A stretch of DNA of 64,000 bases from Jannaschia marina (GCF_013404595.1 NZ_JABVAX010000001.1:124001-188000); one strand, 5' to 3'; shown: positions 1-64,000, numbered from the stretch's first letter. The notes: generated from the sequence alone by a model not told the origin. Program-made: numbers and translations.

Positions 1-344
1 TGGAACCCGACACGACCGTGGTGGCCTGCGGCATGGTTGGCTTCCAGGGGGAGACGCTGCGCCGCTGGCGCGCCATGGTCGATACCTGGGGCGATCGCCT
101 CGTCGAGGTGATGGCGGAGACGGGCGCTGACGTCGCGCATTTCGGGCCCGAACCGCTCAAGCGCGTGCCGAAACCCTATGACCCGGAGCATCCGCACGGC
201 GATCTCCTCCGCCGCAAGGCGCTCGTGCTGAGCCATTCGCTTCCCGCCGGCTGGCGCGAGACGGGCGACGGTCTCGTCGCGGCCCTGACCGACCGGATCG
301 AGACGTTCGCGCCCTTCCGGCGCTTCCTGGTGGAGCGGCTTTGA
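1..344 (+). CDS. DUF2461 (TIGR02453) family protein, C-terminal part
   Basis: The reading frame is open from the first base, so the 5' end lies outside the window and about 113 residues are visible. The tail ending in FRRFLVERL, and the stretch with KRVPKPYDPEHPHGDLLRRK, match the C-terminal half of the DUF2461/TIGR02453 family, whose biochemical role is unknown. A GTG at position 18 is internal and is probably not the start. The stop overlaps the TTG start of the following transporter gene by four bases, which suggests co-translation. Confidence 0.75.
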   Translation, partial: EPDTTVVACGMVGFQGETLRRWRAMVDTWGDRLVEVMAETGADVAHFGPEPLKRVPKPYDPEHPHGDLLRRKALVLSHSLPAGWRETGDGLVAALTDRIETFAPFRRFLVERL

Positions 345-1552
345 GACGGAACGTCGCCCTCTATCCCTGGTACAAGTTCTTCGGCGGTCTGATCTTCTGG
401 CAGGCCGTCTGGTTCCTCTACCTGCAGGCGGAGCTCTCAGCGGCCGAGGCGATCCTGCTCTACGCGATCTACGACGTCGCGACGACGGTGCTCGAGGTTC
501 CGTCGGGCTGGCTCTCGGACAACTGGGGGCGGCGGCGGACGCTCATGGTGGCGGCAGTCGCGGGCCTTGCCACGGCGTCGATGCAGGCGGTGGGCGGGCC
601 GTTCTGGTGGTTCGCGCTGGCGCAGGTGCTGCTTGCTGTGCAGGCGGCCTTCGTGTCGGGCACGGACACGTCGCTTCTCTACGAGTCGCTCACCGCCGAG
701 GGGCGAGAGGCGGAGGTCGAGCGGCAGGAACTCATAGGCTGGCGTGCGGGCTTCGCCGCCCTCGCACTCTCGGCCCTGCTGGGCGGGGCGCTCGCCCGGT
801 TCGACCTGACTTGGTCCTATTGGGCCAGCGCCGTGGCCTTCGGGGCGCTCCTTGCCGTGACGCTGATGTTCCGCGAACCGGCGAAGGCCGCGACGGATCC
901 GACCGGTCCACCGCGCCTGACGCTCCTGCGCGAGGCGGTGCATCAGCCGGTGCTGCTCTGGCTCTCGTCGCTCGCCGTCGTGATGTACGCCTTCAGCCAC
1001 GTTCCCTTCGTCTTCGGCCAGCCTTTCATCGAGCGGGCGCTCGCCGGCACCGGCCTCGCCGATGAGACGCCGCTCGTCAGCGGGGCGATCACCGCGGCGA
1101 TGATGACGGTCTCGCTCGCCGTCTCGCTCGTCGCGCCGCGCCTGCGGGCGGCGGTCGGACTGACGGCGATGCTGCTCGGGGCCTTCGCGTTGCAACTGGC
1201 GCTGCCCGGGGCGCTCGCTATCGCGACGGGGCCGCTTGCCGTGCTCCTCCTGCTCAGCCGGATGGTGCCGGACGCGCTCGCGCGGCCTTTCCTCATCGCG
1301 CGGATCCAGCCGCTCCTCGCCGACGGAACGCGCGCGACGTACCTGTCGCTGCAAAGCCTCCTCGGGCGGCTCTTCTTCGCGGCCACGCTCTGGGTCGCGG
1401 CCTCCTCGACGACGGACGTGGGGCAGATGCCCGAAGCGGATGTGCGACTGGTCATGGGCATCTATGCGCTCGGCGGGCTCCTGATCCTGCTTGTGCTCGC
1501 CGCCCTCTCCCGGTGCCTGCCCATCGACGGGCCGCCGTCTTCCGCTGGCTGA
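341..1552 (+). CDS. MFS transporter
   Basis: A 403-residue inner-membrane protein with about twelve hydrophobic segments, the usual length for the major facilitator superfamily. The loop 2-3 motif is clear at residues 56-67 (GWLSDNWGRRRT), the classical motif A. The start is TTG at 341, overlapping the previous stop as TTGA; the hydrophobic protein begins at once, and no better in-frame start gives the first helix. The substrate cannot be inferred. Its 3' end merges with an intergenic repeat described separately. Confidence 0.85.
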   Translation: MRRNVALYPWYKFFGGLIFWQAVWFLYLQAELSAAEAILLYAIYDVATTVLEVPSGWLSDNWGRRRTLMVAAVAGLATASMQAVGGPFWWFALAQVLLAVQAAFVSGTDTSLLYESLTAEGREAEVERQELIGWRAGFAALALSALLGGALARFDLTWSYWASAVAFGALLAVTLMFREPAKAATDPTGPPRLTLLREAVHQPVLLWLSSLAVVMYAFSHVPFVFGQPFIERALAGTGLADETPLVSGAITAAMMTVSLAVSLVAPRLRAAVGLTAMLLGAFALQLALPGALAIATGPLAVLLLLSRMVPDALARPFLIARIQPLLADGTRATYLSLQSLLGRLFFAATLWVAASSTTDVGQMPEADVRLVMGIYALGGLLILLVLAALSRCLPIDGPPSSAG

Positions 1553-1590
1553 AAATACGCCGGGGAGCGCGAGGGGATGGCCCCTCGCCG
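1552..1590 (-). repeat. intergenic repeat copy 1 with GCGAGGGG hairpin
   Basis: Read on the minus strand, this stretch carries a perfect 8-bp hairpin (GCGAGGGG at 1569-1576, loop, CCCCTCGC at 1581-1588) followed by a segment close to GCTCCCCGGAGTATTTTCGG. The copy at 52232-52285 is nearly identical, with only a few differences over about 40 bases. It abuts the stop codon of the MFS gene and may act as a transcript end or stabilising hairpin. It belongs to a repeat class common after genes in this bacterial group. Confidence 0.7.
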
Positions 1591-1670
1591 GATAGCCTTC
1601 GAGCGCGAAGGGCTGGCCCCGTGCTTCGCCGCCTGTCAGAAAGTCCGGACCCAACCCCCGGAGCCTTCCC

Positions 1671-2459
1671 ATGTCCTTTACGCTCGCCACCTGGAACATC
1701 AACTCGGTCCGCCTGCGCGAGGCGCTGGTCCTGCGGTTCCTCGAGGAGGAGGCCCCGGACGTACTCTGCCTGCAGGAGTGCAAGTCGCCGGTCGAGAAGA
1801 TCCCGACCGAAGGCTTCGCGGCGCTCGGCTACCGTCACATGGTCGCGCGCGGGCAGAAGGGCTACAACGGCGTCGCCATCCTGTCGAAGCTGCCGATGGA
1901 GGAGGCGGGAGCCGTCGATCACGCGGGTCTCGGTCACGCGCGCCACATCGCAGGTCGGCTCGAAAACGGGGTGATCATCCACAATTTCTACGTCCCCGCC
2001 GGCGGCGACACGCCCGACCGGGCCGTGAACGAGAAGTTCGGGCAGAAGCTCGACTACCTCGCCGACATGCGCGATGCCTTCCATGCCGAGGCCCCGACGA
2101 AGTCGATCCTTGTGGGCGACCTGAACATCGCCCCGCGCGAGGACGACGTCTGGGATCACAAGAAGCTCCTCAAGGTCGTCAGCCACACGCCTGTCGAGGT
2201 GGAGGCGCTCGGCGCGGCGCAGGAGGCGGGCGGATGGGTCGACGTGACGCGCAAGGACATCCCGGAGGGCAATCTCTATTCCTGGTGGTCCTATCGCTCG
2301 CCCGACTGGGACGCAGCCGACAAGGGCCGTCGGCTCGACCATGTCTGGGCCACGCCCGACATTGCGAACGCCGCCCACGGCTCGCGCGTGCTGCGCCATG
2401 TGCGCGGCTGGGAGAAGCCTTCGGACCACGCGCCGGTGCTCGCCACCTTCGACCTCTGA
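1671..2459 (+). CDS. xthA: exodeoxyribonuclease III (AP endonuclease)
   Basis: A 262-residue protein of the exonuclease III/AP endonuclease family in base-excision repair; it cleaves the phosphodiester at abasic sites and trims 3' ends. The N-terminus has the family pattern TWNINS (7-12), the metal-binding glutamate sits in LQECK near residue 36, the catalytic VGDLNIAP segment is near 146-153, and the terminal SDHAPV gives the catalytic Asp-His pair. Length and motif order are normal, so the gene looks intact. It stands alone, with about 120 bases (including the repeat) upstream. Confidence 0.95.
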   Translation: MSFTLATWNINSVRLREALVLRFLEEEAPDVLCLQECKSPVEKIPTEGFAALGYRHMVARGQKGYNGVAILSKLPMEEAGAVDHAGLGHARHIAGRLENGVIIHNFYVPAGGDTPDRAVNEKFGQKLDYLADMRDAFHAEAPTKSILVGDLNIAPREDDVWDHKKLLKVVSHTPVEVEALGAAQEAGGWVDVTRKDIPEGNLYSWWSYRSPDWDAADKGRRLDHVWATPDIANAAHGSRVLRHVRGWEKPSDHAPVLATFDL

Positions 2460-2517
2460 AGGGTTGGAAACCGCGGGCCCCGCGCGCATATAGCGTGCCA
2501 ACAGAGGAGTCCGCCCG

Positions 2518-3432
2518 ATGATCGAACTTGGCCAGCCGCAGACCGACGCCCCGACCGACCTCGTGAAGGACGTGAACGAGATGGATTTCATGGCCGAGGT
2601 CGTCGAGGTCTCGATGACGACGCCGGTGATCGTGGACTTCTGGGCCCCCTGGTGCGGCCCCTGCAAGACGCTCGGGCCGCAGCTCGAACAGGCCGTCGTC
2701 GCGCAGAAGGGCGCGGTGCGCATGGCCAAGGTGGACGTGGACCGCAACCAGCAGATCGCCGCGCAGCTTCAGATCCAGTCGATCCCGACGGTCTATGCCT
2801 TCTTCGAGGGCAAGCCGGTCGACGGCTTCCAGGGCGCGATCAGCCAGAACGAGGTGACCGAGTTCGTCAACCGCGTCGCCGCGCTCGGCGGCTGGGGCGA
2901 GGACGCCGGTCTGGCCGAGGCCGTCGCCGCCGCCGAGGAGATGCTCGAGGCCGGAGAGGCCGTGGATGCGGCGCAGACCTTCGCCGCCGTTCTGGGCGAG
3001 GAGCCGGAGAACGCGGCGGCCTATGGCGGCCTCATCCGCGCGCATCTGGCACTCGGCGAGACGGACCAGGCGGCGGCCCTGATCGACGGCGCGCCCGAGG
3101 CGATCGCCGCGAGCCCCGAGATCGAGGCGGCACGCGCGCAGCTGGCGCTCGCCCGGCAGGCGGCGGATGCGGGCCCCGTGGCCGAGCTGACCGCCGCGGT
3201 CGAGGCGAACCCGGACGATCATCAGGCGCGCTACGACCTCGCCGCGGCGCTTCAGGCGAACGGCCAGACCGAGGACGCGGTCGAGCATCTGCTCGAGTTG
3301 TTCCGCCGCGACCGGGAGTGGAACGACGGCGCGGCCCGTGCGCAGCTCTTCACGATCTTCGACGCGCTCAAGCCCACCGATCCGGTTGTGCTTAAAGGTC
3401 GCCGCAAACTCTCCTCGATGATCTTTGCCTGA
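2518..3432 (+). CDS. thioredoxin domain protein with TPR-like C-terminus (YbbN/CnoX type)
   Basis: A 304-residue cytoplasmic protein. Residues about 25-125 form a thioredoxin fold with the intact redox motif WCGPC (45-49). Residues about 125-300 are alanine-rich helical repeats of the TPR-like type found in YbbN/CnoX co-chaperones. Alphaproteobacterial homologues also keep the CXXC motif, unlike E. coli YbbN (SXXC). The expected role is a redox-regulated holdase working with chaperonin, but that is inferred from the family. It ends 27 bases before the LON-domain gene and is probably co-transcribed with it and with Trm112. Confidence 0.88.
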   Translation: MIELGQPQTDAPTDLVKDVNEMDFMAEVVEVSMTTPVIVDFWAPWCGPCKTLGPQLEQAVVAQKGAVRMAKVDVDRNQQIAAQLQIQSIPTVYAFFEGKPVDGFQGAISQNEVTEFVNRVAALGGWGEDAGLAEAVAAAEEMLEAGEAVDAAQTFAAVLGEEPENAAAYGGLIRAHLALGETDQAAALIDGAPEAIAASPEIEAARAQLALARQAADAGPVAELTAAVEANPDDHQARYDLAAALQANGQTEDAVEHLLELFRRDREWNDGAARAQLFTIFDALKPTDPVVLKGRRKLSSMIFA

Positions 3433-3459
3433 CGGCCCCGTCGCCCTAGGTCGCCTTGC

Positions 3460-4104
3460 ATGTTTCGAGCGAACGACCTTCCGCCGACGATCCCTGTCTT
3501 CCCGCTGCCCGGGGCGCTGATGCTGCCGCGGGCGCGGCTGCCGCTGCACATCTTCGAGCCGCGCTACCTGCAGATGATCGACGATACGCTGAAGACCGAG
3601 CACCGGTTGATCGGCATGGTCCAGCCCCGCGCGCAGAAGACGGGCGACGGGCGGGCGTTGCAGTCGATCGGCTGCGCGGGCCGGCTGACCCAGCTGTCGG
3701 AGACGGAGGACGGCCGCTACATGGTCACGCTCTCTGGCATCTCGCGCTATCGGATTACGCGGGAGATCACCGGGTTTCAGCCCTACCTGCAGGCCGATGT
3801 CGACTGGGCCGGCTTCGACCGCGACCTCGGCAAGCCCGAAGTCGACAAGGCGTTCGACCGCCCGGCCTTCCTCGACCTGCTGCACCGCTACTTCGAGGCG
3901 CAGTCGCTCTCGACCGACTGGGACAGCCTGAAGGACGCGGAGGAGGAATTGCTCATCAATTCGCTCTCCATGCTCTGCCCGTTCGAGCCGGAGGAGAAAC
4001 AGGCCCTTCTCGAAGCGCCCAGCCTCGCCACCCGGCGCGAGACGGTCGTGACACTCATGGAATTCGCCTTGCGCGGCGGTGAAGGCGAGAGCGTGCTGCA
4101 ATGA
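3460..4104 (+). CDS. LON peptidase N-terminal substrate-binding domain protein
   Basis: A 214-residue protein made only of the LON N-terminal domain; there is no AAA+ or protease domain. The diagnostic opening runs from [12 protein letters not shown] (residues 11-22) to HIFEPRY. Stand-alone LON domains of about 210 residues are common in this group and may bind or deliver substrate proteins; their function is not established. The stop overlaps the next start as ATGA. Its position between a thioredoxin-TPR protein and Trm112 is an arrangement I recall in related bacteria (recollection, not a search). Confidence 0.9.
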
Positions 4105-4292
4105 GTGACGGCGAGGGCAAGATGCACCACGACCGCAAGATGCTCGAGGCGCTCGTCTGTCCGCAGACGAACGGGCCGCTCAGCTACGATGCCGAGGCGC
4201 AGGAGCTCGTGTCGAAGTCGGCGCGGCTGGCGTATCCGATCCGGGGGGGCATCCCGATCATGCTGGTCGACGAGGCGCGCAAGCTGGATTGA
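4101..4292 (+). CDS. Trm112 family protein
   Basis: A 63-residue protein. [13 protein letters not shown] (residues 15-27) and the closing [18 protein letters not shown] are typical of bacterial Trm112/YcaR proteins. Eukaryotic and archaeal Trm112 activates methyltransferases of the translation machinery; the bacterial role is less clear. Only one of the usual cysteines (C20) remains, so a zinc site is unlikely. The start overlaps the LON gene stop, and the stop codon lies directly beside the 3' end of an opposing tRNA gene. Confidence 0.9.
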
Positions 4293-4365
4293 GCGCGGGG
4301 GTGGGGATCGAACCCACGTCCAATCGGATGACGAGCCGACCGCTCTGCCGCTGAGCTACCCCGCG
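4293..4365 (-). tRNA. tRNA-like gene with an eight-base anticodon loop, isotype unclear
   Basis: On the minus strand a 73-base cloverleaf can be drawn: acceptor CGCGGGG/CCCCGCG (7 bp, perfect), D arm GCTC/GAGC with GG in the loop, five-base variable region, and T arm GTGGG/CCCAC with loop TTCGATC. The anticodon stem GTCGG/CCGAT (one G-U) encloses eight bases, CTCGTCAT, instead of seven. Taking the conserved U33 rule gives CGT (Thr), but C1-G72, the loop length and a C discriminator do not fit Thr. No CCA is encoded. It is likely transcribed, but its decoding role is uncertain. Confidence 0.7.
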
Positions 4366-4378
4366 TCGCGACCCTAGA

Positions 4379-5722
4379 TCAGGTTTTGCCCGAGAACCAC
4401 CCGGCCTTGCGCAGAACCGCGGCCATCTCCGGCGAGGCGACGGTGACGCCGTGGACGAGCTCCGGCGTCGGGGCGTAGGGCACGGCCGTGGTGGAGACGA
4501 GCGGGGCCGACCAGCCGGATTTGACCGGGTCCAGCCCCGCGCGCCGGCAGGCCGCATCGACGCTCGCCCGCCCGCAGAAGGCCGTCCCGCGCATCACGTC
4601 CCAAGGGTAGGGCAGTTCGGCCCAGACCGCCGTATCGGGGTGCAGCGCGCCGCCGGTGGCCCGGTGCCAATAGGCGACGTCCGCCGCCATCAGCCGCAGC
4701 ACCTTGCCCGGCAGTATGTGGTCGAGGAGCGCGTCCATTCCCATGGCCTGCTGCGTGGCGATCCATCCGGTGCGGGCGCTGTTCCACGCCTGCGCGGCGA
4801 TGTTCCAGCTGCTCGAGTCGTTGCCGCGCTTCACGATCATCGTGTCGAGGTCGATATCGCTGCGCTGCCAGATCTCCCAGAGGTCGTCGGCCACGTCCCG
4901 CAGGATCATCGTCCAGGCCCCGATGAGCCGTCCCTTCTCGCCCTCGTCAAGATGCGCCAGCACGCGTGGCTCGGGCAGGACGCGGGCGAGGAGGGGCCAG
5001 TTCGTCGCCCGTTCCAGAAGCGCCGCGCAAAGGTCGTCGAAGGGCCGGTCCTGTGCGGTGTTGGTGAAGGCGCTGCGCCGGCGTTTGCGGGCGGCGTAGT
5101 AGGCCACGAAGGCCGCCGACCAGATGTCGCGTTCCATGTCGGCAGGTGTCACGTCGGCCAGAAGGCCGGCCTTGCCGGTGACGCGGTAGGACAGGAAGCG
5201 CAATTCCTTGCGGTAGCGGATGAGCTTGGCCCGCATCCGGGCCAGCAGGCGGAATCGCTTGTTGAAGGCATGATTGCCGAGGCCGCTCGTCGCCGCGCGC
5301 GCGGCGCGGTCGGGCCGGTCGTATTTGAAGGACGCGGCCCCCGGTGCCACGCCGAGCCGCTCCGACAGGAAGGTGAGGAAGGCGGTGATCTCGGCCGGTG
5401 CGGCGTGCGGGTAGATCCGCGCGCGAGGGTCGTTGCTCATGGCGATGTCCTCGGCCCAGAGCGCCTGCGCGGTTCGGACCTGGCGGGCCATGTCCACCGG
5501 CTCGAACCAGCCCTCGGGCATGGAGGAGCGACGCGGTCGCCGCGACCTGCGGGCCAGCATCGCGGAGATGCGCCGGTCGGCGGCGATCTCGGGCGCGGCG
5601 GCGATGATCTGCGCGACGGTTTCAGGCATGTCGCGCGACAGAAGCGTCGCGTGGAGCGCGCCGGGAACCGCCGACGGCGCGATGTCGGCACGGGGTTCCC
5701 CGATCGTCCGACGCCAGATCAC
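4379..5722 (-). CDS. conserved hypothetical protein coupled to ubiH-type gene
   Basis: A 447-residue protein that I do not recognise. I place the start at GTG 5722 because it overlaps the upstream hydroxylase stop as GTGA, indicating translational coupling; longer versions would run through that gene. No signal peptide or strong membrane segment is seen. The middle is rich in basic and aromatic residues (for example FNKRFRLLARMRAKLIRYRK), and a WN-containing conserved-looking block lies near residues 305-325. Codon use is like its neighbours, so it looks like a real gene. Function unknown. Confidence 0.75.
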   Translation of the reverse strand: MIWRRTIGEPRADIAPSAVPGALHATLLSRDMPETVAQIIAAAPEIAADRRISAMLARRSRRPRRSSMPEGWFEPVDMARQVRTAQALWAEDIAMSNDPRARIYPHAAPAEITAFLTFLSERLGVAPGAASFKYDRPDRAARAATSGLGNHAFNKRFRLLARMRAKLIRYRKELRFLSYRVTGKAGLLADVTPADMERDIWSAAFVAYYAARKRRRSAFTNTAQDRPFDDLCAALLERATNWPLLARVLPEPRVLAHLDEGEKGRLIGAWTMILRDVADDLWEIWQRSDIDLDTMIVKRGNDSSSWNIAAQAWNSARTGWIATQQAMGMDALLDHILPGKVLRLMAADVAYWHRATGGALHPDTAVWAELPYPWDVMRGTAFCGRASVDAACRRAGLDPVKSGWSAPLVSTTAVPYAPTPELVHGVTVASPEMAAVLRKAGWFSGKT

Positions 5723-6921
5723 GCGCGCATCAGCCGTGGCAGGTCGCCGGTGATCCCCGCGGCCTCGGCGATGAACTTGCGGCGCAGGGCGGGCATGGCG
5801 GAGATCGCGCCCATGCCGAGATCCCGACCGAGGCGCAGGAGCGGATTGTCGTTCGAGAAGAGCCGGTTCACCGCGTCGGTGGCGACGCCCATGACCGAGG
5901 TGTCGAACCGCCGCCACCGCTGGTAGCGGGCCAGGACGTCGGGCGCGCCGATGTCCTCCCCGCGCGCGCGGGCGGCACCGAGCACGTCCGCGAGGGCGGC
6001 CACGTCCTTCACGCCGAGGTTAAGGCCCTGTCCCGCGATCGGGTGGATGCCATGGGCGGCATCCCCCACGAGCGCGACGCGGTCTGCCACGAAGGCGTTG
6101 GCGAGCGTCAGGTTGAGCGGATAGCTGTGCCGCGCCCCGGCGAGGCGGATCGCGCCGAGGAAGTCTCCGAAGCGTGGGCGCAGGATGTCGAGGTAGGCCG
6201 CGTCGGACAGGGCGTCGAGATTGGCGGCCGTGGCGGCGTCCTCCGTCCAGACGATGCTGGAGCGGTTGCCCCGGAGCGGCAGGATCGCCAGCGGACCGGC
6301 CGGCATGAAGAACTGGTGGGCAACGCCCTCGTGCGGCCGCTCGTGTTCGACCGCGCAGACGAGCGCTGTCTGGCCGTAGTCGCGCCCCGAGCGGGAGATG
6401 CCGGCCCGCTCCGCCACGCCGCTCTTCCGTCCGTCGGCCCCGAGGAGGAGGCGCGCTCGGAGCGTCTCGCCGGCGTCGACCTCCACGCCGCGCGCGGTGA
6501 CGTGCTGCGCTGTGACGGTGGTACCGAAGCGCATCTCGATGCGCTCGCTTGCCTCGCAGGCGGCCAGCAGGGCGGGGCGCAGGTGCCGGTCCTCGATCAT
6601 CTGGCCCATGAAGGGTTCCCCGATCTCGGCGGCCTCGAACGACAGGTGCAATGGCGACGCACCCTCGCCGGCGCGGCCGTCGCTGGCGCGGATGCCGGTC
6701 ATCGGCTGTGCCCGCTCGGCAAGCTCGTCCCAGAGCCCGAGCGCGCGCAGGAGGCGGACCGACCCGAGCGCCATCGCATAGGCGCGGCCGTCGAAGTTGC
6801 CGTCGAATGTGGCGCGGGGCTGCGCGTCGATCACGGTGGAGCGGAGGCCGGTCTCGGCCAGGGCGAGTGCCGTGAGCGGGCCGCTCAGGCCCCCGCCGAC
6901 GATGAGGACGTCTGTGGTCAT
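5719..6921 (-). CDS. UbiH/UbiF/VisC/COQ6 family FAD-dependent hydroxylase
   Basis: A 400-residue flavoprotein monooxygenase of the ubiquinone-biosynthesis hydroxylase family. Seen directly: FAD Rossmann motif VGGGLSGPLTAL (8-19), the ADGRKS segment (162-167) and the second FAD motif GDAAHGIHPIAGQGLN (287-302), all in normal spacing. The expected reaction is aromatic-ring hydroxylation of a polyprenylated quinone precursor at the inner membrane; which ring position cannot be told from sequence. It is divergent from the amidase gene across 84 bases. The ATG at 6921 begins right before the flavin motif and is preferred over a much longer open frame upstream. Confidence 0.9.
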   Translation of the reverse strand: MTTDVLIVGGGLSGPLTALALAETGLRSTVIDAQPRATFDGNFDGRAYAMALGSVRLLRALGLWDELAERAQPMTGIRASDGRAGEGASPLHLSFEAAEIGEPFMGQMIEDRHLRPALLAACEASERIEMRFGTTVTAQHVTARGVEVDAGETLRARLLLGADGRKSGVAERAGISRSGRDYGQTALVCAVEHERPHEGVAHQFFMPAGPLAILPLRGNRSSIVWTEDAATAANLDALSDAAYLDILRPRFGDFLGAIRLAGARHSYPLNLTLANAFVADRVALVGDAAHGIHPIAGQGLNLGVKDVAALADVLGAARARGEDIGAPDVLARYQRWRRFDTSVMGVATDAVNRLFSNDNPLLRLGRDLGMGAISAMPALRRKFIAEAAGITGDLPRLMRA

Positions 6922-7005
6922 GCGCCAGATATGCGCGCGCCGCCGCCATTGTCCAACCCGCAGACCGTCTCTAGCGTGACGCGCGACACTATGCCGGAGG
7001 CGGAG

Positions 7006-8331
7006 ATGCAGGAGTGGTTGTGGGCGAGTGCGGCGGACCTCGGGCGGGGCATTGCGCGGGGCGAGATCGACCCGGAGGCGCTCTGCGAGACGTATCTTGC
7101 CGCGATCGCCGAGCGTGACCCGGATCGCCAGATCTACGCCCGTCTGACCGAGGACCGTGCCCGCGTCGAAGCCGCCGCGGCGGCGGATCGGGCGCGCGCC
7201 GGGTTGCGGCGCGGACCGCTCGACGGGGTGCCGGTCAGCTGGAAAGACCTCTTCGACAGCGCGGGCGTGGCGACGGAGGCGGGCTCGGCGCTCCTGAAGG
7301 GGCGGATACCGGCGGAGGATGCGGCCGTGCTGGCGAACGCGACCCACGGGGGCGCGGTCTGCCTGGGCAAGACGCATATGAGCGAGCTGGCCTTCTCGGG
7401 CCTCGGCCTCAACCCGGTGACGGCCACGCCGCCGAACCGGCACGACGCGGCGCTGGTACCGGGCGGGTCGTCCTCGGGGGCGGCGGCCTCGGTGGCTTTG
7501 GGGCTGGCCCCGCTCGCCATCGGGTCGGACACCGGCGGTTCGGTGCGCAACCCCTCGGCCTGGAATGACCTCGTGGGCCTCAAGACGACGCTCGGCCGGG
7601 TCGACGCGACCGGGACGGTGCCGCTCGTTGAGACGATGGACACGATCGGGCCGCTTGCGCGCAGCGTCGAGGACGCGGCCCTTGCGCTCGCGCTCCTCGA
7701 AGGCGGCCGACCCGCCGATCTCGCGGGGGCGACACTTCGGGGCAAGCGCCTCCTCGTGCTCGCCGACTACGCCGACACCAGCCGCGACGCGCCCCGCGCG
7801 GCTTTCAAACATGCGGTCGACCGGTTCGAAGATGCGGGTGCCATCGTGACGCGCGCCACCGTCGCCGCCGTGCAGGAGGCGATGGACCTGACCCCGCTTC
7901 TCTTCGCGCCTGAGGGTTATGCAATCTGGCGGGAGGTGATCGAGGCGAACCCGCAGCTGATGTTCGACCGCATCCTCGAACGCTTCCGGCAGGGGCGCGA
8001 CACGTCCGCCGCCGATGTCCTCGACGCGCACCGCAAGCGGCGGGCGGCGGAGGCTGCCTACCTGCGCGCGACGGCGGGCTACGACGCGGTGATCCTGCCG
8101 ACCGCGGCGATCCTGCCGCCGGACCGCGCGCGGCTGATGACGGATGAGGCGTACTACGTCGAGGAGAACCTGATGGCGCTCCGCAACACCCGTGTCGGCA
8201 ACGTCCTCGGCCTCTGCGGCCTGACCTTGCCGACAGGCGTGCCGATGTGCGGCGTCATGGCGCTCTGCCCGCCGATGCAGGAGGAGAGGTTGTTGCGGCT
8301 TGGGGCGGCGATGGAGGTGGTGCTGGGGTGA
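7006..8331 (+). CDS. amidase (amidase signature family)
   Basis: A 441-residue amidase signature enzyme hydrolysing an amide bond of unknown substrate. The Ser-cisSer-Lys triad is visible: K80 in PVSWKDLFD, the GGSSSG block (153-158), and the nucleophile S179 in GSDTGGSVRNP. I chose ATG 7006 because GGAGG lies five bases upstream (6996-7000); an in-frame ATG at 6991 has no such site. No GatB or GatC neighbour is present, so it is more likely a catabolic or detoxifying amidase than GatA. Confidence 0.92.
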   Translation: MQEWLWASAADLGRGIARGEIDPEALCETYLAAIAERDPDRQIYARLTEDRARVEAAAAADRARAGLRRGPLDGVPVSWKDLFDSAGVATEAGSALLKGRIPAEDAAVLANATHGGAVCLGKTHMSELAFSGLGLNPVTATPPNRHDAALVPGGSSSGAAASVALGLAPLAIGSDTGGSVRNPSAWNDLVGLKTTLGRVDATGTVPLVETMDTIGPLARSVEDAALALALLEGGRPADLAGATLRGKRLLVLADYADTSRDAPRAAFKHAVDRFEDAGAIVTRATVAAVQEAMDLTPLLFAPEGYAIWREVIEANPQLMFDRILERFRQGRDTSAADVLDAHRKRRAAEAAYLRATAGYDAVILPTAAILPPDRARLMTDEAYYVEENLMALRNTRVGNVLGLCGLTLPTGVPMCGVMALCPPMQEERLLRLGAAMEVVLG

Positions 8332-8448
8332 GGGCGGGCCCCGCACGAAGCGGACTGTCCGATCCGCCGGGATGCCGACGCAGCCGGGTCTGTTGCACTC
8401 GCATGGAATGGAAGCGAAGCCCCGGGCCCGGGCCGGGGGCGGCGCAAG
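8332..8448. other. short convergent intergenic region with GC hairpin
   Basis: Between the amidase (plus) and the small amber-interrupted gene (minus) lies a GC-rich stretch with CCCCGG (8420-8425) and CCGGGG (8433-8438) as an inverted repeat. There is no T-run on either side. It may help end transcription from both sides, but that is inferred only from position. Confidence 0.35.
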
Positions 8449-8895
8449 TCATCTCACTCGCGTATCTGCGAGCAGGCGCGTGCGGTAGAAGATCACGATG
8501 TTGCGGATCTGGAAGTCGTCGTAGCGGTCGCTGTTGTTCGAGTCCTTCCAGCCCGGCGCGCTGATCTCCAGCGTGTTCGCGCCGTTCTTCACCACGTTCG
8601 CGGGCACGATCAGGCTCTGGTGCAGCCAGAAGTTCACCTCGCCGTCCGACCCCTTGGAGCGCATGAAATGGCGCTGGATCTCGCCGACGCGGGTGTTGTT
8701 GATCTCCACCGCCGGGTTCTCGTTGGCCACGGTCAGATGCTTGACCTCGAAATGCAGGATGCAGGGCTCCGTCGTCTGGATGTCGTGCATCCGGAAGGAG
8801 ACATGGCGCTCCTCGCGGTTGTTGCGCGGGGCACCGTCGCCGATGAGCAGCGGGTCCTAACGGATGATCTGGAAGTCCTGAACGAAAGAGGCCAT
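8449..8895 (-). pseudogene. small hypothetical protein gene with in-frame amber at codon 13
   Basis: From ATG 8895, preceded by a good Shine-Dalgarno site (AAGGAGA), the frame reads MASFVQDFQIIR, then TAG (8857-8859), then continues open for 135 codons to 8449 in the same frame. The downstream part looks like folded protein: VNFWLHQSLIVPANVVKNG and NTLEISAPGWKD suggest a beta-sandwich of galactose-binding type. I do not recognise the family. Either the gene is freshly inactivated, the base is an error, translation restarts at ATG 8790, or the stop is read through. No frame drift is seen after the stop. Confidence 0.6.
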
Positions 8896-8924
8896 GGGAA
8901 ATCTCCTTGGGATGAAAATGAATT

Positions 8925-8953
8925 GGGCCACGCCGGAGTGTCCGACATGGCCC
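8925..8953 (-). terminator. 12-bp hairpin downstream of typA
   Basis: On the minus strand, 12 bases pair with 12 across a five-base loop, using two G-U pairs. The same bases on the plus strand would give two C-A mismatches, so the structure serves minus-strand transcripts. It lies about 80 bases past the typA stop and before the next minus-strand gene. No long U-run follows, so rho-independent termination is possible but not clear. Confidence 0.5.
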
Positions 8954-9033
8954 TAGCTTTCATCCTTTGGCCCCTTCGGGACAGTCAGGATTTCCCTACT
9001 CGTTGAAAGGGCAGGGTTTTCCGTACTTGCGAT

Positions 9034-10854
9034 TCAGCCCGCCGCGCGGGCCTGCCGCTTGCGCTCGTGCGGGTCGAGGTAACGCTTGCGCAGGCGAATG
9101 GAGTTCGGCGTGACCTCCACCAGCTCGTCGTTGTCGATGTAGGCGATGGCTTCCTCGAGCGACATGCGCACCGGCGTCGTCAGGCGCACGGCCTCGTCGG
9201 TGCCACTCGCCCGCACGTTCGTCAGTTTCTTGCCCTTCAGAGGGTTCACTTCCAGGTCGTTGTCGCGGCTGTGCTCGCCGATGATCATGCCCTGGTAGAC
9301 TTGCTCCTGCGCGCCGATGAAGAACTTGCCGCGATCCTCCAGGTTGAAGATCGCATAGGCGACGGAAACACCGTCCTCCATGGAGATCAGCACGCCCGCA
9401 CGCCGCCCCGGAATCGCGCCCTTGTAGGGGGCCCACTCGTGGAACACGCGGTTCATCACGCCGGTCCCGCGCGTGTCGGTGAGGAATTCGCCGTGATAGC
9501 CGATCAGGCCGCGCGAGGGCACATGCGCGATGATCCGGGTCTTGCCCGCGCCCGACTGCTTCATCTCCACCAGTTCGCCCTTGCGGGTGCCGGTGATCTT
9601 CTCGATGACCGCGCCGGAGTATTCGTCGTCGACGTCGATGGTGACTTCCTCGACCGGCTCGTGCCGCTCCCCATCGATCTCCTGGAAGAGCACCTGCGGA
9701 CGCGAGATGCTGAGCTCGAATCCCTCGCGGCGCATGTTCTCGATCAGCACGCCCATCTGCAATTCGCCCCGGCCGGCGACCTCGAAGGCCTCACCGCCCG
9801 GCGTGTCGCTGATCTTGATGGCGACGTTGGTTTCGGCCTCTTTCATCAGGCGGTCGCGGATGACCCGGCTCTGCACCTTCTTGCCGTCGCGGCCCGCAAG
9901 CGGGCTGTCGTTGATACCGAAGGTCACGGTGATGGTCGGCGGGTCGATGGGCTGCGCGGGCAGGGGCACGTCGATCGACGTATCGGCCAGCGTGTCGGCC
10001 ACGGTCGCCTTCGACATGCCGGCGATGGAGACGATGTCGCCGGCCTCGGCTACATCGATCGGCTGCTGCTGCAAGCCCCGGAAGGCGAGGATCTTGGTGC
10101 AGCGGAACTGCTCGATCCGGTCGCCCTCGCGGCTGAGCGCGTGGATCGTCTGCCCGGCCTTCAACGTGCCCGACTCGACCCGGCCCGTCAGAAGCCGGCC
10201 GATGAACGGATCGGCCCCGAGCGTGGTGGCCAGCATGCGGAACGGCTTGTCGCGGTCCTCTACCTGCTTCGGAGCGGGAACGTGCTCCACGATCAGGTCG
10301 AAGAGCGCCGACAGATCCTCGCGCGGCCCGTCGAGCTCCATATCGGCCCAGCCGCTGCGGCCGCTTGCGTACATCGCGGGGAAGTCGAGCTGATCGTCGT
10401 CGGCCCCGAGGTTGGCGAAGAGGTCGAAGCACTCGTCGAGCGCCCGGTCCGGCTCCGCGTCGGGCTTGTCCACCTTGTTGAGCACCACGATCGGCCGCAG
10501 CCCGAGCGCGAGCGCCTTCGAGGTCACGAACTTCGTTTGCGGCATCGGCCCCTCGGCGGCGTCCACCAGCAGGACGACCCCGTCCACCATCGACAGGATG
10601 CGCTCCACCTCGCCGCCGAAATCGGCGTGGCCGGGCGTATCGACGATGTTGATGCGGGTGCCCTTCCACTCGACCGAGGTCGCCTTGGCGAGGATGGTGA
10701 TCCCCCGCTCCCGCTCCAGGTCGTTCGAATCCATCGCGCGCTCGGTCGTCGCCTGGTTTTCGCGGAAGGTGCCGGATTGCTTGAGGAGTTCGTCCACGAG
10801 CGTCGTCTTGCCGTGGTCGACGTGTGCGATGATCGCAATATTGCGAAGGTCCAT
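9034..10854 (-). CDS. typA: ribosome-associated GTPase TypA/BipA
   Basis: A 606-residue translational GTPase, the normal length for TypA/BipA. The G motifs are complete: HVDHGKTT (11-18), RGITI, DTPGHADF and NKVDK, followed by the EF-G-like domains III and V and the TypA-specific C-terminal domain ending with basic residues. It binds the ribosome and helps assembly and translation under stress or cold. ATG 10854 follows a GAGG site. It is transcribed away from the di-haem peroxidase gene, leaving about 135 bases for divergent promoters. Confidence 0.97.
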   Translation of the reverse strand: MDLRNIAIIAHVDHGKTTLVDELLKQSGTFRENQATTERAMDSNDLERERGITILAKATSVEWKGTRINIVDTPGHADFGGEVERILSMVDGVVLLVDAAEGPMPQTKFVTSKALALGLRPIVVLNKVDKPDAEPDRALDECFDLFANLGADDDQLDFPAMYASGRSGWADMELDGPREDLSALFDLIVEHVPAPKQVEDRDKPFRMLATTLGADPFIGRLLTGRVESGTLKAGQTIHALSREGDRIEQFRCTKILAFRGLQQQPIDVAEAGDIVSIAGMSKATVADTLADTSIDVPLPAQPIDPPTITVTFGINDSPLAGRDGKKVQSRVIRDRLMKEAETNVAIKISDTPGGEAFEVAGRGELQMGVLIENMRREGFELSISRPQVLFQEIDGERHEPVEEVTIDVDDEYSGAVIEKITGTRKGELVEMKQSGAGKTRIIAHVPSRGLIGYHGEFLTDTRGTGVMNRVFHEWAPYKGAIPGRRAGVLISMEDGVSVAYAIFNLEDRGKFFIGAQEQVYQGMIIGEHSRDNDLEVNPLKGKKLTNVRASGTDEAVRLTTPVRMSLEEAIAYIDNDELVEVTPNSIRLRKRYLDPHERKRQARAAG

Positions 10855-10989
10855 GGGGTGCCTCGGAAACAGGGGGTTGGCGGCGCGTTACCGTCAAACC
10901 GGGCGAAAGGCCAGCATTTCCGCCGCGCTGCGGCTATCGCCGTCGTCTCGGCGTTGCCGTGGCATGGCGGGCATGGTTCTATTCGCGGC

Positions 10990-12282
10990 ATGATGCGTGT
11001 TCTTGCCCTTTGTGTCCTCGTCTCGCCCGCCGCGGCGATGGAGTTTCCCGCCCCCGTGACCGACGGCGACTACCGCGTCACCGACCCGGCCAAGGTCGCC
11101 CTCGGGCGGCTCCTCTTCTGGGATCCGATCCTCTCGGGCAATCGCAACATCTCCTGCGGGACATGCCATCACCCGCGGTTCGGCACCGGCGACGGCTTGT
11201 CGCTGGGCCTTGGCGAGGGGGGTGCCGGCCTCGGGCCGGAGCGTGCGGTCGACCCGGAGAACCCGCCGGAAGACCGCATTCCCCGCAATGCCCCCGCGCT
11301 CTGGAATCTCGGGGCGCATGAATTCACCGTCATGTTCCATGACGGCCGCATCGAGGAAACGGAGGCGGGCCTGCGCACGCCCATGGGCCCCGAGATGGTC
11401 GAGGGGTTCGACACGCTCCTCTCGGCGCAGACGATGTTCCCCGTTCTCTCCGCCGACGAGATGGCCGGGCACTACTCCGAGAACGAGATCGCGCAGGCCG
11501 TGCGGCAGGGCTTCATCACCGGCCCCGACGGCGCGTGGGAAAAGCTGTCGGCCCGCGTCCGCGCGATACCCGAATACGTGGAGATGTGGGAGGCGGCCTT
11601 TCCCGGCGACGACACGCTCGACTTCACCGACATCTCCGACGCCATTGCCCAGTTCGTCGAACACGAATGGCGCAGCGACACCTCCCCCTTCGACGCCTGG
11701 CTGCGCGGCGAAGGGGAGCTGCCGCCCCGCGCGCTCGAAGGGTTGGAGCTCTTCTATGGCGCGCTCGACTGCGCGTCCTGCCATTCCGGCCCGTTCCAGA
11801 CCGATCACGGCTTCCACGTCACCGGCCAGCCGCAGCTCGGCCCGGGCAAGGCCGCCGCCTTCGAGCGCCACACCCGCGACGACGGCCGCTTCCGCGTGAC
11901 CGGGGCGGAGGCCGACCGTTACGCCTTCCGCACGCCTTCCCTGCGCAACGTCACCGAGACCGGCCCCTGGGGGCACGCCGGAGCCTACGCCAACCTGCGC
12001 CAATTCCTCGCGGCCCACGCCGCTCCCCGCGCAGCGCTGCGCGACTATGCCCGCGACGTGGCGCTTCCGGATTTCGACGCCGAAGACTGGACCGTCATGG
12101 ACGACCCGGCGCAGGTGCAGGACATCGCCGCCCGCATCTCCGGCCCCGACAGGGGGCTGACCGAGGAGGAGATCACCGCGCTCATGGCCTTTCTGGAGAC
12201 CCTGCGCGATGCCGAGGCCTTGTCAGGCCGGCTCGGCACGCCGCGCTCCGTTCCCTCGGGCCTCCCGGTCGATCTGGAGTGA
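10990..12282 (+). CDS. di-haem cytochrome c peroxidase / MauG family protein
   Basis: A roughly 430-residue exported protein: signal peptide (residues 1-17), first haem site CGTCH and second haem site CASCH, as in the CcpA/MauG family of periplasmic di-haem peroxidases. The HDGR and FRTPSLRNV segments are typical of the family. It likely reduces hydrogen peroxide or performs a MauG-like oxidation; which cannot be told from the sequence. Start is ATG 10990 or the adjacent ATG 10993; no clear ribosome site separates them. It is convergent with the CRTAC1 gene. Confidence 0.88.
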   Translation: MMRVLALCVLVSPAAAMEFPAPVTDGDYRVTDPAKVALGRLLFWDPILSGNRNISCGTCHHPRFGTGDGLSLGLGEGGAGLGPERAVDPENPPEDRIPRNAPALWNLGAHEFTVMFHDGRIEETEAGLRTPMGPEMVEGFDTLLSAQTMFPVLSADEMAGHYSENEIAQAVRQGFITGPDGAWEKLSARVRAIPEYVEMWEAAFPGDDTLDFTDISDAIAQFVEHEWRSDTSPFDAWLRGEGELPPRALEGLELFYGALDCASCHSGPFQTDHGFHVTGQPQLGPGKAAAFERHTRDDGRFRVTGAEADRYAFRTPSLRNVTETGPWGHAGAYANLRQFLAAHAAPRAALRDYARDVALPDFDAEDWTVMDDPAQVQDIAARISGPDRGLTEEEITALMAFLETLRDAEALSGRLGTPRSVPSGLPVDLE

Positions 12283-12286
12283 CCTG

Positions 12287-12336
12287 GAGTATTTGAAGCA
12301 GGAAGAAGCCCGCACATCTTCCTGCCGAAAATACTC
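12287..12336. repeat. inverted pair of the intergenic repeat (convergent terminator-like hairpin)
   Basis: Two opposed copies of a GAGTATTT...GCAGGAAGA unit face each other: GAGTATTT (12287-12294), GCAGGAAGA (12298-12306), then TCTTCCTGC (12317-12325) and AAATACTC (12329-12336). Together they form an interrupted 17-bp hairpin between two convergent genes. The unit equals the end of the repeat at 52232-52285 (GAGTATTTTCGGCAGGAAGA). The symmetry suits a bidirectional terminator. Confidence 0.65.
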
Positions 12337-12357
12337 GATCACGGGGTCGCGGCCCGC

Positions 12358-13821
12358 CTAGCGGCTCAAGGTGACGCGCCCCGGCAGGACCCTGACCCAC
12401 GGGCCGCGCTCCCCGTCGGGCCATGTCACCCGCGCCTCCGCCTCGGTCGCCGTCCCGATGCCGAAGTGCAGCGGCAGGACCGAGCCGCCCGCGTGGCCGC
12501 CGCCGAGCGTCACCTCCTGCACCTGCACGCCCGCGGGCGTGCGCAGTTCAACCCAGGCCCCGACGCCCGCGGCATTGCCGCCCGGTTGTTGCAGGCTGAT
12601 CTCGCTCGTGCGCCCCGTCTCCGACACGTTGCGCCAGATCTCGAGCGGGGCGCGGCGGTTCACCACCGCGAGGTCGAGCCGTCCGTCGGCGTCGAGGTCG
12701 GCCAACACCGCGCCGCGTCCGCGGTGGGTCGACGCCACCCCCGCCGCCTCTGCCACCTCCCGGAAGCGCCCGCCCTCGTTGAGGAGGAGGTTGTTGGGAT
12801 CGGCCATCGCCATGCCCGGCATCTGGTCGACGTTGCCCTTGGCGATGAAGAGGTCGGCGTCCCCGTCGTTGTCCACATCTGCGAAGGCCGCGTGCCACCC
12901 GGTCGAGGGCCGGCCGTCGCCGCCGGTATGGGGCCGCTGCGCGAAGCTGCCGATGTCAAAGGGGGCCATCTCGTGCCCCGTCGCCGTCGAGAGCATCGTG
13001 AGCTGATCCCCCATCGAGGTCAGCACGAGATCGGGCCGCGCATCGCCCGTGATATCGCGCGAGGCGATCCCCATGCCCCAGATCGACGGCCCCTCGAAGC
13101 CGTCCTCGGGGCCCAGAAACCGGTCCTCGCGAAGCGCGTACATCTGCTCCGCCCCGCCGCGCAGATAGTAGTGCCGGTCATTCGACAGGCGCAGCGTCGC
13201 CGCCCCGTCCCGGTCCTCGTCGGAGAAGAGGATCGAGAGCGCGCAGAAGCCGGGGCTCAGCACCGTCGCCGCCCAGCCGTCGCCCTCGGGGCGCACCAGG
13301 AGGTTGTCGTCGCAGGCCCCGAACGGCCCCTCGGGATCGTCGCGGTCGACGTAGTTGCCGAAGGCGAGCGTCGGCCGCGCGTCGCCCGCCTCCCAGGTCG
13401 CGGAGAAGGCCGTCGTCCAGGCGTCGCCCCCGTCCGGCAGGCCACCGAAGTCGTGCGGGGCGAAACCGCAGGCCCCGTCGCCCCGGAGAAAGACGTTCGT
13501 CCCCGCGCGCAAGAGGGCGAGGTCGTCGGCCCCGTCCGCGTCGAGGTCGAGGGCATAGACGCCGGTGACGCCCGTGATCTCGGGGAAGGGCGCACGCGCG
13601 AATTGCATCTCGCCCTCGTTCAGCAGCAGGACCGTCGGCCCCGCGCCCCCTGCCGCCACGAGCGACGGCAACCCGTTGCCCCGACAGTCGACCGCCGCGA
13701 TGCCGCCGCCCACGAAGTGTTCCCAGCCGCCGGCATAGACATGCTCGGGCACCGCGACCGGTTCGAACACCGGGTCGGCACAGGCGGGCGCGGCCAGAAG
13801 CAGGGCCGGCAGCCACCTCAT
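12358..13821 (-). CDS. CRTAC1 family protein (FG-GAP/VCBS repeats, UnbV-type C-terminus)
   Basis: A 487-residue exported protein: signal peptide (residues 1-15), then a beta-propeller-like series of FG-GAP repeats with Asp-rich calcium-type loops (DLDADGADDLAL, DITGDARPDLVL, DVDNDGDADLFI, DLDADGRLDLAV), and a terminal ASPIC/UnbV-like domain (WPDGERGPW). Such CRTAC1-type proteins are extracellular or periplasmic; their function is poorly known. Its ATG overlaps the upstream ROK regulator stop by four bases, an odd partnership for an exported propeller protein. Confidence 0.82.
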   Translation of the reverse strand: MRWLPALLLAAPACADPVFEPVAVPEHVYAGGWEHFVGGGIAAVDCRGNGLPSLVAAGGAGPTVLLLNEGEMQFARAPFPEITGVTGVYALDLDADGADDLALLRAGTNVFLRGDGACGFAPHDFGGLPDGGDAWTTAFSATWEAGDARPTLAFGNYVDRDDPEGPFGACDDNLLVRPEGDGWAATVLSPGFCALSILFSDEDRDGAATLRLSNDRHYYLRGGAEQMYALREDRFLGPEDGFEGPSIWGMGIASRDITGDARPDLVLTSMGDQLTMLSTATGHEMAPFDIGSFAQRPHTGGDGRPSTGWHAAFADVDNDGDADLFIAKGNVDQMPGMAMADPNNLLLNEGGRFREVAEAAGVASTHRGRGAVLADLDADGRLDLAVVNRRAPLEIWRNVSETGRTSEISLQQPGGNAAGVGAWVELRTPAGVQVQEVTLGGGHAGGSVLPLHFGIGTATEAEARVTWPDGERGPWVRVLPGRVTLSR

Positions 13822-15062
13822 GCCAGGAGCCGCGGCGTCAGATCCGAGAGCGCCAGCGCCGCAGCCCCGCGCGCCCAGACCAGATCGTCCCAGGCGTTCA
13901 CCTCGATCGGGGGTGGGCGGTTCAGCGTGAGGCTCGGCACCTCGGCCAGCATCTCCTCGGCATAGAGGTAGTCATAGCGCATCCGGCTGCCCGAGAGGAT
14001 GATCCGGCGCGGGTCGAAGATATTCGCCACGTTCGCCAGCCCGACCGCCAGATAGCGGGCCGCGCGCTCGAAGATCGCCTTCGCGGCCTCGTTGCCGTCC
14101 TTCGCCTGATCGTAGAGCGCTTCGAGCACCTTGCCGCGCGGGGGCAGGGCCCCATCGAGCGCGATCGGAGCCTCGCGGACGAGGGCGAAATCGGCGACGT
14201 AGGCTTCGAGGCACCCCCTTTGACCGCAGCGGCAGAGCGCACCGTCGAGTTGCACCTTCGTGTGCCCGAGTTCCATGCCGTAGCCGTGCCCGCCCCGGTA
14301 GGGCGCATGGTCGACGACGAGGCCGAGACCCACCCCGTATTCGATGGTGACGACGGCGAAATCCGACAGGCTCCGCCCGCGCCCGAACCACAGTTCCGCC
14401 ATGGTCAGCAGGTTCGCGTCGTTGTCGACCGAAACCGGCAGGCCCATGCGGGCCGAGACGGCGGCGGCCAGGTCGACGTCGCGATCGCTGACGATCGGCG
14501 ACCAGCGGAGGCGCCCGGTCGCATGGTCGATCATGCCCGGCATCCCGAGCCCGATGCCCAGGATCGGTGGCGTGCCGGGCCCGGCCGCTTCGGTCAGACG
14601 CGCGAAGAGCGCCTCCACCTCGTCGAGAAGACTCTCGACGCTGCGCACGTCGTCGCGACGGGGCAGCGTGGCCGAGGCGACCGGATGGCCCGCCAGATCG
14701 ACGAGGAGGGCGGAATGCTCGTGATCCGACAACTTCAGCCCCGCGACGAGACCGCGGCCCGGGTTGACGCCCAGCGTGACGGGAGGACGGCCCCGGCCAT
14801 GATGCTGCGACTCGTCGGGTACCTCGTAGAGTAGGTCCTGCGCCAGCAGGTCCGAAACGAGCGGCGTGACCGATCCGGGCGAGACCTCGAGGTCTTTCGC
14901 GAGTACCGCGCGGCTGATGTGTCCGGCGGAGCGGACCTGTTCGTAGATTTGCTGCCGCAGCGGCTGTGCGCCGGACTGCCGGGCGCCACGCAGGGGGCCG
15001 CAGCCCGGCGCATCGCCGGTGCCGAGCTCGGTGCGGGGGCGACCGGACGTGTCAAGCCCCAT
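13818..15062 (-). CDS. xylR: ROK family transcriptional regulator, probable xylose repressor
   Basis: A 414-residue ROK protein with an N-terminal winged helix (about 35-80; RAVLAKDLEVSPGSVTPLVS) and a sugar-kinase-like domain. The zinc signature is complete: H267 and CRCGQRGCLE with C277, C279 and C284. It is divergent from xylF, and a TTAGTT...AACTAA palindrome of the type bound by XylR lies over its own start, so autoregulation and xylose-relieved repression of the xyl operon are likely (inference from family and position). CRTAC1 follows with an ATGA overlap. Confidence 0.88.
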   Translation of the reverse strand: MGLDTSGRPRTELGTGDAPGCGPLRGARQSGAQPLRQQIYEQVRSAGHISRAVLAKDLEVSPGSVTPLVSDLLAQDLLYEVPDESQHHGRGRPPVTLGVNPGRGLVAGLKLSDHEHSALLVDLAGHPVASATLPRRDDVRSVESLLDEVEALFARLTEAAGPGTPPILGIGLGMPGMIDHATGRLRWSPIVSDRDVDLAAAVSARMGLPVSVDNDANLLTMAELWFGRGRSLSDFAVVTIEYGVGLGLVVDHAPYRGGHGYGMELGHTKVQLDGALCRCGQRGCLEAYVADFALVREAPIALDGALPPRGKVLEALYDQAKDGNEAAKAIFERAARYLAVGLANVANIFDPRRIILSGSRMRYDYLYAEEMLAEVPSLTLNRPPPIEVNAWDDLVWARGAAALALSDLTPRLLA

Positions 15063-15082
15063 TAGTTCGGCTTTGCAACTAA
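15062..15082. promoter_or_regulatory. candidate XylR operator overlapping the xylR start codon
   Basis: Perfect inverted repeat TTAGTT (15062-15067) and AACTAA (15077-15082) with a nine-base spacer. The outer half-sites match the pattern described for Bacillus XylR operators. The first half touches the regulator's ATG (15060-15062), so bound repressor would block its own expression. Confidence 0.6.
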
Positions 15083-15170
15083 AAATCCTCCCAATGCCGC
15101 GAAACGCGGCACCCGAAAGGTCTACCCGCCCATCGGGCTGCGGTCGAGTGAACGATCTTTGTCCGCATCC

Positions 15171-15187
15171 GTCAAATTAATTTTGAC
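15171..15187. promoter_or_regulatory. inverted repeat over the -35 region of the xyl operon
   Basis: GTCAAA (15171-15176) and TTTGAC (15182-15187) form a perfect inverted repeat with a five-base spacer. The right arm contains TTGACA (15183-15188), a consensus -35 box reading towards xylF; no good -10 follows at 17 bases. This short AT-rich patch stands out in the 212-base xylR-xylF spacer and probably marks promoter and operator. Confidence 0.5.
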
Positions 15188-15274
15188 AATCGAATAAAAA
15201 CTTGGTTCGGTACGGCATCCGGCTCGGCCACCCGTCAAAGGTGTGCCCGACCCGCGATGTAACGGGAGGAAAAC

Positions 15275-16309
15275 ATGAAGAACCTTTTGACGGCGGCCGT
15301 TGCCGCTTCGATGACCTTCGCGGCCGGTGTCGCGCTGGCCGACGGCCATTCGCCCACCGTGGGCGTGAGCTGGTCCAACTTCCAGGAAGAGCGCTGGAAG
15401 ACCGACGAGGCGGCCATCGTCGCCGCTCTCGAAGCGGCCGGGGCCACCTACGTCTCGGCCGACGCGCAGTCGTCCGCCTCCAAGCAGCTTTCGGACGTCG
15501 AGAGCCTGATCGCACAGGGCGTCGACGCGCTCATCATCCTCGCGCAGGACAGCCAGGCCATCGGCCCCGCCGTCACCGCCGCCCAGAACGAGGGCATTCC
15601 GGTGGTCGGCTATGACCGCCTGATCGAGGATCCCTATGCCTTCTACCTGACCTTCGACAACGTCGAGGTCGGCCGGATGCAGGCCCGCGCCGTGCTCGCC
15701 GCACAGCCCACGGGCAACTACGTGATGATCAAGGGCTCGCCCACCGATCCGAACGCCGACTTCCTGCGCGGCGGCCAGCAGGAGATCCTGCAGGACGCCA
15801 TCGATGCCGGCGACATCACCATCGTAGGCGAGGCCTATACCGACGGCTGGCTGCCGGCGAACGCGCAGCGCAACATGGAGCAGATCCTGACGGCGCAGGA
15901 CAATGCGGTCGACGCAGTGGTTGCCTCGAACGACGGAACCGCAGGCGGCGTGGTCGCCGCGCTGACGGCGCAGGGCCTCGACGGCATCCCGGTCTCGGGC
16001 CAGGACGGCGACCATGCCGCGCTGAACCGCGTCGCCATGGGCACGCAGACCGTCTCGGTCTGGAAGGACGCCCGTGACCTCGGCACCGCCGCGGCCGAGA
16101 TCGCCGTGGCGCTGGCCGGTGGCACCGCCGCCGCCGACGTCGAGAACGCCCAGGCCTGGACCTCGCCCGGTGGCACCGATATGACCGCCATCTTCCTCGA
16201 GCCGGTGCCGGTGACCGCCGACAACCTCACCACGGTGACGGATGCCGGCTGGATCGAGGTCGACGCGCTCTGCCAGGGTGTCGAGAACGGCCCCGCGCCC
16301 TGCAACTGA
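15275..16309 (+). CDS. xylF: D-xylose ABC transporter substrate-binding protein
   Basis: A 344-residue periplasmic sugar-binding protein of the ribose/xylose type. Signal peptide at residues 1-22 (ending VALADG), then the two-lobe type I binding-protein fold with VGVSWSNFQEERWKTDE near the N-terminus and VASNDGTAGG and SGQDGD in the second half, all typical of XylF. ATG 15275 follows GGGAGG. It is the first gene of a xylF-xylH-xylG-xylB-xylA run and is followed by three hairpins, which would favour higher expression of this gene. Confidence 0.93.
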   Translation: MKNLLTAAVAASMTFAAGVALADGHSPTVGVSWSNFQEERWKTDEAAIVAALEAAGATYVSADAQSSASKQLSDVESLIAQGVDALIILAQDSQAIGPAVTAAQNEGIPVVGYDRLIEDPYAFYLTFDNVEVGRMQARAVLAAQPTGNYVMIKGSPTDPNADFLRGGQQEILQDAIDAGDITIVGEAYTDGWLPANAQRNMEQILTAQDNAVDAVVASNDGTAGGVVAALTAQGLDGIPVSGQDGDHAALNRVAMGTQTVSVWKDARDLGTAAAEIAVALAGGTAAADVENAQAWTSPGGTDMTAIFLEPVPVTADNLTTVTDAGWIEVDALCQGVENGPAPCN

Positions 16310-16317
16310 TCTGACAC

Positions 16318-16401
16318 TGGGCCCGTCCCACGCGGGGCGGGCCCATCCGGACCCAGGGTTTTCGCTGAAAACCCTGTCCAAAGTCTTCAGCGAAGACTTT
16401 G
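16318..16401 (+). promoter_or_regulatory. three tandem hairpins between xylF and xylH
   Basis: Stem 1: 12 bp, 16318-16329 with 16334-16345 (one G-U). Stem 2: CAGGGTTTTC (16354-16363) with GAAAACCCTG (16367-16376), loop GCT. Stem 3: CAAAGTCTTC (16379-16388) with GAAGACTTTG (16392-16401), loop AGC. All are nearly perfect and fill most of the spacer. They likely protect or attenuate the transcript so the binding protein is made in excess over the permease; a repeat-element origin is also possible. Confidence 0.75.
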
Positions 16402-16423
16402 CCCCGCTCTACCGGAGATCCCC

Positions 16424-17710
16424 ATGACCGACACAGCCACGTCCCCCGCCTCGCCCCGCTCGGGCTGGAAGGCGCTGGACCTCGACACCCGCCTCCTGGG
16501 CATGATCGGGGCCTTTATCGTGATCGCCGTCGCCTTCGACATCGCTTCGGGCGGGCGCTTCATCACCCCGCGCAACCTCTTCAACCTGACGATCCAGACG
16601 GCCTCCGTCGCCATCATGGCGACCGGCATGGTCTTCATCATCGTCACCCGCCATATCGACCTCTCGGTCGGATCGGTCCTCGCCACCTGTTCCGCGGTCA
16701 TGGCGATGACGCAGACCGCGCTGATGCCCGACCTCCTCGGCCTCAACCATCCCGCGACGGCCTGGGTCGCCATCGCCTTCGGCATCCTCGCCGGCGCGGC
16801 CATCGGGGCCTTCCACGGCTACCTCGTGGGGTATCTCGCCATTCCGGCCTTCATCGTGACGCTCGGCGGCCTGCTCGTCTGGCGCAACGTGGCCTGGTAC
16901 CTGACCAATGGCCAGACGATTGGCCCGCTCGACCGCACGTTCCAGAAGTTCGGCGGCATCAACGGCACCCTCGGCGTCACCGGCAGCTGGATCCTCGGCG
17001 CGATCGCCGTCGCCGTGGCGATCTGGGCGCTTCTGGCGGCACGGCGCAACAAGATCGCGCATGAATTCCCCGTGAAACCGATGTGGGCCGAGGCCACCGT
17101 CATGGCGATCGTCGCGGGCGGCATCCTGGGCTTCGTCGCGCTCCTGAACGCCTACGAGGTGCCCTCGCGCGTCCTTGCCCGCCGCTTCGACGCTGCCGGC
17201 CTCGAAATGCCCGAGGGCTATACCGAGGGCTACGGCGTACCGATCTCCATCGTCCTGCTGATCGCGGTGGCCATCGTGATGACGGTCATCGCGAAACGCA
17301 CCCGCTTCGGGCGCTACATTTTCGCCACGGGCGGCAACCCCGACGCGGCGGAGCTGTCGGGCATCGACACGCGGATGCTCACGGTCAAGATCTTCGCCCT
17401 GATGGGCGTACTCTGCGCGATCTCCGCGGTTGTGGCCTCGGCCCGCCTGACGAACCACTCGAACGACATCGGCGTCCTCGACGAACTCCGCGTCATCGCC
17501 GCCGCCGTCATCGGGGGCACCGCGCTCAAGGGCGGGATCGGCACGATCCACGGGGCGATCATCGGCGCGCTCATCATGCAGTCGCTGCAGTCGGGCATGG
17601 CCATGGTCGGCGTCGACGCGCCACTCCAGAACATCGTGGTGGGCTCCGTCCTCGTCCTCGCCGTCTGGATCGACATCATCTACCGCAAGCGCACGGGGGC
17701 CCGGGACTGA
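16424..17710 (+). CDS. xylH: xylose ABC transporter permease
   Basis: A 428-residue inner-membrane permease of the CUT2 sugar family (XylH/RbsC). It has about ten hydrophobic segments; the family signature lies near the C-terminus (AAAVIGGTALKGGIGTIHGAIIGAL, split here: AAAVIGGTAL then KGGIGTIHGA). An extra loop at about 195-290 makes it longer than RbsC, as is usual for XylH. The stop overlaps the ATPase start by one base (TGATG). Confidence 0.93.
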   Translation: MTDTATSPASPRSGWKALDLDTRLLGMIGAFIVIAVAFDIASGGRFITPRNLFNLTIQTASVAIMATGMVFIIVTRHIDLSVGSVLATCSAVMAMTQTALMPDLLGLNHPATAWVAIAFGILAGAAIGAFHGYLVGYLAIPAFIVTLGGLLVWRNVAWYLTNGQTIGPLDRTFQKFGGINGTLGVTGSWILGAIAVAVAIWALLAARRNKIAHEFPVKPMWAEATVMAIVAGGILGFVALLNAYEVPSRVLARRFDAAGLEMPEGYTEGYGVPISIVLLIAVAIVMTVIAKRTRFGRYIFATGGNPDAAELSGIDTRMLTVKIFALMGVLCAISAVVASARLTNHSNDIGVLDELRVIAAAVIGGTALKGGIGTIHGAIIGALIMQSLQSGMAMVGVDAPLQNIVVGSVLVLAVWIDIIYRKRTGARD

Positions 17711-18459
17711 TGACCACGCCACTTGTCGAACTTCAGAACATCTCGATCAGCTTCGGCGGTATCCGGGCCGTCGACGACGTCAGCCTCGATCTGCACGCGG
17801 GCGAGGTCGTCGGCCTGCTTGGCCACAACGGCGCGGGCAAGTCGACGCTCATCAAGATCCTCTCGGGGGCTTATCAGCGCGACGCGGGCACGATCCGCAT
17901 CGACGGGCAGAAGGCCGACATCAAGTCTCCGGCCGACGCCCGCCGCTACAACATCGAGACGATCTACCAGACGCTCGCGCTGGCCGACAATCTGCCGGCC
18001 CCGGCGAACCTCTTCCTCGGGCGCGAGCTGACCAACGCCTTCGGCCTCGTCGACGATGCCAGGATGGAGGCCGAGACGCGCAAGATCATGGCGCGCCTCA
18101 ACCCCAACTTCCGCAAGATCACCGAGCCGGTCAGCGCGCTCTCGGGCGGGCAGCGACAGTCGGTCGCCATCGCCCGCGCCGTCTACTTCAACGCCCGCAT
18201 CCTCATCATGGACGAGCCCACGGCGGCGCTTGGCGTGCACGAGACCAAGATGGTCGCCGATCTCATCCAGGAGCTGAAGGCGCAGGGTCTGGGCATCTTC
18301 CTCATCTCCCACGACACGCGCGAGATGATGGAGCTCTGCGACCGGGTCTCGGTGATGAAGAACGGCAAGATGGTCGGCACCGAGCGCGTCGAGGACGTGA
18401 CCGAGGACGACATCCTCAGCATGATCATCCTCGGCAAGAACCCGAAGGCCGCGGCCTGA
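17710..18459 (+). CDS. xylG: sugar ABC transporter ATP-binding protein, single-domain XylG
   Basis: A 249-residue ATPase with one complete ABC domain: Walker A GHNGAGKST (35-43), signature LSGGQRQS, Walker B ILIMDEPTAALG and the switch His in LISHD. E. coli XylG has two ABC modules (about 513 residues), whereas this protein resembles FrcA-type single-domain partners, so a homodimer must power the importer. ATG 17710 overlaps the permease stop, and the stop overlaps xylB by one base. Confidence 0.9.
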   Translation: MTTPLVELQNISISFGGIRAVDDVSLDLHAGEVVGLLGHNGAGKSTLIKILSGAYQRDAGTIRIDGQKADIKSPADARRYNIETIYQTLALADNLPAPANLFLGRELTNAFGLVDDARMEAETRKIMARLNPNFRKITEPVSALSGGQRQSVAIARAVYFNARILIMDEPTAALGVHETKMVADLIQELKAQGLGIFLISHDTREMMELCDRVSVMKNGKMVGTERVEDVTEDDILSMIILGKNPKAAA

Positions 18460-19892
18460 TGTTCATCGGCCTCGACCTCGGGACGTCGTCGCTCAAGGCC
18501 ATTCTGATCGACGCAAGCGACCGGGTGCTGGCCGAGCACAGCGTCGCGCTAACCGTCGAGCGACCGCAAGACGGCTGGTCGGAGCAGTCGCCCGAAAGCT
18601 GGTGCGACGCGGCGCGCGAGGCGCTGCGCGCGCTGGCGGGCAAACGCGACTGCAGCGGCCTGCAGGGCATCGGCCTCGCCGGGCACATGCACGGCGCGAC
18701 CCTCGTGGGCGCGGACGACCGGGCGCTGCGGCCCTGCCTTCTCTGGAATGACACGCGCGCCCACGCCGAAGCAGCCGAGATGGACGCCGCCCCGGCCTTT
18801 CGCCGCATCACCGGCAATATCGTCTTTCCCGGCTTCACCGCGCCCAAGGCCGAATGGGTGCGCCGGAACGAGGCGGAGGTCTTCGAACGAACGAAGAAGA
18901 TCCTGCTGCCGAAGGACTACCTGCGCCTCTACCTGACGGGCGAACATGCCTCCGATATGTCCGATGCCGCCGGGACGAGCTGGCTCGACACCGGGGCGCG
19001 CGACTGGTCGGAGGAGCTGCTCGCCGCCTGCCACCTGACACGGGATCACATGCCGCGGCTCGTCGAAGGGTCCGGGGCCTCGGGCACCATGCGCGCGGGG
19101 CTCGCGGCCGAGGTGGGCCTGCCGCAGGTGCCCGTCGCCGGCGGCGCGGGCGACAACGCCGCCGCCGCCATCGGCACCGGCTGCGTCAAGGACGGCGCGG
19201 CGTTCCTGTCGCTCGGTACCTCCGGGGTGCTGTTCGCCGCCAACGCCGGCTATCGCCCCGACCCCGATACGGCCGTCCACGCCTTCTGCCATGCCGTGCC
19301 GGACACCTGGCACCAGATGGGCGTGATCCTCGCCGCGACCGATGCGCTCAACTGGCTGTCGCGGCTCACGGGGCAATCCGCGAGCGCGCTCACCGCCGAC
19401 CTCGGGCCGCTCGCCGCGCCGGGCAAGCCGCTCTTCCTGCCGTACCTCGGCGGCGAAAGGACGCCGCACAACGATGCCGCGATCCGGGGGCAGTTCCTCG
19501 GTCTCGACCATGCCACCGACGCGCAGGCGGCGACCCGCGCCGTGCTGGAAGGCGTGGCCTATGCCTTCGCCGACAGCCGCGATGCGCTGGCGGCGACGGG
19601 CACCACGATCTCGCGCGCGCTTGCGCTCGGGGGCGGGGCCCGGTCCGAACATTGGCTCTCGGTGCTGGCGACGACCCTGGGCTTCCCGCTCGACGTGCCG
19701 GCGCAGGGCGAATTCGGCGCGGCGCTCGGGGCCGCGCGTCTCGGCCGGATGGCCGCCACGGGGGAGGGGGCCGAGATCGCCACGCCGCCCGCCGTTGCCC
19801 GGAGCATCGACCCCGATCCGGCCCTCGCCGACGCTTTCGCGGAGGGCCATTCCCGCTACCGCCGCGCCTACCAACTCCTCAAGGATTTCTGA
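18459..19892 (+). CDS. xylB: xylulokinase
   Basis: A 477-residue FGGY-family kinase that phosphorylates D-xylulose to xylulose 5-phosphate. Motifs: N-terminal phosphate-binding [14 protein letters not shown] (2-15), [12 protein letters not shown] with the substrate-binding pattern MHG (77-79), [13 protein letters not shown] near 228-240, and [12 protein letters not shown] in the C-terminal ATP domain. Length is typical. It overlaps xylG by one base and ends one base before xylA, so all five genes are tightly coupled. Confidence 0.95.
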
Positions 19893-19893
19893 G

Positions 19894-21186
19894 ATGACCG
19901 ACTTTTTTGCCGGGATCGACCCGGTCACATTCGACCCGAACGCGGCCGACGACCTCTCCTACCGCCACTACGACGCAGACGAGTTGGTGATGGGCAAGCG
20001 GATGGAGGATCACCTCCGCTTCGCCGTCGCCTGGTGGCACAGCTTCGCCTGGCCTGGCGGCGACCCCTTCGGCGGGCAGACGTTCGAGCGCCCGTGGTTC
20101 GGAGAGACGATGGAGCTGGCCAAGCTGAAGGCCGATGCCGCCTTCGAGATGTTCGCCCTGCTGGGTCAGCCCTACTACTGCTTCCATGACGCCGACATCC
20201 GGCCCGAGGGCGCGGACTTCGCCGAGAACACCGCGCGCCTCGACGAGATCACCGACTACATGGGCCAGAAGATGGAAGCGGGCGGCCCGAAGCTCCTCTG
20301 GGGCACGGCCAACCTCTTCTCGCACCGCCGCTACATGGCCGGGGCCGCGACGAACCCCGACCCCGACGTCTTTGCCTTTGCCGCCGCGACGGTGAAGACC
20401 TGCATCGACGCGACGAAGAAGCTCGGGGGCGAGAACTACGTCCTCTGGGGCGGGCGCGAGGGCTACGAGACGCTTCTCAACACCGACCTCGCGAAGGAGC
20501 GGGAGCAGGCGGGCCGCTTCCTCTGCATGGTGGTCGACTACGCCAGGAAGATCGGCTTCGACGGCACCATCCTGATCGAGCCCAAGCCGCAGGAGCCCAC
20601 GAAGCACCAATACGACTACGACGTCGCCACGGTCTACGGCTTCCTCAAGGACTTCGGCCTCGAGGGCGAGGTGAAGATGAACCTCGAACAGGGCCACGCC
20701 ATCCTCGCCGGCCACAGCTTCGAACACGAGCTGGCCATGGCGCGCGCCTTGGGCATCTTCGGCTCCATCGACATGAACCGGAACGACTACCAGTCCGGCT
20801 GGGACACCGACCAGTTCCCCGACAACGTGCCCGAGGTGGCCCGCGCCTACTACGAGATCCTGCAGGCGGGCGGCTTCACCACCGGCGGCACCAACTTCGA
20901 CGCCAAGCTGCGGCGGCAGTCGCTCGACCCGGTCGACCTGATCGCCGCCCATGTCGGCGCGATGGACGTCTGCGCCCGGGGCCTGAAGGCCGCGGCCGCG
21001 ATGATCGAAGGGGGAGAGCTGGAGGCGGCGCGCGCCAAGCGATACGCCGGCTGGGACGCGAAGGCGGACCTGCTGACGTCCGATCTCGGAGCCATCGCGG
21101 CCCGTGTCGAGAAGGAAGGGATCAACCCGCGCCCGGCCTCCGGCCGTCAGGAGCGGCTGGAGAACATCCTCAACCGCTACGTCTGA
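19894..21186 (+). CDS. xylA: xylose isomerase
   Basis: A 430-residue class II xylose isomerase converting D-xylose to D-xylulose. Signature residues are seen: CFHDADI with catalytic H98 and D101, the metal-binding [14 protein letters not shown] segment near 228, MNLEQGHA near 264 and SIDMNRND near 290. Class II is supported by the N-terminal extension and length above 420. It completes the operon; its last ten bases overlap the 3' end of an opposing VPLPA-CTERM gene. Confidence 0.97.
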
Positions 21187-21812
21187 GACGGCGCGGCCTT
21201 CGCGCCGGCCTTGCGCCGCGCGAAGGCGAGCCCGCCGAGTGCCCCAAGCAGCAAGAGCCCCGGAGCCGGCAGCGGCACGACCGCCGTCGTGCCGTTGACG
21301 GTGACGCGGGCGCTGAACAGGCGGAAGGTATCGGTGCGCCCGGTCCCCGGCTCCTGGAAGGTGAATTCAAGGCTGAGGTTGTTCAAGGCCGCCTGAAACG
21401 CGTCCGATCCCGGCAGCAGCGTGATCGTCTGCGGCGAGGCCGCATCGCTCAGGAGGGCGAAGGTGCTGAAGCCGAAGCCCGCGCCCGTGCCGAAGACCTC
21501 CACGAACCAGTTCTCGGAGATGTTCGCGTTCGGGCCCGCGCGGTCGAAGGTGAGTTCGAGCTCGATGCTGTCGATCGTCGCCGTCGGGTCGAGCCCGGTC
21601 AGGTCGATCGAGTCGCGAAAGTCGGTCACCCCGCCGGCGGTGTTGCGGACGAGGACGAAATTCCCCCGCAGACGCCCGCCCTGATCGGGCGCGACCTGAC
21701 CGGCCCCGCGCCCGTAGTCGTGCGTATACGTCCCGAGCACCGCCGCCTCGGCGGCCACGCCGACCCCGAGGCAGAGGGCCAGTGCCCCGGCGATACGTGT
21801 GATCCAAACCAT
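21177..21812 (-). CDS. VPLPA-CTERM sorting domain protein (second of a tandem pair)
   Basis: A 211-residue secreted protein: signal peptide (1-23), a beta-rich Thr/Asp-rich body starting [12 protein letters not shown], and a C-terminal sorting tail [17 protein letters not shown] followed by ARRKAG. VPLPA-CTERM tails are recognised by exosortase/PEP-CTERM type systems, usually with exopolysaccharide export; no exosortase gene is in this window. The body resembles its neighbour at 21827 (shared GTYT-DY opening and matching central pattern), so the two are paralogues. Body function unknown. Confidence 0.85.
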
Positions 21813-21826
21813 GCCCCCGGTCCCCT

Positions 21827-22450
21827 TCAGGTCACATGCGTCGCGCGTCGCCGCATGAGGCCGAGACCCAAAAGCCCCGTCAGCAACAGAACAACCGGTG
21901 CCGGCAGCGGCACGACAGCGGCCGTCCCGTTCACGGTGAGCGTCACGTCGGCGAGCCGGAAGGTGTTGCCCAGGGCAAGACCCGTCTGGTCGAAGGAGAA
22001 GTCGATCCCGAGGCCCGCCACTGCATCGGCGAAGAACGTGCCGCTTCCGGTGCCCGTGTCGATGGTCCCGGTCCAGGGCGACTGCGAATCGACGAGCGTG
22101 GCAAAGAGATCCTCGGTCGTGCCCGAGCCGTCGGCGTCGGAGGCCGATGCCGTCACGATCCAGTTCTCGAGGATCCCGAAGAGGGCGGGCCCCGCGCCCG
22201 AGAAGGTGAAGGTGAGATCGAAGCTGTCGATCACCGACCCGGCGAGGCCCGAGAAGTCGAAGCTGTCGGCGAAGGTCACGCCGTCGTCGGCGATGAGCAC
22301 GCCGTTCGCGTTCTGGCTGCGCCCCTGCGCATCGCCATTGCCGCCGGTGCGGTAGTCGAGCGTGTAGGTGCCGATGACGGCCGCCGCGGACGGCAAGGCA
22401 CCGAAGGCGCAGACGATCGCAACCGCGAGAGAGAGGACGAGCTGTTTCAT
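21827..22450 (-). CDS. VPLPA-CTERM sorting domain protein (first of a tandem pair)
   Basis: A 207-residue secreted protein: signal peptide (1-24), mature start VIGTYTLDYRTGG, a beta-rich acidic body (DSFDFSGLAGSVIDSFDLTF), and the tail VVPLPAPVVLLLTGLLGLGL with RRRATHVT. It precedes its paralogue on the same strand with a 14-base gap, so the two form an operon. The pair probably ends up anchored at the surface or released by an exosortase encoded elsewhere. No enzymatic motif is seen. Confidence 0.85.
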   Translation of the reverse strand: MKQLVLSLAVAIVCAFGALPSAAAVIGTYTLDYRTGGNGDAQGRSQNANGVLIADDGVTFADSFDFSGLAGSVIDSFDLTFTFSGAGPALFGILENWIVTASASDADGSGTTEDLFATLVDSQSPWTGTIDTGTGSGTFFADAVAGLGIDFSFDQTGLALGNTFRLADVTLTVNGTAAVVPLPAPVVLLLTGLLGLGLMRRRATHVT

Positions 22451-22524
22451 GGAGCCCGGTTTGCCGGTCGATTCGGACCAAATCTAGGCAAATGCGAGGT
22501 ATTGTTCTGTGACATGGCGGTGGG

Positions 22525-23697
22525 TCAGATGACCGCCGCCTCCGCGAAGGCGCGCCCGTCGGCGATCCGGTCCGGCGAAAAGGGCGTGAGGTCGAGCGTC
22601 CGGTAACGGCCGTGGACCAGAAGCTCGGCCATGCCGCGGCCCATCGCGGGGGCCTGTTGCAGGCCGTGGCCGGAAAAGCCGTTGAGCGTATAGAACCCCG
22701 GTAGCTCCCGATGCGCGCCCACCACCGCGTTCCGGTCGAGTGTGTTCAGGTCGTAATGCCCCACCCAGGACCGCCGCACCCGGATCTCCTCGAAGGCGGG
22801 GATGCGGGAGGCGAGCGCGGGCCAGACCTTCTCCTCCCAGATCGACCAGTCGCCGCCGAAGTCGGCCGGGTCGACCGCCGGATCGTCGTCGGGCGTGGCC
22901 CCGGCCATGTAGAGCGCACCGTCCTGCCGGACATGGACGCCCGAGGGGTCGATCGTCAGCGGGAGCGGACGGTCGAGCGGCCGCGCCGCCTCGAAGACCC
23001 AAGTGTAGCGCTTGCGGGGCTCCACCGGCAGGTCGAGCCCCGCCATCCGCGCCACCGACGCGCCCCGCGTGCCGGCCACGTTGACGACCGCATCCGCCGC
23101 GAGCCGGTCCCCTGACGCCAGTGTCACGCCCCGCGCCCGTCCGCCCCCCGTGTCTATCCCCGTGACGGTCTCGGCCAGATAGGTCACGCCCCGTTCCCGC
23201 GCGCATCTGCGCCACCATTCGAACATCGTGGTGCCGTCGAAGTAGCCCTCGTCCTGCCCGTGCGAACCGAGGAGGATGTCGTCGAGGGCATAGAAGGGGA
23301 AGGCGTCGGCCAGCGCGTCGCGCTCGAGAAGCCGTGTCCGCGCCCCCGCCGCCACCTGCACGGCCTGCGCCCGGCGCAGCGCCTCGGCCCGCGCGGGCGT
23401 ATCGGCGAGGTAGAGATAGCCGAAGGTGTCGAACTGGATCGGCGGCACCCTCGCGTCCCCCATCAGCGCCCCGAACGACCGTATGCATTCGACCCCGAAC
23501 TGGCTGACCGCGATGTTGAGCGGGTTGGAGAATTGCTGACGGATGCAGCTGTTGGAAAAGGCGGTGGCGCATTCGGCGTAGGTCGGATCGCGTTCGACCA
23601 CGGTGATCTTGCCCGGCGGATGCCCCAGCTCCGTCAGCCACCACGCGAGGCTCGACCCCATGATGGCCCCGCCCACGATCACGATCCGCTGCGCCAT
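22525..23697 (-). CDS. FAD-dependent oxidoreductase (DAO family)
   Basis: A 390-residue flavoprotein of the D-amino-acid oxidase/sarcosine-dehydrogenase family. The FAD motif is IVIVGGAIMGSSLAW (5-19); FSNSCIRQQFS and the C-terminal GFYTLNGFSGHGLQQAPAMG block are family-typical. It probably oxidises a secondary or D-amine; the substrate is unknown. ATG 23697 starts just before the flavin motif. It is divergent from the EamA gene. Confidence 0.88.
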   Translation of the reverse strand: MAQRIVIVGGAIMGSSLAWWLTELGHPPGKITVVERDPTYAECATAFSNSCIRQQFSNPLNIAVSQFGVECIRSFGALMGDARVPPIQFDTFGYLYLADTPARAEALRRAQAVQVAAGARTRLLERDALADAFPFYALDDILLGSHGQDEGYFDGTTMFEWWRRCARERGVTYLAETVTGIDTGGGRARGVTLASGDRLAADAVVNVAGTRGASVARMAGLDLPVEPRKRYTWVFEAARPLDRPLPLTIDPSGVHVRQDGALYMAGATPDDDPAVDPADFGGDWSIWEEKVWPALASRIPAFEEIRVRRSWVGHYDLNTLDRNAVVGAHRELPGFYTLNGFSGHGLQQAPAMGRGMAELLVHGRYRTLDLTPFSPDRIADGRAFAEAAVI

Positions 23698-23790
23698 GGT
23701 CCCTCCGTCGCCTACGTCCGACGCTACAGGCTCGCGCCCGCCGATCAAGCGGTGCTTGCATGGTGTCGCCGCAGCGGTCATCGCTCTGCC

Positions 23791-24666
23791 ATGGGCCAGA
23801 CCACCGCCACCCTCGCCGGCTTCGGCGCGATTGTTCTCTGGGCGCTGCTCGCGCTTTTCACGACGTTCTCCGGCGACGTGCCGCCGTTGCAGCTTCTGGC
23901 GATGTGTTTCGCCATCGGCGGGGCGCTCGGCGGTCTCGCTGGTCTGCGCAGGCGCGGCTGGCGGGCCTGGCGGCAACCCTTGCGCGTCTGGGCGCTGGGG
24001 GTGGGCGGGCTCTTCGGTTATCATCTGCTCTACGTTCTGGCCCTGCGTAACGCGCCCGCCGTGCAAGCGAGTCTCATCGCCTATCTCTGGCCGCTTCTCA
24101 TCGTGCTCTTCTCCGCGCTCGGCGCGGGCCTGCGCCCGCATCACCTCATCGGCGCGCTCCTCGGGCTTGCGGGGGCCGCGCTCATCGTGACGGGCGGGCA
24201 GGGCGTGAGCCTGTCGTCGGAGTACGCGACCGGCTACGCGATCGCCCTCGTCGCGGCGTTCTTCTGGTCGAGCTATTCCGTCCTGTCGCGGCGCTTCGCC
24301 TCGGTGCCGACGGACGCGGTGACGGGGTTCTGCCTCGCGACGGCGCTCCTGTCGGCACTGGCGCATCTCGGGCTCGAAGAGACGGTGCGCCCCGCCGGCA
24401 TCGAATGGCTCGCCATCCTCGGGCTGGGCCTCGGGCCGGTCGGCCTCGCCTTCTTCCTCTGGGACATCGGCGTGAAGCGGGGCGACCTGCCCGTCCTCGG
24501 CGCGGCCAGCTACGCGGCCCCGCTTCTCTCGACACTCGTGCTGATCGCGGCCGGGCAGGCGGAGCTGACGTGGGTCGTGGCCGTGGCCTGCCTGCTCATC
24601 ACCGCGGGTGCGGCGCTGGCCGCGAAGGACATGATCTGGCCCGGGAAGACAACGTACAAAACGTAA
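23791..24666 (+). CDS. EamA family (DMT superfamily) transporter
   Basis: A 291-residue inner-membrane protein with about ten hydrophobic helices in two repeats, the second beginning near residue 150 (YAIALVAAFFWSSYSVLSRR). This is the EamA/DMT exporter pattern, close to the YddG-like aromatic-amino-acid exporters by helix layout (inference). ATG 23791 gives the first helix directly; there is no obvious strong ribosome site. The 3' end enters a palindromic region. Confidence 0.88.
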   Translation: MGQTTATLAGFGAIVLWALLALFTTFSGDVPPLQLLAMCFAIGGALGGLAGLRRRGWRAWRQPLRVWALGVGGLFGYHLLYVLALRNAPAVQASLIAYLWPLLIVLFSALGAGLRPHHLIGALLGLAGAALIVTGGQGVSLSSEYATGYAIALVAAFFWSSYSVLSRRFASVPTDAVTGFCLATALLSALAHLGLEETVRPAGIEWLAILGLGLGPVGLAFFLWDIGVKRGDLPVLGAASYAAPLLSTLVLIAAGQAELTWVVAVACLLITAGAALAAKDMIWPGKTTYKT

Positions 24667-24696
24667 AAACCGGCCTCGGAGTTTTGTACAAAACGT
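24654..24696. repeat. GTACAAAAC inverted/direct repeat between convergent genes
   Basis: GTACAAAACGT occurs at 24654-24664 and again at 24686-24696. The second lies inside a perfect 14-bp palindrome GTTTTGTACAAAAC (24681-24694), and GTACAAAAC/GTTTTGTAC also form a long-range inverted repeat with a small CCG-CGG hairpin between. It spans the stop of the EamA gene and the spacer before the opposing ABC ATPase. Either a bidirectional terminator or a protein-binding site. Confidence 0.5.
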
Positions 24697-24702
24697 TCAA
24701 AT

Positions 24703-25632
24703 TCACGCCCGATGGGTCAGCGAGACGAAGACGTCCTCCAGATCCGCTTCCTCCGTCCGCACGTCGCGGATCGAGATCCCCTGCCCATGGACGAACCCGA
24801 GCAGATCCTCCGCCGACACGGTGTTGCGAGCATAGCTGAACGCAAGTGACCCGTCCGTCCGCCGGTCGAGTTCGATACCCTCGGGCAGGTCGATCTCGCC
24901 CACCTCGGCCTCGGGCGTGATGACCATGGTCTTCGCATCCAACCTGTTGAGAAGATTGGACGTCTTGTCGCGGATGATGAGGTCGCCCTCAGCGATGATG
25001 GCAATCTCGTCGCACATCTCCTGCGCCTCCTCGAGGTAATGCGTCGTCAGGATGATCGTCATCCCGCGTTCCTCGTTGAGCCGCCGCACATTGCGCCAGA
25101 GCATCTGCCGCAGCTCGATGTCGACGCCCGCCGTCGGCTCGTCGAGGACGAGCACCTGCGGATGATGCACCAGCGCCTTCGCCAGCAGAAGCCGCCGCCG
25201 CATCCCGCCCGAGAGCGTGCGCGCATAGGCATCGGCCTTGTCGGAAAGTCCCACGAGATCAAGAATTTCTGCCGTCTTTCGCTGCGCCTTCGGCACGCCG
25301 TAGAGCCCGGCCTGCACGTCGAGCGCGCCCGCGGGCGTGAAGAAGGGATCGAGGTTCAGCTCCTGCGGCATGACGCCGATCGCGGCGCGGGCCTGGCGCG
25401 GGTTCTGATCCTGGTCGAACCCCCAGATCCGAACCTTGCCCGCCGTCTTGCGCACGAGGCCCGCCATGATGTTGATCGTCGTGGATTTTCCGGCTCCGTT
25501 CGGCCCGAGCAACCCGAAGATGCTGCCGGTAGGGATCGTCAGGTCGAGACCCTTCAGCGCCTCTTTCGGCGGGGTCTTCCCGTCGCCGCCATAGATCTTT
25601 CGCAGGCCCTCGATCTCGATGGCGTTGGTCAT
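24703..25632 (-). CDS. ABC transporter ATP-binding protein (CcmA/NodI-like drug or polysaccharide exporter type)
   Basis: A 309-residue ATPase: Walker A GPNGAGKST (43-51), signature LSGGMRRR, Walker B VLVLDEPTAGVD and the TTHYLEEAQEMCD switch region, followed by the DUF4162-like C-terminal domain typical of ABC-2 exporters. A membrane partner is not adjacent in this window. I chose ATG 25632, directly before the conserved IEIEGLRKIYG; an in-frame upstream extension of 21 codons is possible. Convergent with EamA. Confidence 0.9.
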   Translation of the reverse strand: MTNAIEIEGLRKIYGGDGKTPPKEALKGLDLTIPTGSIFGLLGPNGAGKSTTINIMAGLVRKTAGKVRIWGFDQDQNPRQARAAIGVMPQELNLDPFFTPAGALDVQAGLYGVPKAQRKTAEILDLVGLSDKADAYARTLSGGMRRRLLLAKALVHHPQVLVLDEPTAGVDIELRQMLWRNVRRLNEERGMTIILTTHYLEEAQEMCDEIAIIAEGDLIIRDKTSNLLNRLDAKTMVITPEAEVGEIDLPEGIELDRRTDGSLAFSYARNTVSAEDLLGFVHGQGISIRDVRTEEADLEDVFVSLTHRA

Positions 25633-25802
25633 GGCGGCTCCTCCCGACGTCGGCGTTCCGACGGAGGTAGAAGGACCGACCCCGTCTGGCAACATCCCTT
25701 TGACGCAAGGCGCTTGTGCGTTCCTGCCCTCCCTTGCGGGGCCGGGGGGCGATGCGCCATAAGGCCCGCAAGAGACGCCAGCGACAGCCCCGAGGCCCAG
25801 CC

Positions 25803-26012
25803 ATGACCACCGGAACCCCGCGCTATCCCAGCCGCCAGACCGACCTGCCGCCCCCCGAGACGGAGACGGTCACCACCACGCGCGTTGCCTGCGACGGCAG
25901 CGGCCCGGCGCTCGGTCACCCGCGCGTGTGGCTGTCGATCGACCCCAAGATCGGGTTCGTCGACTGCGGCTATTGCGACAAGCGTTTCATCCTCGAAGGC
26001 GACGGCCACTGA
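25803..26012 (+). CDS. zinc-finger domain protein (zf-CHCC, NDUFS6-like)
   Basis: A 69-residue protein with the CHCC zinc pattern: C30 (ACDGSG), H39, C55 and C58 (CGYC). This small domain is shared with the NDUFS6-type accessory subunit of complex I, and free-standing copies are common in alphaproteobacteria. ATG 25803 fits. Its stop is overlapped by the CTG start proposed for the next gene (CTGA). Confidence 0.9.
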   Translation: MTTGTPRYPSRQTDLPPPETETVTTTRVACDGSGPALGHPRVWLSIDPKIGFVDCGYCDKRFILEGDGH

Positions 26013-26650
26013 GACGCCTTCTCCGCTGGGTTTCGCTCCTCCTCTCCCTGCCCGTCGTCTGGTATCTGGCCGGGCTCGCCGGTGCGGCCCTGCCCTCGCG
26101 CGGGACGCCGGCGGGCGATGACGTGGCGATCCACCTCGTCGGGACGGCGATCCACTACGATTTCGTCCTGCCCGCGACGCCCGAGACGCGGGCGGCCTTT
26201 GCGTTTGCCGGCGGCGTCGGCGTGCCCGTCGGGGCCGCCGAGGCGCGGTGGATCCTCGTGGGCTGGGGCGCGCGGGACTTCTACACGGCGACGGGCACCT
26301 ACGCCGACATGGAAGCCGGGCCGATCTGGCGGGCAGTTACCGGCGATGATTCCGTCTTGCGGATCGATGTCCTGGGCGACGTCGATCTTTCCGGCACGCC
26401 GGTCCTGCGGCTGAGCACGGCGCAATATGCACGGCTGCTGGCCGCGATCCGGGCCTCGACCGACGGCACGGCGCTGGCACATCCCGGTTTCACGGCGAGC
26501 GATGCCTTCTTCGAGGGGGCGGGCCGGTTCGACCTCTGGCGCACCTGCAACGTCTGGGTGGGCGAGATGTTGCAGGCGGCGGGTCTGCGTTTCGGACGGT
26601 GGACGCCGACGCCGCAATCCATCCGACTCGCCCTCCGGCTCCATGGTTGA
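26009..26650 (+). CDS. TIGR02117 (DUF2459) family membrane-anchored protein
   Basis: About 213 residues: a basic N-terminus, one signal or membrane segment (about 5-30), then a periplasmic domain with VAIHLVGTAIHYDFVLP, WILVGWGARDFY and CNVWVGEMLQAAGL, which match the DUF2459/TIGR02117 family of unknown function. The start is uncertain: CTG 26009 overlaps the zinc-finger stop, with GAAGGCG upstream; the only ATG in frame (25928) would overlap that gene by 85 bases. I prefer the CTG. Confidence 0.78.
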   Translation: MRRLLRWVSLLLSLPVVWYLAGLAGAALPSRGTPAGDDVAIHLVGTAIHYDFVLPATPETRAAFAFAGGVGVPVGAAEARWILVGWGARDFYTATGTYADMEAGPIWRAVTGDDSVLRIDVLGDVDLSGTPVLRLSTAQYARLLAAIRASTDGTALAHPGFTASDAFFEGAGRFDLWRTCNVWVGEMLQAAGLRFGRWTPTPQSIRLALRLHG

Positions 26651-26707
26651 CCGCTGCACGCAGGGTTGTGAGATGATTGTTAAGAATTTCCTGCTAACGT
26701 CCTGTCC

Positions 26708-27376
26708 ATGACCGATGATCGCTCCCCTTTCGCGACCTGCCGGCCCTATGATCGGGCCGAGCGACTGAGCGATGCGATCGTGCATATCACGGGTCTCGTC
26801 CTCGCGCTTGCGGCGGTGCCAGTGCTCATCACGCTGACGGCGGTCCTGCGCGGCACGGCGGCGGAGATCGCGGCCGTCTCGATCTACGGTGCGACGCTCA
26901 TCCTGATGCTTTCGGCGTCGCTGGCCTACAACCACATGCCGAAGCCCGAATGGCAGGACTGGCTGCGTCGGTTCGACCTCTCGGCGATCTACCTCAAGAT
27001 AGCCGGCACGGTGACGCCCTTCGCCCTGCTGACGGGGACGGGAAATACCTTCCTCGCCGCGATGTGGACGGCGGCCGTCGTGGCGACGGCGACGACCTTC
27101 CTGCGCCGCCGCCGGTCGACGGCGCTCTCGATCGGGATCGGGCTCTCGATGGGCTGGGCCGTTCTGATTGGCGGCGGCGAGGTGCTGGCGATGACCTCCT
27201 GGCCGGTCTTCGCGCTGATGCTCGCGGGCGGGCTCCTCTACTCGGCGGGGACGCCCTTCCTGATGTGGGAGAAGCTGCGGTTTCACAATGCCATCTGGCA
27301 TGGCTTCGTCGTCGCCGCCTCGGTCGTCTATTTCGTCGCGGTGACCTGGCACATGGTCGGCACCCGGATGGTCTGA
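26708..27376 (+). CDS. trhA: hemolysin III / PAQR family membrane protein
   Basis: A 222-residue protein with seven hydrophobic segments. Family features: DAIVHITGLVLALAAVP at the N-terminus, LSASLAYNHMP in helix 2-3, RRFDLSAIYLKIAGTVTPFAL, and the metal-type histidines in FHNAIWHGFVVAAS. PAQR/TrhA proteins maintain membrane fluidity or energetics; the haemolysin name is historical. It is a single gene between the TIGR02117 gene and polA. Confidence 0.92.
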   Translation: MTDDRSPFATCRPYDRAERLSDAIVHITGLVLALAAVPVLITLTAVLRGTAAEIAAVSIYGATLILMLSASLAYNHMPKPEWQDWLRRFDLSAIYLKIAGTVTPFALLTGTGNTFLAAMWTAAVVATATTFLRRRRSTALSIGIGLSMGWAVLIGGGEVLAMTSWPVFALMLAGGLLYSAGTPFLMWEKLRFHNAIWHGFVVAASVVYFVAVTWHMVGTRMV

Positions 27377-27500
27377 GCGCGCTGCGCTGCCATCGGGAGA
27401 TGTGGCCGGCCCCCTACGGATTGCCCGCCTGAGGAAGAGCGGTGGCACCCCCATGGCGTTCGTGGCATGACGAAGGTCAGCCAGACGAGGGGAGCGTGCG

Positions 27501-30293
27501 ATGAGTTTCGGCAAGGGGTGTCACCTGCACCTGATCGACGGATCGGCCTTCATCTTCCGCGCTTTCCACGCGCTGCCGCCGCTCAGCCGGAAGTCCGACG
27601 GCCTGCCGATCGGGGCCGTCTCGGGCTTCTGCAACATGCTCGACCGCTATGTGCAAGGGAACGCGGGCGCGGATGCGGCGACCCATGTGGCGGTGATCTT
27701 CGACAAGGGCTCCCACACGTTTCGCAACGATCTTTACGACCAGTACAAGGCCAACCGCGACGAGATGCCCGAGGACCTGCGCCCGCAGATCCCGCTCACG
27801 CGCGAGGCGACGCGGGCCTTCAACATTGCCTGCGAGGAGATCGAGGGCTTCGAGGCCGACGATATCATCGCGACGCTGGCCCACCGGGCGCGGGACGCGG
27901 GCGGGCGTGTTACGATCCTGTCGTCTGACAAGGACCTGATGCAGCTCGTCGGCGGCGGGGTCGAGATGCTCGACCCGATGAAGAACAAGCGGGTCGACGA
28001 CGACGGCGTCTTCGAGAAGTTCGGTGTCGGCCCCGACCGTGTGGTCGACGTCCAGGCGCTTGCCGGCGATTCGGTCGACAACGTGCCCGGGGCACCGGGC
28101 ATCGGGATCAAGACGGCGGCGCAGCTCATCCAGGAATACGGCTCGCTCGAGGAATTGCTCGACCGCGCCGAGGAGATCAAGCAGCCGAAGCGCCGCCAGA
28201 CCCTGATCGAGAAGCGCGAGCAGATCGAGCTCTCGAAGAAGCTCGTGCAGCTCGATTGCGACATGGACCTGCCGTTCGGGCTCGACGATCTGGAGATCCG
28301 GGAGGCCGATGCCGATCGTCTGCTGGCGTTCCTGAACGAGATGGAGTTCCGCACCCTCACCCGCCGCATCGCCGAGCGTCTTGGCACGGAGCCGCCGGCC
28401 ATGGTCGAGGTCACTCCGGCGACTGATGCGCCGGACGCCCCCGAAGACCCGCCGATCGACCATTCGACATATGCGGTCGTGACCGACGCGGCGGCCCTGC
28501 AGGACTGGCTCGACCGGATCGCGCAGGCTGGCACGGTGGCGGTGGACACGGAGACGACTTCGCTCAACGAGATGACGGCGAATCTCGTGGGTGTGTCACT
28601 CGCCGTGGCTCCGGGCGAGGCCTGCTACGTGCCGCTCGGTCACCGGTCGGGGGGCGGCGATCTTTTCGACGGCGACGCGCTGGCCGAGGGGCAGATGCCG
28701 ATGGAGCGCGCGCTCGAGATGCTGAAGCCCATGCTGGAGGACGCGAGAGTCCTCAAGGTCGGGCAGAACATGAAGTACGACGTCAAGATCTTCGCTGGCC
28801 TCGGCATCGAGGTCGCGCCGATCGACGACACCATGCTTCTCTCCTACGCGCAGAACGGCGGGTTGCACGGGCACGGCATGGACACGCTCGCCGACCGCTA
28901 CCTCAATCACCAGTGCATCCCGATCAAGGAGCTGATCGGCTCGGGCAAGAGCCAGATCACCTTCGACCGCGTCGCCATCGACAAGGCCGCGCCCTATGCC
29001 GCCGAGGATGCCGATGTCACCCTGCGCCTGCATCGGCTCTTCAAGCCGCGGCTGCATTCCAACCGGGTCACGCAGGTCTACGAGACGCTGGAGCGGCCAC
29101 TCGTGCCCGTGCTCGCCCGGATGGAGCGGGCGGGCGTGCAGGTCGACCGCGAGGTCCTGAGCCGGATGTCGGGCAAGTTCGCGCAGAAGATGGCCGGGCT
29201 GGAGGAGGAGATCCACGCGACGGCGGGTAAACCCTTCAACGTCGGCTCCCCGAGCCAGCTGGGCGAGATCCTCTTCGGCGAGATGGGTCTGCCCGGCGGC
29301 AAGAAGACGAAGACCGGGGCCTGGTCGACCGGGGCCGACGTGCTGGAGGATCTGGCGACGGAGCATGATCTGCCGAAGCTCATCCTCGATTGGCGGCAGC
29401 TCTCGAAGCTGAAGTCGACCTACACCGATGCCCTGCAGGAGCACATCAACCCCGAGACGGGGCGGGTGCATACCTCCTATTCGATCGCCGGGGCCAACAC
29501 CGGGCGCCTCGCCTCGACCGACCCGAACCTGCAGAACATCCCGATCCGCACCGAGGAGGGCCGCCGCATCCGGGAGGCCTTCGTCGCGCCCGAGGGGCGC
29601 GTGCTCGTCGCGCTCGACTACAGCCAGATCGAGCTTCGGATCCTCGCGCATATCGCCGGAATCGAGCAGTTGAAGCAGGCGTTTCGGGACGGGCAGGACA
29701 TTCACGCGATGACCGCGTCCGAGATGTTCGGCGTGCCGCTCGACGAGATGACGCCCGAGGTGCGGCGGCAGGCCAAGGCGATCAACTTCGGGGTGATCTA
29801 CGGCATTTCGGGCTTCGGCCTCGCCCGGAACCTGCGCATCCCGCGCGGCGAGGCGCAGGCCTTCATCGACACCTATTTCGAACGCTTCCCCGGTATCCGC
29901 GACTACATGGACGACACGGTCAAGTTCGCCAAGGAGCACCAGCGTGTCGAGACGCTCTTTGGTCGTCGCATCCACACGCCCGAGATCAACGCCAAGGGGC
30001 CCGGGGCCGGGTTCGCCAAGCGCGCCGCGATCAACGCACCGATCCAGGGCACTGCCGCCGACGTGATCCGCCGCGCCATGGTGCGGATGGAGGACGCGAT
30101 CGCCGGGCTCGACGCGAAGATGCTCCTGCAGGTGCACGACGAACTGCTGTTCGAGGTCGCCGAGGACGACGTGGACAAGCTGATCGACCGCGCCCGCGGG
30201 GTGATGGAGGGCGCGAACATGCCCGTCGTCGACCTCTCGGTTCCGCTCACCGTGGACGCGGGTCAGGGCGGAACGTGGGCGGCAGCGCATTGA
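27501..30293 (+). CDS. polA: DNA polymerase I
   Basis: A 930-residue polymerase with all three domains: 5'-3' exonuclease/FEN (1-300; IDGSAFIFRAFHALPPL, and DADDIIATLA-type metal sites), an intact 3'-5' proofreading domain (VAVDTETTSLNEM near 350), and the family A polymerase (motif A LVALDYSQIELRIL, motif B RRQAKAINFGVIYGIS, motif C QVHDELLFEV). It fills gaps in repair and removes RNA primers. Length and motifs are normal. The accessory block begins just downstream. Confidence 0.98.
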   Translation: MSFGKGCHLHLIDGSAFIFRAFHALPPLSRKSDGLPIGAVSGFCNMLDRYVQGNAGADAATHVAVIFDKGSHTFRNDLYDQYKANRDEMPEDLRPQIPLTREATRAFNIACEEIEGFEADDIIATLAHRARDAGGRVTILSSDKDLMQLVGGGVEMLDPMKNKRVDDDGVFEKFGVGPDRVVDVQALAGDSVDNVPGAPGIGIKTAAQLIQEYGSLEELLDRAEEIKQPKRRQTLIEKREQIELSKKLVQLDCDMDLPFGLDDLEIREADADRLLAFLNEMEFRTLTRRIAERLGTEPPAMVEVTPATDAPDAPEDPPIDHSTYAVVTDAAALQDWLDRIAQAGTVAVDTETTSLNEMTANLVGVSLAVAPGEACYVPLGHRSGGGDLFDGDALAEGQMPMERALEMLKPMLEDARVLKVGQNMKYDVKIFAGLGIEVAPIDDTMLLSYAQNGGLHGHGMDTLADRYLNHQCIPIKELIGSGKSQITFDRVAIDKAAPYAAEDADVTLRLHRLFKPRLHSNRVTQVYETLERPLVPVLARMERAGVQVDREVLSRMSGKFAQKMAGLEEEIHATAGKPFNVGSPSQLGEILFGEMGLPGGKKTKTGAWSTGADVLEDLATEHDLPKLILDWRQLSKLKSTYTDALQEHINPETGRVHTSYSIAGANTGRLASTDPNLQNIPIRTEEGRRIREAFVAPEGRVLVALDYSQIELRILAHIAGIEQLKQAFRDGQDIHAMTASEMFGVPLDEMTPEVRRQAKAINFGVIYGISGFGLARNLRIPRGEAQAFIDTYFERFPGIRDYMDDTVKFAKEHQRVETLFGRRIHTPEINAKGPGAGFAKRAAINAPIQGTAADVIRRAMVRMEDAIAGLDAKMLLQVHDELLFEVAEDDVDKLIDRARGVMEGANMPVVDLSVPLTVDAGQGGTWAAAH

Positions 30294-30794
30294 CGAGACA
30301 TCAGCATGGGTTGTGGGGTGCCCTTCGTAGGTTCCGCGCCACCTCCATCACCCCGGCAAATCAAAGTCGACAGCGTGAAGCAGGCCGCCGAGCGGGAAAG
30401 AGAATTCCGTCAATACGGACTGGCGAGGTTCCGTTCGCGTGCAGACTCGCCTTCGGCCGCGTCATGAAACCCGAAACCGCCTCTGCCGGGACGCCAAAGA
30501 TGCGATCAGCTTCATCGGGAAGGTAAGATGTCTCGACCGTTTCTTCGATCGGGCACACAATACCCTCATACAAGCAGCGGGGCAGGGCTACAGAGCCGTT
30601 TCGAAAAAACGCAGCGATGGCGAGGGCGCATCACGCGACTCCTTAACCGGCCACCGGTGGCAGGGCACCGATCCATTGCATGTAGCCGCGCTGCCCCGGG
30701 CCTGACAAGCGCCGCCGGGATCGGTCCGGTATCGAACCGGGCGATCATGCGGGCGAGGGTTCGGTCGACTTGCGCCAAAGGGACTCCGGTAGAA
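30294..30794. other. intergenic region without a clear gene
   Basis: About 500 bases between polA and the frameshifted ABC ATPase, with lower GC3 and irregular codon patterns. A 70-codon minus-strand frame (30361-30573, beginning MYEGIVCPIEETVETSYLPD) reads somewhat protein-like, but I find no family, no good ribosome site and no conserved neighbour. It may be a decayed gene. I see no tRNA or strong terminator here. Confidence 0.4.
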
Positions 30795-32253
30795 TCATCG
30801 CGGTCTTCGGCTCGGTTCCGCAGCGGAAGAGGGCACTGGCTTCGACGACAGCGTGCGTCCCTCTGCCATCCGGACGATGCGGTCGGCCAGTCGGGCGAGG
30901 AAGGTGCTGTCGTGGCTGACGACGAGGACTGCGGCTCCGGATTCCGCGGCGTCGCTCAGCAACGTGCTCACGCGCCACGTGGACGGGCCGTCGAGCGCGC
31001 TGGTCGGCTCGTCGGCGACGATCAGGGCGGGGCGCGCGAGCGTGGCGCGGGCGAGGGCGACGCGTTGGCATTGACCGACCGACAGTTCTGCCGGGCGGGC
31101 CTCGGGGTCGGTTGCCTTCAGCCCGACCTCCGCCAAGACGGCGATGGCGCGGGCGCGCAGCTCTGACCTCGGCAGCCGGAGCCGGCCGGGGGCAGTGAGC
31201 GGCTCGGCCACCGAGCGCCAGATCGGCCAGCGGGGCACCAGGCCCGCCACAGGGTTCTGGAAGATCGGCTGTATGGCACCGGGCTGGTCGAGCGCGGGGG
31301 CGAATGAGACCTGCCCGCCCGTGGGCCGCTCGATCCCCATCGCGAGGCGCAGGAGCGTGGACTTTCCGCAACCGGACGGACCCTGGACGCCGACGATCTC
31401 TCCGGGCGCGACGGTCAGGTCGGCGCCCTCGATGGCGCGGACCCGGCCATTGGCATAGGCGGCAGAGGCGCCAGCAAGGGTCAGGATCGGGTCGCGGTGT
31501 GGTCGCGCAATTCTCCGGGGCAAGGGAGCGAGGGCCGTCAGGAGGCGGCGGGTCTCGGGATGTTTCGGCGCGGCGGCGAGGTCTTCGGGCGGGCCGCTCT
31601 CGACGATGCGGCCGTCATGCAGGATGCAGACCCGGTCCGCGTTACGCAGCACCAGTCCGATATCGTGGCTAATCAGCACAACCGCCGCCCCTTGTCCACG
31701 CAAGGCGCTGAGGACGGATTGCGCGCGGTCCGCGTCGAGAGCGCTGGTCGGTTCGTCGGCGATCAGCACGGGCGGGGCGAGAGCCGCGGCGGCGGTGATC
31801 GAGGCGCGCTGGAGCATGGGGCCGCTGCGCCATGCGATCGCGCGCCTCGGGCACGCCGATGGCGTCGAGGCGGGCTGCGATCTCGTCCCAGGAGACGGCC
31901 AGCCCGTGGCAGCGCCAGGCTTCGGCGACGTGGTCCTGCACGACGCGCAGCGGGTCGGTGCCGCTCCAGGGGTTTTGGGCGACGAAGCCGATCTGGCGGC
32001 CACGCGCTGCGCGCCAGGCGGCCGGGCCTGCCCCTGTCATTTCGCGGCCTCCGAGCGTCAGCCTCCCCGTCACCCGCGTCCCCCGCCCGTGCAGGCCAAG
32101 CAGCGCACGCGCCACGGTCGACTTGCCCGCACCCGAGCCGCCCAGCAGCGCGAGACAGATACCGGGGGCCACCACGAGGTCGATGCCCCGTACCGGCGTC
32201 GCGCCGCCCGCGTAGGTGACGGTCAGACCCTCGCAGGCGAGCGCGGCCTCCAT
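30795..32253 (-). pseudogene. fused two-domain ABC ATPase (nickel/peptide type), frameshifted in domain 1
   Basis: From ATG 32253 the frame encodes domain 1 with Walker A GGSGAGKSTVA, then breaks near 31815-31820. The following sequence, from MLQRASITAAAALAPP and Walker B VLIADEPTSALD through a second full ABC domain (GPSGCGKSTLL, signature LSVGQCQR, IVADEPTSALD) to 30795, is in another frame. The signature motif LSGG of domain 1 is absent exactly at the break, and the frame can be restored by 17 bases. The gene resembles fused NikD-NikE or OppD-OppF ATPases. It is probably inactive. The start overlaps the permease stop. Confidence 0.82.
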
Positions 32254-33128
32254 CAGCGGGCCTCCGGCGCAGCGAGGTCGCGCAGGGCGTTGCCGACGAG
32301 GTTCGCCGCCAGAACCGACAGGAAGATCAGCGTGGCGGGGCCGAGCAGCAACCAGGGTGCGATGGGCACGTAGAGGCGCGACTCGGCCAGCAGCGCGCCC
32401 CATTCCGCGTGCGGTGGCTGTACGCCGAGTCCGAGGAAGGAGAAGCCCGAGATCGCGCCGATCGTGCTGCCGAGCGCAAGGCTCGCCACGATGCCGACCT
32501 GTGCGGCCACGCCGGGCAGCACGTGGCCCATCACGATGCGCCGGCGCGGGATACCGGCGAGGCGCGCGGCGATGACGTGGGGGCGGCCCCGTGCGTCGAG
32601 TGCCATGGAGCGGGCGAGGCGCGCATACCACGCCCAATCCGCCGCGATCAGCGCGATCAGCAGGTTGACGAAGCCCGGGCCGAGCAGGCCCAGAACCGCG
32701 AACGCCAGAACGAGGCCAGGCAGGTTCATCGCGATATCGGCAAGGCGCATCAGCACTGCGTCCAGCAGCCCGCCAGCGAGGCCCGCCAGCGTGCCGACGA
32801 CGAGGCCGATACCGAAGATCGCGCCCAGCACCGCGAGAGCCGCTCCGATAGAGCGATGCGCGCCGTCCATGATGCGACTGAATATGTCGCGCCCGGTCGC
32901 GTCGGTACCGAACGGATGGGTCAGGCTCGGGGGCTTCAGCGCGTTGGCGTAGTCCGGCAGATCGGGGGGGTGCGGCGTCCAGGCGAGCCCGATGGTCGCG
33001 AAGGCCAGGAGTGCAAGGCCCAGAAGCGCACCCGCCCGCCCGGCGCGGTGGTGCCAGAGGCACCGCAATACGCTGCGATCGACAGGAGCTTCCAACGGTG
33101 TGGGCCGGGTGGGATTCAGCAGTGTCAT
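32253..33128 (-). CDS. ABC transporter permease 2 (NikC/OppC/DppC type)
   Basis: A 291-residue inner-membrane protein with about six helices and the family motifs HPFGTDATGRDIFSRIMDG (70s) and the EAA-like loop AARLAGIPRRRIVMGHVLPG. This is the NikC/DppC-type permease of peptide or nickel importers. Its ATG (33126-33128) overlaps the stop of permease 1 by four bases, and its stop overlaps the ATPase start. By operon context it would form part of a B12-regulated uptake system, now without an intact ATPase gene. Confidence 0.9.
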   Translation of the reverse strand: MTLLNPTRPTPLEAPVDRSVLRCLWHHRAGRAGALLGLALLAFATIGLAWTPHPPDLPDYANALKPPSLTHPFGTDATGRDIFSRIMDGAHRSIGAALAVLGAIFGIGLVVGTLAGLAGGLLDAVLMRLADIAMNLPGLVLAFAVLGLLGPGFVNLLIALIAADWAWYARLARSMALDARGRPHVIAARLAGIPRRRIVMGHVLPGVAAQVGIVASLALGSTIGAISGFSFLGLGVQPPHAEWGALLAESRLYVPIAPWLLLGPATLIFLSVLAANLVGNALRDLAAPEAR

Positions 33129-34099
33129 GGCAGACGCTCCCTGAGCCGCGGGTCGAGGATCAGCGCGATCAGGTCCACGACGAGGGCAGCCGTCACGTAG
33201 CTGAGCGCGGCAATCAGCACGAAGCCCTGGATCGCGGGATAGTTGCGGGCTGCCAGCGCTTCCAGCACGTAGGCACCAAGGCCGGGCCAGGAGAAGATCG
33301 CCTCGATCAGCGGCGCGCCCCCGATCAGCGCGCCGACGCTGACGCCGATGGCCGTCAGAAACGGCAGAATGGCGTTCGGCAGCGCGTGGCGCAGCAGAAT
33401 GCGGCGTTCGGTGGCCCCGCGGGCGCGGGCGACCTCGGCATAGCCGCTGGCCATCGCCTCCAGCAGCCCGGCACGCAGCAGCTGCGTCCAGCTCGCCCCG
33501 CGGTCGAGGCCGATGATGAAGGCCGGGATCAGTGCGGCCTTGAAAGTCGGCTCCGACAGCACGCGGCCCATGCCGAGGCCGACGACCAGAAAGGTCAATG
33601 CGAGCAAGGCGAAGACGAAGGTCGGCAGCGCCGCGCCGATCTGGGTGTAGAGCCGGACGATCCGGTCGGGCCAGCGGTCGCGATAGGCGACGGCGACGAG
33701 GGCAAGGATCAGCGACACGACCGTCGATACGACCAATGCCAGCGACAACAGCAGGAACGTCGCGGGCAGGCGTTCCATGATCTCCTGCCAGACGGGCAGG
33801 CGGCTGGTGAAACTCTGGCCGAGATCGCCCCGCAACAGATCTCCGAGCCAGCTGACGAACTGCGTGACGAGCGATCGGTCCAATCCGAGTGCGATGCGGG
33901 CGGCCTCGATCTCGGTGGCCGTCGGATCCTGTACGCCGCGGGCAAGCAGGACACGCTCGGCCGGATCTCCGGGCGCGAGCGGCATGAGGGCCCAGACGAG
34001 GACGCTGGCGGCGAAGGCCGTCAGCACCGCCTGGGCGATGCGGAACGCGGCGGCCGGCAGACGGCCGCCGCCGCGAAGGAAGGCGGGACGACCGGTCAC
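33125..34099 (-). CDS. ABC transporter permease 1 (NikB/OppB/DppB type)
   Basis: A 324-residue permease with six helices: MPLAPGDPAE after helix 1, LPATFLLLSLALVVS, and the EAA-type loop ARARGATERRILLRHALPNA, all standard for NikB/DppB proteins. I place the start at GTG 34099, which overlaps the binding-protein stop as GTGA; a much longer open frame upstream lies inside that gene. Coupled to permease 2 by an ATGA overlap. Confidence 0.9.
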   Translation of the reverse strand: MTGRPAFLRGGGRLPAAAFRIAQAVLTAFAASVLVWALMPLAPGDPAERVLLARGVQDPTATEIEAARIALGLDRSLVTQFVSWLGDLLRGDLGQSFTSRLPVWQEIMERLPATFLLLSLALVVSTVVSLILALVAVAYRDRWPDRIVRLYTQIGAALPTFVFALLALTFLVVGLGMGRVLSEPTFKAALIPAFIIGLDRGASWTQLLRAGLLEAMASGYAEVARARGATERRILLRHALPNAILPFLTAIGVSVGALIGGAPLIEAIFSWPGLGAYVLEALAARNYPAIQGFVLIAALSYVTAALVVDLIALILDPRLRERLP

Positions 34100-35616
34100 T
34101 CGTTCGGTGCCGTATCCCACTTGATGCGGTTCCAAGCGACGGCGGGCACGTAGTCGGACCAGGCATCGGTGACCAGCGCGCGCTCGATCAGGATGGTGGC
34201 GTTGAAGACGTAGGGGTCCTCCTCGACAAGGATTGCCTGGATTTCGCGCAGCATCTCGTAGCGGGTCTCCTCGTTCATGGTGACGTCGAGCGCTTCGATC
34301 AGTTTGTTGACACGTTCGTTGCAGTAGCCGCCATGGTTCCGGTCGCCTTTGCAGGCGACATAGCGATTGAGAAAACCGCTGACCGAGCCGACCGTTGCTG
34401 TACCTGTCGCGACCAGGGCTAGATCCCAGGGCACGAGAGCGTTGCCGGCCGCCTCGTTGATGTTGTCGACCGAGGAGATATCGGCCTCGATGCCGATTTC
34501 CCGCAGGTAGGACTGCATCGCGTTCGAAAGCGGCACGAGGTCGGGTTGCGGCGGGTAGATCAAGAGCGTGACCGAGAGCGTTTCGCCGTCGCGCATCCGG
34601 GTGTCGCCGTCGCGGACCCAGCCGGCATCGTCGAGTAGCGTGTTGGCCGCGTCCACGTCGTGGCGATAGTTCTCGACCGCCCAAGGGAAGCGCGGATTGT
34701 AGAGGCCGGTGGCCGGTATCTTGGCACCGTGGAAGACCTCGTTCGCCAATTCCGCGTAGGCCACGGCCAGCATGACGGCCTTGCGGACGGCAACCTCCTC
34801 GAAGGCACCGTCGCTCACGTTCATGATGCCGAGGAAACCGCCCGTGGACGGCGCGCCCAGGGCGAGGTTGACGTTGGGCGTCGCCGCGAAGACCGGCCCG
34901 GCCGAGATCGGCGGATAGAGCGCGATGTCCACCTCACCGTTCTGTACCGCGAGGATGCGGGCGTTGGCGTCCGAAACGAAGCGCAGGTGCACGCCCTCCA
35001 TTGTCGGCATTCCACGCCAGTAGCCTTCGTGGCGCTCGGCGATCATGCGCTGTTCATCGAGATCGACCAGTTTGAAAGGCCCCGTATGGATGCCCGCGCC
35101 CTCCAGCGCCTCGAAGTCCTCGCCGGCGGCCAGCACCGGTTCGACGTCGATGATCATCAGGCGGTTCTCATGCGCCAGGATGCTCGGCAGCTCGGGCATG
35201 GGGACGCCCGTCCGCACGGTGATCTCGCGCGTGCCGGTCTGGGTGAAGGTCGCCTCGGCGGGCACCTGGGCCTGCGTGCCCGAGTTGCGTTCGCGGTGAT
35301 ACTCGATCGCGGCCAGTACGGCGGGAACGTCCATGACCTTGCCGTTCTGGAACGTCACGCCGTCTCGGATCGTGATGATCCAGGTCGTGTCGTCCGTGCG
35401 CTCCAGGCTCTCGGCCAGCCAGGGCGTGATCGTGCCGTCGGGCTGGAACTTCATCAGCAGTTCGCCTTGGCCAAACTCCTGCATCCAGAAACCCTGGTTG
35501 GCCGGGTCCATGGAGCGGATCTGAAAGCTGGTCGCCATGTCGATGATCCGGTCGGCCGAGGCAGGCAGGGCCGCCAGAGTCAGGGCCGCTGCGAGAGCGA
35601 GGGGTCTGGGTTTCAC
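34096..35616 (-). CDS. ABC transporter substrate-binding protein (SBP family 5, nickel/peptide type)
   Basis: A 506-residue periplasmic protein, start GTG 35616 overlapping the preceding gene's stop as GTGA. Signal peptide 1-22 (LALAAALTLAALPASA), then a family 5 binding-protein fold with ITIRDGVTFQNGKVMD, ALEGAGIHTGPFKLVDLDEQ and AVRKAVMLAVAYAEL-like segments. Family 5 members bind peptides, nickel or metal chelates. Downstream of a cobalamin riboswitch, the ligand is more likely cobalt, a cobalt chelate or a corrinoid precursor, which is inference. Confidence 0.88.
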   Translation of the reverse strand: MKPRPLALAAALTLAALPASADRIIDMATSFQIRSMDPANQGFWMQEFGQGELLMKFQPDGTITPWLAESLERTDDTTWIITIRDGVTFQNGKVMDVPAVLAAIEYHRERNSGTQAQVPAEATFTQTGTREITVRTGVPMPELPSILAHENRLMIIDVEPVLAAGEDFEALEGAGIHTGPFKLVDLDEQRMIAERHEGYWRGMPTMEGVHLRFVSDANARILAVQNGEVDIALYPPISAGPVFAATPNVNLALGAPSTGGFLGIMNVSDGAFEEVAVRKAVMLAVAYAELANEVFHGAKIPATGLYNPRFPWAVENYRHDVDAANTLLDDAGWVRDGDTRMRDGETLSVTLLIYPPQPDLVPLSNAMQSYLREIGIEADISSVDNINEAAGNALVPWDLALVATGTATVGSVSGFLNRYVACKGDRNHGGYCNERVNKLIEALDVTMNEETRYEMLREIQAILVEEDPYVFNATILIERALVTDAWSDYVPAVAWNRIKWDTAPNE

Positions 35617-36398
35617 GGGGTCGTCTCCGGTGCTTGGGAAGGGGTCGTGCGGGCAGCCCGCGCGGTGTGGAACCTGAGGTCGTCGGCCGTGCCACCTGCC
35701 ATCAGGACGTCGGCGACGAAGCGGCGGACCGCTGCCCGGTCGGGCAGGCGGTACCAGTGGCCGTGGGGATAGAGCGCGAGGATTGGGCCGCGGTTGCAGG
35801 GATAGATGCAGCCGGTGCGGGTCGTCAGACACCGGTCGAAGACACCGGCTTCCTTCAACTCCTCCTTGAGAAGATGCGTGAAGGAGGCCGCGCCGTGGAC
35901 CGCGCAACGCGGGCCGGTGCAGACGAGGAGGTGGAACTCGAAATCGGGTGGGTCGGCCCATCCCGGCTTGCCAAGGCGCGGGGAGGTTGCCTCGACGGAT
36001 CGGGCTCGGCGACTGAGAGCGGCGGTGGCCTGCGCCGCGAGCGAACCGGCGTCAGTGGCGGGGTCGGGACCCATCTCGAGTGTGGTGTCGGCGTTGTCCC
36101 CCCGCGTCCGCCAGTCGGCCATGACGCCGGGAAGCCAGGTCAGCAGACCTTCCGGGAAAGGCACGCCGAAGGGCTGGACGCGGATGCGACGGTGGCCTTC
36201 GGCGCGCATCGCATCGAGCGCGTCGACCAGGCTTGGCTCCGTCCCCTCCAGCCGGATCAGGCGCACGGGGCCCGGGGTTGCGGCGCGCGCGGCGGCCTCG
36301 AGCCGGGTGAGCGCGCCGCGGCTGAGCGAAGGAGCGGAGATGACGAATAGCGTGGCCGGCTGGCGGCCGCTCAAGGCCAGGGTTTGGTCATCGGACAA
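35613..36398 (-). CDS. CbiX-like domain fused to thioredoxin-like [2Fe-2S] ferredoxin domain
   Basis: A 261-residue protein. Residues about 14-125 look like one CbiX/sirohydrochlorin-chelatase lobe (LFVISAPSL, RRIRVQPFGVPFPEGL), but the histidines expected in that active site are not seen. Residues about 153-245 form a thioredoxin-like ferredoxin with C160, C165, C197 and C201 (LLVCTGPRCA, CIYPCNRGP). The start is TTG 36398, with GAGG upstream; no in-frame ATG exists before a stop. It heads the ABC operon below a cobalamin riboswitch, so a cobalt or corrin-related redox role is likely. Confidence 0.82.
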   Translation of the reverse strand: MSDDQTLALSGRQPATLFVISAPSLSRGALTRLEAAARAATPGPVRLIRLEGTEPSLVDALDAMRAEGHRRIRVQPFGVPFPEGLLTWLPGVMADWRTRGDNADTTLEMGPDPATDAGSLAAQATAALSRRARSVEATSPRLGKPGWADPPDFEFHLLVCTGPRCAVHGAASFTHLLKEELKEAGVFDRCLTTRTGCIYPCNRGPILALYPHGHWYRLPDRAAVRRFVADVLMAGGTADDLRFHTARAARTTPSQAPETTP

Positions 36399-36472
36399 GA
36401 TCTCGACCTCAGCGACGTTGCGCGGGGCACGGAAAATCCGGTCGTGTCACGGGTAGATGCCCGATGGTTCAT
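36371..36472 (-). CDS. possible 33-codon leader ORF between riboswitch and CbiX-ferredoxin gene
   Basis: ATG 36472 has the best ribosome site in the leader (GGAAGGAGAG about nine bases upstream) and opens a 33-codon frame ending at 36371, 25 bases past the next gene's TTG start. The peptide (opening MNHRASTRDTTGF) resembles nothing known. It may couple translation to the main gene, whose own start is weak, or simply mark where the riboswitch hides a ribosome site. Confidence 0.4.
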   Translation of the reverse strand: MNHRASTRDTTGFSVPRATSLRSRSCPMTKPWP

Positions 36473-36534
36473 CACACGGCTCTCCTTCCGGGACACCCCG
36501 CCCGGTTTGATTGCGTTCGGCGCGTGCGCGCCGC

Positions 36535-36720
36535 CGATGGTAGGTCTCCTGACTCGCGGGTCTGGGCTTCCCCGAACCTTCCCGGACACTCGCGTCCAGT
36601 GGCTTCGACGGGGTCGCTCGCCGCTCACAGTTGCGGGGGCAGTCACGGATTTGGTGCCTGTTGGCTAAGCCGCACCGTGTTCCCTTTTCATCCCTCGGAC
36701 GCAGCGGTCTTCGGGAACCA
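36535..36720 (-). ncRNA. cobalamin (adenosylcobalamin) riboswitch
   Basis: On the minus strand the class-defining elements appear in order: GGGAACACGGTGCGGCTTAG, GCCAA, the core TGACTGCCCCCGCAACTGTG (within 36624-36650), GCCACTGG (36597-36604), CCGGGAAGG, and the closing AGTCAGGAGACCTACC (about 36537-36552). This is the B12 box pattern. Binding of cobalamin would reduce expression of the downstream CbiX-ferredoxin and ABC transporter genes. A 7-bp GC palindrome at about 36518-36534 may belong to the expression platform. 5' boundary approximate. Confidence 0.92.
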
Positions 36721-36928
36721 TCGCGGCAAACGGTGACCGGAGTTGCGAATGGCGTCAAGCCGATCAATGGGCGTGGCCGCCTACGGCGTTTCGCTAAGAT
36801 CCATTCCGCCTCAGTCACGCAACAGACCTCTGCGGAACGGCTCCGAGCGCATGGCGAGCCGCGTCGTTTGAAGTCGGCATCGGTTCAAGATGGTCTCTAC
36901 CCCGCCGTTGAAGACCCTGGGCCCCGGT
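36721..36928. other. spacer between riboswitch and MbnH-type gene
   Basis: About 200 bases upstream of the riboswitch and downstream of the copper operon on the same strand. It should contain the riboswitch promoter. I see no convincing gene and no rho-independent terminator; short frames on both strands look random. Confidence 0.35.
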
Positions 36929-38047
36929 CTACGGCATGGCCCGGTCGACCCGTGCGGCATGGTCTTCCGGCCAGGGATCGGCATGGCGGGGATCTGTGAG
37001 GAAGGTCTCATCGGTCAGGCTTTCAAGAAAGGCGATCAGTTCCGCTGTCTCCGCTTCCGTGATCTCGAAGCCGACCAGCAGGCCGCTCGTGCCCGGATGC
37101 CCGCCGCGACCACCTTGTGCGTAATGCGCTATGGCCGCCGCCAGATCGGCGACCGAGCCGTCATGCATATAGGGTGCCGTCACCGCGACGTTGCGAAGCG
37201 AAGGCGTGCGGAAGCGGCCCTCGTCCTCCGGGCGGCCGGTGAATTCGATCAGGCCGGGCGTGCGGGTGGGCAGGATCGCGTGCAGGCCGGTGTTGTGGAA
37301 ACCCGTTTCCTGCCAAGGCGCGGTCGCAGTCTGGAGGTTGTCGGTCAGGAGCGTACCGACATGGCAATGATAGCATTCGAACCGGTGGTCGAAGAAATGC
37401 TGTTCCCCGCGCTTGGCGGCCTCGGATATGGCATCCTCATCACCCCCATGGCGATAACGGTCATAGGGGCTGTCGAAGGAAGTCAGGCTGCGCTGGAAGG
37501 CCGCCAGCGCCCGTGTGACGGTGAAGAGGTCGGCTTGCGCATCTTCGCGTTCGGGGAACGCCTTCGGGAAGGCATCAGCATAAAAGGGATCGGCCATGAG
37601 ACGCTCGAAGATCGCGACGTCGTGCCCTCCGCTGCCCATTTCGCGCGGGTCGTCGCCGAAGAGGGGGACGAGCGCCTGGAACTCAATGCTGTCCATGTGC
37701 GGATTGGCCCAGGTGAGAATCGGCATGTAGCCCACGTTGGCAAGCCCTTGCGCGTTCTTGCGCGTAGCCTCGCCGTCGATTCCGATGCTGACCGCGCGCC
37801 CGTCCGAAAACGCGAGGCTCTGCACATGGCAGGAGGCGCAGGCCATTGTGCCGTCGAGCGATAGCCGACCGTCGTAGAAGAGGTGTCGTCCCAGGTCGAC
37901 CTTGGCCTCCGACATCGGGTTGTCCTCGGGTACGGGCGGGGGCGGAATAAAGTCGGGGAGGTTCCAGCTCCAGTCCTCGGTCCCGGCCGGGGCGGCGATC
38001 GCCCCGGCCAGGATGAGGACGCCTGCGCGAAGCGTCTTGTGCGCCAT
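36929..38047 (-). CDS. MbnH-type di-haem cytochrome c peroxidase family protein
   Basis: A 372-residue exported protein with signal peptide (1-21) and two haem c sites, CASCH (70-74) and CYHCH (225-229). Family features include GRHLFYDGRLS, MHDGSVADLAAAI and FRTPSLRNV. It starts three bases after the MbnP-containing gene, the pairing known as the metallo-mystery or MbnP/MbnH pair, in which MbnH oxidises a tryptophan of MbnP to create a copper site. That partnership is established for methanotroph homologues and inferred here. Confidence 0.88.
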   Translation of the reverse strand: MAHKTLRAGVLILAGAIAAPAGTEDWSWNLPDFIPPPPVPEDNPMSEAKVDLGRHLFYDGRLSLDGTMACASCHVQSLAFSDGRAVSIGIDGEATRKNAQGLANVGYMPILTWANPHMDSIEFQALVPLFGDDPREMGSGGHDVAIFERLMADPFYADAFPKAFPEREDAQADLFTVTRALAAFQRSLTSFDSPYDRYRHGGDEDAISEAAKRGEQHFFDHRFECYHCHVGTLLTDNLQTATAPWQETGFHNTGLHAILPTRTPGLIEFTGRPEDEGRFRTPSLRNVAVTAPYMHDGSVADLAAAIAHYAQGGRGGHPGTSGLLVGFEITEAETAELIAFLESLTDETFLTDPRHADPWPEDHAARVDRAMP

Positions 38048-38050
38048 GGC

Positions 38051-39391
38051 TCAGCGCCCCGAGATCAGGATCTGCGCCTCGGCCGGTGCCCCCATGTAGG
38101 GTAGGCCGAACTTCGGCATCACGGTCGTGCAGTCGGGATCGTCGGGAAAGGACATGCAGCCTGCCGCTGTTTCGGGGGCATTGACCGTAAGATCGGCTCC
38201 CGCCACGACGGGAGCCGGGTCGATCACGACGCTGCCGGTGTCCGGATCGAAGCCCGTTAACGTGATTGTGGGACGGTTCGGGTTGGCACAGGTGCCCGTC
38301 GGAGGGTCGGTCCGGCCTTCAGACGGGCACATGGTCGAGCCGAGATGGAGGAACCAGCCCTCGATTTCGGTATCCTGCGGCAGCATGTCGATCTTCACGA
38401 AGCGGTAGCCGGCGCGCCAGTTCCAGAACATCGACGTCAGGTTGAGCGGCGAGGGCGCGACGGTCGGGTCACCGTGATTCACCGCGAAGGGCACGCCGAG
38501 GGTGAAGGTCAGCCCATCGTATTCGCCGTCGGGCACCTGGCCACGCAATGTAGTGTTCAGCTGCGCCGTACCGTTCGTGCAGGTGGCGGATCCATCCTCG
38601 AAGTCCAGCAGCGCCGTCGCACCGGTCTGCCAGATGTCCTCCTTCAGCGTGATCGCGATCTCGGTCCCGTCGGAGCGGATGACCTTTGGGTCGGAGACGA
38701 AGACGCGGTAGTCGCTGAATCTCACCGCCGTCCCCTTGCTGCCGAGACCTGTATAGGTTTCGCCGCACGCAAAAGGCGCGCCATCGACCTCCGCGGCGAA
38801 GGCGACCTCGATGGGACGCATCGCCATGTCGCCATGGCCGGTCTCTGTGATGGCCGTCTTGATAGGTTCGCCATGCTCCGAGTGTGCCGTTCCGGCATCG
38901 GTGCTCTCCATCACATGCTGCGAATGGTCGACCGCGCCCTCGCCGCGCGGATCGACGTTGACGACAACGTCGACACGGCCCGCGCGCTCGAAGATCAGCG
39001 TGACGGGGATCTCTTCGCCAAGCTCGAACGGATCCCCGCCCAGGCCCTCCAGCATGATGTGCAGACCCGACGGTTCGAGCGCCACGGTCTCACCCGGTGC
39101 GACCGGGATCCCATCTTCCTGCGGCAGCATCCGCATGATGCCGTCCGTCATCTCGGTGCGGTGCAGCGACGTGCCCTCGAACCCCGGGGCGTCGACGCCG
39201 ATCAGGCGATCGGGTTCGCTGCCGTCGTTACGGATCGTCAGGTAGACGATGCCGGAAGGTGCCACGCCGGGTGTCGGGTGGGTGTAGGGGTGCCCGATGA
39301 ACAGGTCACCGCCGGCGAACTCATGGGCCGCGGCGGGCAGGGTCAGGGAAGTTGCGACAAGAAGGGCCGCTGTTCTAAAGGATGTCGTCAT
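38051..39391 (-). CDS. fusion of copper chaperone PCuAC domain and MbnP-like domain
   Basis: A 446-residue exported protein. After a signal peptide (1-22), residues about 25-150 form a PCuAC domain with the copper pattern H77/M81/M86/M88 and H111-x-M113 (GLHIMLEGL). A His/Met-rich linker follows (155-190; HSQHVMES, HSEHGE, HGDMAM). Residues about 192-446 are an MbnP/TIGR04052-type domain with C209 and further paired cysteines (TMCPSEG, GTCANPN, GCMSFPDDPDC). ATG 39391 follows GAGAGA. It likely carries copper in the periplasm together with the adjacent MbnH. Confidence 0.87.
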   Translation of the reverse strand: MTTSFRTAALLVATSLTLPAAAHEFAGGDLFIGHPYTHPTPGVAPSGIVYLTIRNDGSEPDRLIGVDAPGFEGTSLHRTEMTDGIMRMLPQEDGIPVAPGETVALEPSGLHIMLEGLGGDPFELGEEIPVTLIFERAGRVDVVVNVDPRGEGAVDHSQHVMESTDAGTAHSEHGEPIKTAITETGHGDMAMRPIEVAFAAEVDGAPFACGETYTGLGSKGTAVRFSDYRVFVSDPKVIRSDGTEIAITLKEDIWQTGATALLDFEDGSATCTNGTAQLNTTLRGQVPDGEYDGLTFTLGVPFAVNHGDPTVAPSPLNLTSMFWNWRAGYRFVKIDMLPQDTEIEGWFLHLGSTMCPSEGRTDPPTGTCANPNRPTITLTGFDPDTGSVVIDPAPVVAGADLTVNAPETAAGCMSFPDDPDCTTVMPKFGLPYMGAPAEAQILISGR

Positions 39392-39587
39392 GTGTCTCTC
39401 TCGTGGAGGATCGAATGGAAAAGGGGGGCGCCGGGCCGTCCGCTGGGCATGGGCACGAGCCGGACTTTCGTGATCGGGGCACCTTCGTAGATGCCGACGC
39501 GAAATCGACTGCGCATGAGTGCGTGTGCGGCACTGCACGTCGGCCGCGATCCGACCGATCAGGCCGGGTGTCCGCGAAGCTAAAAGA
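39392..39587. other. spacer inside the copper operon
   Basis: About 196 bases between the small DUF2946-like gene and the PCuAC-MbnP gene, both on the minus strand. I see no gene and no strong hairpin. The gap is large for one operon, so a separate promoter for the fusion gene is possible. Confidence 0.35.
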
Positions 39588-39926
39588 TCAGACCGCGGGC
39601 GGGCCCCGGTGAGGGGGAGGGCCGGACCACGGGGACGGGGCAACGACGACAGCCAGCTCTTGCGGAACGACGGTCGGGTTGGGCACGAAGGCTGTCCAGG
39701 CAGGTGTCGGCGCGGCGGTCTCGGGAAACTGCAGTGCTGACAGGCAGGGCCCGTGCTCCTCGATCTCGGCATCGATCGGTTCGCCGTCAGCGCTCATGGT
39801 GATCGTCACCAACTCGGCTCCACGGCAGATCACAACGCTGTCGAAACCCGCTAAATCTGCCAGCACGGCCCCGGCGCGTGGCAGCAACAGGCCGATGCCC
39901 AGGAGGAGGATCAATAGGACGCGCAT
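39588..39926 (-). CDS. DUF2946-like small exported protein
   Basis: A 112-residue protein with a signal or membrane segment (1-22; LLILLLGIGLLLPRAGAV) and then VVICRGAELVTITMSADGEP and EEHGPCLSA. The two cysteine-containing blocks resemble DUF2946, small proteins often found in copper loci. The C-terminus is proline-rich. ATG 39926 is used; a GTG lies one codon upstream. Its position before a PCuAC-MbnP fusion supports a metal-related role, but the identification is tentative. Confidence 0.65.
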   Translation of the reverse strand: MRVLLILLLGIGLLLPRAGAVLADLAGFDSVVICRGAELVTITMSADGEPIDAEIEEHGPCLSALQFPETAAPTPAWTAFVPNPTVVPQELAVVVAPSPWSGPPPHRGPPAV

Positions 39927-39994
39927 CACCGGAATCGTAGCCGGAACGACCGGGGGTATACCAGTGCGGCAGATCGTCCATCGGCGGGGTCGGC

Positions 39995-40312
39995 GTGGAA
40001 AAGTTTTACTGGCGCGGCGACCGCCTCCGCAGCCGCGTCGAGGCCAAGATGAACCGTATGAAGCTTCTGGGTGTGACGTTCGCCGCCCGCGACATCGGGG
40101 CTGCCGAGTTCCACGGTCGCATCAACATCCTCAACCGGTTCATCGCCTTCGGCTTCCCCGCCGGCTTGCGCCAAGAGGGAAAGCGGAAACCCGATCGCCG
40201 GGCGATCTGCGCAGCGGAGACGTTTAGCCTGCCACTATGGCGAAATACCTCGTGCAAGCTGGCAAAACCGGGTGAAGTTGTCTGCGTGCTTGAGCCTCTC
40301 CGTTCTGCATAG
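39995..40312 (+). pseudogene. remnant of IS5-type transposase C-terminus
   Basis: The frame encodes KFYWRGDRLRSRVEAKMN and then MKLLGVTFAARDIGAAEFHG and RINILNRFIAFG, which resemble the C-terminal end of IS5-family DDE transposases (RVEAKM...KLLG...ARDF...NRF). Only about 60 residues are recognisable, with no DDE catalytic part, so this is an old fragment. It sits at the edge of the accessory block, just before rluE, and may mark a past insertion boundary. Confidence 0.6.
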
Positions 40313-40327
40313 CAGACTTGAGGATAA

Positions 40328-40918
40328 ATGATCCTCGCCTTCAACAAGCCCATGAATGTCCTCAGCCAGTTTACCGACGAGGGGAAGTGGCGCGGGCTGA
40401 AGCACTGGATCGACGTCCCCGGTGTCTATGCGGCGGGGCGGCTTGACCGGGACAGCGAGGGCTTGCTGATCCTGACGGACGACGGGCGGTTGCAGGCGCG
40501 GATCACCGACCCGACGTCGAAGCGGCCGAAGACCTATTTCGCTCTGGTGGAAGGCGTGCCGGACACCGCCGCACTGACCGCGCTGCGGCAGGGCGTGACG
40601 CTGAAGGACGGGCCGACGCGGCCCGCGAAAGTCGAAGCGGTGGCGGAGCCCGACTGGCTCTGGCCGCGCGACCCGCCGGTGCGGATGCGCAAGAGCGTGA
40701 CCGACAGCTGGCTGAAGCTGACGCTGACCGAGGGCCGCAACCGGCAGGTGCGGCGCATGTGCGCCCACGTCGGCCTGCCGGTGCTGCGGCTCGTGCGCTG
40801 GTCGGTCGGAGGGTGGACGCTCGACGGCCTCGCCCCCGGAGACTGGCGCAGGATCGAAGCGGAACCGGGCCGGTCGGCACCGGTTGACCCGCGAACCCAG
40901 AAGGAGAGACGCAAATGA
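40328..40918 (+). CDS. rluE: RluE/RsuA-type pseudouridine synthase
   Basis: A 196-residue enzyme that isomerises uridine to pseudouridine in ribosomal RNA. The catalytic Asp lies in [19 protein letters not shown] (35-53), and the C-terminal [23 protein letters not shown] block is diagnostic. It lacks the N-terminal S4 domain, as RluE does, so 23S rRNA is the likely target. The stop overlaps the peroxiredoxin-like gene as ATGA. Confidence 0.9.
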
Positions 40919-41442
40919 CCCAAGTGACCCGCCCCCGGCCCGGACAGCCGGCCCCGGACCTCGCCCTCGAACTCATCATCGGGGCGAAATGGTCGCTCGC
41001 CGAGCAATCGCCCAAGGCGTTCACCATGATCGTCTTCTACCGCGGGCTGCATTGCCCGATCTGCGGCGATTTCCTGGGCGAGTTGCGGGCGCTCTACGAC
41101 GATTTCCTGTCGAAGGGCGTGGAGGTCATCAACGTGTCGATGGATCCGAAGGACAAGGCGACGCAGGCGCACGAGGATTGGGGCCTCGACCCGATCCCGA
41201 TGGGCTACGGCATGACCGAGGCTCAGGCGCGGGAGTGGGGGCTCTACCTCTCGAAGGCGCGCTCGGAGACCGACCCGGATCTGTTTTCCGAGCCCGGGCT
41301 TGCGATGGTGAAGCCCGACGGGACGGTGAACATGGTCGAGATGTCGACGGCCCCCTACCTGCGGCCCGATCTGAAGCTGCTGCTGTCGAAACTCGACTTC
41401 GTCATCGAGAAGGACTTCCCGCCGCGCGGAGCGCACGACTGA
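40915..41442 (+). CDS. peroxiredoxin-like (AhpC/TSA) protein
   Basis: A 175-residue thioredoxin-fold protein with [18 protein letters not shown], giving a CPIC motif at about residues 47-50, typical of the AhpC/TSA-like family that uses CXXC rather than the classical peroxiredoxin TxxC. It probably reduces peroxides or disulfides in the cytoplasm; no signal peptide is seen. Translationally coupled to rluE by the ATGA overlap. Confidence 0.85.
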
Positions 41443-41509
41443 GACCTCTGCGCGGGACGCCGGGAGATCGTAGGGTCAGGCCCGACGATGACGGCACCGA
41501 TTGTGGCGC

Positions 41510-41743
41510 TCAGGTATCCGGTGCAGTGGTCAGACGCGCGACGAGGCGGCGCGCGATGGGGGCGACCACGAGGACGGTCGGAAAAGCGACCGCCCAGGAT
41601 GAGAGCCAGGCCCCGACCCAGAGGAGGGCGAAACCGTCGACAAAGCCCGCCGCGCGCAGGGTCGCGATGCCCGAGACGAGCAACGACATCAGGCCCGACA
41701 GGATCAGACCGAAGAGGACTGGGGCGAAACGGGCGGGAATCAT
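41510..41743 (-). CDS. DUF2798 family small membrane protein
   Basis: A 77-residue protein with two hydrophobic helices (about 6-30 and 38-65) and the family opening FAPVLFGLILSGLMSLLVSG. DUF2798 proteins are two-helix membrane proteins of unknown function. It stands alone between the peroxiredoxin-like gene and DUF1285. Confidence 0.82.
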   Translation of the reverse strand: MIPARFAPVLFGLILSGLMSLLVSGIATLRAAGFVDGFALLWVGAWLSSWAVAFPTVLVVAPIARRLVARLTTAPDT

Positions 41744-41829
41744 GCGAGGGCTCCTCGGTCTGCGGACCGTCGCAACATAGTCGCCCGACCGTCGGACCGC
41801 CTCTGCCGAAACTGCGACCGGCCTGTGCG

Positions 41830-42402
41830 TCAGGTCTCGAGTGCGGCGGCGGCGATGATCGGGAAGAAGGCCCCGCCCGAGGTCACGCCGAACTGGCCTT
41901 CCCGCTCCTCGCCGAGGTCGACGAGGCGATAGAACGACTTGCGGTCGATCAGCGCTTCGAGCCCCCGTCGGACCTCCACGTAGGGCGAGGGTTCGCCGTC
42001 GTCGGCGAAGGTGACGCGGATCGGGTGGTCGGGGCCGGCGGTCACGCGATCGCCCACGTTGGTCTCGAAGGTGATCGTGCCGTCCGCGGCGGTGAAGTCC
42101 ACCGCAACGAAGGGTGCGTCCTCGACCTGCAGGCGCACCTTCTCGACCGGGGTGACGAGGAAATGCTCGTCCCCCTCCTTCTTAAGGATCGAGGAGAAGA
42201 GTCGGACGAGTCCGGGTCGCCCGATGGGCGTGCCTTCGTGGAACCAGGTGCCGTCGCGCTTGATGACGATGTCGATGTCGCCGCAGAACGGCGGATCCCA
42301 GAGGTGGACAGGCGGCGCACCGCGTTTGCCCTCTTTGGCGGCGACTTGCGCGGATTGCAGGAAGTTGCCTGCCGACAGCCTCACGTGATCTTGTCCGGCC
42401 AT
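41830..42402 (-). CDS. DUF1285 family protein
   Basis: About 190 residues with HLWDPPFCGDIDIVIKRDGTW and HEGTPIGRPGLVRLFSSILKK, the hallmark of DUF1285, a soluble family of unknown function with a known fold of two beta domains. I use ATG 42402 (MAGQDH); an in-frame ATG at 42420 would add six residues. It is divergent from the MoxR operon across 67 bases. Confidence 0.88.
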   Translation of the reverse strand: MAGQDHVRLSAGNFLQSAQVAAKEGKRGAPPVHLWDPPFCGDIDIVIKRDGTWFHEGTPIGRPGLVRLFSSILKKEGDEHFLVTPVEKVRLQVEDAPFVAVDFTAADGTITFETNVGDRVTAGPDHPIRVTFADDGEPSPYVEVRRGLEALIDRKSFYRLVDLGEEREGQFGVTSGGAFFPIIAAAALET

Positions 42403-42469
42403 TGCCCTTTGCCCTCGCATCCGTCAGCCATACCTAGACCATAGAGATAACGCGCGCGGGAGCATTGCA

Positions 42470-43486
42470 ATGGCCGGAGATCACGGGGCGGACGAGCTTT
42501 TGAACGAGATCGAGGCACTCGGCGCCAAGCTGACCGGGGCGCGGACGGCGATCGCCACCCGCATCATCGGGCAGGACCGGGTGGTCGAGCTGGCGCTCGC
42601 CGCGATGTTGTCGGGCGGGCACGCGCTCCTGATGGGGCTTCCGGGGCTCGGCAAGACGCGGCTCGTCGAGACGCTGGCGACCGTGATGGGCCTCAGCGGC
42701 AACCGCATCCAGTTCACGCCCGACCTGATGCCCTCCGACATCCTCGGCTCGGAGGTGCTGGAGACGGCGGCCGATGGCGGACGGGCGTTCCGCTACATCG
42801 AGGGGCCGATCTTCGCGCAGCTTCTGATGGCGGACGAGATCAACCGCGCCTCGCCCCGCACGCAGTCGGCGCTCCTGCAGGCGATGCAGGAGCGGGAGGT
42901 GACGGTCGCCGGCCAGACCCGGATGCTGCCCGCGCCGTTCCACGTCCTCGCCACGCAGAACCCCATCGAGCAGGAGGGAACCTACCCGCTGCCCGAAGCG
43001 CAGCTCGACCGCTTCCTCGTCAAGATCGACGTGGCCTATCCCGACCGCGACACCGAGCGCGAGATCGTGCTGGCGACGACCGGCGGGGCAGAGGCCGAGG
43101 CGCATGCCGTCTTCGATGCCGAGGCGCTGATCGCGGCGCAGGCGGTGGTGCGGCGGATGCCGGTGGGCGAGACGGTGGTGGACCTGATCCTCGACCTCGT
43201 GCGGGCCTGTCGCCCTGACGATCCCGCCGCGTCCGAGCAGGTGCAGGCCCACGTCGCCTGGGGCCCCGGCCCGCGCGCGGCGCAGGCGCTCATTCTGCTG
43301 GTGCGGGCGCAGGCGCTGCTCGACGGGCGGCTCGCGCCCGACGTGTCGGACGTGGCCCGGCTGGCGCAGCCGGTGCTTGCGCATCGCATGGCGCTCTCCT
43401 TCGCGGCGCGGGCCGAGGGTGTGGTGCTTGAACAGGTCATCGCCGAGACGGCCGAGCGCATCACCCGCGTCGCGCAGGCCGCCTGA
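42470..43486 (+). CDS. MoxR family AAA+ ATPase
   Basis: A 338-residue AAA+ ATPase: Walker A GLPGLGKTRLVE (about 58-69), Walker B LLMADEINRAS, and sensor 1 in ATQNPIEQEGTYPLPEAQLDRF (split: ATQNPIEQEG, LPEAQLDRF). MoxR proteins act as chaperones that activate or assemble partners with VWA/DUF58 domains. It heads an operon with DUF58, a BatA-DUF4159 protein and a large membrane protein, the usual arrangement. The internal gap to DUF58 is five bases. Confidence 0.95.
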   Translation: MAGDHGADELLNEIEALGAKLTGARTAIATRIIGQDRVVELALAAMLSGGHALLMGLPGLGKTRLVETLATVMGLSGNRIQFTPDLMPSDILGSEVLETAADGGRAFRYIEGPIFAQLLMADEINRASPRTQSALLQAMQEREVTVAGQTRMLPAPFHVLATQNPIEQEGTYPLPEAQLDRFLVKIDVAYPDRDTEREIVLATTGGAEAEAHAVFDAEALIAAQAVVRRMPVGETVVDLILDLVRACRPDDPAASEQVQAHVAWGPGPRAAQALILLVRAQALLDGRLAPDVSDVARLAQPVLAHRMALSFAARAEGVVLEQVIAETAERITRVAQAA

Positions 43487-43491
43487 GCCGC

Positions 43492-44376
43492 GTGGCCGAG
43501 GCGCTTCATACGCCGGCGACCCTGCGCGCCCGGTCCGAAGCCGCGGCGGCGACGCTGCCGGGCCTTCTGATGGCGGCGGAGCGTTTGGCGCAGACGATCC
43601 TCCTCGGGGAACACGGGCGCAAGCGGGCCGGGGCGGGTGATGCCTTCTGGCAGTTCCGCGCGGCGCAGCCGGGGGACCCCCGGCGCGCGATCGACTGGCG
43701 GCAATCGGCGCGGGGCGACGGTCATTTCGTGCGCGAGACCGAGTGGCAGGCGGCGCAGTCCCTGATGCTCTGGGTCGACGACGCGGCCTCGATGCGCTTC
43801 GCCTCGGGCGACCGGCCGTCGAAGCTGCGTCGGGCGCAGACGCTGGCGCTGGCGCTTGCCGTGCTGGCCGTGCGCGCGGGGGAGCGGACGGGCCTCGCCA
43901 CGCTGGCCGAGCCGCCACGCGGCGGCAAGGCGCAGCTGATCTGCATTGCCGATGCGTTGATGGAAGGCGGCGACGTGCCCGACTACGGTGCCCCGCGCCC
44001 CCGGGTGATGCCGTCCGGGGCGCGCGCGGTCTTTCTGTCCGACTTCCTCGGGCCGCTCGAACCGGCGCAGGCCGCGCTGACTTCGGCCGCCGACCGCGGC
44101 GTCGAGGGCGTGCTTCTGCAGGTGCTGGACCCGGAGGAGGAGGCGTTTCCCTATGATGGTCGCACCGTCTTCGAGAGCATGTCGGGGGCCGTGCGCTTCG
44201 AGACGCTGAAGGCCGGTCGGCTGCGGGAGGACTATCTTGAGCGGCTCGCCGCACGCCGGGCCGAGCTGCGCGATCTCTGCCGGCGGACGGGCTGGCGCTA
44301 TCAGCTGCACCATACCGATGCCGCGCCGGGAGCCGCGCTCCTGTCGCTCTATACCGCGCTGGAGCGTCGCCGATGA
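43492..44376 (+). CDS. DUF58 domain protein
   Basis: A 294-residue protein with the DUF58 hallmark AAQPGDPRRAIDWRQSAR near residues 60-77 and a VWA-like core starting at LMLWVDDAASM. It starts at GTG 43492 just after MoxR, and its stop overlaps the next gene as ATGA. DUF58 proteins are standard MoxR partners, possibly in cell-envelope or surface-complex assembly. Confidence 0.92.
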   Translation: MAEALHTPATLRARSEAAAATLPGLLMAAERLAQTILLGEHGRKRAGAGDAFWQFRAAQPGDPRRAIDWRQSARGDGHFVRETEWQAAQSLMLWVDDAASMRFASGDRPSKLRRAQTLALALAVLAVRAGERTGLATLAEPPRGGKAQLICIADALMEGGDVPDYGAPRPRVMPSGARAVFLSDFLGPLEPAQAALTSAADRGVEGVLLQVLDPEEEAFPYDGRTVFESMSGAVRFETLKAGRLREDYLERLAARRAELRDLCRRTGWRYQLHHTDAAPGAALLSLYTALERRR

Positions 44377-47075
44377 GTGCTGTCGCCTTCACCACGCCGT
44401 TCCTCTTGCTGGCGCTGATCGCGCTGCCGATCCTGTGGTGGCTTCTGCGGGCCGTGCCGCCCGCGCCGATCCGGCGTCGGTTTCCCGGCATCGTGCTGTT
44501 ACTCGGCCTCAAGGACGACGAGAGCCAGACGGCGACGACGCCATGGTGGCTCCTGCTCCTGCGGATGCTGGCACTTGCCGCCGTGATCCTGGGTTTCGCC
44601 GGGCCGATCCTGAACCCGCGGCAGGCAGGCACGGGGACGGGTCCGCTCCTCGTGGTGATGGACGCGAGCTGGGCCTCGGCGCGCGACTGGCCGGACCGGA
44701 TGGCCAAGGTCGAGGAGATGCTGCGCGACGCGGCGCGGGCCGGGCGGCTGGCCGCCGTCCTGCCGCTGACGGAGCCGCTGCCCGAGGAGATCCCCTGGCA
44801 ATCGGCGGCCGACTGGATCGAGCGTCTGCCCGCGATCACGCCGCGCGCCTGGGGGCCGGACTACGCCGGGCTCGACGCGCTCGACGCCGATGGTGCGGAG
44901 GTCGTCTGGGTCTCCGACGGTCTCGCGCGGGAGGGGCGCGATACACTCTCGGCTCGGGTGATCGAGAGTGAGCGACCCCTGCTCGGCCTGACGCCCGCGC
45001 GCTACGCCGACGGGACGATCGAACTGCGCGCGCTGCGGCTTGGCGATGCGACCGAGCGCAGCGTCGAATTGCGGGCCGTCGGTCCGGGGCCGTCGGGGGC
45101 GCTCACGCAGCTCGGCGTGGCCACCGCCGATTTCGCCGCGGGCACGGAGGAAGCCGAGGTGGAGCTCTCGCTGCCGCCCGAACTGCGCAACCGGGTGAGC
45201 CGCTTCGAGGTGGTGGGTGAGCGGTCCGCCGGGGCGGTGAGCCTGACCGACGACAGCCTCGCCCGGCGCGAGGTGGCCCTGCTGACGCAGGCCGAGGACG
45301 AGGCGCAGGACCTGCTCGCGCCGCTCTATTACCTGCGCAACGCCCTCGCGCCGACGGCCGATCTGATCGAGGGCGACCTCGAAACGCTCCTGCCCGCGTC
45401 GCCCGACGTTCTGGTGATGACGGATGTGGCCCGTCTCTCGCCGTCCGAGACAGAGGCCGTCACCGATTGGGTGGAGGAGGGCGGTCTTCTCCTGCGCTTC
45501 GCCGGGCCGAACCTCGCCGCTTCGGACGTAAGCCGCGACGCGGAGGATGCGTTGATGCCTGTGCGTCTGCGCTCGGGCGGGCGCACCGTGGGCGGTGCGC
45601 TCAGCTGGGGCGAGCCCAAGGCCCTGCGACCCTTCGACAGCGGCTCGCCGTTCTTTGGCCTGCCCGTCCCCGAGGAGGTGACGGTGACGAGCCAGGTCGT
45701 CGCGCAGCCCGACCCGACGCTGGCCGACCGCACCATCGCCGCGCTGGCCGACGGCACTCCTCTCGTGACGCGCAAGGCGCTCGGGGAGGGGCAGGTCGTT
45801 CTGTTCCACGTCACGGCCAACGCCGAATGGTCGAGCCTGCCGCTCTCGGGTCTGTTCGTGCAGATGCTGGAGCGCCTCGCCGTCTCGACCCGGCCCGCCG
45901 CCCTCTCGGCCGAGGCGCTGGAGGGAACGACCTGGGTTCCGCGGGTGACGCTCGATGGCTTCGGGGTGGCGCGCGACGCGGGCACGCAGGCCGGGATCGA
46001 CGGTGCGCAACTGGTCGAGCCGGTGCCGTCCCGCGATCTGCCGCCGGGTCTCTACGAGGGGCCGGGCCAGAGCCTTGCCGTCAACGTTCTGGGCCCCGAA
46101 GCGAAGCTGGTCGCGGCAAGCTGGCCCGCCGGCACGATCGTCGAGGGGCTGGAAAGGGGCGACGAGCGCAACCTCATGCCGTTCCTTCTGGCTGCCGCAC
46201 TGATCCTGCTGACGGTGGATGCGCTGGCCTCGCTCTGGCTCGGCGGACGGCTCCGGGGCGGCGGGGCGACGACGGCGGTGGTCGCGCTTCTGGCGCTCGG
46301 GATCGCAGCCCCGGAAGCGCGCGCGCAGGACGAGGCCGCGCCGCCCGCCGAGGTCGCGCTGGCCTACGTGGAGACGGGGGACGCCCGCATCGACGAGGTG
46401 TCGGAGGCGGGCCTTCGCGGCCTGTCGTTCGTCCTGCGGCAACGCACGAGTGTCGAGCCCGAGGCCCCGCGCGGCGTCGATCTGGAGATGGATGAGCTTG
46501 CCTTCTATCCGGTCCTCTATTGGCCCGTGGACGCGGGCCAGCCGCAGCCCTCGACCGAGGCCTATGCCAAGCTGAACCGCTACCTGCGTGGCGGCGGCAT
46601 GATCGTCTTCGACACGCGTGACGCCGACATCGGTGGCTTCGGCTCCTCCTCGCCGGCGGCGCAGCGCCTGCGCGACCTGGCCGCACCGCTCGACATTCCG
46701 CCGCTCGAGCCGCTGCCCGACGATCACGTGATGACGCGCAGCTTCTACCTCCTGCAGGACTATCCGGGCCGCTACGCCTCCCGTGAGGTCTGGGTCGAGG
46801 CGAGCCCGGACGTGGAGCAGGTGGAGGGAATGCCGTTCCGCAATCTGAACGACGGGGTGACGCCGGTGGTCATCGGCGCGAACGACTGGGCCGCGGCCTG
46901 GGCGGTCGACGCCAACGGGCGCGCGCTGCTGCCCGTGGGACGGGGCTTCGCCGGGGAACAGCAGCGCGAGATCGCGTTCCGCTTCGGCGTGAACCTCGTG
47001 ATGCATGTGCTGTCGGGCAACTACAAATCCGATCAGGTGCACGTGCCCGCCCTGCTCGACCGGCTGGGGAACTGA
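44373..47075 (+). CDS. large membrane protein with BatA N-terminus and DUF4159 C-terminus
   Basis: A 900-residue protein: N-terminal BatA-type helices (FTTPFLLLALIALPILWWLL, 7-26, and about 60-80), a long periplasmic region with VWA-like and amidotransferase-like stretches (about 90-590), a helix at about 605-625, then a DUF4159 domain (about 660-900; LDMELAFYPVLYWPV-like block, GGGMIVFDTRDADIGG). Such fusions sit with MoxR and DUF58 in alphaproteobacteria; function unknown. One base separates its stop from the next start. Confidence 0.88.
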   Translation: MSAVAFTTPFLLLALIALPILWWLLRAVPPAPIRRRFPGIVLLLGLKDDESQTATTPWWLLLLRMLALAAVILGFAGPILNPRQAGTGTGPLLVVMDASWASARDWPDRMAKVEEMLRDAARAGRLAAVLPLTEPLPEEIPWQSAADWIERLPAITPRAWGPDYAGLDALDADGAEVVWVSDGLAREGRDTLSARVIESERPLLGLTPARYADGTIELRALRLGDATERSVELRAVGPGPSGALTQLGVATADFAAGTEEAEVELSLPPELRNRVSRFEVVGERSAGAVSLTDDSLARREVALLTQAEDEAQDLLAPLYYLRNALAPTADLIEGDLETLLPASPDVLVMTDVARLSPSETEAVTDWVEEGGLLLRFAGPNLAASDVSRDAEDALMPVRLRSGGRTVGGALSWGEPKALRPFDSGSPFFGLPVPEEVTVTSQVVAQPDPTLADRTIAALADGTPLVTRKALGEGQVVLFHVTANAEWSSLPLSGLFVQMLERLAVSTRPAALSAEALEGTTWVPRVTLDGFGVARDAGTQAGIDGAQLVEPVPSRDLPPGLYEGPGQSLAVNVLGPEAKLVAASWPAGTIVEGLERGDERNLMPFLLAAALILLTVDALASLWLGGRLRGGGATTAVVALLALGIAAPEARAQDEAAPPAEVALAYVETGDARIDEVSEAGLRGLSFVLRQRTSVEPEAPRGVDLEMDELAFYPVLYWPVDAGQPQPSTEAYAKLNRYLRGGGMIVFDTRDADIGGFGSSSPAAQRLRDLAAPLDIPPLEPLPDDHVMTRSFYLLQDYPGRYASREVWVEASPDVEQVEGMPFRNLNDGVTPVVIGANDWAAAWAVDANGRALLPVGRGFAGEQQREIAFRFGVNLVMHVLSGNYKSDQVHVPALLDRLGN

Positions 47076-47076
47076 C

Positions 47077-49137
47077 ATGACTCGGCAGATCCTCCTCGAC
47101 CCGATGTTCCCGCTCTGGCTCGTTGCCGGGCTCGGGGCCGTGGCGCTTCTGGGATGCCTTCTTGCGGCGCTGCGCGGTCTGCCCGGCTGGTGGCTGCGCG
47201 GGCTGGCGGTGGTGACGCTGACGGTCGCGCTCCTCAATCCCTCGCTGCAGACCGAGGAGCGGGAGCCGCTGACCGACATCCTGCTGATCGCGGTCGACGA
47301 GAGCGCGAGCCAGAACCTCTCGGACCGCGCGGTGCAGACGGCCGCGGCGCTCGATGATCTCCTGCGGGAGGCGGAGGCCGAGGGCCTCGATACCCGGGTT
47401 GCCCGCGTGGGCGACGGAGAGGGCGACAGCGGCACGCTTGCCATGGCCGCGCTCTCGGAGATGCTGGCCGAGGTCCCGCGCGACCGGGTGGCGGGGGCCG
47501 TCGTCATCTCCGACGGGCGCGTTCACGACGCCGCGCAGATGCCCGAGCTGCCCGCGCCGCTGCACCTGCTGCAGACGGGAGAGGAGGGCGACTGGGATCG
47601 CCGATTGATCGTGTCCAACGCCCCGAGCTTCGCCATCCTCGACGAGGAGTTCACGATCACGCTCCGCATCGAGGATCAGGGCGATGTGCCGGAGGATGCG
47701 GGCACCGAGGCCGAGATCGTGCTGGCCGTCGACGGTGGGCAGCCGCGTGCCTACGTGATGCCGGTCGGTGAGGATATCGAGCTTCCGGTGACGCTTCCGC
47801 ACGGGGGCCTGAACGTGATCGAGTTCTCCACCCCCGAAGCCGAGGGCGAGCTGACGCCCCGCAACAATGCCGCGGTGGTGCAGATCAACGGTGTGCGAGA
47901 CCGGCTGCGCGTGCTTCTGGTTTCGGGCGAGCCGCACACGGGGCAGCGGACCTGGCGCAACCTGCTGAAGGCGGATGCGGCGGTGGACCTCGTGCATTTC
48001 ACGATCCTGCGCCCGCCGGGCAAGCAGGACGGCGTGCCGGTCACCGAGCTGTCGCTCATCGCCTTTCCGACCCGCGAATTGTTCTCCGAGAAGATCGACG
48101 AGTTCGACCTGATCATCTTTGACCGCTACCAGCGTCGCGGGATCCTGCCGTCGATCTACCTCGACAACGTGCGCTCCTACGTGGAGCAGGGCGGCGCGCT
48201 CCTCGTCGCGGCCGGCCCGGACTTCGCCAGTGCCGACAGCATCTTCCGCTCCCCGCTCGCGCCGATCCTGCCCGCCGCCCCCACCGCCATCGTGCGGGAG
48301 GAGGGGTTTCTGCCCGAGGTCTCGGAGCTGGGCGAGAAGCACCCGGTCACCGAGGGGCTGCCGACGGGGTTCGGCCTCGACGGCGCGCCCTGGGGTCGGT
48401 GGTTCCGTCAGGTGCAGGTCGAGGCACTGCCCGAGACGCAGGCGGTGATGTCGGGTCTCGACGAGGAGCCGCTCCTGGTGCTCGACCGGGTGAAGGCGGG
48501 GCGCGTGGCGCTGCTGGGGTCGGACCACGTCTGGATGTGGGACCGGGGGTTCGAGGGCGGTGGGCCGCAGGCGGAGCTTCTGCGGCGGCTGGCCCATTGG
48601 CTGATGCAGGAGCCCGAGCTCGAGGAGGAGGCGCTGACGGCCTCTGCGCTCGGGCAGGAGATTACCGTGACACGCCGCACGCTGGGCGAGGCTCCGGGGG
48701 CCGTCACCGTGACGGCACCGGACGGCAGCGAGTCCCAGCTCGACCTCGAGGAGGAGGCTCCGGGGCGTTTCGTCGGCCGGCTGATCGGCGAGGAACAGGG
48801 CCTCTATCGCCTGGCCGAGGGCGAGCGGACGGCGGTGATCGGTCTCGGCCCCGCGGCCCCGCGGGAGTTCGTCGAAACCATCGCCACCGACGCCGTGCTC
48901 CGCCCGGCTATCGACGCGCGCGATGGCGGGGCGATCCGCGTGGCCGACGGCTTGCCGGACCTGCGTGCCGTGCGAGAGGGGCGCAACGCTGCCGGGCGCG
49001 GCTGGCTCGGCTATACCCCGCGCGCGGCGTATCTGACGGCGGATGTGCGCGTCCTGTCGCTCGTGCCTGCCTGGCTCTTCCTGATGCTGGCCGCGGGGCT
49101 CGCCACCTGGGCATGGCTCCGCGAAGGACGGGAGTAG
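47077..49137 (+). CDS. large membrane protein with glutamine-amidotransferase-like domain
   Basis: A 686-residue protein: two N-terminal helices (about 10-50), a VWA-like segment (DILLIAVDESASQNLSD, near 67), beta-rich repeats, an amidotransferase-like fold (about 280-470; RVLLVSGEPHTG, FDLIIFDRYQRRG, GGALLVAAGPDFA) and a C-terminal helix (about 660-682). This is the fourth gene of the MoxR-DUF58-DUF4159 operon and a standard companion in this group. A catalytic Cys-His-Glu triad is not evident, so enzyme activity is doubtful. Confidence 0.82.
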   Translation: MTRQILLDPMFPLWLVAGLGAVALLGCLLAALRGLPGWWLRGLAVVTLTVALLNPSLQTEEREPLTDILLIAVDESASQNLSDRAVQTAAALDDLLREAEAEGLDTRVARVGDGEGDSGTLAMAALSEMLAEVPRDRVAGAVVISDGRVHDAAQMPELPAPLHLLQTGEEGDWDRRLIVSNAPSFAILDEEFTITLRIEDQGDVPEDAGTEAEIVLAVDGGQPRAYVMPVGEDIELPVTLPHGGLNVIEFSTPEAEGELTPRNNAAVVQINGVRDRLRVLLVSGEPHTGQRTWRNLLKADAAVDLVHFTILRPPGKQDGVPVTELSLIAFPTRELFSEKIDEFDLIIFDRYQRRGILPSIYLDNVRSYVEQGGALLVAAGPDFASADSIFRSPLAPILPAAPTAIVREEGFLPEVSELGEKHPVTEGLPTGFGLDGAPWGRWFRQVQVEALPETQAVMSGLDEEPLLVLDRVKAGRVALLGSDHVWMWDRGFEGGGPQAELLRRLAHWLMQEPELEEEALTASALGQEITVTRRTLGEAPGAVTVTAPDGSESQLDLEEEAPGRFVGRLIGEEQGLYRLAEGERTAVIGLGPAAPREFVETIATDAVLRPAIDARDGGAIRVADGLPDLRAVREGRNAAGRGWLGYTPRAAYLTADVRVLSLVPAWLFLMLAAGLATWAWLREGRE

Positions 49138-49142
49138 CGACC

Positions 49143-49166
49143 AAATCCGACCGATCGGACGGATTT
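49143..49166. promoter_or_regulatory. 24-bp near-perfect palindrome before the TRAP operon
   Basis: AAATCCG (49143-49149) and CGGATTT (49160-49166) flank CCGATCGG (49151-49158); the only mismatch pair is A50/A59. It starts five bases after the MoxR-operon stop and lies 87 bases before the TRAP binding-protein start. It could be the operon terminator (T-rich bases follow) or an operator for the TRAP genes. Confidence 0.5.
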
Positions 49167-49252
49167 ACGTTTTGCAATGGCCCGGCTTTCGTGCTGAGGT
49201 CCGACGCGCAGGGGCCGCAAGCGCCTCGCGTCATTCAGGGAGGATGAACCAC

Positions 49253-50281
49253 ATGATCAATCGCAGAACCCTTGCCGGGCTTCTGGGCGGCGCGGCGCTC
49301 GCGCTCGGGGCGCTGCCGGCCGCGGCGCAGGACGTGACGCTCAAGCTGCACCAGTTCCTGCCGGCGCAGGCGAATGTTCCGAAACTCATTCTCGACGTCT
49401 GGGCCGACAACGTGGAGGAGGCGTCGGGCGGCCGTATCGAGATCGAGCGCTATCCGTCCATGCAGTTGGGTGGCTCCCCGCCGCAGCTGATGGATCAGGC
49501 GATCGACGGCGTGGCCGATGTGGTCTGGACGGTGGTGGGCTATACCCCCGGCCGCTTCCCGCGCACCGAGGTCTTCGAGCTGCCCTTCATGGTGACCGAC
49601 GCGCGGGCCGGATCCTCCGCCTACTGGCAGATGTACGAGAAGCACATGCAGGAGGATTTCGCCGACGTGCATATCCTCGGCACCTGGATCCACGGACCGG
49701 GCATGATCCACGCCAATCAGGAAGTCCTGACCCCGGAGGACATGCAGGGCCTGAAGATCCGCGGCGCGACCCGGCAGGTGAACGCCCTGATCGAGACGCT
49801 GGGCGCGACGCCGGTGGGCATGCCCGTCCCGGCGATCCCCGAGGCCCTCTCGAAGGGCGTGATCGACGGCACGACGATCCCGTGGGAGGTGACGCCGGCG
49901 CTCAAGATCCCCGAGCTCGTGCAGAACCACACCGAGTTCGAGGGCAACCATCTCTATAACGTGACCTTCGTGCTGGCGATGAACAAGGCCAAGTACGAGA
50001 GCCTGCCCGACGACCTGAAGACGGTGATCGACGACAACTCGGGTCTCGAGTTCTCGGTCTTCGCCGGGGGCACGCAGGCCGATGCCGACGGCCCCTCGCG
50101 CCAGATCGCGGCGGACGCGGGCAACGCGATCGTGACCGTCTCCGAAGAGGATGCGCAGGCCTGGCGCGAGGCGGCGCAGCCCGTCTACGACGCGTGGCTC
50201 GCCGAGATGGAGGAGAAGGGCATCGACGGCCAGGCGCTGATCGACGAGGCGCGGGCCCTGATGGACGCCTACGACGGCTGA
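49253..50281 (+). CDS. dctP: TRAP transporter substrate-binding protein (DctP family)
   Basis: A 342-residue periplasmic protein with signal peptide (about 1-25; TLAGLLGGAALALGALPAAA) and the DctP fold (LHQFLPAQANVP, GLKIRGATRQ with the ligand-binding arginine, GATPVGMP). I chose ATG 49253, ten bases after GGGAGG; ATG 49244 is too close to that site. The ligand is unknown; the BKACE gene downstream hints at a beta-keto or amino-acid-derived carboxylate. Confidence 0.9.
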   Translation: MINRRTLAGLLGGAALALGALPAAAQDVTLKLHQFLPAQANVPKLILDVWADNVEEASGGRIEIERYPSMQLGGSPPQLMDQAIDGVADVVWTVVGYTPGRFPRTEVFELPFMVTDARAGSSAYWQMYEKHMQEDFADVHILGTWIHGPGMIHANQEVLTPEDMQGLKIRGATRQVNALIETLGATPVGMPVPAIPEALSKGVIDGTTIPWEVTPALKIPELVQNHTEFEGNHLYNVTFVLAMNKAKYESLPDDLKTVIDDNSGLEFSVFAGGTQADADGPSRQIAADAGNAIVTVSEEDAQAWREAAQPVYDAWLAEMEEKGIDGQALIDEARALMDAYDG

Positions 50282-50343
50282 CGCTATGACGAATGAGGGG
50301 GCCGCATCCCGCGGGGGGCGGCCCTTTCGTATGGGGGAACGAG

Positions 50344-50922
50344 ATGCTGCGACGGATCATCGAGGCGCTGGCCCGGTTGATGGCCATCCTGGGCGGGCTC
50401 GTCCTGACGGTGCTGATCCTGATGACCTGCCTGTCGATCCTGGGTCGCTTCCTCAACGGCGTGCTCCACGGCCCGCTCTTCGACGGTACCGGCTTCGCCG
50501 ACTGGGCGCTCGGCCTCGGGATCGGGCCGATCAACGGCGACTTCGAACTGATCGAGGCCGGCATGGCCTTCTGCATCTTCGCCTTCCTTCCGATCACGCA
50601 GCTCAAGGGCGGCCATGCCTCGGTCGACATCCTGACGAGCCGTTTCGGCCTGACGGTGAACCGGGTGCTGACGCTTCTCTGGGCGCTCCTCTTCGCCGCC
50701 GTCATGGCGCTCATCGCATGGCAGCTCTGGCTCGGGACCGAGGCCAAGATGCGCTACGGCGAGACGACCTATCTCATCCAGTTCCCGATCTGGTGGGCCT
50801 ATGCCGCCGCGCTCGCCGGTGCCACCGTGACCGCGCTGATCGCCGTCTACATCGCGGTCGTGCGCGCCGCCGAGCTTCTGACGCGGACTGACATCCTGCC
50901 GAACGAGGGGGTCGATCCGTGA
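50344..50922 (+). CDS. dctQ: TRAP transporter small permease (DctQ family)
   Basis: A 192-residue membrane protein with four helices, the DctQ pattern, including GFADWALGLGIGPINGDFEL and FCIFAFLPITQLKGGHASVD (split here). ATG 50344 follows GGGGGAACG. It sits between the binding protein and the large permease; its stop overlaps the GTG start of DctM (GTGA). Confidence 0.9.
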   Translation: MLRRIIEALARLMAILGGLVLTVLILMTCLSILGRFLNGVLHGPLFDGTGFADWALGLGIGPINGDFELIEAGMAFCIFAFLPITQLKGGHASVDILTSRFGLTVNRVLTLLWALLFAAVMALIAWQLWLGTEAKMRYGETTYLIQFPIWWAYAAALAGATVTALIAVYIAVVRAAELLTRTDILPNEGVDP

Positions 50923-52229
50923 GCAATATCGAGATCGGCCTCTGGTCCTTTCCGGGCCTGCTCCTCCTGATCTTCCTGCGCGTGCCGATCGGGCTCGCCA
51001 TGTTCGTCGTGGGACTCGTCGGCCTCTACTTCGTGACGGGCGGCAACACGGTCGCGCTCTCGCGGCTCAAGAACGAGACCTATTCGACCTTCTCGTCCTA
51101 CTCACTGTCGATCATTCCGATGTTCCTGCTGATGGGGCACTTCGCGACGCTCGGCGGCATGAGCCAGGCGCTCTTCCGGGCGGCCGAGGGCTTCCTTGGG
51201 CACCGGAGGGGCGGGGTCGCCATGGCCGCGGTCGGGGCCTGCGCCGGGTTCGGAGCGATCTGCGGCTCCTCGCTCGCCACGGCGGCCACCATGGGTCGTG
51301 TCGCCCTGCCGGAGTTGCGGCGCTACGGCTACGACGGCGGCTTCTCGACGGCGACGCTGGCCGCCGGTGGCACGCTCGGCATCCTGATCCCGCCTTCGGT
51401 GATCCTCGTGATCTATGCGATCCTGACCGAGCAGAACATCGCCAAGCTCTTCCTGGCTGCCTTCGTGCCGGGGCTTCTGGCGGCGCTCGGCTACGTCATC
51501 GCCATCTCGGTCTACGTGCGGATCAACCCCGACGCGGCTGGCACCCGCGCGCCCATTCCCATGAGCGAACGCTTCCGCCACCTCGCGGCGGTCTGGCCCG
51601 TGCTCGTGGTCTTCGTGGCCGTCGTCGGCGGCATCTACGGCGGCATCTTCACGCCGACCGAGGGGGCGGCCGTGGGCGCGCTCGGCACCGGGCTCATCGC
51701 GCTGGTCAACGGCGGGCTCAACGGCCGCACGCTCATGGAAAGCTTCCTCGTCACAGCGAAGTCCTCGGCGATGATCTTCTTCATCGTGCTGGGTGCCGCG
51801 ATCTACAACGGCTTCCTCGCGCTCACGCAGGTGCCGCAGGAAATGTCGAGCTGGGTCGTGGAGCAGGGCTTCGCGCCGGTGACCGTGCTCATCGTGATCC
51901 TGGCGTTCTACCTGCTGCTCGGCTGCGTGATGGACAGTCTGTCGATGATCCTTCTGACGATCCCGATCTTCTTTCCGGTCATCACCGCGCTCGACTTCGG
52001 GATGACGGCGGAAGAGGTGGCGATCTGGTTCGGTATCCTGACCCTGATCGTGGTGGAGGTCGGGCTCATCACGCCCCCTGTGGGTATGAACCTCTTCGTC
52101 ATCAACGCGATGGACCGGGGCACGCCGATGCTTCAGACCTACCGCGCGGTCATCTACTTCGTCGGCTCCGACCTCGTGCGCGTGACGATCCTCGTGGCGT
52201 TCCCGGCGATCACGCTCTTTTTGATCTGA
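50919..52229 (+). CDS. dctM: TRAP transporter large permease (DctM family)
   Basis: A 436-residue membrane protein with about twelve helices. Family motifs: PMFLLMGHFATLGGMSQALF, GAICGSSLATAATMGRVALP and the LGCVMDSLSMILLTIPIFFP block near residue 335. It uses sodium-coupled transport with DctP and DctQ. GTG 50919 overlaps the DctQ stop. The intergenic repeat and then the BKACE gene follow. Confidence 0.95.
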   Translation: MSNIEIGLWSFPGLLLLIFLRVPIGLAMFVVGLVGLYFVTGGNTVALSRLKNETYSTFSSYSLSIIPMFLLMGHFATLGGMSQALFRAAEGFLGHRRGGVAMAAVGACAGFGAICGSSLATAATMGRVALPELRRYGYDGGFSTATLAAGGTLGILIPPSVILVIYAILTEQNIAKLFLAAFVPGLLAALGYVIAISVYVRINPDAAGTRAPIPMSERFRHLAAVWPVLVVFVAVVGGIYGGIFTPTEGAAVGALGTGLIALVNGGLNGRTLMESFLVTAKSSAMIFFIVLGAAIYNGFLALTQVPQEMSSWVVEQGFAPVTVLIVILAFYLLLGCVMDSLSMILLTIPIFFPVITALDFGMTAEEVAIWFGILTLIVVEVGLITPPVGMNLFVINAMDRGTPMLQTYRAVIYFVGSDLVRVTILVAFPAITLFLI

Positions 52230-52231
52230 GG

Positions 52232-52285
52232 CGGGCGAGGGGCCGGCCCCTCGCGCTCCCCGGAGTATTTTCGGCAGGAAGAAGG
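52232..52285 (+). repeat. intergenic repeat copy 3 (hairpin plus GGAGTATTTTCGG core)
   Basis: GCGAGGGG (52235-52242) and CCCCTCGC (52247-52254) form a perfect hairpin, followed by GCTCCCCGGAGTATTTTCGG and CAGGAAGAAG. It matches copy 1 (minus strand, 1552-1590) almost base for base and shares its tail with the paired element at 12287-12336. It sits between dctM and the BKACE gene without breaking their co-orientation. Confidence 0.75.
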
Positions 52286-52294
52286 GGCCGCGGC

Positions 52295-53125
52295 ATGACG
52301 AAACCCTGCATCATCTGCGTGGCGATCACCGGGTCGGTGCCGCGCACGTCGGACAACCCCGCGGTGCCCGTGACCGTGGCGCAGCAGGTCGAGAGCACGC
52401 AGGCGGCCTTCGAGGCCGGGGCCACGATCTGCCACGCCCACGTGCGCGACGGCGACGAGAACCCGACGTCGGACCCGGAGCGTTTCGCCACCCTGCAGGA
52501 GGGGATCGCCCGGCACTGTCCGGGCATGATCTTCCAGGTCTCGACCGGCGGTCGCACGGGGGCCGGGCGCGCGCGGGGCGCGATGCTGCCGCTCCGGCCG
52601 GACATGGCGTCGCTCTCTGTTGGGTCGAACAATTTTCCCAGCCGCGTCTACGAGAACCCGCCGGATCTCGTCGACTGGCTCGCGGCAGAGATGCGGGCGC
52701 ATGACATCAAGCCGGAGGTCGAATGCTTCGACCTGAGCCATATCCATCAGGCCGCGCGGATGCAGGGCGACGGGCGGTTGGCCGCGCCGGCCTACGTCCA
52801 GTTCGTCATGGGGGTGAAGAACGCGATGCCCGTGGATCGCCCGACGTTCGACTTCTACGTCGAGACGGTCCGGCGGCTCCTGCCCGGTTCGGAGTGGTGC
52901 GCCGCCGGGATCGGGCCGGGGCAGATCGTGCTGAACGACTGGGCCGTCGCGGCGGGCGGGCACGCGCGGACGGGACTCGAGGACAACATACGGCTCGACC
53001 GCGACACCCTTGCGCCGTCGAATGCTGCGCTCGTGCGGCGAACGGTCGAGGTCTGCGTGCGTCACGACCGCCCCGTGGCGACCGTGGCCCAGGCGCGCGC
53101 CATGCTCGGGCTGCGCCCGGCCTGA
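52295..53125 (+). CDS. BKACE family protein (beta-keto acid cleavage, Kce-like)
   Basis: A 276-residue TIM-barrel enzyme of the BKACE family (DUF849), which condenses a beta-keto acid with acetyl-CoA to give a CoA ester and acetoacetate. Zinc-site signs are seen: CHAHVRDGDENPTSD (about 47-61) and ECFDLSHIHQAAR. The substrate within the family varies and cannot be assigned; the TRAP transporter upstream may import it. Start ATG 52295 lies ten bases after the repeat. Confidence 0.92.
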   Translation: MTKPCIICVAITGSVPRTSDNPAVPVTVAQQVESTQAAFEAGATICHAHVRDGDENPTSDPERFATLQEGIARHCPGMIFQVSTGGRTGAGRARGAMLPLRPDMASLSVGSNNFPSRVYENPPDLVDWLAAEMRAHDIKPEVECFDLSHIHQAARMQGDGRLAAPAYVQFVMGVKNAMPVDRPTFDFYVETVRRLLPGSEWCAAGIGPGQIVLNDWAVAAGGHARTGLEDNIRLDRDTLAPSNAALVRRTVEVCVRHDRPVATVAQARAMLGLRPA

Positions 53126-53126
53126 G

Positions 53127-54053
53127 CTAGGTCGCGCCGGCCTGCAGGTGGACGTAGGTCTCCGAGAAGCGGGCCTGCAGGTGATCGACGGCGCGCATGG
53201 GCGCGGCCCCCGGCGGCGAGACGATCGCGTCGTGGTTCGGATTGAGGAACAGCGGAACCGAGATGCGCTCGCTCGACGGCCCCTTCACGCGATGCGGCGT
53301 CGCGCGGATGCGGCCCTCGGTCCAGATTTCGAGCATCTCGCCGAAGTTGATGACGAATTCGCCCACTGGTGCGGTGACCGGGATCCAGCCGCCGCCGCGC
53401 CGCTCCACCTCGAGGCCGGGCGCGCCGTCGGTCGCCAGAAGCGTCAGGCAGCCGTAGTCCGTGTGTGCGGCGATGCCGAAGTCCTTCGCCGTCGCATCGG
53501 CCGGGCGCGCGGGATAGAAGTTCCCGCGCAGAAGGGCCATCGGCCGGCTGAAACGTTCGCGGAAATAGGTGCCGTCGCCACCTGTCGCCTCGGCGATCGC
53601 ACAGAGCAGGTCGAGCGCAACCGCCGTCGCCTCCCCGTAGTATGCGCGCAGGGTGGGCGCGAAGCCGGCCGGGTGGTCGGGCCAGAGGTTCGGGGCATAG
53701 ACAGGCAGGTCGAGCGCGGCGACCGGATCTGTCGGAGCCAGTTCCAGGCCGCAGTCGAACACCTGCTTGTAGTCGGGGTTGGCCGCCGGGTTGACCTGCT
53801 CCGAACCGGGAGCGCCCCAGCCGCGATTGGCCCCCGTGCGGGCCATATCGACGGCGCGTTTCTCTGCCGCGGGCAGGTGGAAGAAGGCGCGGTAGGCGTC
53901 GATCACCCCGGCGACCGTGGCGGGGGCGATCGCGGTATTGAACACCGTCAGGAACCCGATCTCGGCCGCGCCCGCCCGTGCGGCGGCGCGGGCGTCGGCA
54001 TGGTCCGGATGGTCGGGGGCAAGCAGGGCGGCGGCGTCGACGCGCGGGATCAT
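53127..54053 (-). CDS. 2-oxoglutarate/Fe(II)-dependent oxygenase, isopenicillin-N-synthase-like
   Basis: A 308-residue cytoplasmic oxygenase with the facial triad H197-x-D199 (AAHTDYG) and H254 (ATPHRV), and the 2-oxoglutarate-binding R263-x-S265 (RISVP). The N-terminus DIOX_N-like region and YKQVFDCGLEL support the IPNS/2OG family. The substrate is unknown. It is convergent with BKACE (one base between them) and divergent from the iron-binding protein. Confidence 0.9.
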   Translation of the reverse strand: MIPRVDAAALLAPDHPDHADARAAARAGAAEIGFLTVFNTAIAPATVAGVIDAYRAFFHLPAAEKRAVDMARTGANRGWGAPGSEQVNPAANPDYKQVFDCGLELAPTDPVAALDLPVYAPNLWPDHPAGFAPTLRAYYGEATAVALDLLCAIAEATGGDGTYFRERFSRPMALLRGNFYPARPADATAKDFGIAAHTDYGCLTLLATDGAPGLEVERRGGGWIPVTAPVGEFVINFGEMLEIWTEGRIRATPHRVKGPSSERISVPLFLNPNHDAIVSPPGAAPMRAVDHLQARFSETYVHLQAGAT

Positions 54054-54198
54054 GGCAGGCGGCCTTTCAGGGACGTCGCGGCCTGACTAGCCGACGGTCC
54101 GGGGCGCGGACAACCGGGCTTTCGCGGATCGCGCGGTTCAAATATCCGACAAAAACACTTTGCCTTGCCGCGAAAATACCTTACGGGTCTCTGCCATA

Positions 54199-54219
54199 AT
54201 CCGAGTGAAATACTCGGAT
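54199..54219 (+). promoter_or_regulatory. 8-bp inverted repeat upstream of the ferric-iron binding protein
   Basis: ATCCGAGT (54199-54206) and ACTCGGAT (54212-54219) pair perfectly across a five-base loop, ending 20 bases before the start codon and just ahead of the GGGAG ribosome site. It may be an operator for an iron regulator or an mRNA hairpin. It does not match the Irr box consensus. Confidence 0.5.
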
Positions 54220-54238
54220 CAAAACACAGGGAGATGAC

Positions 54239-55252
54239 ATGACCCGTACTCTTGCCGCTTTTCTTGCTGCCACCACCGCCCTGCCGGCCTTCGCCGAAGG
54301 GGAGCTCAACCTCTATTCCTCGCGCCACTACGACACCGACGAGCGTCTCTACAGCGACTTCGAGGAGGCGACCGGCATCACGATCAACCGGATCGAGGGC
54401 AACGCCGACGAGCTGATCGCCCGTATGGAAGCCGAGGGCGAGGGCTCGCCGGCGGACGTGCTGCTGACGGTCGACACCACGCGGCTCGAGCGCGCGAAGG
54501 ACGCTGGCGTGCTGCAGGCCGTCGAGAGCGAGGCTCTCGAGGAGCGTATCCCCTCCAACCTGCAGGACGCGGACAACGAGTGGTTCGGCTTCTCCAAGCG
54601 CGCCCGGATCGTCTTCTACGACGAGGCCGAGGTCGAGACGCCGCCGCAGACCTATCTCGATCTCGCCGATCCGGCCTACGAGGGAATGATTTGCCATCGT
54701 TCCTCGACCAACGTCTATTCCCAGACGCTGCTCTCGGCGATAATCGAACATCATGGCGAAGAGGCCGCGACCGAATGGGCGCAGGGCTTCGTCAACAACT
54801 TTGCCCGCGCGCCGCAGGGCGGCGACACCGATCAGCTGCGCGGTCTCGTTTCCGGCGAGTGCGACATCGCGATCTCGAACACCTACTACTTCGCGCGCGC
54901 GCTGCGCAAAGAGGTCGACGGCCTCGGCCAGGCGGAACTCGAGGGGATCGGGCACGTCTTCCCGTCGATGACCGAGGGGCAGGGCGCGCATATCAACCTG
55001 TCGGGTGGCGGCGTGGCTGCCAACGCGCCGAACCGCGACAACGCGGTGGCCTTCCTCGAATACCTCGCCTCGGATCAGGCGCAGCAGTATTTCGCCAACG
55101 GCAATGACGAATACCCCGTCGTCGAGGGTGTCGCCCTGTCCGAGAGCGTGCAGGCCCTGGGCGAGCTGTCGGAGGACACCGTGGACCTTTCGGCCGTTGC
55201 GAAGAATATCGAAGCCGCCAACCGCATCTTCGCGGAAGTCGGCTGGGAGTGA
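54239..55252 (+). CDS. fbpA: ferric iron ABC transporter substrate-binding protein
   Basis: A 337-residue periplasmic protein with an 18-residue signal peptide (ending ALPAFAEG) and the FbpA/FutA fold: LNLYSSRHYDTDERLYSDF at the mature N-terminus, VDTTRLERAKDAGVL, and the iron-ligand tyrosine pair in AISNTYYFARAL. ATG 54239 follows GGGAGATGAC. A strong terminator follows; its permease lies on the opposite strand. Confidence 0.93.
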   Translation: MTRTLAAFLAATTALPAFAEGELNLYSSRHYDTDERLYSDFEEATGITINRIEGNADELIARMEAEGEGSPADVLLTVDTTRLERAKDAGVLQAVESEALEERIPSNLQDADNEWFGFSKRARIVFYDEAEVETPPQTYLDLADPAYEGMICHRSSTNVYSQTLLSAIIEHHGEEAATEWAQGFVNNFARAPQGGDTDQLRGLVSGECDIAISNTYYFARALRKEVDGLGQAELEGIGHVFPSMTEGQGAHINLSGGGVAANAPNRDNAVAFLEYLASDQAQQYFANGNDEYPVVEGVALSESVQALGELSEDTVDLSAVAKNIEAANRIFAEVGWE

Positions 55253-55275
55253 ACCGCCCACCATCCTGATACGAG

Positions 55276-55303
55276 GGGGCACCGGCAACGGTGCCCCTTT
55301 TCC
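55276..55303 (+). terminator. rho-independent terminator after fbpA
   Basis: GGGGCACCG (55276-55284), loop GCAA, CGGTGCCCC (55289-55297), then TTTTCC: a perfect 9-bp stem with a T-tract on the plus strand. It ends fbpA and lies only a few bases from the 3' end of the opposing permease gene. Confidence 0.9.
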
Positions 55304-55308
55304 TTTGG

Positions 55309-56961
55309 TCAGAGACCGCTGCGACGCATCCGGCGCATCAGTACCACGACGGGGATGAGGCCGAGCAGGGCGAGCGCCAGGCTCGGCACCGCGGCTCCCT
55401 GCAGACGTTCGTCAGAGGCGAGACGATGGGCCTGCACGGCGAGCGTATCGAAGTTGAAGGGCCGCAGGATCAGCGTCGCCGGCAGTTCCTTGGCCACGTC
55501 GACGAAGACGATCAGCGCCGCCGTCGCCACGGCCGGTCGCACCACCGGCAGGTGGACGCGCCGCATCGTGGCCCAGACCCCGGCCCCGAGGACGCGCGAG
55601 GCCGCGTCGACATTGTGCGTGACCGTCGCGAGGCCGCCGTCGTAGGCCCCGATTGCCGCCGCAAGGAACCGGATCATGTAGGCCAGGACGAGAAGCCAGA
55701 TCGAGCCGGTGAAGAGGAGGCCGGTGTCGATGCCGAACGTCGCTTCCATGAAGGCGTCGATCGCGTTGTCGAAGGCTCCGAAGGGCACGAGCAGGCCGAC
55801 CGCGATGACTCCGCCGGGCACGGCATAGCCCAGCCGTGCGACCGAGAGCGCGGCGCGGCCCGCGGGATCGGGGGCGAAACGGTGGCGACTGCCGAGCAGG
55901 ACGGCAGCGGCCACCGTCACGACGGCGGCGATGGCGGCGAGCGTTACGGTGTTCGTCAGGAAGTCGAGGTAGCGGGGGCTGAACGGATCCTGCTCCGACC
56001 GTCGGGCCATGGTGGCGAGCGCGAACGTCGGCAAGACCGCCCCGAGCGCGACGGGCAGGGCGCAGAGAAACGTTGCGAGGAGGCCGGCGGACCCCCTGAG
56101 CGGCAGGCGTCCCTCCGCGGAGCGGGTCTGCGGGGCGAAGCGCGCGCGGCCGCGGGTCATACGCTCGGTCAGTGCCAGCAGGAGGGCGAAGGCGAGGAGG
56201 CCGAGGGCGAGCTGCGCCGCGGCGGCGCGGTCGGCCAGCGTGAACCAGGAGGTGTAGATGCCGGTGGCGAAGGTCTGCACGCCGAAGAAGGCGACGGTGC
56301 CGTAGTCCGCGATCACCTCCATCGCGACGAGGAGGACGCCGGCCAGGATCGCCGGCCGCGCCATCGGGACGGAAACGCGGGCAAAGGCCGCCCAAGGGCC
56401 CTGACCGAGCGAGCGGGCGACTTCGAAGGGACGTCGGCCGGTCAGCAGGAAGGCCGCCCGGGCGAGCAGGTAGACGTAGGGGTAGAGTGTCAGCGTCATC
56501 ACGAAGGCCGCGCCGCCGAGCGAGCGGATCTCGGGAAACCAGTAGTCGCGGGGGCCCCATCCCGTCAGGTCGCGGAGGGCGGTCTGCACCGGGCCCGGAA
56601 AATCGAGCACATGGGTGTAGGCATAGGCCAGCACATAGGCGGGAAAGGCCAGCGGGATCACCAGAAGCACCTCGAGCCAGCGCCGTCCCGGAAAGTCGCA
56701 GGCCGCCACGAGCCAGGCCGCGCCGGTGCCGATCAGCGCCGCGCCGAGACCCGTGAGGACGACGAGCGCCAGCGTCGCTCCGATATAGCGGGGCAGCACC
56801 GTCCGCGCGAGTTGCGTGACCGTGTCGAGGTCGCCGAGGATGGCGGCAACGCCGACCGCCACGATCGGCAGAAGGCACAGCCCCGCCACCAGCAGGGCCG
56901 CGCAGGTCAGGCCCCAGCCCGCACGGGGGCGGCGCAGGGCACGGGAGGGGAAGTCCGTCAT
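55309..56961 (-). CDS. fbpB: iron(III) ABC transporter permease
   Basis: A 550-residue inner-membrane protein with about twelve helices in two halves, as in FbpB/AfuB/SfuB permeases. Each half carries an EAA-type loop (FEVARSLGQGPWAAFARVSVPM and DAASRVLGAGVWATMRRVHLPV, split). It is convergent with fbpA rather than co-directional, which is unusual for this pair. No iron-transport ATPase gene is seen in the window. Confidence 0.93.
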   Translation of the reverse strand: MTDFPSRALRRPRAGWGLTCAALLVAGLCLLPIVAVGVAAILGDLDTVTQLARTVLPRYIGATLALVVLTGLGAALIGTGAAWLVAACDFPGRRWLEVLLVIPLAFPAYVLAYAYTHVLDFPGPVQTALRDLTGWGPRDYWFPEIRSLGGAAFVMTLTLYPYVYLLARAAFLLTGRRPFEVARSLGQGPWAAFARVSVPMARPAILAGVLLVAMEVIADYGTVAFFGVQTFATGIYTSWFTLADRAAAAQLALGLLAFALLLALTERMTRGRARFAPQTRSAEGRLPLRGSAGLLATFLCALPVALGAVLPTFALATMARRSEQDPFSPRYLDFLTNTVTLAAIAAVVTVAAAVLLGSRHRFAPDPAGRAALSVARLGYAVPGGVIAVGLLVPFGAFDNAIDAFMEATFGIDTGLLFTGSIWLLVLAYMIRFLAAAIGAYDGGLATVTHNVDAASRVLGAGVWATMRRVHLPVVRPAVATAALIVFVDVAKELPATLILRPFNFDTLAVQAHRLASDERLQGAAVPSLALALLGLIPVVVLMRRMRRSGL

Positions 56962-57052
56962 CTCGCCTGTCCTCGATCCTCCCGCTCAATACGCGACGGG
57001 GGGATCTATTCAACCCGCCGCGAGCGGCGGCGGGTCGACGGCGTGCGGGATG

Positions 57053-57523
57053 TCAGCGCAGGTGGGCGCGCAGCATCCAGGCGAACTTGTCGTGGACGCG
57101 TCCGCGCTCGATCGCCAGATCTTCCGTGCGGACGTCGCCGTGCTTGGCGGCGATCTCGCCGAGACCGGCGAGGGTGGCCCCGAGCGTTTCCTGCGCCTCG
57201 GCCAGATGGCGGATCATCTCCTTGTCGGAGGCGGTCTCGCTGCCTTCCTCGATCTTGGAGCGTTTCAGCTGCCCGGCCAGCGTGCCCTCGGCGATCTCGC
57301 CGATGGCCCGGATCCGCTCGGCCAGGTCGTCCTGACCGACGAAGTGATCCTCGTAGATCTCCTGGAAGAGCGCATGGAGCGGGCCGAAGGACATGCCGGT
57401 GACGTTCCAGTGGAAGTTCTGTGCCAGCATGGTCGCTACGACCGTCTCGGCGACGGCCTGGTTCAGCCCCTCGGCAATGGCCGTCGTGGCGTCGGAGGAA
57501 AGATCGGATGCGGTCTGGGCCAT
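57053..57523 (-). CDS. dps: Dps family ferritin-like protein
   Basis: A 156-residue protein with the Dps ferroxidase pattern at the dimer interface: H38 in NFHWNVTG, H50, D65 and E69 (DDLAERI). Dps proteins oxidise ferrous iron with peroxide, store it, and may bind DNA; the N-terminus here lacks a lysine-rich DNA-binding tail. ATG 57523. An Irr-type box lies about 100 bases upstream, so expression likely follows iron status. Confidence 0.92.
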   Translation of the reverse strand: MAQTASDLSSDATTAIAEGLNQAVAETVVATMLAQNFHWNVTGMSFGPLHALFQEIYEDHFVGQDDLAERIRAIGEIAEGTLAGQLKRSKIEEGSETASDKEMIRHLAEAQETLGATLAGLGEIAAKHGDVRTEDLAIERGRVHDKFAWMLRAHLR

Positions 57524-57625
57524 TGGAATACCTCTCGTAAGACATGCGCGTTCGGCGGGCTGGCTGGCGACAGCTGGCTGACCCTGACCAGAGACTAGGG
57601 CCCGGGGGCGGGGCCGACAAGAGTT

Positions 57626-57642
57626 TTTAGAATTATTCCAAA
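57626..57642. promoter_or_regulatory. candidate Irr box (ICE motif) upstream of dps
   Basis: TTTAGAATTATTCCAAA matches the iron-control-element consensus TTTAGAA-N3-TTCTAAA at 13 of 14 fixed positions. It lies in the AT-rich dps promoter region, between dps and the divergent exported-protein gene at 57743. In Rhodobacterales, Irr acts on iron-storage genes, which fits Dps. Assignment is by motif only. Confidence 0.65.
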
Positions 57643-57742
57643 GAAAATTAATGTCGGCATGCTTGCAGCATCGGTGCAGGATTTGCCGCGTCGCAGCACG
57701 ATTCAAGTGGACACAATTGTTTGATTCTGCTGCTTTAGGCTT

Positions 57743-58666
57743 GTGCATATTTTACGATCCCTCGCCCTGTTGGCCGCTCTGCTCGCCCAACAGGCGGGGG
57801 CGCAGGGATTCGTGGCTGGCGATCCCACCTATGCCTTCACCATGGAAGCGCGGACGGAGGACGAAGTCGTCGAGGGGCCGGGGGGCCTCTTCCGCACGGA
57901 GCGACTCGGCGCGGTCGAGGCGCGGCTCTCCGCGCGGTACCGCTGGCGGGACGATGCCGGCCGCGAGATCTTTGTCGATCCCTTCGTCACGGCGACGGGG
58001 TTTCCCTCGGAGCGCGATCTCGACGAGCTGACCGTCGGCGTCTTCGCCGAATACCGCACCGATCTTCCGGGGCAGGAGCGGCTGCAACTGCGCCTGCGCG
58101 GTGGCGTCGAGCACAAGACCGCCTTCTTCGACAGCGTCTTCAACCGGATCACCCTGCAGGCGGTCCTCAACCTCCGGCAGGACGGGGGGCGGTCCACGCA
58201 GTTCGGCTTGCGCTATCGCTACCGCGACCAGAACGATGCGGAGACCTTCGCGGGTTTCGATCAGCATGAATATCTTCTGAGCCTGCGCCACGCCTGGAGA
58301 CCCGAGCGGGGCCCCTTCGATCAGATCGCCGCCACCGTCTATGCGGAGTTCCGGCGGGCGGAGGCCGATCGCTTCGGCTACGACGAGCTCGGGCTGCGCC
58401 TTCAGGGACGATACGATTCCTCCGACGACTGGCGCATCACGGCCCGGCTCGCCGCCTTCGCGCGGGACTACGGCGGGCCCTTCTCCGCCACCTATCCCTT
58501 CGCGCGGCAAGATCGCCGTCTCCAGGGCGAGATCGAGGCGCGTCGCGATCTGGGCAACGGGCGCTCCGTCTTCGGTGCCATCGGGCTGGAACGGAACGGC
58601 TCGAACATCCCGATCCGCCGCTATTCCGGCGCGACGCTTCGGCTCGGATACGCGATTTCCTTTTGA
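57743..58666 (+). CDS. exported beta-rich protein, probable outer-membrane barrel
   Basis: A 307-residue protein: signal peptide (1-20; LRSLALLAALLAQQAGA) and then many alternating beta-strand stretches (RLSARYRWRD, LQLRLRGGVEHK, FGLRYRYRDQND, LRLGYAISF) ending in phenylalanine, as outer-membrane barrel proteins do. I do not recognise the family. The start is GTG 57743. It precedes the polysaccharide genes, and an outer-membrane role in export or surface attachment is a guess from that position. Confidence 0.65.
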   Translation: MHILRSLALLAALLAQQAGAQGFVAGDPTYAFTMEARTEDEVVEGPGGLFRTERLGAVEARLSARYRWRDDAGREIFVDPFVTATGFPSERDLDELTVGVFAEYRTDLPGQERLQLRLRGGVEHKTAFFDSVFNRITLQAVLNLRQDGGRSTQFGLRYRYRDQNDAETFAGFDQHEYLLSLRHAWRPERGPFDQIAATVYAEFRRAEADRFGYDELGLRLQGRYDSSDDWRITARLAAFARDYGGPFSATYPFARQDRRLQGEIEARRDLGNGRSVFGAIGLERNGSNIPIRRYSGATLRLGYAISF

Positions 58667-58688
58667 CGTTACGTTAACGTCAGCTTAC
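58664..58688. promoter_or_regulatory. TGACGTTA palindrome with CtrA-like site before the polysaccharide genes
   Basis: TGACGTTACGTTAACGTCA (58664-58682) is a perfect 8-bp inverted repeat with a CGT spacer; it overlaps the stop of the upstream gene. Reading on, TTAA (58674-58677), seven bases, then TTAC (58685-58688) matches the CtrA pattern TTAA-N7-TTAA except at the last base. It lies about 120 bases before the SQD1-like gene and may carry its promoter control. Confidence 0.45.
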
Positions 58689-58804
58689 CGTTTAAGGCTC
58701 TGGTTCTGCTCCGCAACCGTGCCGGCGAACGCCGGTAGGACAGGCTGGAAGCGGTTTTTGCCGAGTGATTTTTTGCTGTCAGAAGCAACGTCGGGATTTT
58801 TTCA

Positions 58805-60031
58805 ATGGACCAGGTTTTACCCTCTGCGCGCTCGCGAGGGCGTATTGTGGTCATTGGTGGGGATGGTTTCTGCGGCTGGCCGACCGCACTGCGGCTCTCG
58901 GCCGACGGGTATGACGTCACGATCGTCGACAATCTCGTCCGACGACGGATCGACGAGGAACTCGGCGTCGACAGCCTGACGCCGATCGCGGATCTGCCGG
59001 TCCGGCTCGAGACGTGGTCCAGGCTCGGCAAACCCGAGATCGGCTTCGAGGAGATCGACGTGGCCGAGGACTACGCGGCCCTCCGCGCCTGTCTGGAGCG
59101 TCTCAGGCCCGAGGCCGTCGTGCACTTCGGAGAACAGCGGTCCGCGCCCTACTCCATGCGCAACCCGACCGCGAAACGCTATACGGTCGCCAACAACATC
59201 CGGGCCACGCATAATCTGCTCTGCGCCATCGTGGAGCTCGGGCTCGACCCGCATGTCGTCCATCTCGGGACCATGGGCGTCTACGGCTATGACGGCGACG
59301 GGCTGGAGATCCCGGAGGGGTATCTGCGGGTCAAGGTCGCCAACGACGAGGGCGATCTCTTCGACCGCAGCATCCTCTATCCGACGAACCCGGGCAGCGT
59401 GTATCACCTGACGAAGTCGATGGATCAGCTGCTGTTCCAGTACTACGCCAAGAACGACGACCTGCGGATCACCGACCTGCATCAGGGGATCGTCTGGGGC
59501 ACGCAGACGGACGAGACGCGGCTCGACGAGCGGCTGGTCAACCGGTTCGACTACGACGGCGACTACGGCACGGTCCTCAATCGTTTCCTGATGCAGTCGG
59601 CGGTGGGTCACCCGCTGACCGTTCACGGCACCGGCGGGCAGACGCGGGCGTTCATCAACATCGCCGATACGGTCAACTGCATCGCGCTCGCGCTTGCCGA
59701 TCCGCCCGAGGCAGGCGACCCGGTGCGCATCCGCAACCAGATGACCGAGACGCACCGCGTCCGCGATCTGGCCCATCTGGTGGCCGACAAGACGGGCGCG
59801 GAGGTGGCGCTCGTCGACAATCCGCGGAACGAGGCGGCGGAGAACGACCTGCGGGTCTCCAACCGGTCCTTCCTCGATGCGGGTCTCAATCCGATCACGC
59901 TGGCCGAGGGTTTGCTGGACGAAAGCATCTCGATCGCGCGCAAGTACCGTGACCGCTGCGACCTGTCGCGGATCCCGGCGACGTCGCTCTGGACCGAGCG
60001 GCAGGCCCCGGGGCGACCCGAATTCGCCTGA
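58805..60031 (+). CDS. SQD1-like NAD-dependent sugar epimerase/dehydratase
   Basis: A 408-residue short-chain dehydrogenase/reductase: NAD motif GGDGFCGW (18-25) and catalytic Y200/K204 (YHLTK). HFGEQRSAPYSM (near 108), HLGTMGVYGYDG, VGHPLTVHGTGGQTRAFI and DNLVRR match UDP-sulfoquinovose synthase (SQD1/SqdB) block by block. SQD1 makes UDP-sulfoquinovose for sulfolipid, but here it lies in a polysaccharide cluster without sqdDC-type genes, so its product may enter a polymer. ATG 58805 follows a T-rich leader with no clear ribosome site. Confidence 0.85.
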   Translation: MDQVLPSARSRGRIVVIGGDGFCGWPTALRLSADGYDVTIVDNLVRRRIDEELGVDSLTPIADLPVRLETWSRLGKPEIGFEEIDVAEDYAALRACLERLRPEAVVHFGEQRSAPYSMRNPTAKRYTVANNIRATHNLLCAIVELGLDPHVVHLGTMGVYGYDGDGLEIPEGYLRVKVANDEGDLFDRSILYPTNPGSVYHLTKSMDQLLFQYYAKNDDLRITDLHQGIVWGTQTDETRLDERLVNRFDYDGDYGTVLNRFLMQSAVGHPLTVHGTGGQTRAFINIADTVNCIALALADPPEAGDPVRIRNQMTETHRVRDLAHLVADKTGAEVALVDNPRNEAAENDLRVSNRSFLDAGLNPITLAEGLLDESISIARKYRDRCDLSRIPATSLWTERQAPGRPEFA

Positions 60032-60103
60032 CGGAGAGACACCGTCCCCGCCGGGGGCCGCGCCGTGGCCCCCGGAGACGACCTGAAGACTGGAGGCTGA
60101 TCC

Positions 60104-62266
60104 ATGCGCATCCTCAGCGTGGCCCTGTTGACCATCATGTTGATCGCACTGTTGCGGTTCACCTTCATCCAACCGGACGTCCAGAGCCTGCTGGGCCTGC
60201 GCGACGATACGGGCCGGACGACCTATGACCTCGTGTCGAACCTGCCGCCGGATGCCTGCGTCGGCAGCGGCGAGGGGACGGAACATACCTTCATCGTGCG
60301 CGAAAGCGACGTCTGGACGGCCCTCGCCGGTTCGCCCGGCTATGCGTCAGCCTCGTTCAACATGCCCAAGGAGGTGGGCGTGGTCAGCGGCGTTCTCATC
60401 CTCGACGTGCGCGCGGAATTGCAGGCCGGCTCGACCGGGCGGCTTCGGGTCAACGTCAACGGCCAGCGGCGCGGCGAGATCATCCTGGGCGAAGGCGTGA
60501 ACGAGAACACGATCCGCCTGAACCTGCTCCCCTCCGACCTGACGCAGAGCCAGCTGACGGTGTCGCTTGCCGCCTTCGGGGCCTTCCCCCAGCTCGTCTG
60601 CCGGCAGGAATGGGACGGCGGCCTCATCGTGCGCATCGACCCGACGAGCCGCGTCGAGCTGACGACCGACGGCCCGCTCGTCGACCTGAACGACCGGTTG
60701 CGGTCGACCGGGACGCCTTATCAGATCGCCTGGCCGGCCGTGCCGGAGGACGACAACCACGAGCGGATGATCGGCTTCGCCGTCGACCAACGCCTGCGCG
60801 ACATCCGTACGGAGTTCCTGCCCGATGTCGAGACGATCTGCCCGACCTCCGTTGTCTTCTCGCCCGAGGATCTGCTCGCCGCCGATGAAATCACGGCCGG
60901 CGGGCAGGGCAGCTTCGAGGATCCGGCCTGGCCCCTGATGATCGCCCAGACGGGGCAGAACTCCGAGGCTCGGTTCTTCGAGTACGAGACCGCCTGGCGC
61001 CACAGCTACGATCTGCGCGAAACGCCGGATGCGGAGTATCCGACGGCCCTGTCGCTCGGCCTGCGCGCGGTCGGCCTGCAGGAGGATGCGGAATGGCTCC
61101 TGACGGTCACGCTCAACGGCGGGCTCGTCTATTCCGAGAAATTCGAGGGTGAAACGCTCGATCTCGCACGGCGTATCAACCTGCCGTATGGCTTGCACCG
61201 GTTCAGCAACGCGCTTGAGATCCGGCTCATCAGCTCCGAGCGTCAGGACGCGCGCCAATGTACCCGTGGCTCGCCCATCACCGCGCAATTGAAGCGGACG
61301 ACCGCGCTCAACGGGGGCGTCCCCGCGCCCGATCAGACCATCGGCGAGTTCATCAACGCGCTGTCCGGCACGCTTCACCTCGAGGTCTCCGACGAGATGA
61401 ACGCGGCCGAGGCATCGAGCGCGGTGGCCTTCCTCGCCGACACCTTCGGCGAGCGGGTACAGTGGACCACCGGGGCGGAGTTCGATCCGGAGGGGGCGAC
61501 GGTCATCGTCGCCCTTCGACCCGAGCTGGAGAGTGGCTTTGCCGCGTTGACCGAGACCTATCCCGACCACCTCTACTGGCTGGTCTGGCCGAGGCTGCCG
61601 GAGGACGGGGGGCTTCCCTACCGGCCGGTGCACCTCACGGACGAGGCGCTGAACACCTTTCTTCTCGACGAGGGGCCCCGGATCGCGGCGCTCGTGGCGG
61701 TGCCGCATACGGAAGTGCCGCCGACATCGGCGGCCGCCCCGTTCGAGCAGACGCAGGAAGAGCGGGAGAACAAGGCCGTAGCGCCGCCGGACGCCGAGGG
61801 CGAAGGCAGCATCAGCGAAGGCGAGAGCGGCGGCGGCGCGCCCGAGGCCAGCCTGCCGCCGCCGGATGTTGCGCCGGAGACGGGCGCCGGACCCGACGCC
61901 GAGACGGTCGAGACCGAAGCGGCGACTTCTCCGTCGGTCGCGCCGGGCGCAGCGGAACCCGGGGAAGAGACTCCGTCACCCGGATCGACCCCGGACGGCC
62001 CGACGAACGGAGCGGTGCCGGAAAATGCGAGCACCGCACTCACCGTCGACGACGTTGAAGTCCCCGACGGTGCCGAGGCACCGGCGATCGAGGCGGCGAC
62101 GCCGTCCGAAGACGCCATCCCGGAGGAAGAGGAGGCGACGGAGCCCGCAGCGACCGAGGCGGAGGATCCGACGGACGACGCGACGCTGCCCCCACCCGGC
62201 CCGGACGAGGCCGCTTCGCCCGATGTCGCGGTCGAGGACGCGGGCGAGGCGACCGGCTCGGAATGA
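60104..62266 (+). CDS. BcsB-like periplasmic protein with acidic C-terminal tail
   Basis: A 720-residue protein. Residues 5-22 form an N-terminal anchor (VALLTIMLIALLRFTFI); residues about 60-530 contain beta-sandwich stretches like the carbohydrate-binding/jelly-roll part of BcsB (RLRVNVNGQRRGEIILGEGV, NTIRLNLLPSDL). Residues about 535-720 are a low-complexity Pro/Ala/Glu/Asp tail, strongly acidic. Cellulose BcsB ends in a membrane helix, which is not seen here. It probably guides a nascent polysaccharide in the periplasm. It overlaps the glycosyltransferase start as ATGA. Confidence 0.75.
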   Translation: MRILSVALLTIMLIALLRFTFIQPDVQSLLGLRDDTGRTTYDLVSNLPPDACVGSGEGTEHTFIVRESDVWTALAGSPGYASASFNMPKEVGVVSGVLILDVRAELQAGSTGRLRVNVNGQRRGEIILGEGVNENTIRLNLLPSDLTQSQLTVSLAAFGAFPQLVCRQEWDGGLIVRIDPTSRVELTTDGPLVDLNDRLRSTGTPYQIAWPAVPEDDNHERMIGFAVDQRLRDIRTEFLPDVETICPTSVVFSPEDLLAADEITAGGQGSFEDPAWPLMIAQTGQNSEARFFEYETAWRHSYDLRETPDAEYPTALSLGLRAVGLQEDAEWLLTVTLNGGLVYSEKFEGETLDLARRINLPYGLHRFSNALEIRLISSERQDARQCTRGSPITAQLKRTTALNGGVPAPDQTIGEFINALSGTLHLEVSDEMNAAEASSAVAFLADTFGERVQWTTGAEFDPEGATVIVALRPELESGFAALTETYPDHLYWLVWPRLPEDGGLPYRPVHLTDEALNTFLLDEGPRIAALVAVPHTEVPPTSAAAPFEQTQEERENKAVAPPDAEGEGSISEGESGGGAPEASLPPPDVAPETGAGPDAETVETEAATSPSVAPGAAEPGEETPSPGSTPDGPTNGAVPENASTALTVDDVEVPDGAEAPAIEAATPSEDAIPEEEEATEPAATEAEDPTDDATLPPPGPDEAASPDVAVEDAGEATGSE

Positions 62267-64000
62267 AGGAGAAATTCGTCGCCTTCGAGTTCGCTTCGGT
62301 CGACTCGACGCCGCGCGGTCTCTCTCACCCCGTTCCGCGCTGGTACGCGCCCGCGCTGCTGCTGCTCTTCTCGATCCTCAGCGTCGCGTCCCTCTGGGCG
62401 ATCACGACGATCCCGACCCTGCGCGACCTGTTTCCGCAGGGCGATCTGCTCATGGGCGTCTACGAGGGCACGCACAGCATCTCTGTGCGGATCTACGTGC
62501 TCTGCTACTTCATCTCCTACGCCGCCTTCTGCCACGCGAACATCCTCAAGAAGATCGGGATGGCCCTCGATCTCTGCGTCTACTTCGCGTTCCTCTGCGT
62601 GTGTCTCGACCTCGCGTCGATCTTCATCGCCCAGGCGCTGGCCATCTCCTTCCCGCTCACGGCGGTCGAGGTGCTGTCGGGGCTCATGGGGTTCGCCGTC
62701 TACTCGATGAAGCTGCTCGAGCGGGGCCGTATGCCCGAGACCGTCCCGATGAAGATCGACACCTCGCGCAACCTCGAGACGCTGACGCGTGCGTTGCTCG
62801 TCGCGGTCCTCGCGGGCTGGGTCGCGATCTATACCACGAACGTCGATTTCAGTTTCGTGGCGAGCCTGCGCGATTTCGCGCTTCTGGGTGGAATCGGACC
62901 GGGTGTCTTCCTCTTCATCCCGGCCTTCTTCGCCGTTCTCTATCTCGGCGGTCTCGGCGATCAGGTGCTGCATCGGGCCAAGGTCTTCTCGCCCGACATC
63001 TCGGTCATCGTGCCCGCGCATAACGAAGCGCACATCGTCGAGAAGACCCTGCGCGCCATCGACGGCGCGGCCGAGCGCTATGACGGGCGCGTCCAGATCA
63101 TCTTCGTCGACAACGCGTCCTCCGACGACACCTATGCCCTTGCCAAGCGCGTCGTGGAGACGCTCGAGTTCGCCAAGGCCGAGGTCCTGCAGGAGCCTCA
63201 GGCGGGCAAGTCCAACGCGCTCAACCGCGCGCTCGACGCGGTCGAGACGGATTACTTCGTGCGCATTGATTCCGATACGCTGATCCGGCCGAACGCCTTT
63301 CACCGCGCCATGCGCTACTTCGCCGATCCGGCCGTCGGCGTCGTGGGCGGCCTGCCGCTGCCGCCCGGCGGCGGGATCTTCGACCGGGCGCGCTTCGTGG
63401 AGGCGGCGGTGAAGCACGGGCTCTATTCGGTCGGACTCGCCGCGATCAACGGGCTCGTCGGCGTGCCGGGGATGTTCGTGATCTTCCGGACGGACCTCCC
63501 GCGGCAACTCGGCGGCTTCGTCGGCGGAATGAACGGAGAGGACACCGACATGTCCCTGCGCATCGGCGAACTCGGCTATCGGCTGATCGTCGACCCGGAG
63601 GTCCGCTACATCTCGGAGGTGCCGCGGACCTTCGCGCACATGCGCGAGCAGCGGATGCGCTGGTTCCGCTCCACCTATCACGTCACGGCCCGCTGCCGGG
63701 CGGTGGTCTTCTCCTCGGACATGACGTTCCGCGGCAAGATCGTCCTGCCCTACATGCTCGTCAACGGGGCACGGCGGGCGATGATGGTGCCGCTCCTGCT
63801 CTTCGGCCTGATCGAGTATCTCGGTGCCTTCAAGCAGTTCGACGTGCTGCAGCTTCCGGCGGTCCTTGCCGTCATTCTCGGGGCGCAGGTCATCATGTCC
63901 GTGCTCGCGCTCGTGCTGAACGGTTACGTGCTGCAGGTGCTCTATCTGCCGGAATATCTCGTGTTCCGCCTCCTGCGCGCCTATTTCACGCTCGAGTCGA
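62263..64000 (+). CDS. family 2 glycosyltransferase, BcsA-like, partial (3' end outside window)
   Basis: At least 579 residues from ATG 62263; the frame is open at the window end. Several N-terminal helices (about 26-230) precede the GT2 domain: ISVIVPAHNEA (about 246), DNASSDD, DSDT (about 335), GEDTD (about 425) and the QRMRW motif (about 463; QxxRW), then further helices. This is the layout of processive synthases such as BcsA. No PilZ domain is visible before the cut. With the BcsB-like partner it forms a synthase-type pair for an unknown polymer. Confidence 0.9.
   Translation, partial: MKEKFVAFEFASVDSTPRGLSHPVPRWYAPALLLLFSILSVASLWAITTIPTLRDLFPQGDLLMGVYEGTHSISVRIYVLCYFISYAAFCHANILKKIGMALDLCVYFAFLCVCLDLASIFIAQALAISFPLTAVEVLSGLMGFAVYSMKLLERGRMPETVPMKIDTSRNLETLTRALLVAVLAGWVAIYTTNVDFSFVASLRDFALLGGIGPGVFLFIPAFFAVLYLGGLGDQVLHRAKVFSPDISVIVPAHNEAHIVEKTLRAIDGAAERYDGRVQIIFVDNASSDDTYALAKRVVETLEFAKAEVLQEPQAGKSNALNRALDAVETDYFVRIDSDTLIRPNAFHRAMRYFADPAVGVVGGLPLPPGGGIFDRARFVEAAVKHGLYSVGLAAINGLVGVPGMFVIFRTDLPRQLGGFVGGMNGEDTDMSLRIGELGYRLIVDPEVRYISEVPRTFAHMREQRMRWFRSTYHVTARCRAVVFSSDMTFRGKIVLPYMLVNGARRAMMVPLLLFGLIEYLGAFKQFDVLQLPAVLAVILGAQVIMSVLALVLNGYVLQVLYLPEYLVFRLLRAYFTLES

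Follow-up and report, generated by a model that had tools for sequence, protein, structure and literature searches.

In Jannaschia marina, a member of the Rhodobacteraceae, a PCuAC copper chaperone domain and an MbnP domain are joined in one reading frame, immediately ahead of the gene for MbnH. All the component families are known, and the joining of PCuAC to MbnP is a rare but recurrent domain fusion within a known copper system. The fusion gene is the second of three successive genes on the minus strand at positions 36929-39926 of the window, by which is meant the whole stretch of 64,000 nucleotides analysed. On balance, we think that the three genes constitute a copper-responsive periplasmic copper-handling operon, controlled by a leader, in which copper would pass within one chain matured by MbnH. 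All three were found where an earlier note had placed them, and the stop codon of the fusion is separated from the ATG of mbnH by exactly 3 bases (38048-38050). The features of the locus are as follows.

39588..39926, minus strand: uORF-like gene, 112 aa, probable copper-responsive leader (ORF call, Cys/RGPP features)
39392..39587, minus strand: untranslated spacer of 196 nt between the uORF and the fusion (between two reading frames)
38051..39391, minus strand: PCuAC-MbnP fusion gene, 446 aa, one signal peptide (profile matches, AlphaFold2 model)
38966..39295, minus strand: PCuAC domain, residues 33-142 (PF04314, copper motif, fold match)
38816..38929, minus strand: flexible His/Met-containing linker, approximately residues 155-192 (low pLDDT, comparison with PCuAC tails)
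38081..38812, minus strand: MbnP domain, residues 194-437 (TIGR04052, PF20243, alignment, fold match)
36929..38047, minus strand: mbnH, 372 aa, di-haem MauG-like enzyme (TIGR04039, 6e1c match, haem motifs)

A longer version of the fusion reading frame begins at an upstream ATG; the start giving 446 residues was used throughout. The coding signal is unbroken across the gene, including the linker, with the GC content of codon position 3 being the highest or joint highest in every stretch, and the gene sits within a 719-kb contig. The fusion proposed in the earlier note was borne out for both halves, each of which lies well above its curated cut-off and keeps its key residues. The N-terminal half matches PF04314 (8.4e-28, 96.9 bits against a cut-off of 29.4), the genome search giving the same place, and its copper motif, taken as H-x10-M-x21/22-H-x-M, is complete (H77-x10-M88-x22-H111-x-M113). 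The C-terminal half matches TIGR04052 (276.7 bits, cut-off 140) over residues 194-437 and PF20243 (1.5e-37, 129.8 bits, cut-off 27). In an alignment of 33 MbnP rows it retains the WxW motif (W323, W325), H306, H349 and the conserved cysteines 209, 271, 355, 368, 412 and 421. By sequence, the closest solved structures are 7l6g for MbnP, 9rez and 6p1g for PCuAC, and 6e1c for MbnH. The AlphaFold2 model of the fusion contains two well-predicted domains, and Foldseek matched it to MbnP (7l6g, E 8e-23, TMt 0.78) and, for PCuAC, to 9yah (TMt 0.91), the PmoF PCuAC and TTHA1943, so the N-terminal half is a PCuAC domain and the C-terminal half has the MbnP fold.

PCuAC proteins deliver copper for cytochrome oxidase assembly. 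The domain in the fusion resembles the chaperones of PF04314 (TTHA1943, AccA, PmoF PCuAC) in its full length, complete H/M motif, His/Met tail and fold, but differs in that the tail runs on into an MbnP domain. The linker, described beforehand as His/Met-rich, does carry His and Met and is disordered (pLDDT <50 over most of residues 160-185); however, the stand-alone PCuAC proteins of relatives end in a comparable tail, and most of the linker is accordingly such a tail extended into MbnP. A signal peptide is present on unfused MbnP proteins (L048, L049) but absent from the fused MbnP, which must therefore be exported together with PCuAC. If signal peptidase cuts after AAA (window 39310-39330, minus strand), the mature fusion would begin with His (HEF...); a histidine brace involving such a residue is reported for some PCuAC domains, as related in a passage of PMC12537917 (Fisher 2019).

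The claim of a di-haem MbnH three bases downstream was confirmed by the short gap, a TIGR04039 score of 399.9 bits (cut-off 362.85), and two CxxCH motifs, CASCH and CYHCH; the protein matches 6e1c at 4.5e-97. Compared to the MbnP-MbnH pair of Methylosinus trichosporium OB3b (TIGR04052/TIGR04039, PDB 7l6g and 6e1c), the present pair is alike in the MbnP domain, the adjacent MbnH, the motifs and the folds, and differs in having an MbnP without its own signal peptide, fused behind PCuAC. Cu(I) binding by the M. trichosporium MbnP is reported (PNAS, 2021) to depend on the conversion by MbnH of the first Trp in the WxW motif into kynurenine. In the public record of the Paracoccus seriniphilus plasmid NZ_CP067130.1, the gene at L108:8810-9979 (plus strand) is called 'methanobactin export MATE transporter MbnM'; this is a misnaming, as the product is MbnH (TIGR04039, 440.9 bits). 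Just behind mbnH in the window lies a strongly matching cobalamin riboswitch (RF00174, 124.8 bits; 36522-36736, minus strand), followed at 32256-36398 on the same strand by a 261-aa protein without a Pfam match and an ABC importer of the peptide/nickel type (SBP_bac_5, two BPD_transp_1). The genes headed by the riboswitch are a B12/cobalt-type operon, separate from that of the fusion.

The domain order was looked for in 295 genomes from the order (these twice), the 20 from the genus, 385 from the class, 398 from the phylum, 397 from the family and 196 genomes related to a second genome, G1235, in total 1,988 genome searches with some genomes counted more than once, and also in 72,556 plasmid records and by a scan of GTDB contigs. 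The fusion is not a common architecture. It was present in only two of about 40 MbnP-bearing genomes, the inspection leaving aside a few weak MbnP matches (G960 and five genomes of one genus). So rare an arrangement must be dispensable for the function of MbnP. No MbnP was found in the other 19 genomes of the genus searched, none of the 72,556 plasmid records covers 80% of either fusion, and no PCuAC was present in the 420-625 aa reading frames near other MbnP genes. The cyanobacterial Trichormus variabilis plasmids NZ_CP047243.1 and NC_007410.1 carry an MbnP which is 42% identical to that of the window.

The search across genomes proposed in the earlier note thus yielded one further fusion, in G1235, while most relatives were found to keep separate genes. 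In relatives among the Rhodobacteraceae (MbnP 56-60% identical), PCuAC and MbnP have a gene each, in many cases within one operon (MbnP operons at L048, L049, L050, L085, L086, L108, L121 and L122). A frequent order starts with uORF-MbnP-MbnH, after which comes PCuAC or else a PCuAC-NF033672 protein plus PCuAC, sometimes with the addition of SCO or PepSY_TM-like genes. Tateyamaria omphalii and Paracoccus seriniphilus are among the species with an MbnP-MbnH-PCuAC operon. The 'copper uptake system-associated protein' of Allorhizobium and Agrobacterium, with matches over residues 23-286, was considered as a further fusion and rejected, its C-terminal domain being NF033672 and not MbnP. Proteins of this kind (Allorhizobium, Tateyamaria, Paracoccus) also join a second, C-terminal domain to PCuAC and are encoded in copper operons, some of them together with MbnP-MbnH, but the domain joined on bears no relation to MbnP. 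The order PCuAC-MbnP-MbnH in unfused form, possibly an intermediate toward fusion, occurs in G659, which belongs to another family within the class: the frame holding MbnP comes immediately after a PCuAC gene (L054:6851-8700, minus strand). The literature searched on PCuAC/MauG and MbnP/MbnH, a search outside which the key MbnP/MbnH papers fell, describes no PCuAC-MbnP fusion.

G1235 is from the same family but from another genus. The family in question is probably the Rhodobacteraceae in the broad GTDB sense, since G022 carries the MbnP and MbnH found on a Paracoccus bogoriensis contig. The fusion of G1235 (L120, 6584-7951) is a 455-aa PCuAC-MbnP protein (PF04314 6.6e-25; TIGR04052 177.5 bits), which overlaps MbnH (5430-6587) by four bases and is preceded by a CruR-like ORF (8033-8380) with CPLC and RAPP. 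The gene order, uORF-fusion-MbnH, is that of the window. The MbnP of G1235 is divergent, on a long branch. In the MbnP tree the window protein falls within a Rhodobacteraceae clade (100/99) and the G1235 fusion groups (100/100) with L093, whose genome lies outside the class; a common clade for both fusions is rejected (AU p=1.3e-9), as it also is in the MbnH tree (AU p=2.7e-4), which shows the matching pattern. In the PCuAC tree both fused domains lie in one subclade of five rows (99/99), where they are not sisters (AU p 5.8e-5); the remaining three rows are stand-alone PCuAC proteins, from the window genome (C11:690741), from G037 and from a Jannaschia plasmid. A single origin of both fusions by plain descent was therefore rejected by the AU tests on MbnP, MbnH and PCuAC. 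The simplest reading of the trees would be two independent joinings, with one PCuAC subclade having been joined twice to different MbnP-MbnH pairs. Alternatively, the fusion may have arisen once, with its MbnP-MbnH part later replaced or its PCuAC part exchanged.

The first gene of the locus had been taken for a DUF2946-like exported protein and a member of the same periplasmic module. The label stands to the extent of a weak match to PF11162 (18.7 bits), but this is below the cut-off of 23.7 and the protein contains no CxxC or CxxxC metal motif, its sole cysteine being Cys61 within HGPC. Two members of the family have been characterised, CruR from B. pertussis and CutF from R. capsulatus. Both are upstream ORFs which control the next gene: while being synthesised they detect copper by way of CxxC or CxxxC, and near the C-terminus they have a RAPP or Pro-rich motif resembling an arrest sequence (PMC9426467, PMC9973294). 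MbnPH-like and PCuAC genes are reported from operons of this type (PMC9426467). The uORF of the window resembles these leaders in being the first gene of a copper operon, in its hydrophobic signal peptide, in an RxPP motif (RGPP, two residues before the C-terminus, RGPP-AV) and in the 196-nt spacer behind it, which is long, as is usual behind cruR genes. The distance from Cys61 to Arg107 is 46, identical to that between Cys93 and Arg139 in CruR, and is 45-47 in the uORFs of most relatives. Only one of the 530 reading frames of at least 60 residues in the window has both features. In contrast to CruR and CutF, it has a single Cys in place of CxxC/CxxxC and falls below the Pfam cut-off, and no CutF-type hairpin shielding the ribosome binding site was found in the spacer, the RNA fold of which is no better than that of shuffles (z 0.38). 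The uORF mRNA is rich in C and poor in G at nt 180-360, which would suit a Rho site, such as the copper-dependent Rho termination of the CruR type would need; as Pro codons produce this composition, it was not used as evidence.

Single-Cys ORFs of the CruR/DUF2946-like kind, with RAPP 46-48 residues past the Cys, also adjoin PCuAC genes elsewhere, sometimes as a second leader within the same operon: L048:3756-4127 (minus), L049:8220-8606 (plus), L013:1102-1494 (minus), L019:1105-1497 (minus) and L033:1037-1405 (plus). The two which were scanned pass PF11162 (L033, 24.0 bits; L049, 26.6 bits). We treat the uORF as CruR/CutF-like and not as a confirmed member of DUF2946. The RGPP at the CruR-like spacing from the Cys, the position as first gene and the long spacer suggest that it is probably a copper-responsive leader of the CruR/CutF type, ie a regulator acting during its own translation, and most likely not a periplasmic partner of the fusion protein.

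How the operon might work can be outlined from its parts. The leader would tune expression of the downstream genes to copper while it is itself being translated. The second gene would yield one exported protein in which a PCuAC chaperone is flexibly tethered to MbnP, and MbnH, if it acts as in M. trichosporium, would oxidise W323, the first Trp of WxW, to kynurenine and so make a Cu(I) site. The tether would hold the exchange partner at high local concentration, and copper would pass intramolecularly between the PCuAC and MbnP sites. The copper would probably be destined for the assembly of haem-copper oxidase, the known role of PCuAC, or serve as a reserve when copper is scarce. As both copper sites are intact and tethered, the function that calls for the fewest assumptions is exchange inside a single chain. 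A related arrangement is found in the CorA/MopE proteins of methanotrophs with CorB/SACCP, which have a Cu(I) site made by conversion of Trp to kynurenine, a partner gene for a di-haem protein resembling cytochrome c peroxidase, and repression by copper (PMC3912023). CorA/MopE is, however, not markedly similar to MbnP in sequence (PMC3621798), is surface-associated and has no PCuAC domain. Copper repression is likewise described for the CruR operon (PMC9426467). By analogy with these two systems, and because the operons of relatives carry uptake and assembly genes, the leader would most likely shut the operon off at high copper.

Recurrence of the fusion in a different MbnP lineage, together with the presence of PCuAC in MbnP-MbnH operons, suggests that PCuAC and MbnP really work together. 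To this extent the idea of one periplasmic copper module stands, without the upstream gene as a member. We propose, tentatively, that PCuAC is the dedicated exchange partner of the kynurenine site of MbnP and that selection has fused them at least twice independently into a self-contained copper relay matured by an enzyme; the proposal draws on the one PCuAC subclade, the two unrelated MbnP-MbnH pairs and the identical gene order under a putative copper-sensing leader. It is also conceivable, if rather unlikely, that the fusion merely secures equal amounts and joint export of two copper-supply proteins, with no direct exchange of copper between the domains. The long flexible linker and the model of the fusion, in which no fixed interface between the domains is predicted (pTM 0.66), would fit that explanation, as would the fact that most relatives do with separate genes in an operon; but one operon already gives co-expression, and the joining has occurred in two MbnP lineages with the same PCuAC subclade.

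Quite improbable, in our judgement, is a main role as a periplasmic copper buffer or detoxifier, with two Cu(I) sites and a His/Met linker, and with a CutF-type leader that switches it on in response to copper. CutF does turn on a copper-detoxifying oxidase in R. capsulatus, a member of the same family (PMC9973294), and the linker contains His and Met. However, neither efflux nor oxidase genes lie beside the fusion, the spacer yielded no hairpin of the CutF type, the PCuAC, SCO or PepSY_TM genes in the operons of relatives are typical of copper uptake and oxidase assembly, and MopE/CorA is made at low copper (PMC3912023). That an assembly or sequencing error has joined two genes which are separate in the cell, as the earlier note allowed should relatives keep them apart, can hardly be credited: relatives do keep separate genes, and the MbnP-free genomes of the genus offer no sister copy for direct confirmation, but the coding signal continues over the linker with all motifs intact, the contig is long, the signal peptide of MbnP is cleanly absent, and the same fusion in the same gene order in a second genome excludes such an error.

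The presence of the fusion in two MbnP lineages points to PCuAC as the partner of MbnP, which bears on the role of MbnP outside the methanotrophs and on the source and destination of its copper. As a single-chain system it makes the transfer of copper to or from a kynurenine-dependent site directly measurable. The operon would also link MbnPH to copper-sensing upstream ORFs, including those of the single-Cys subtype.
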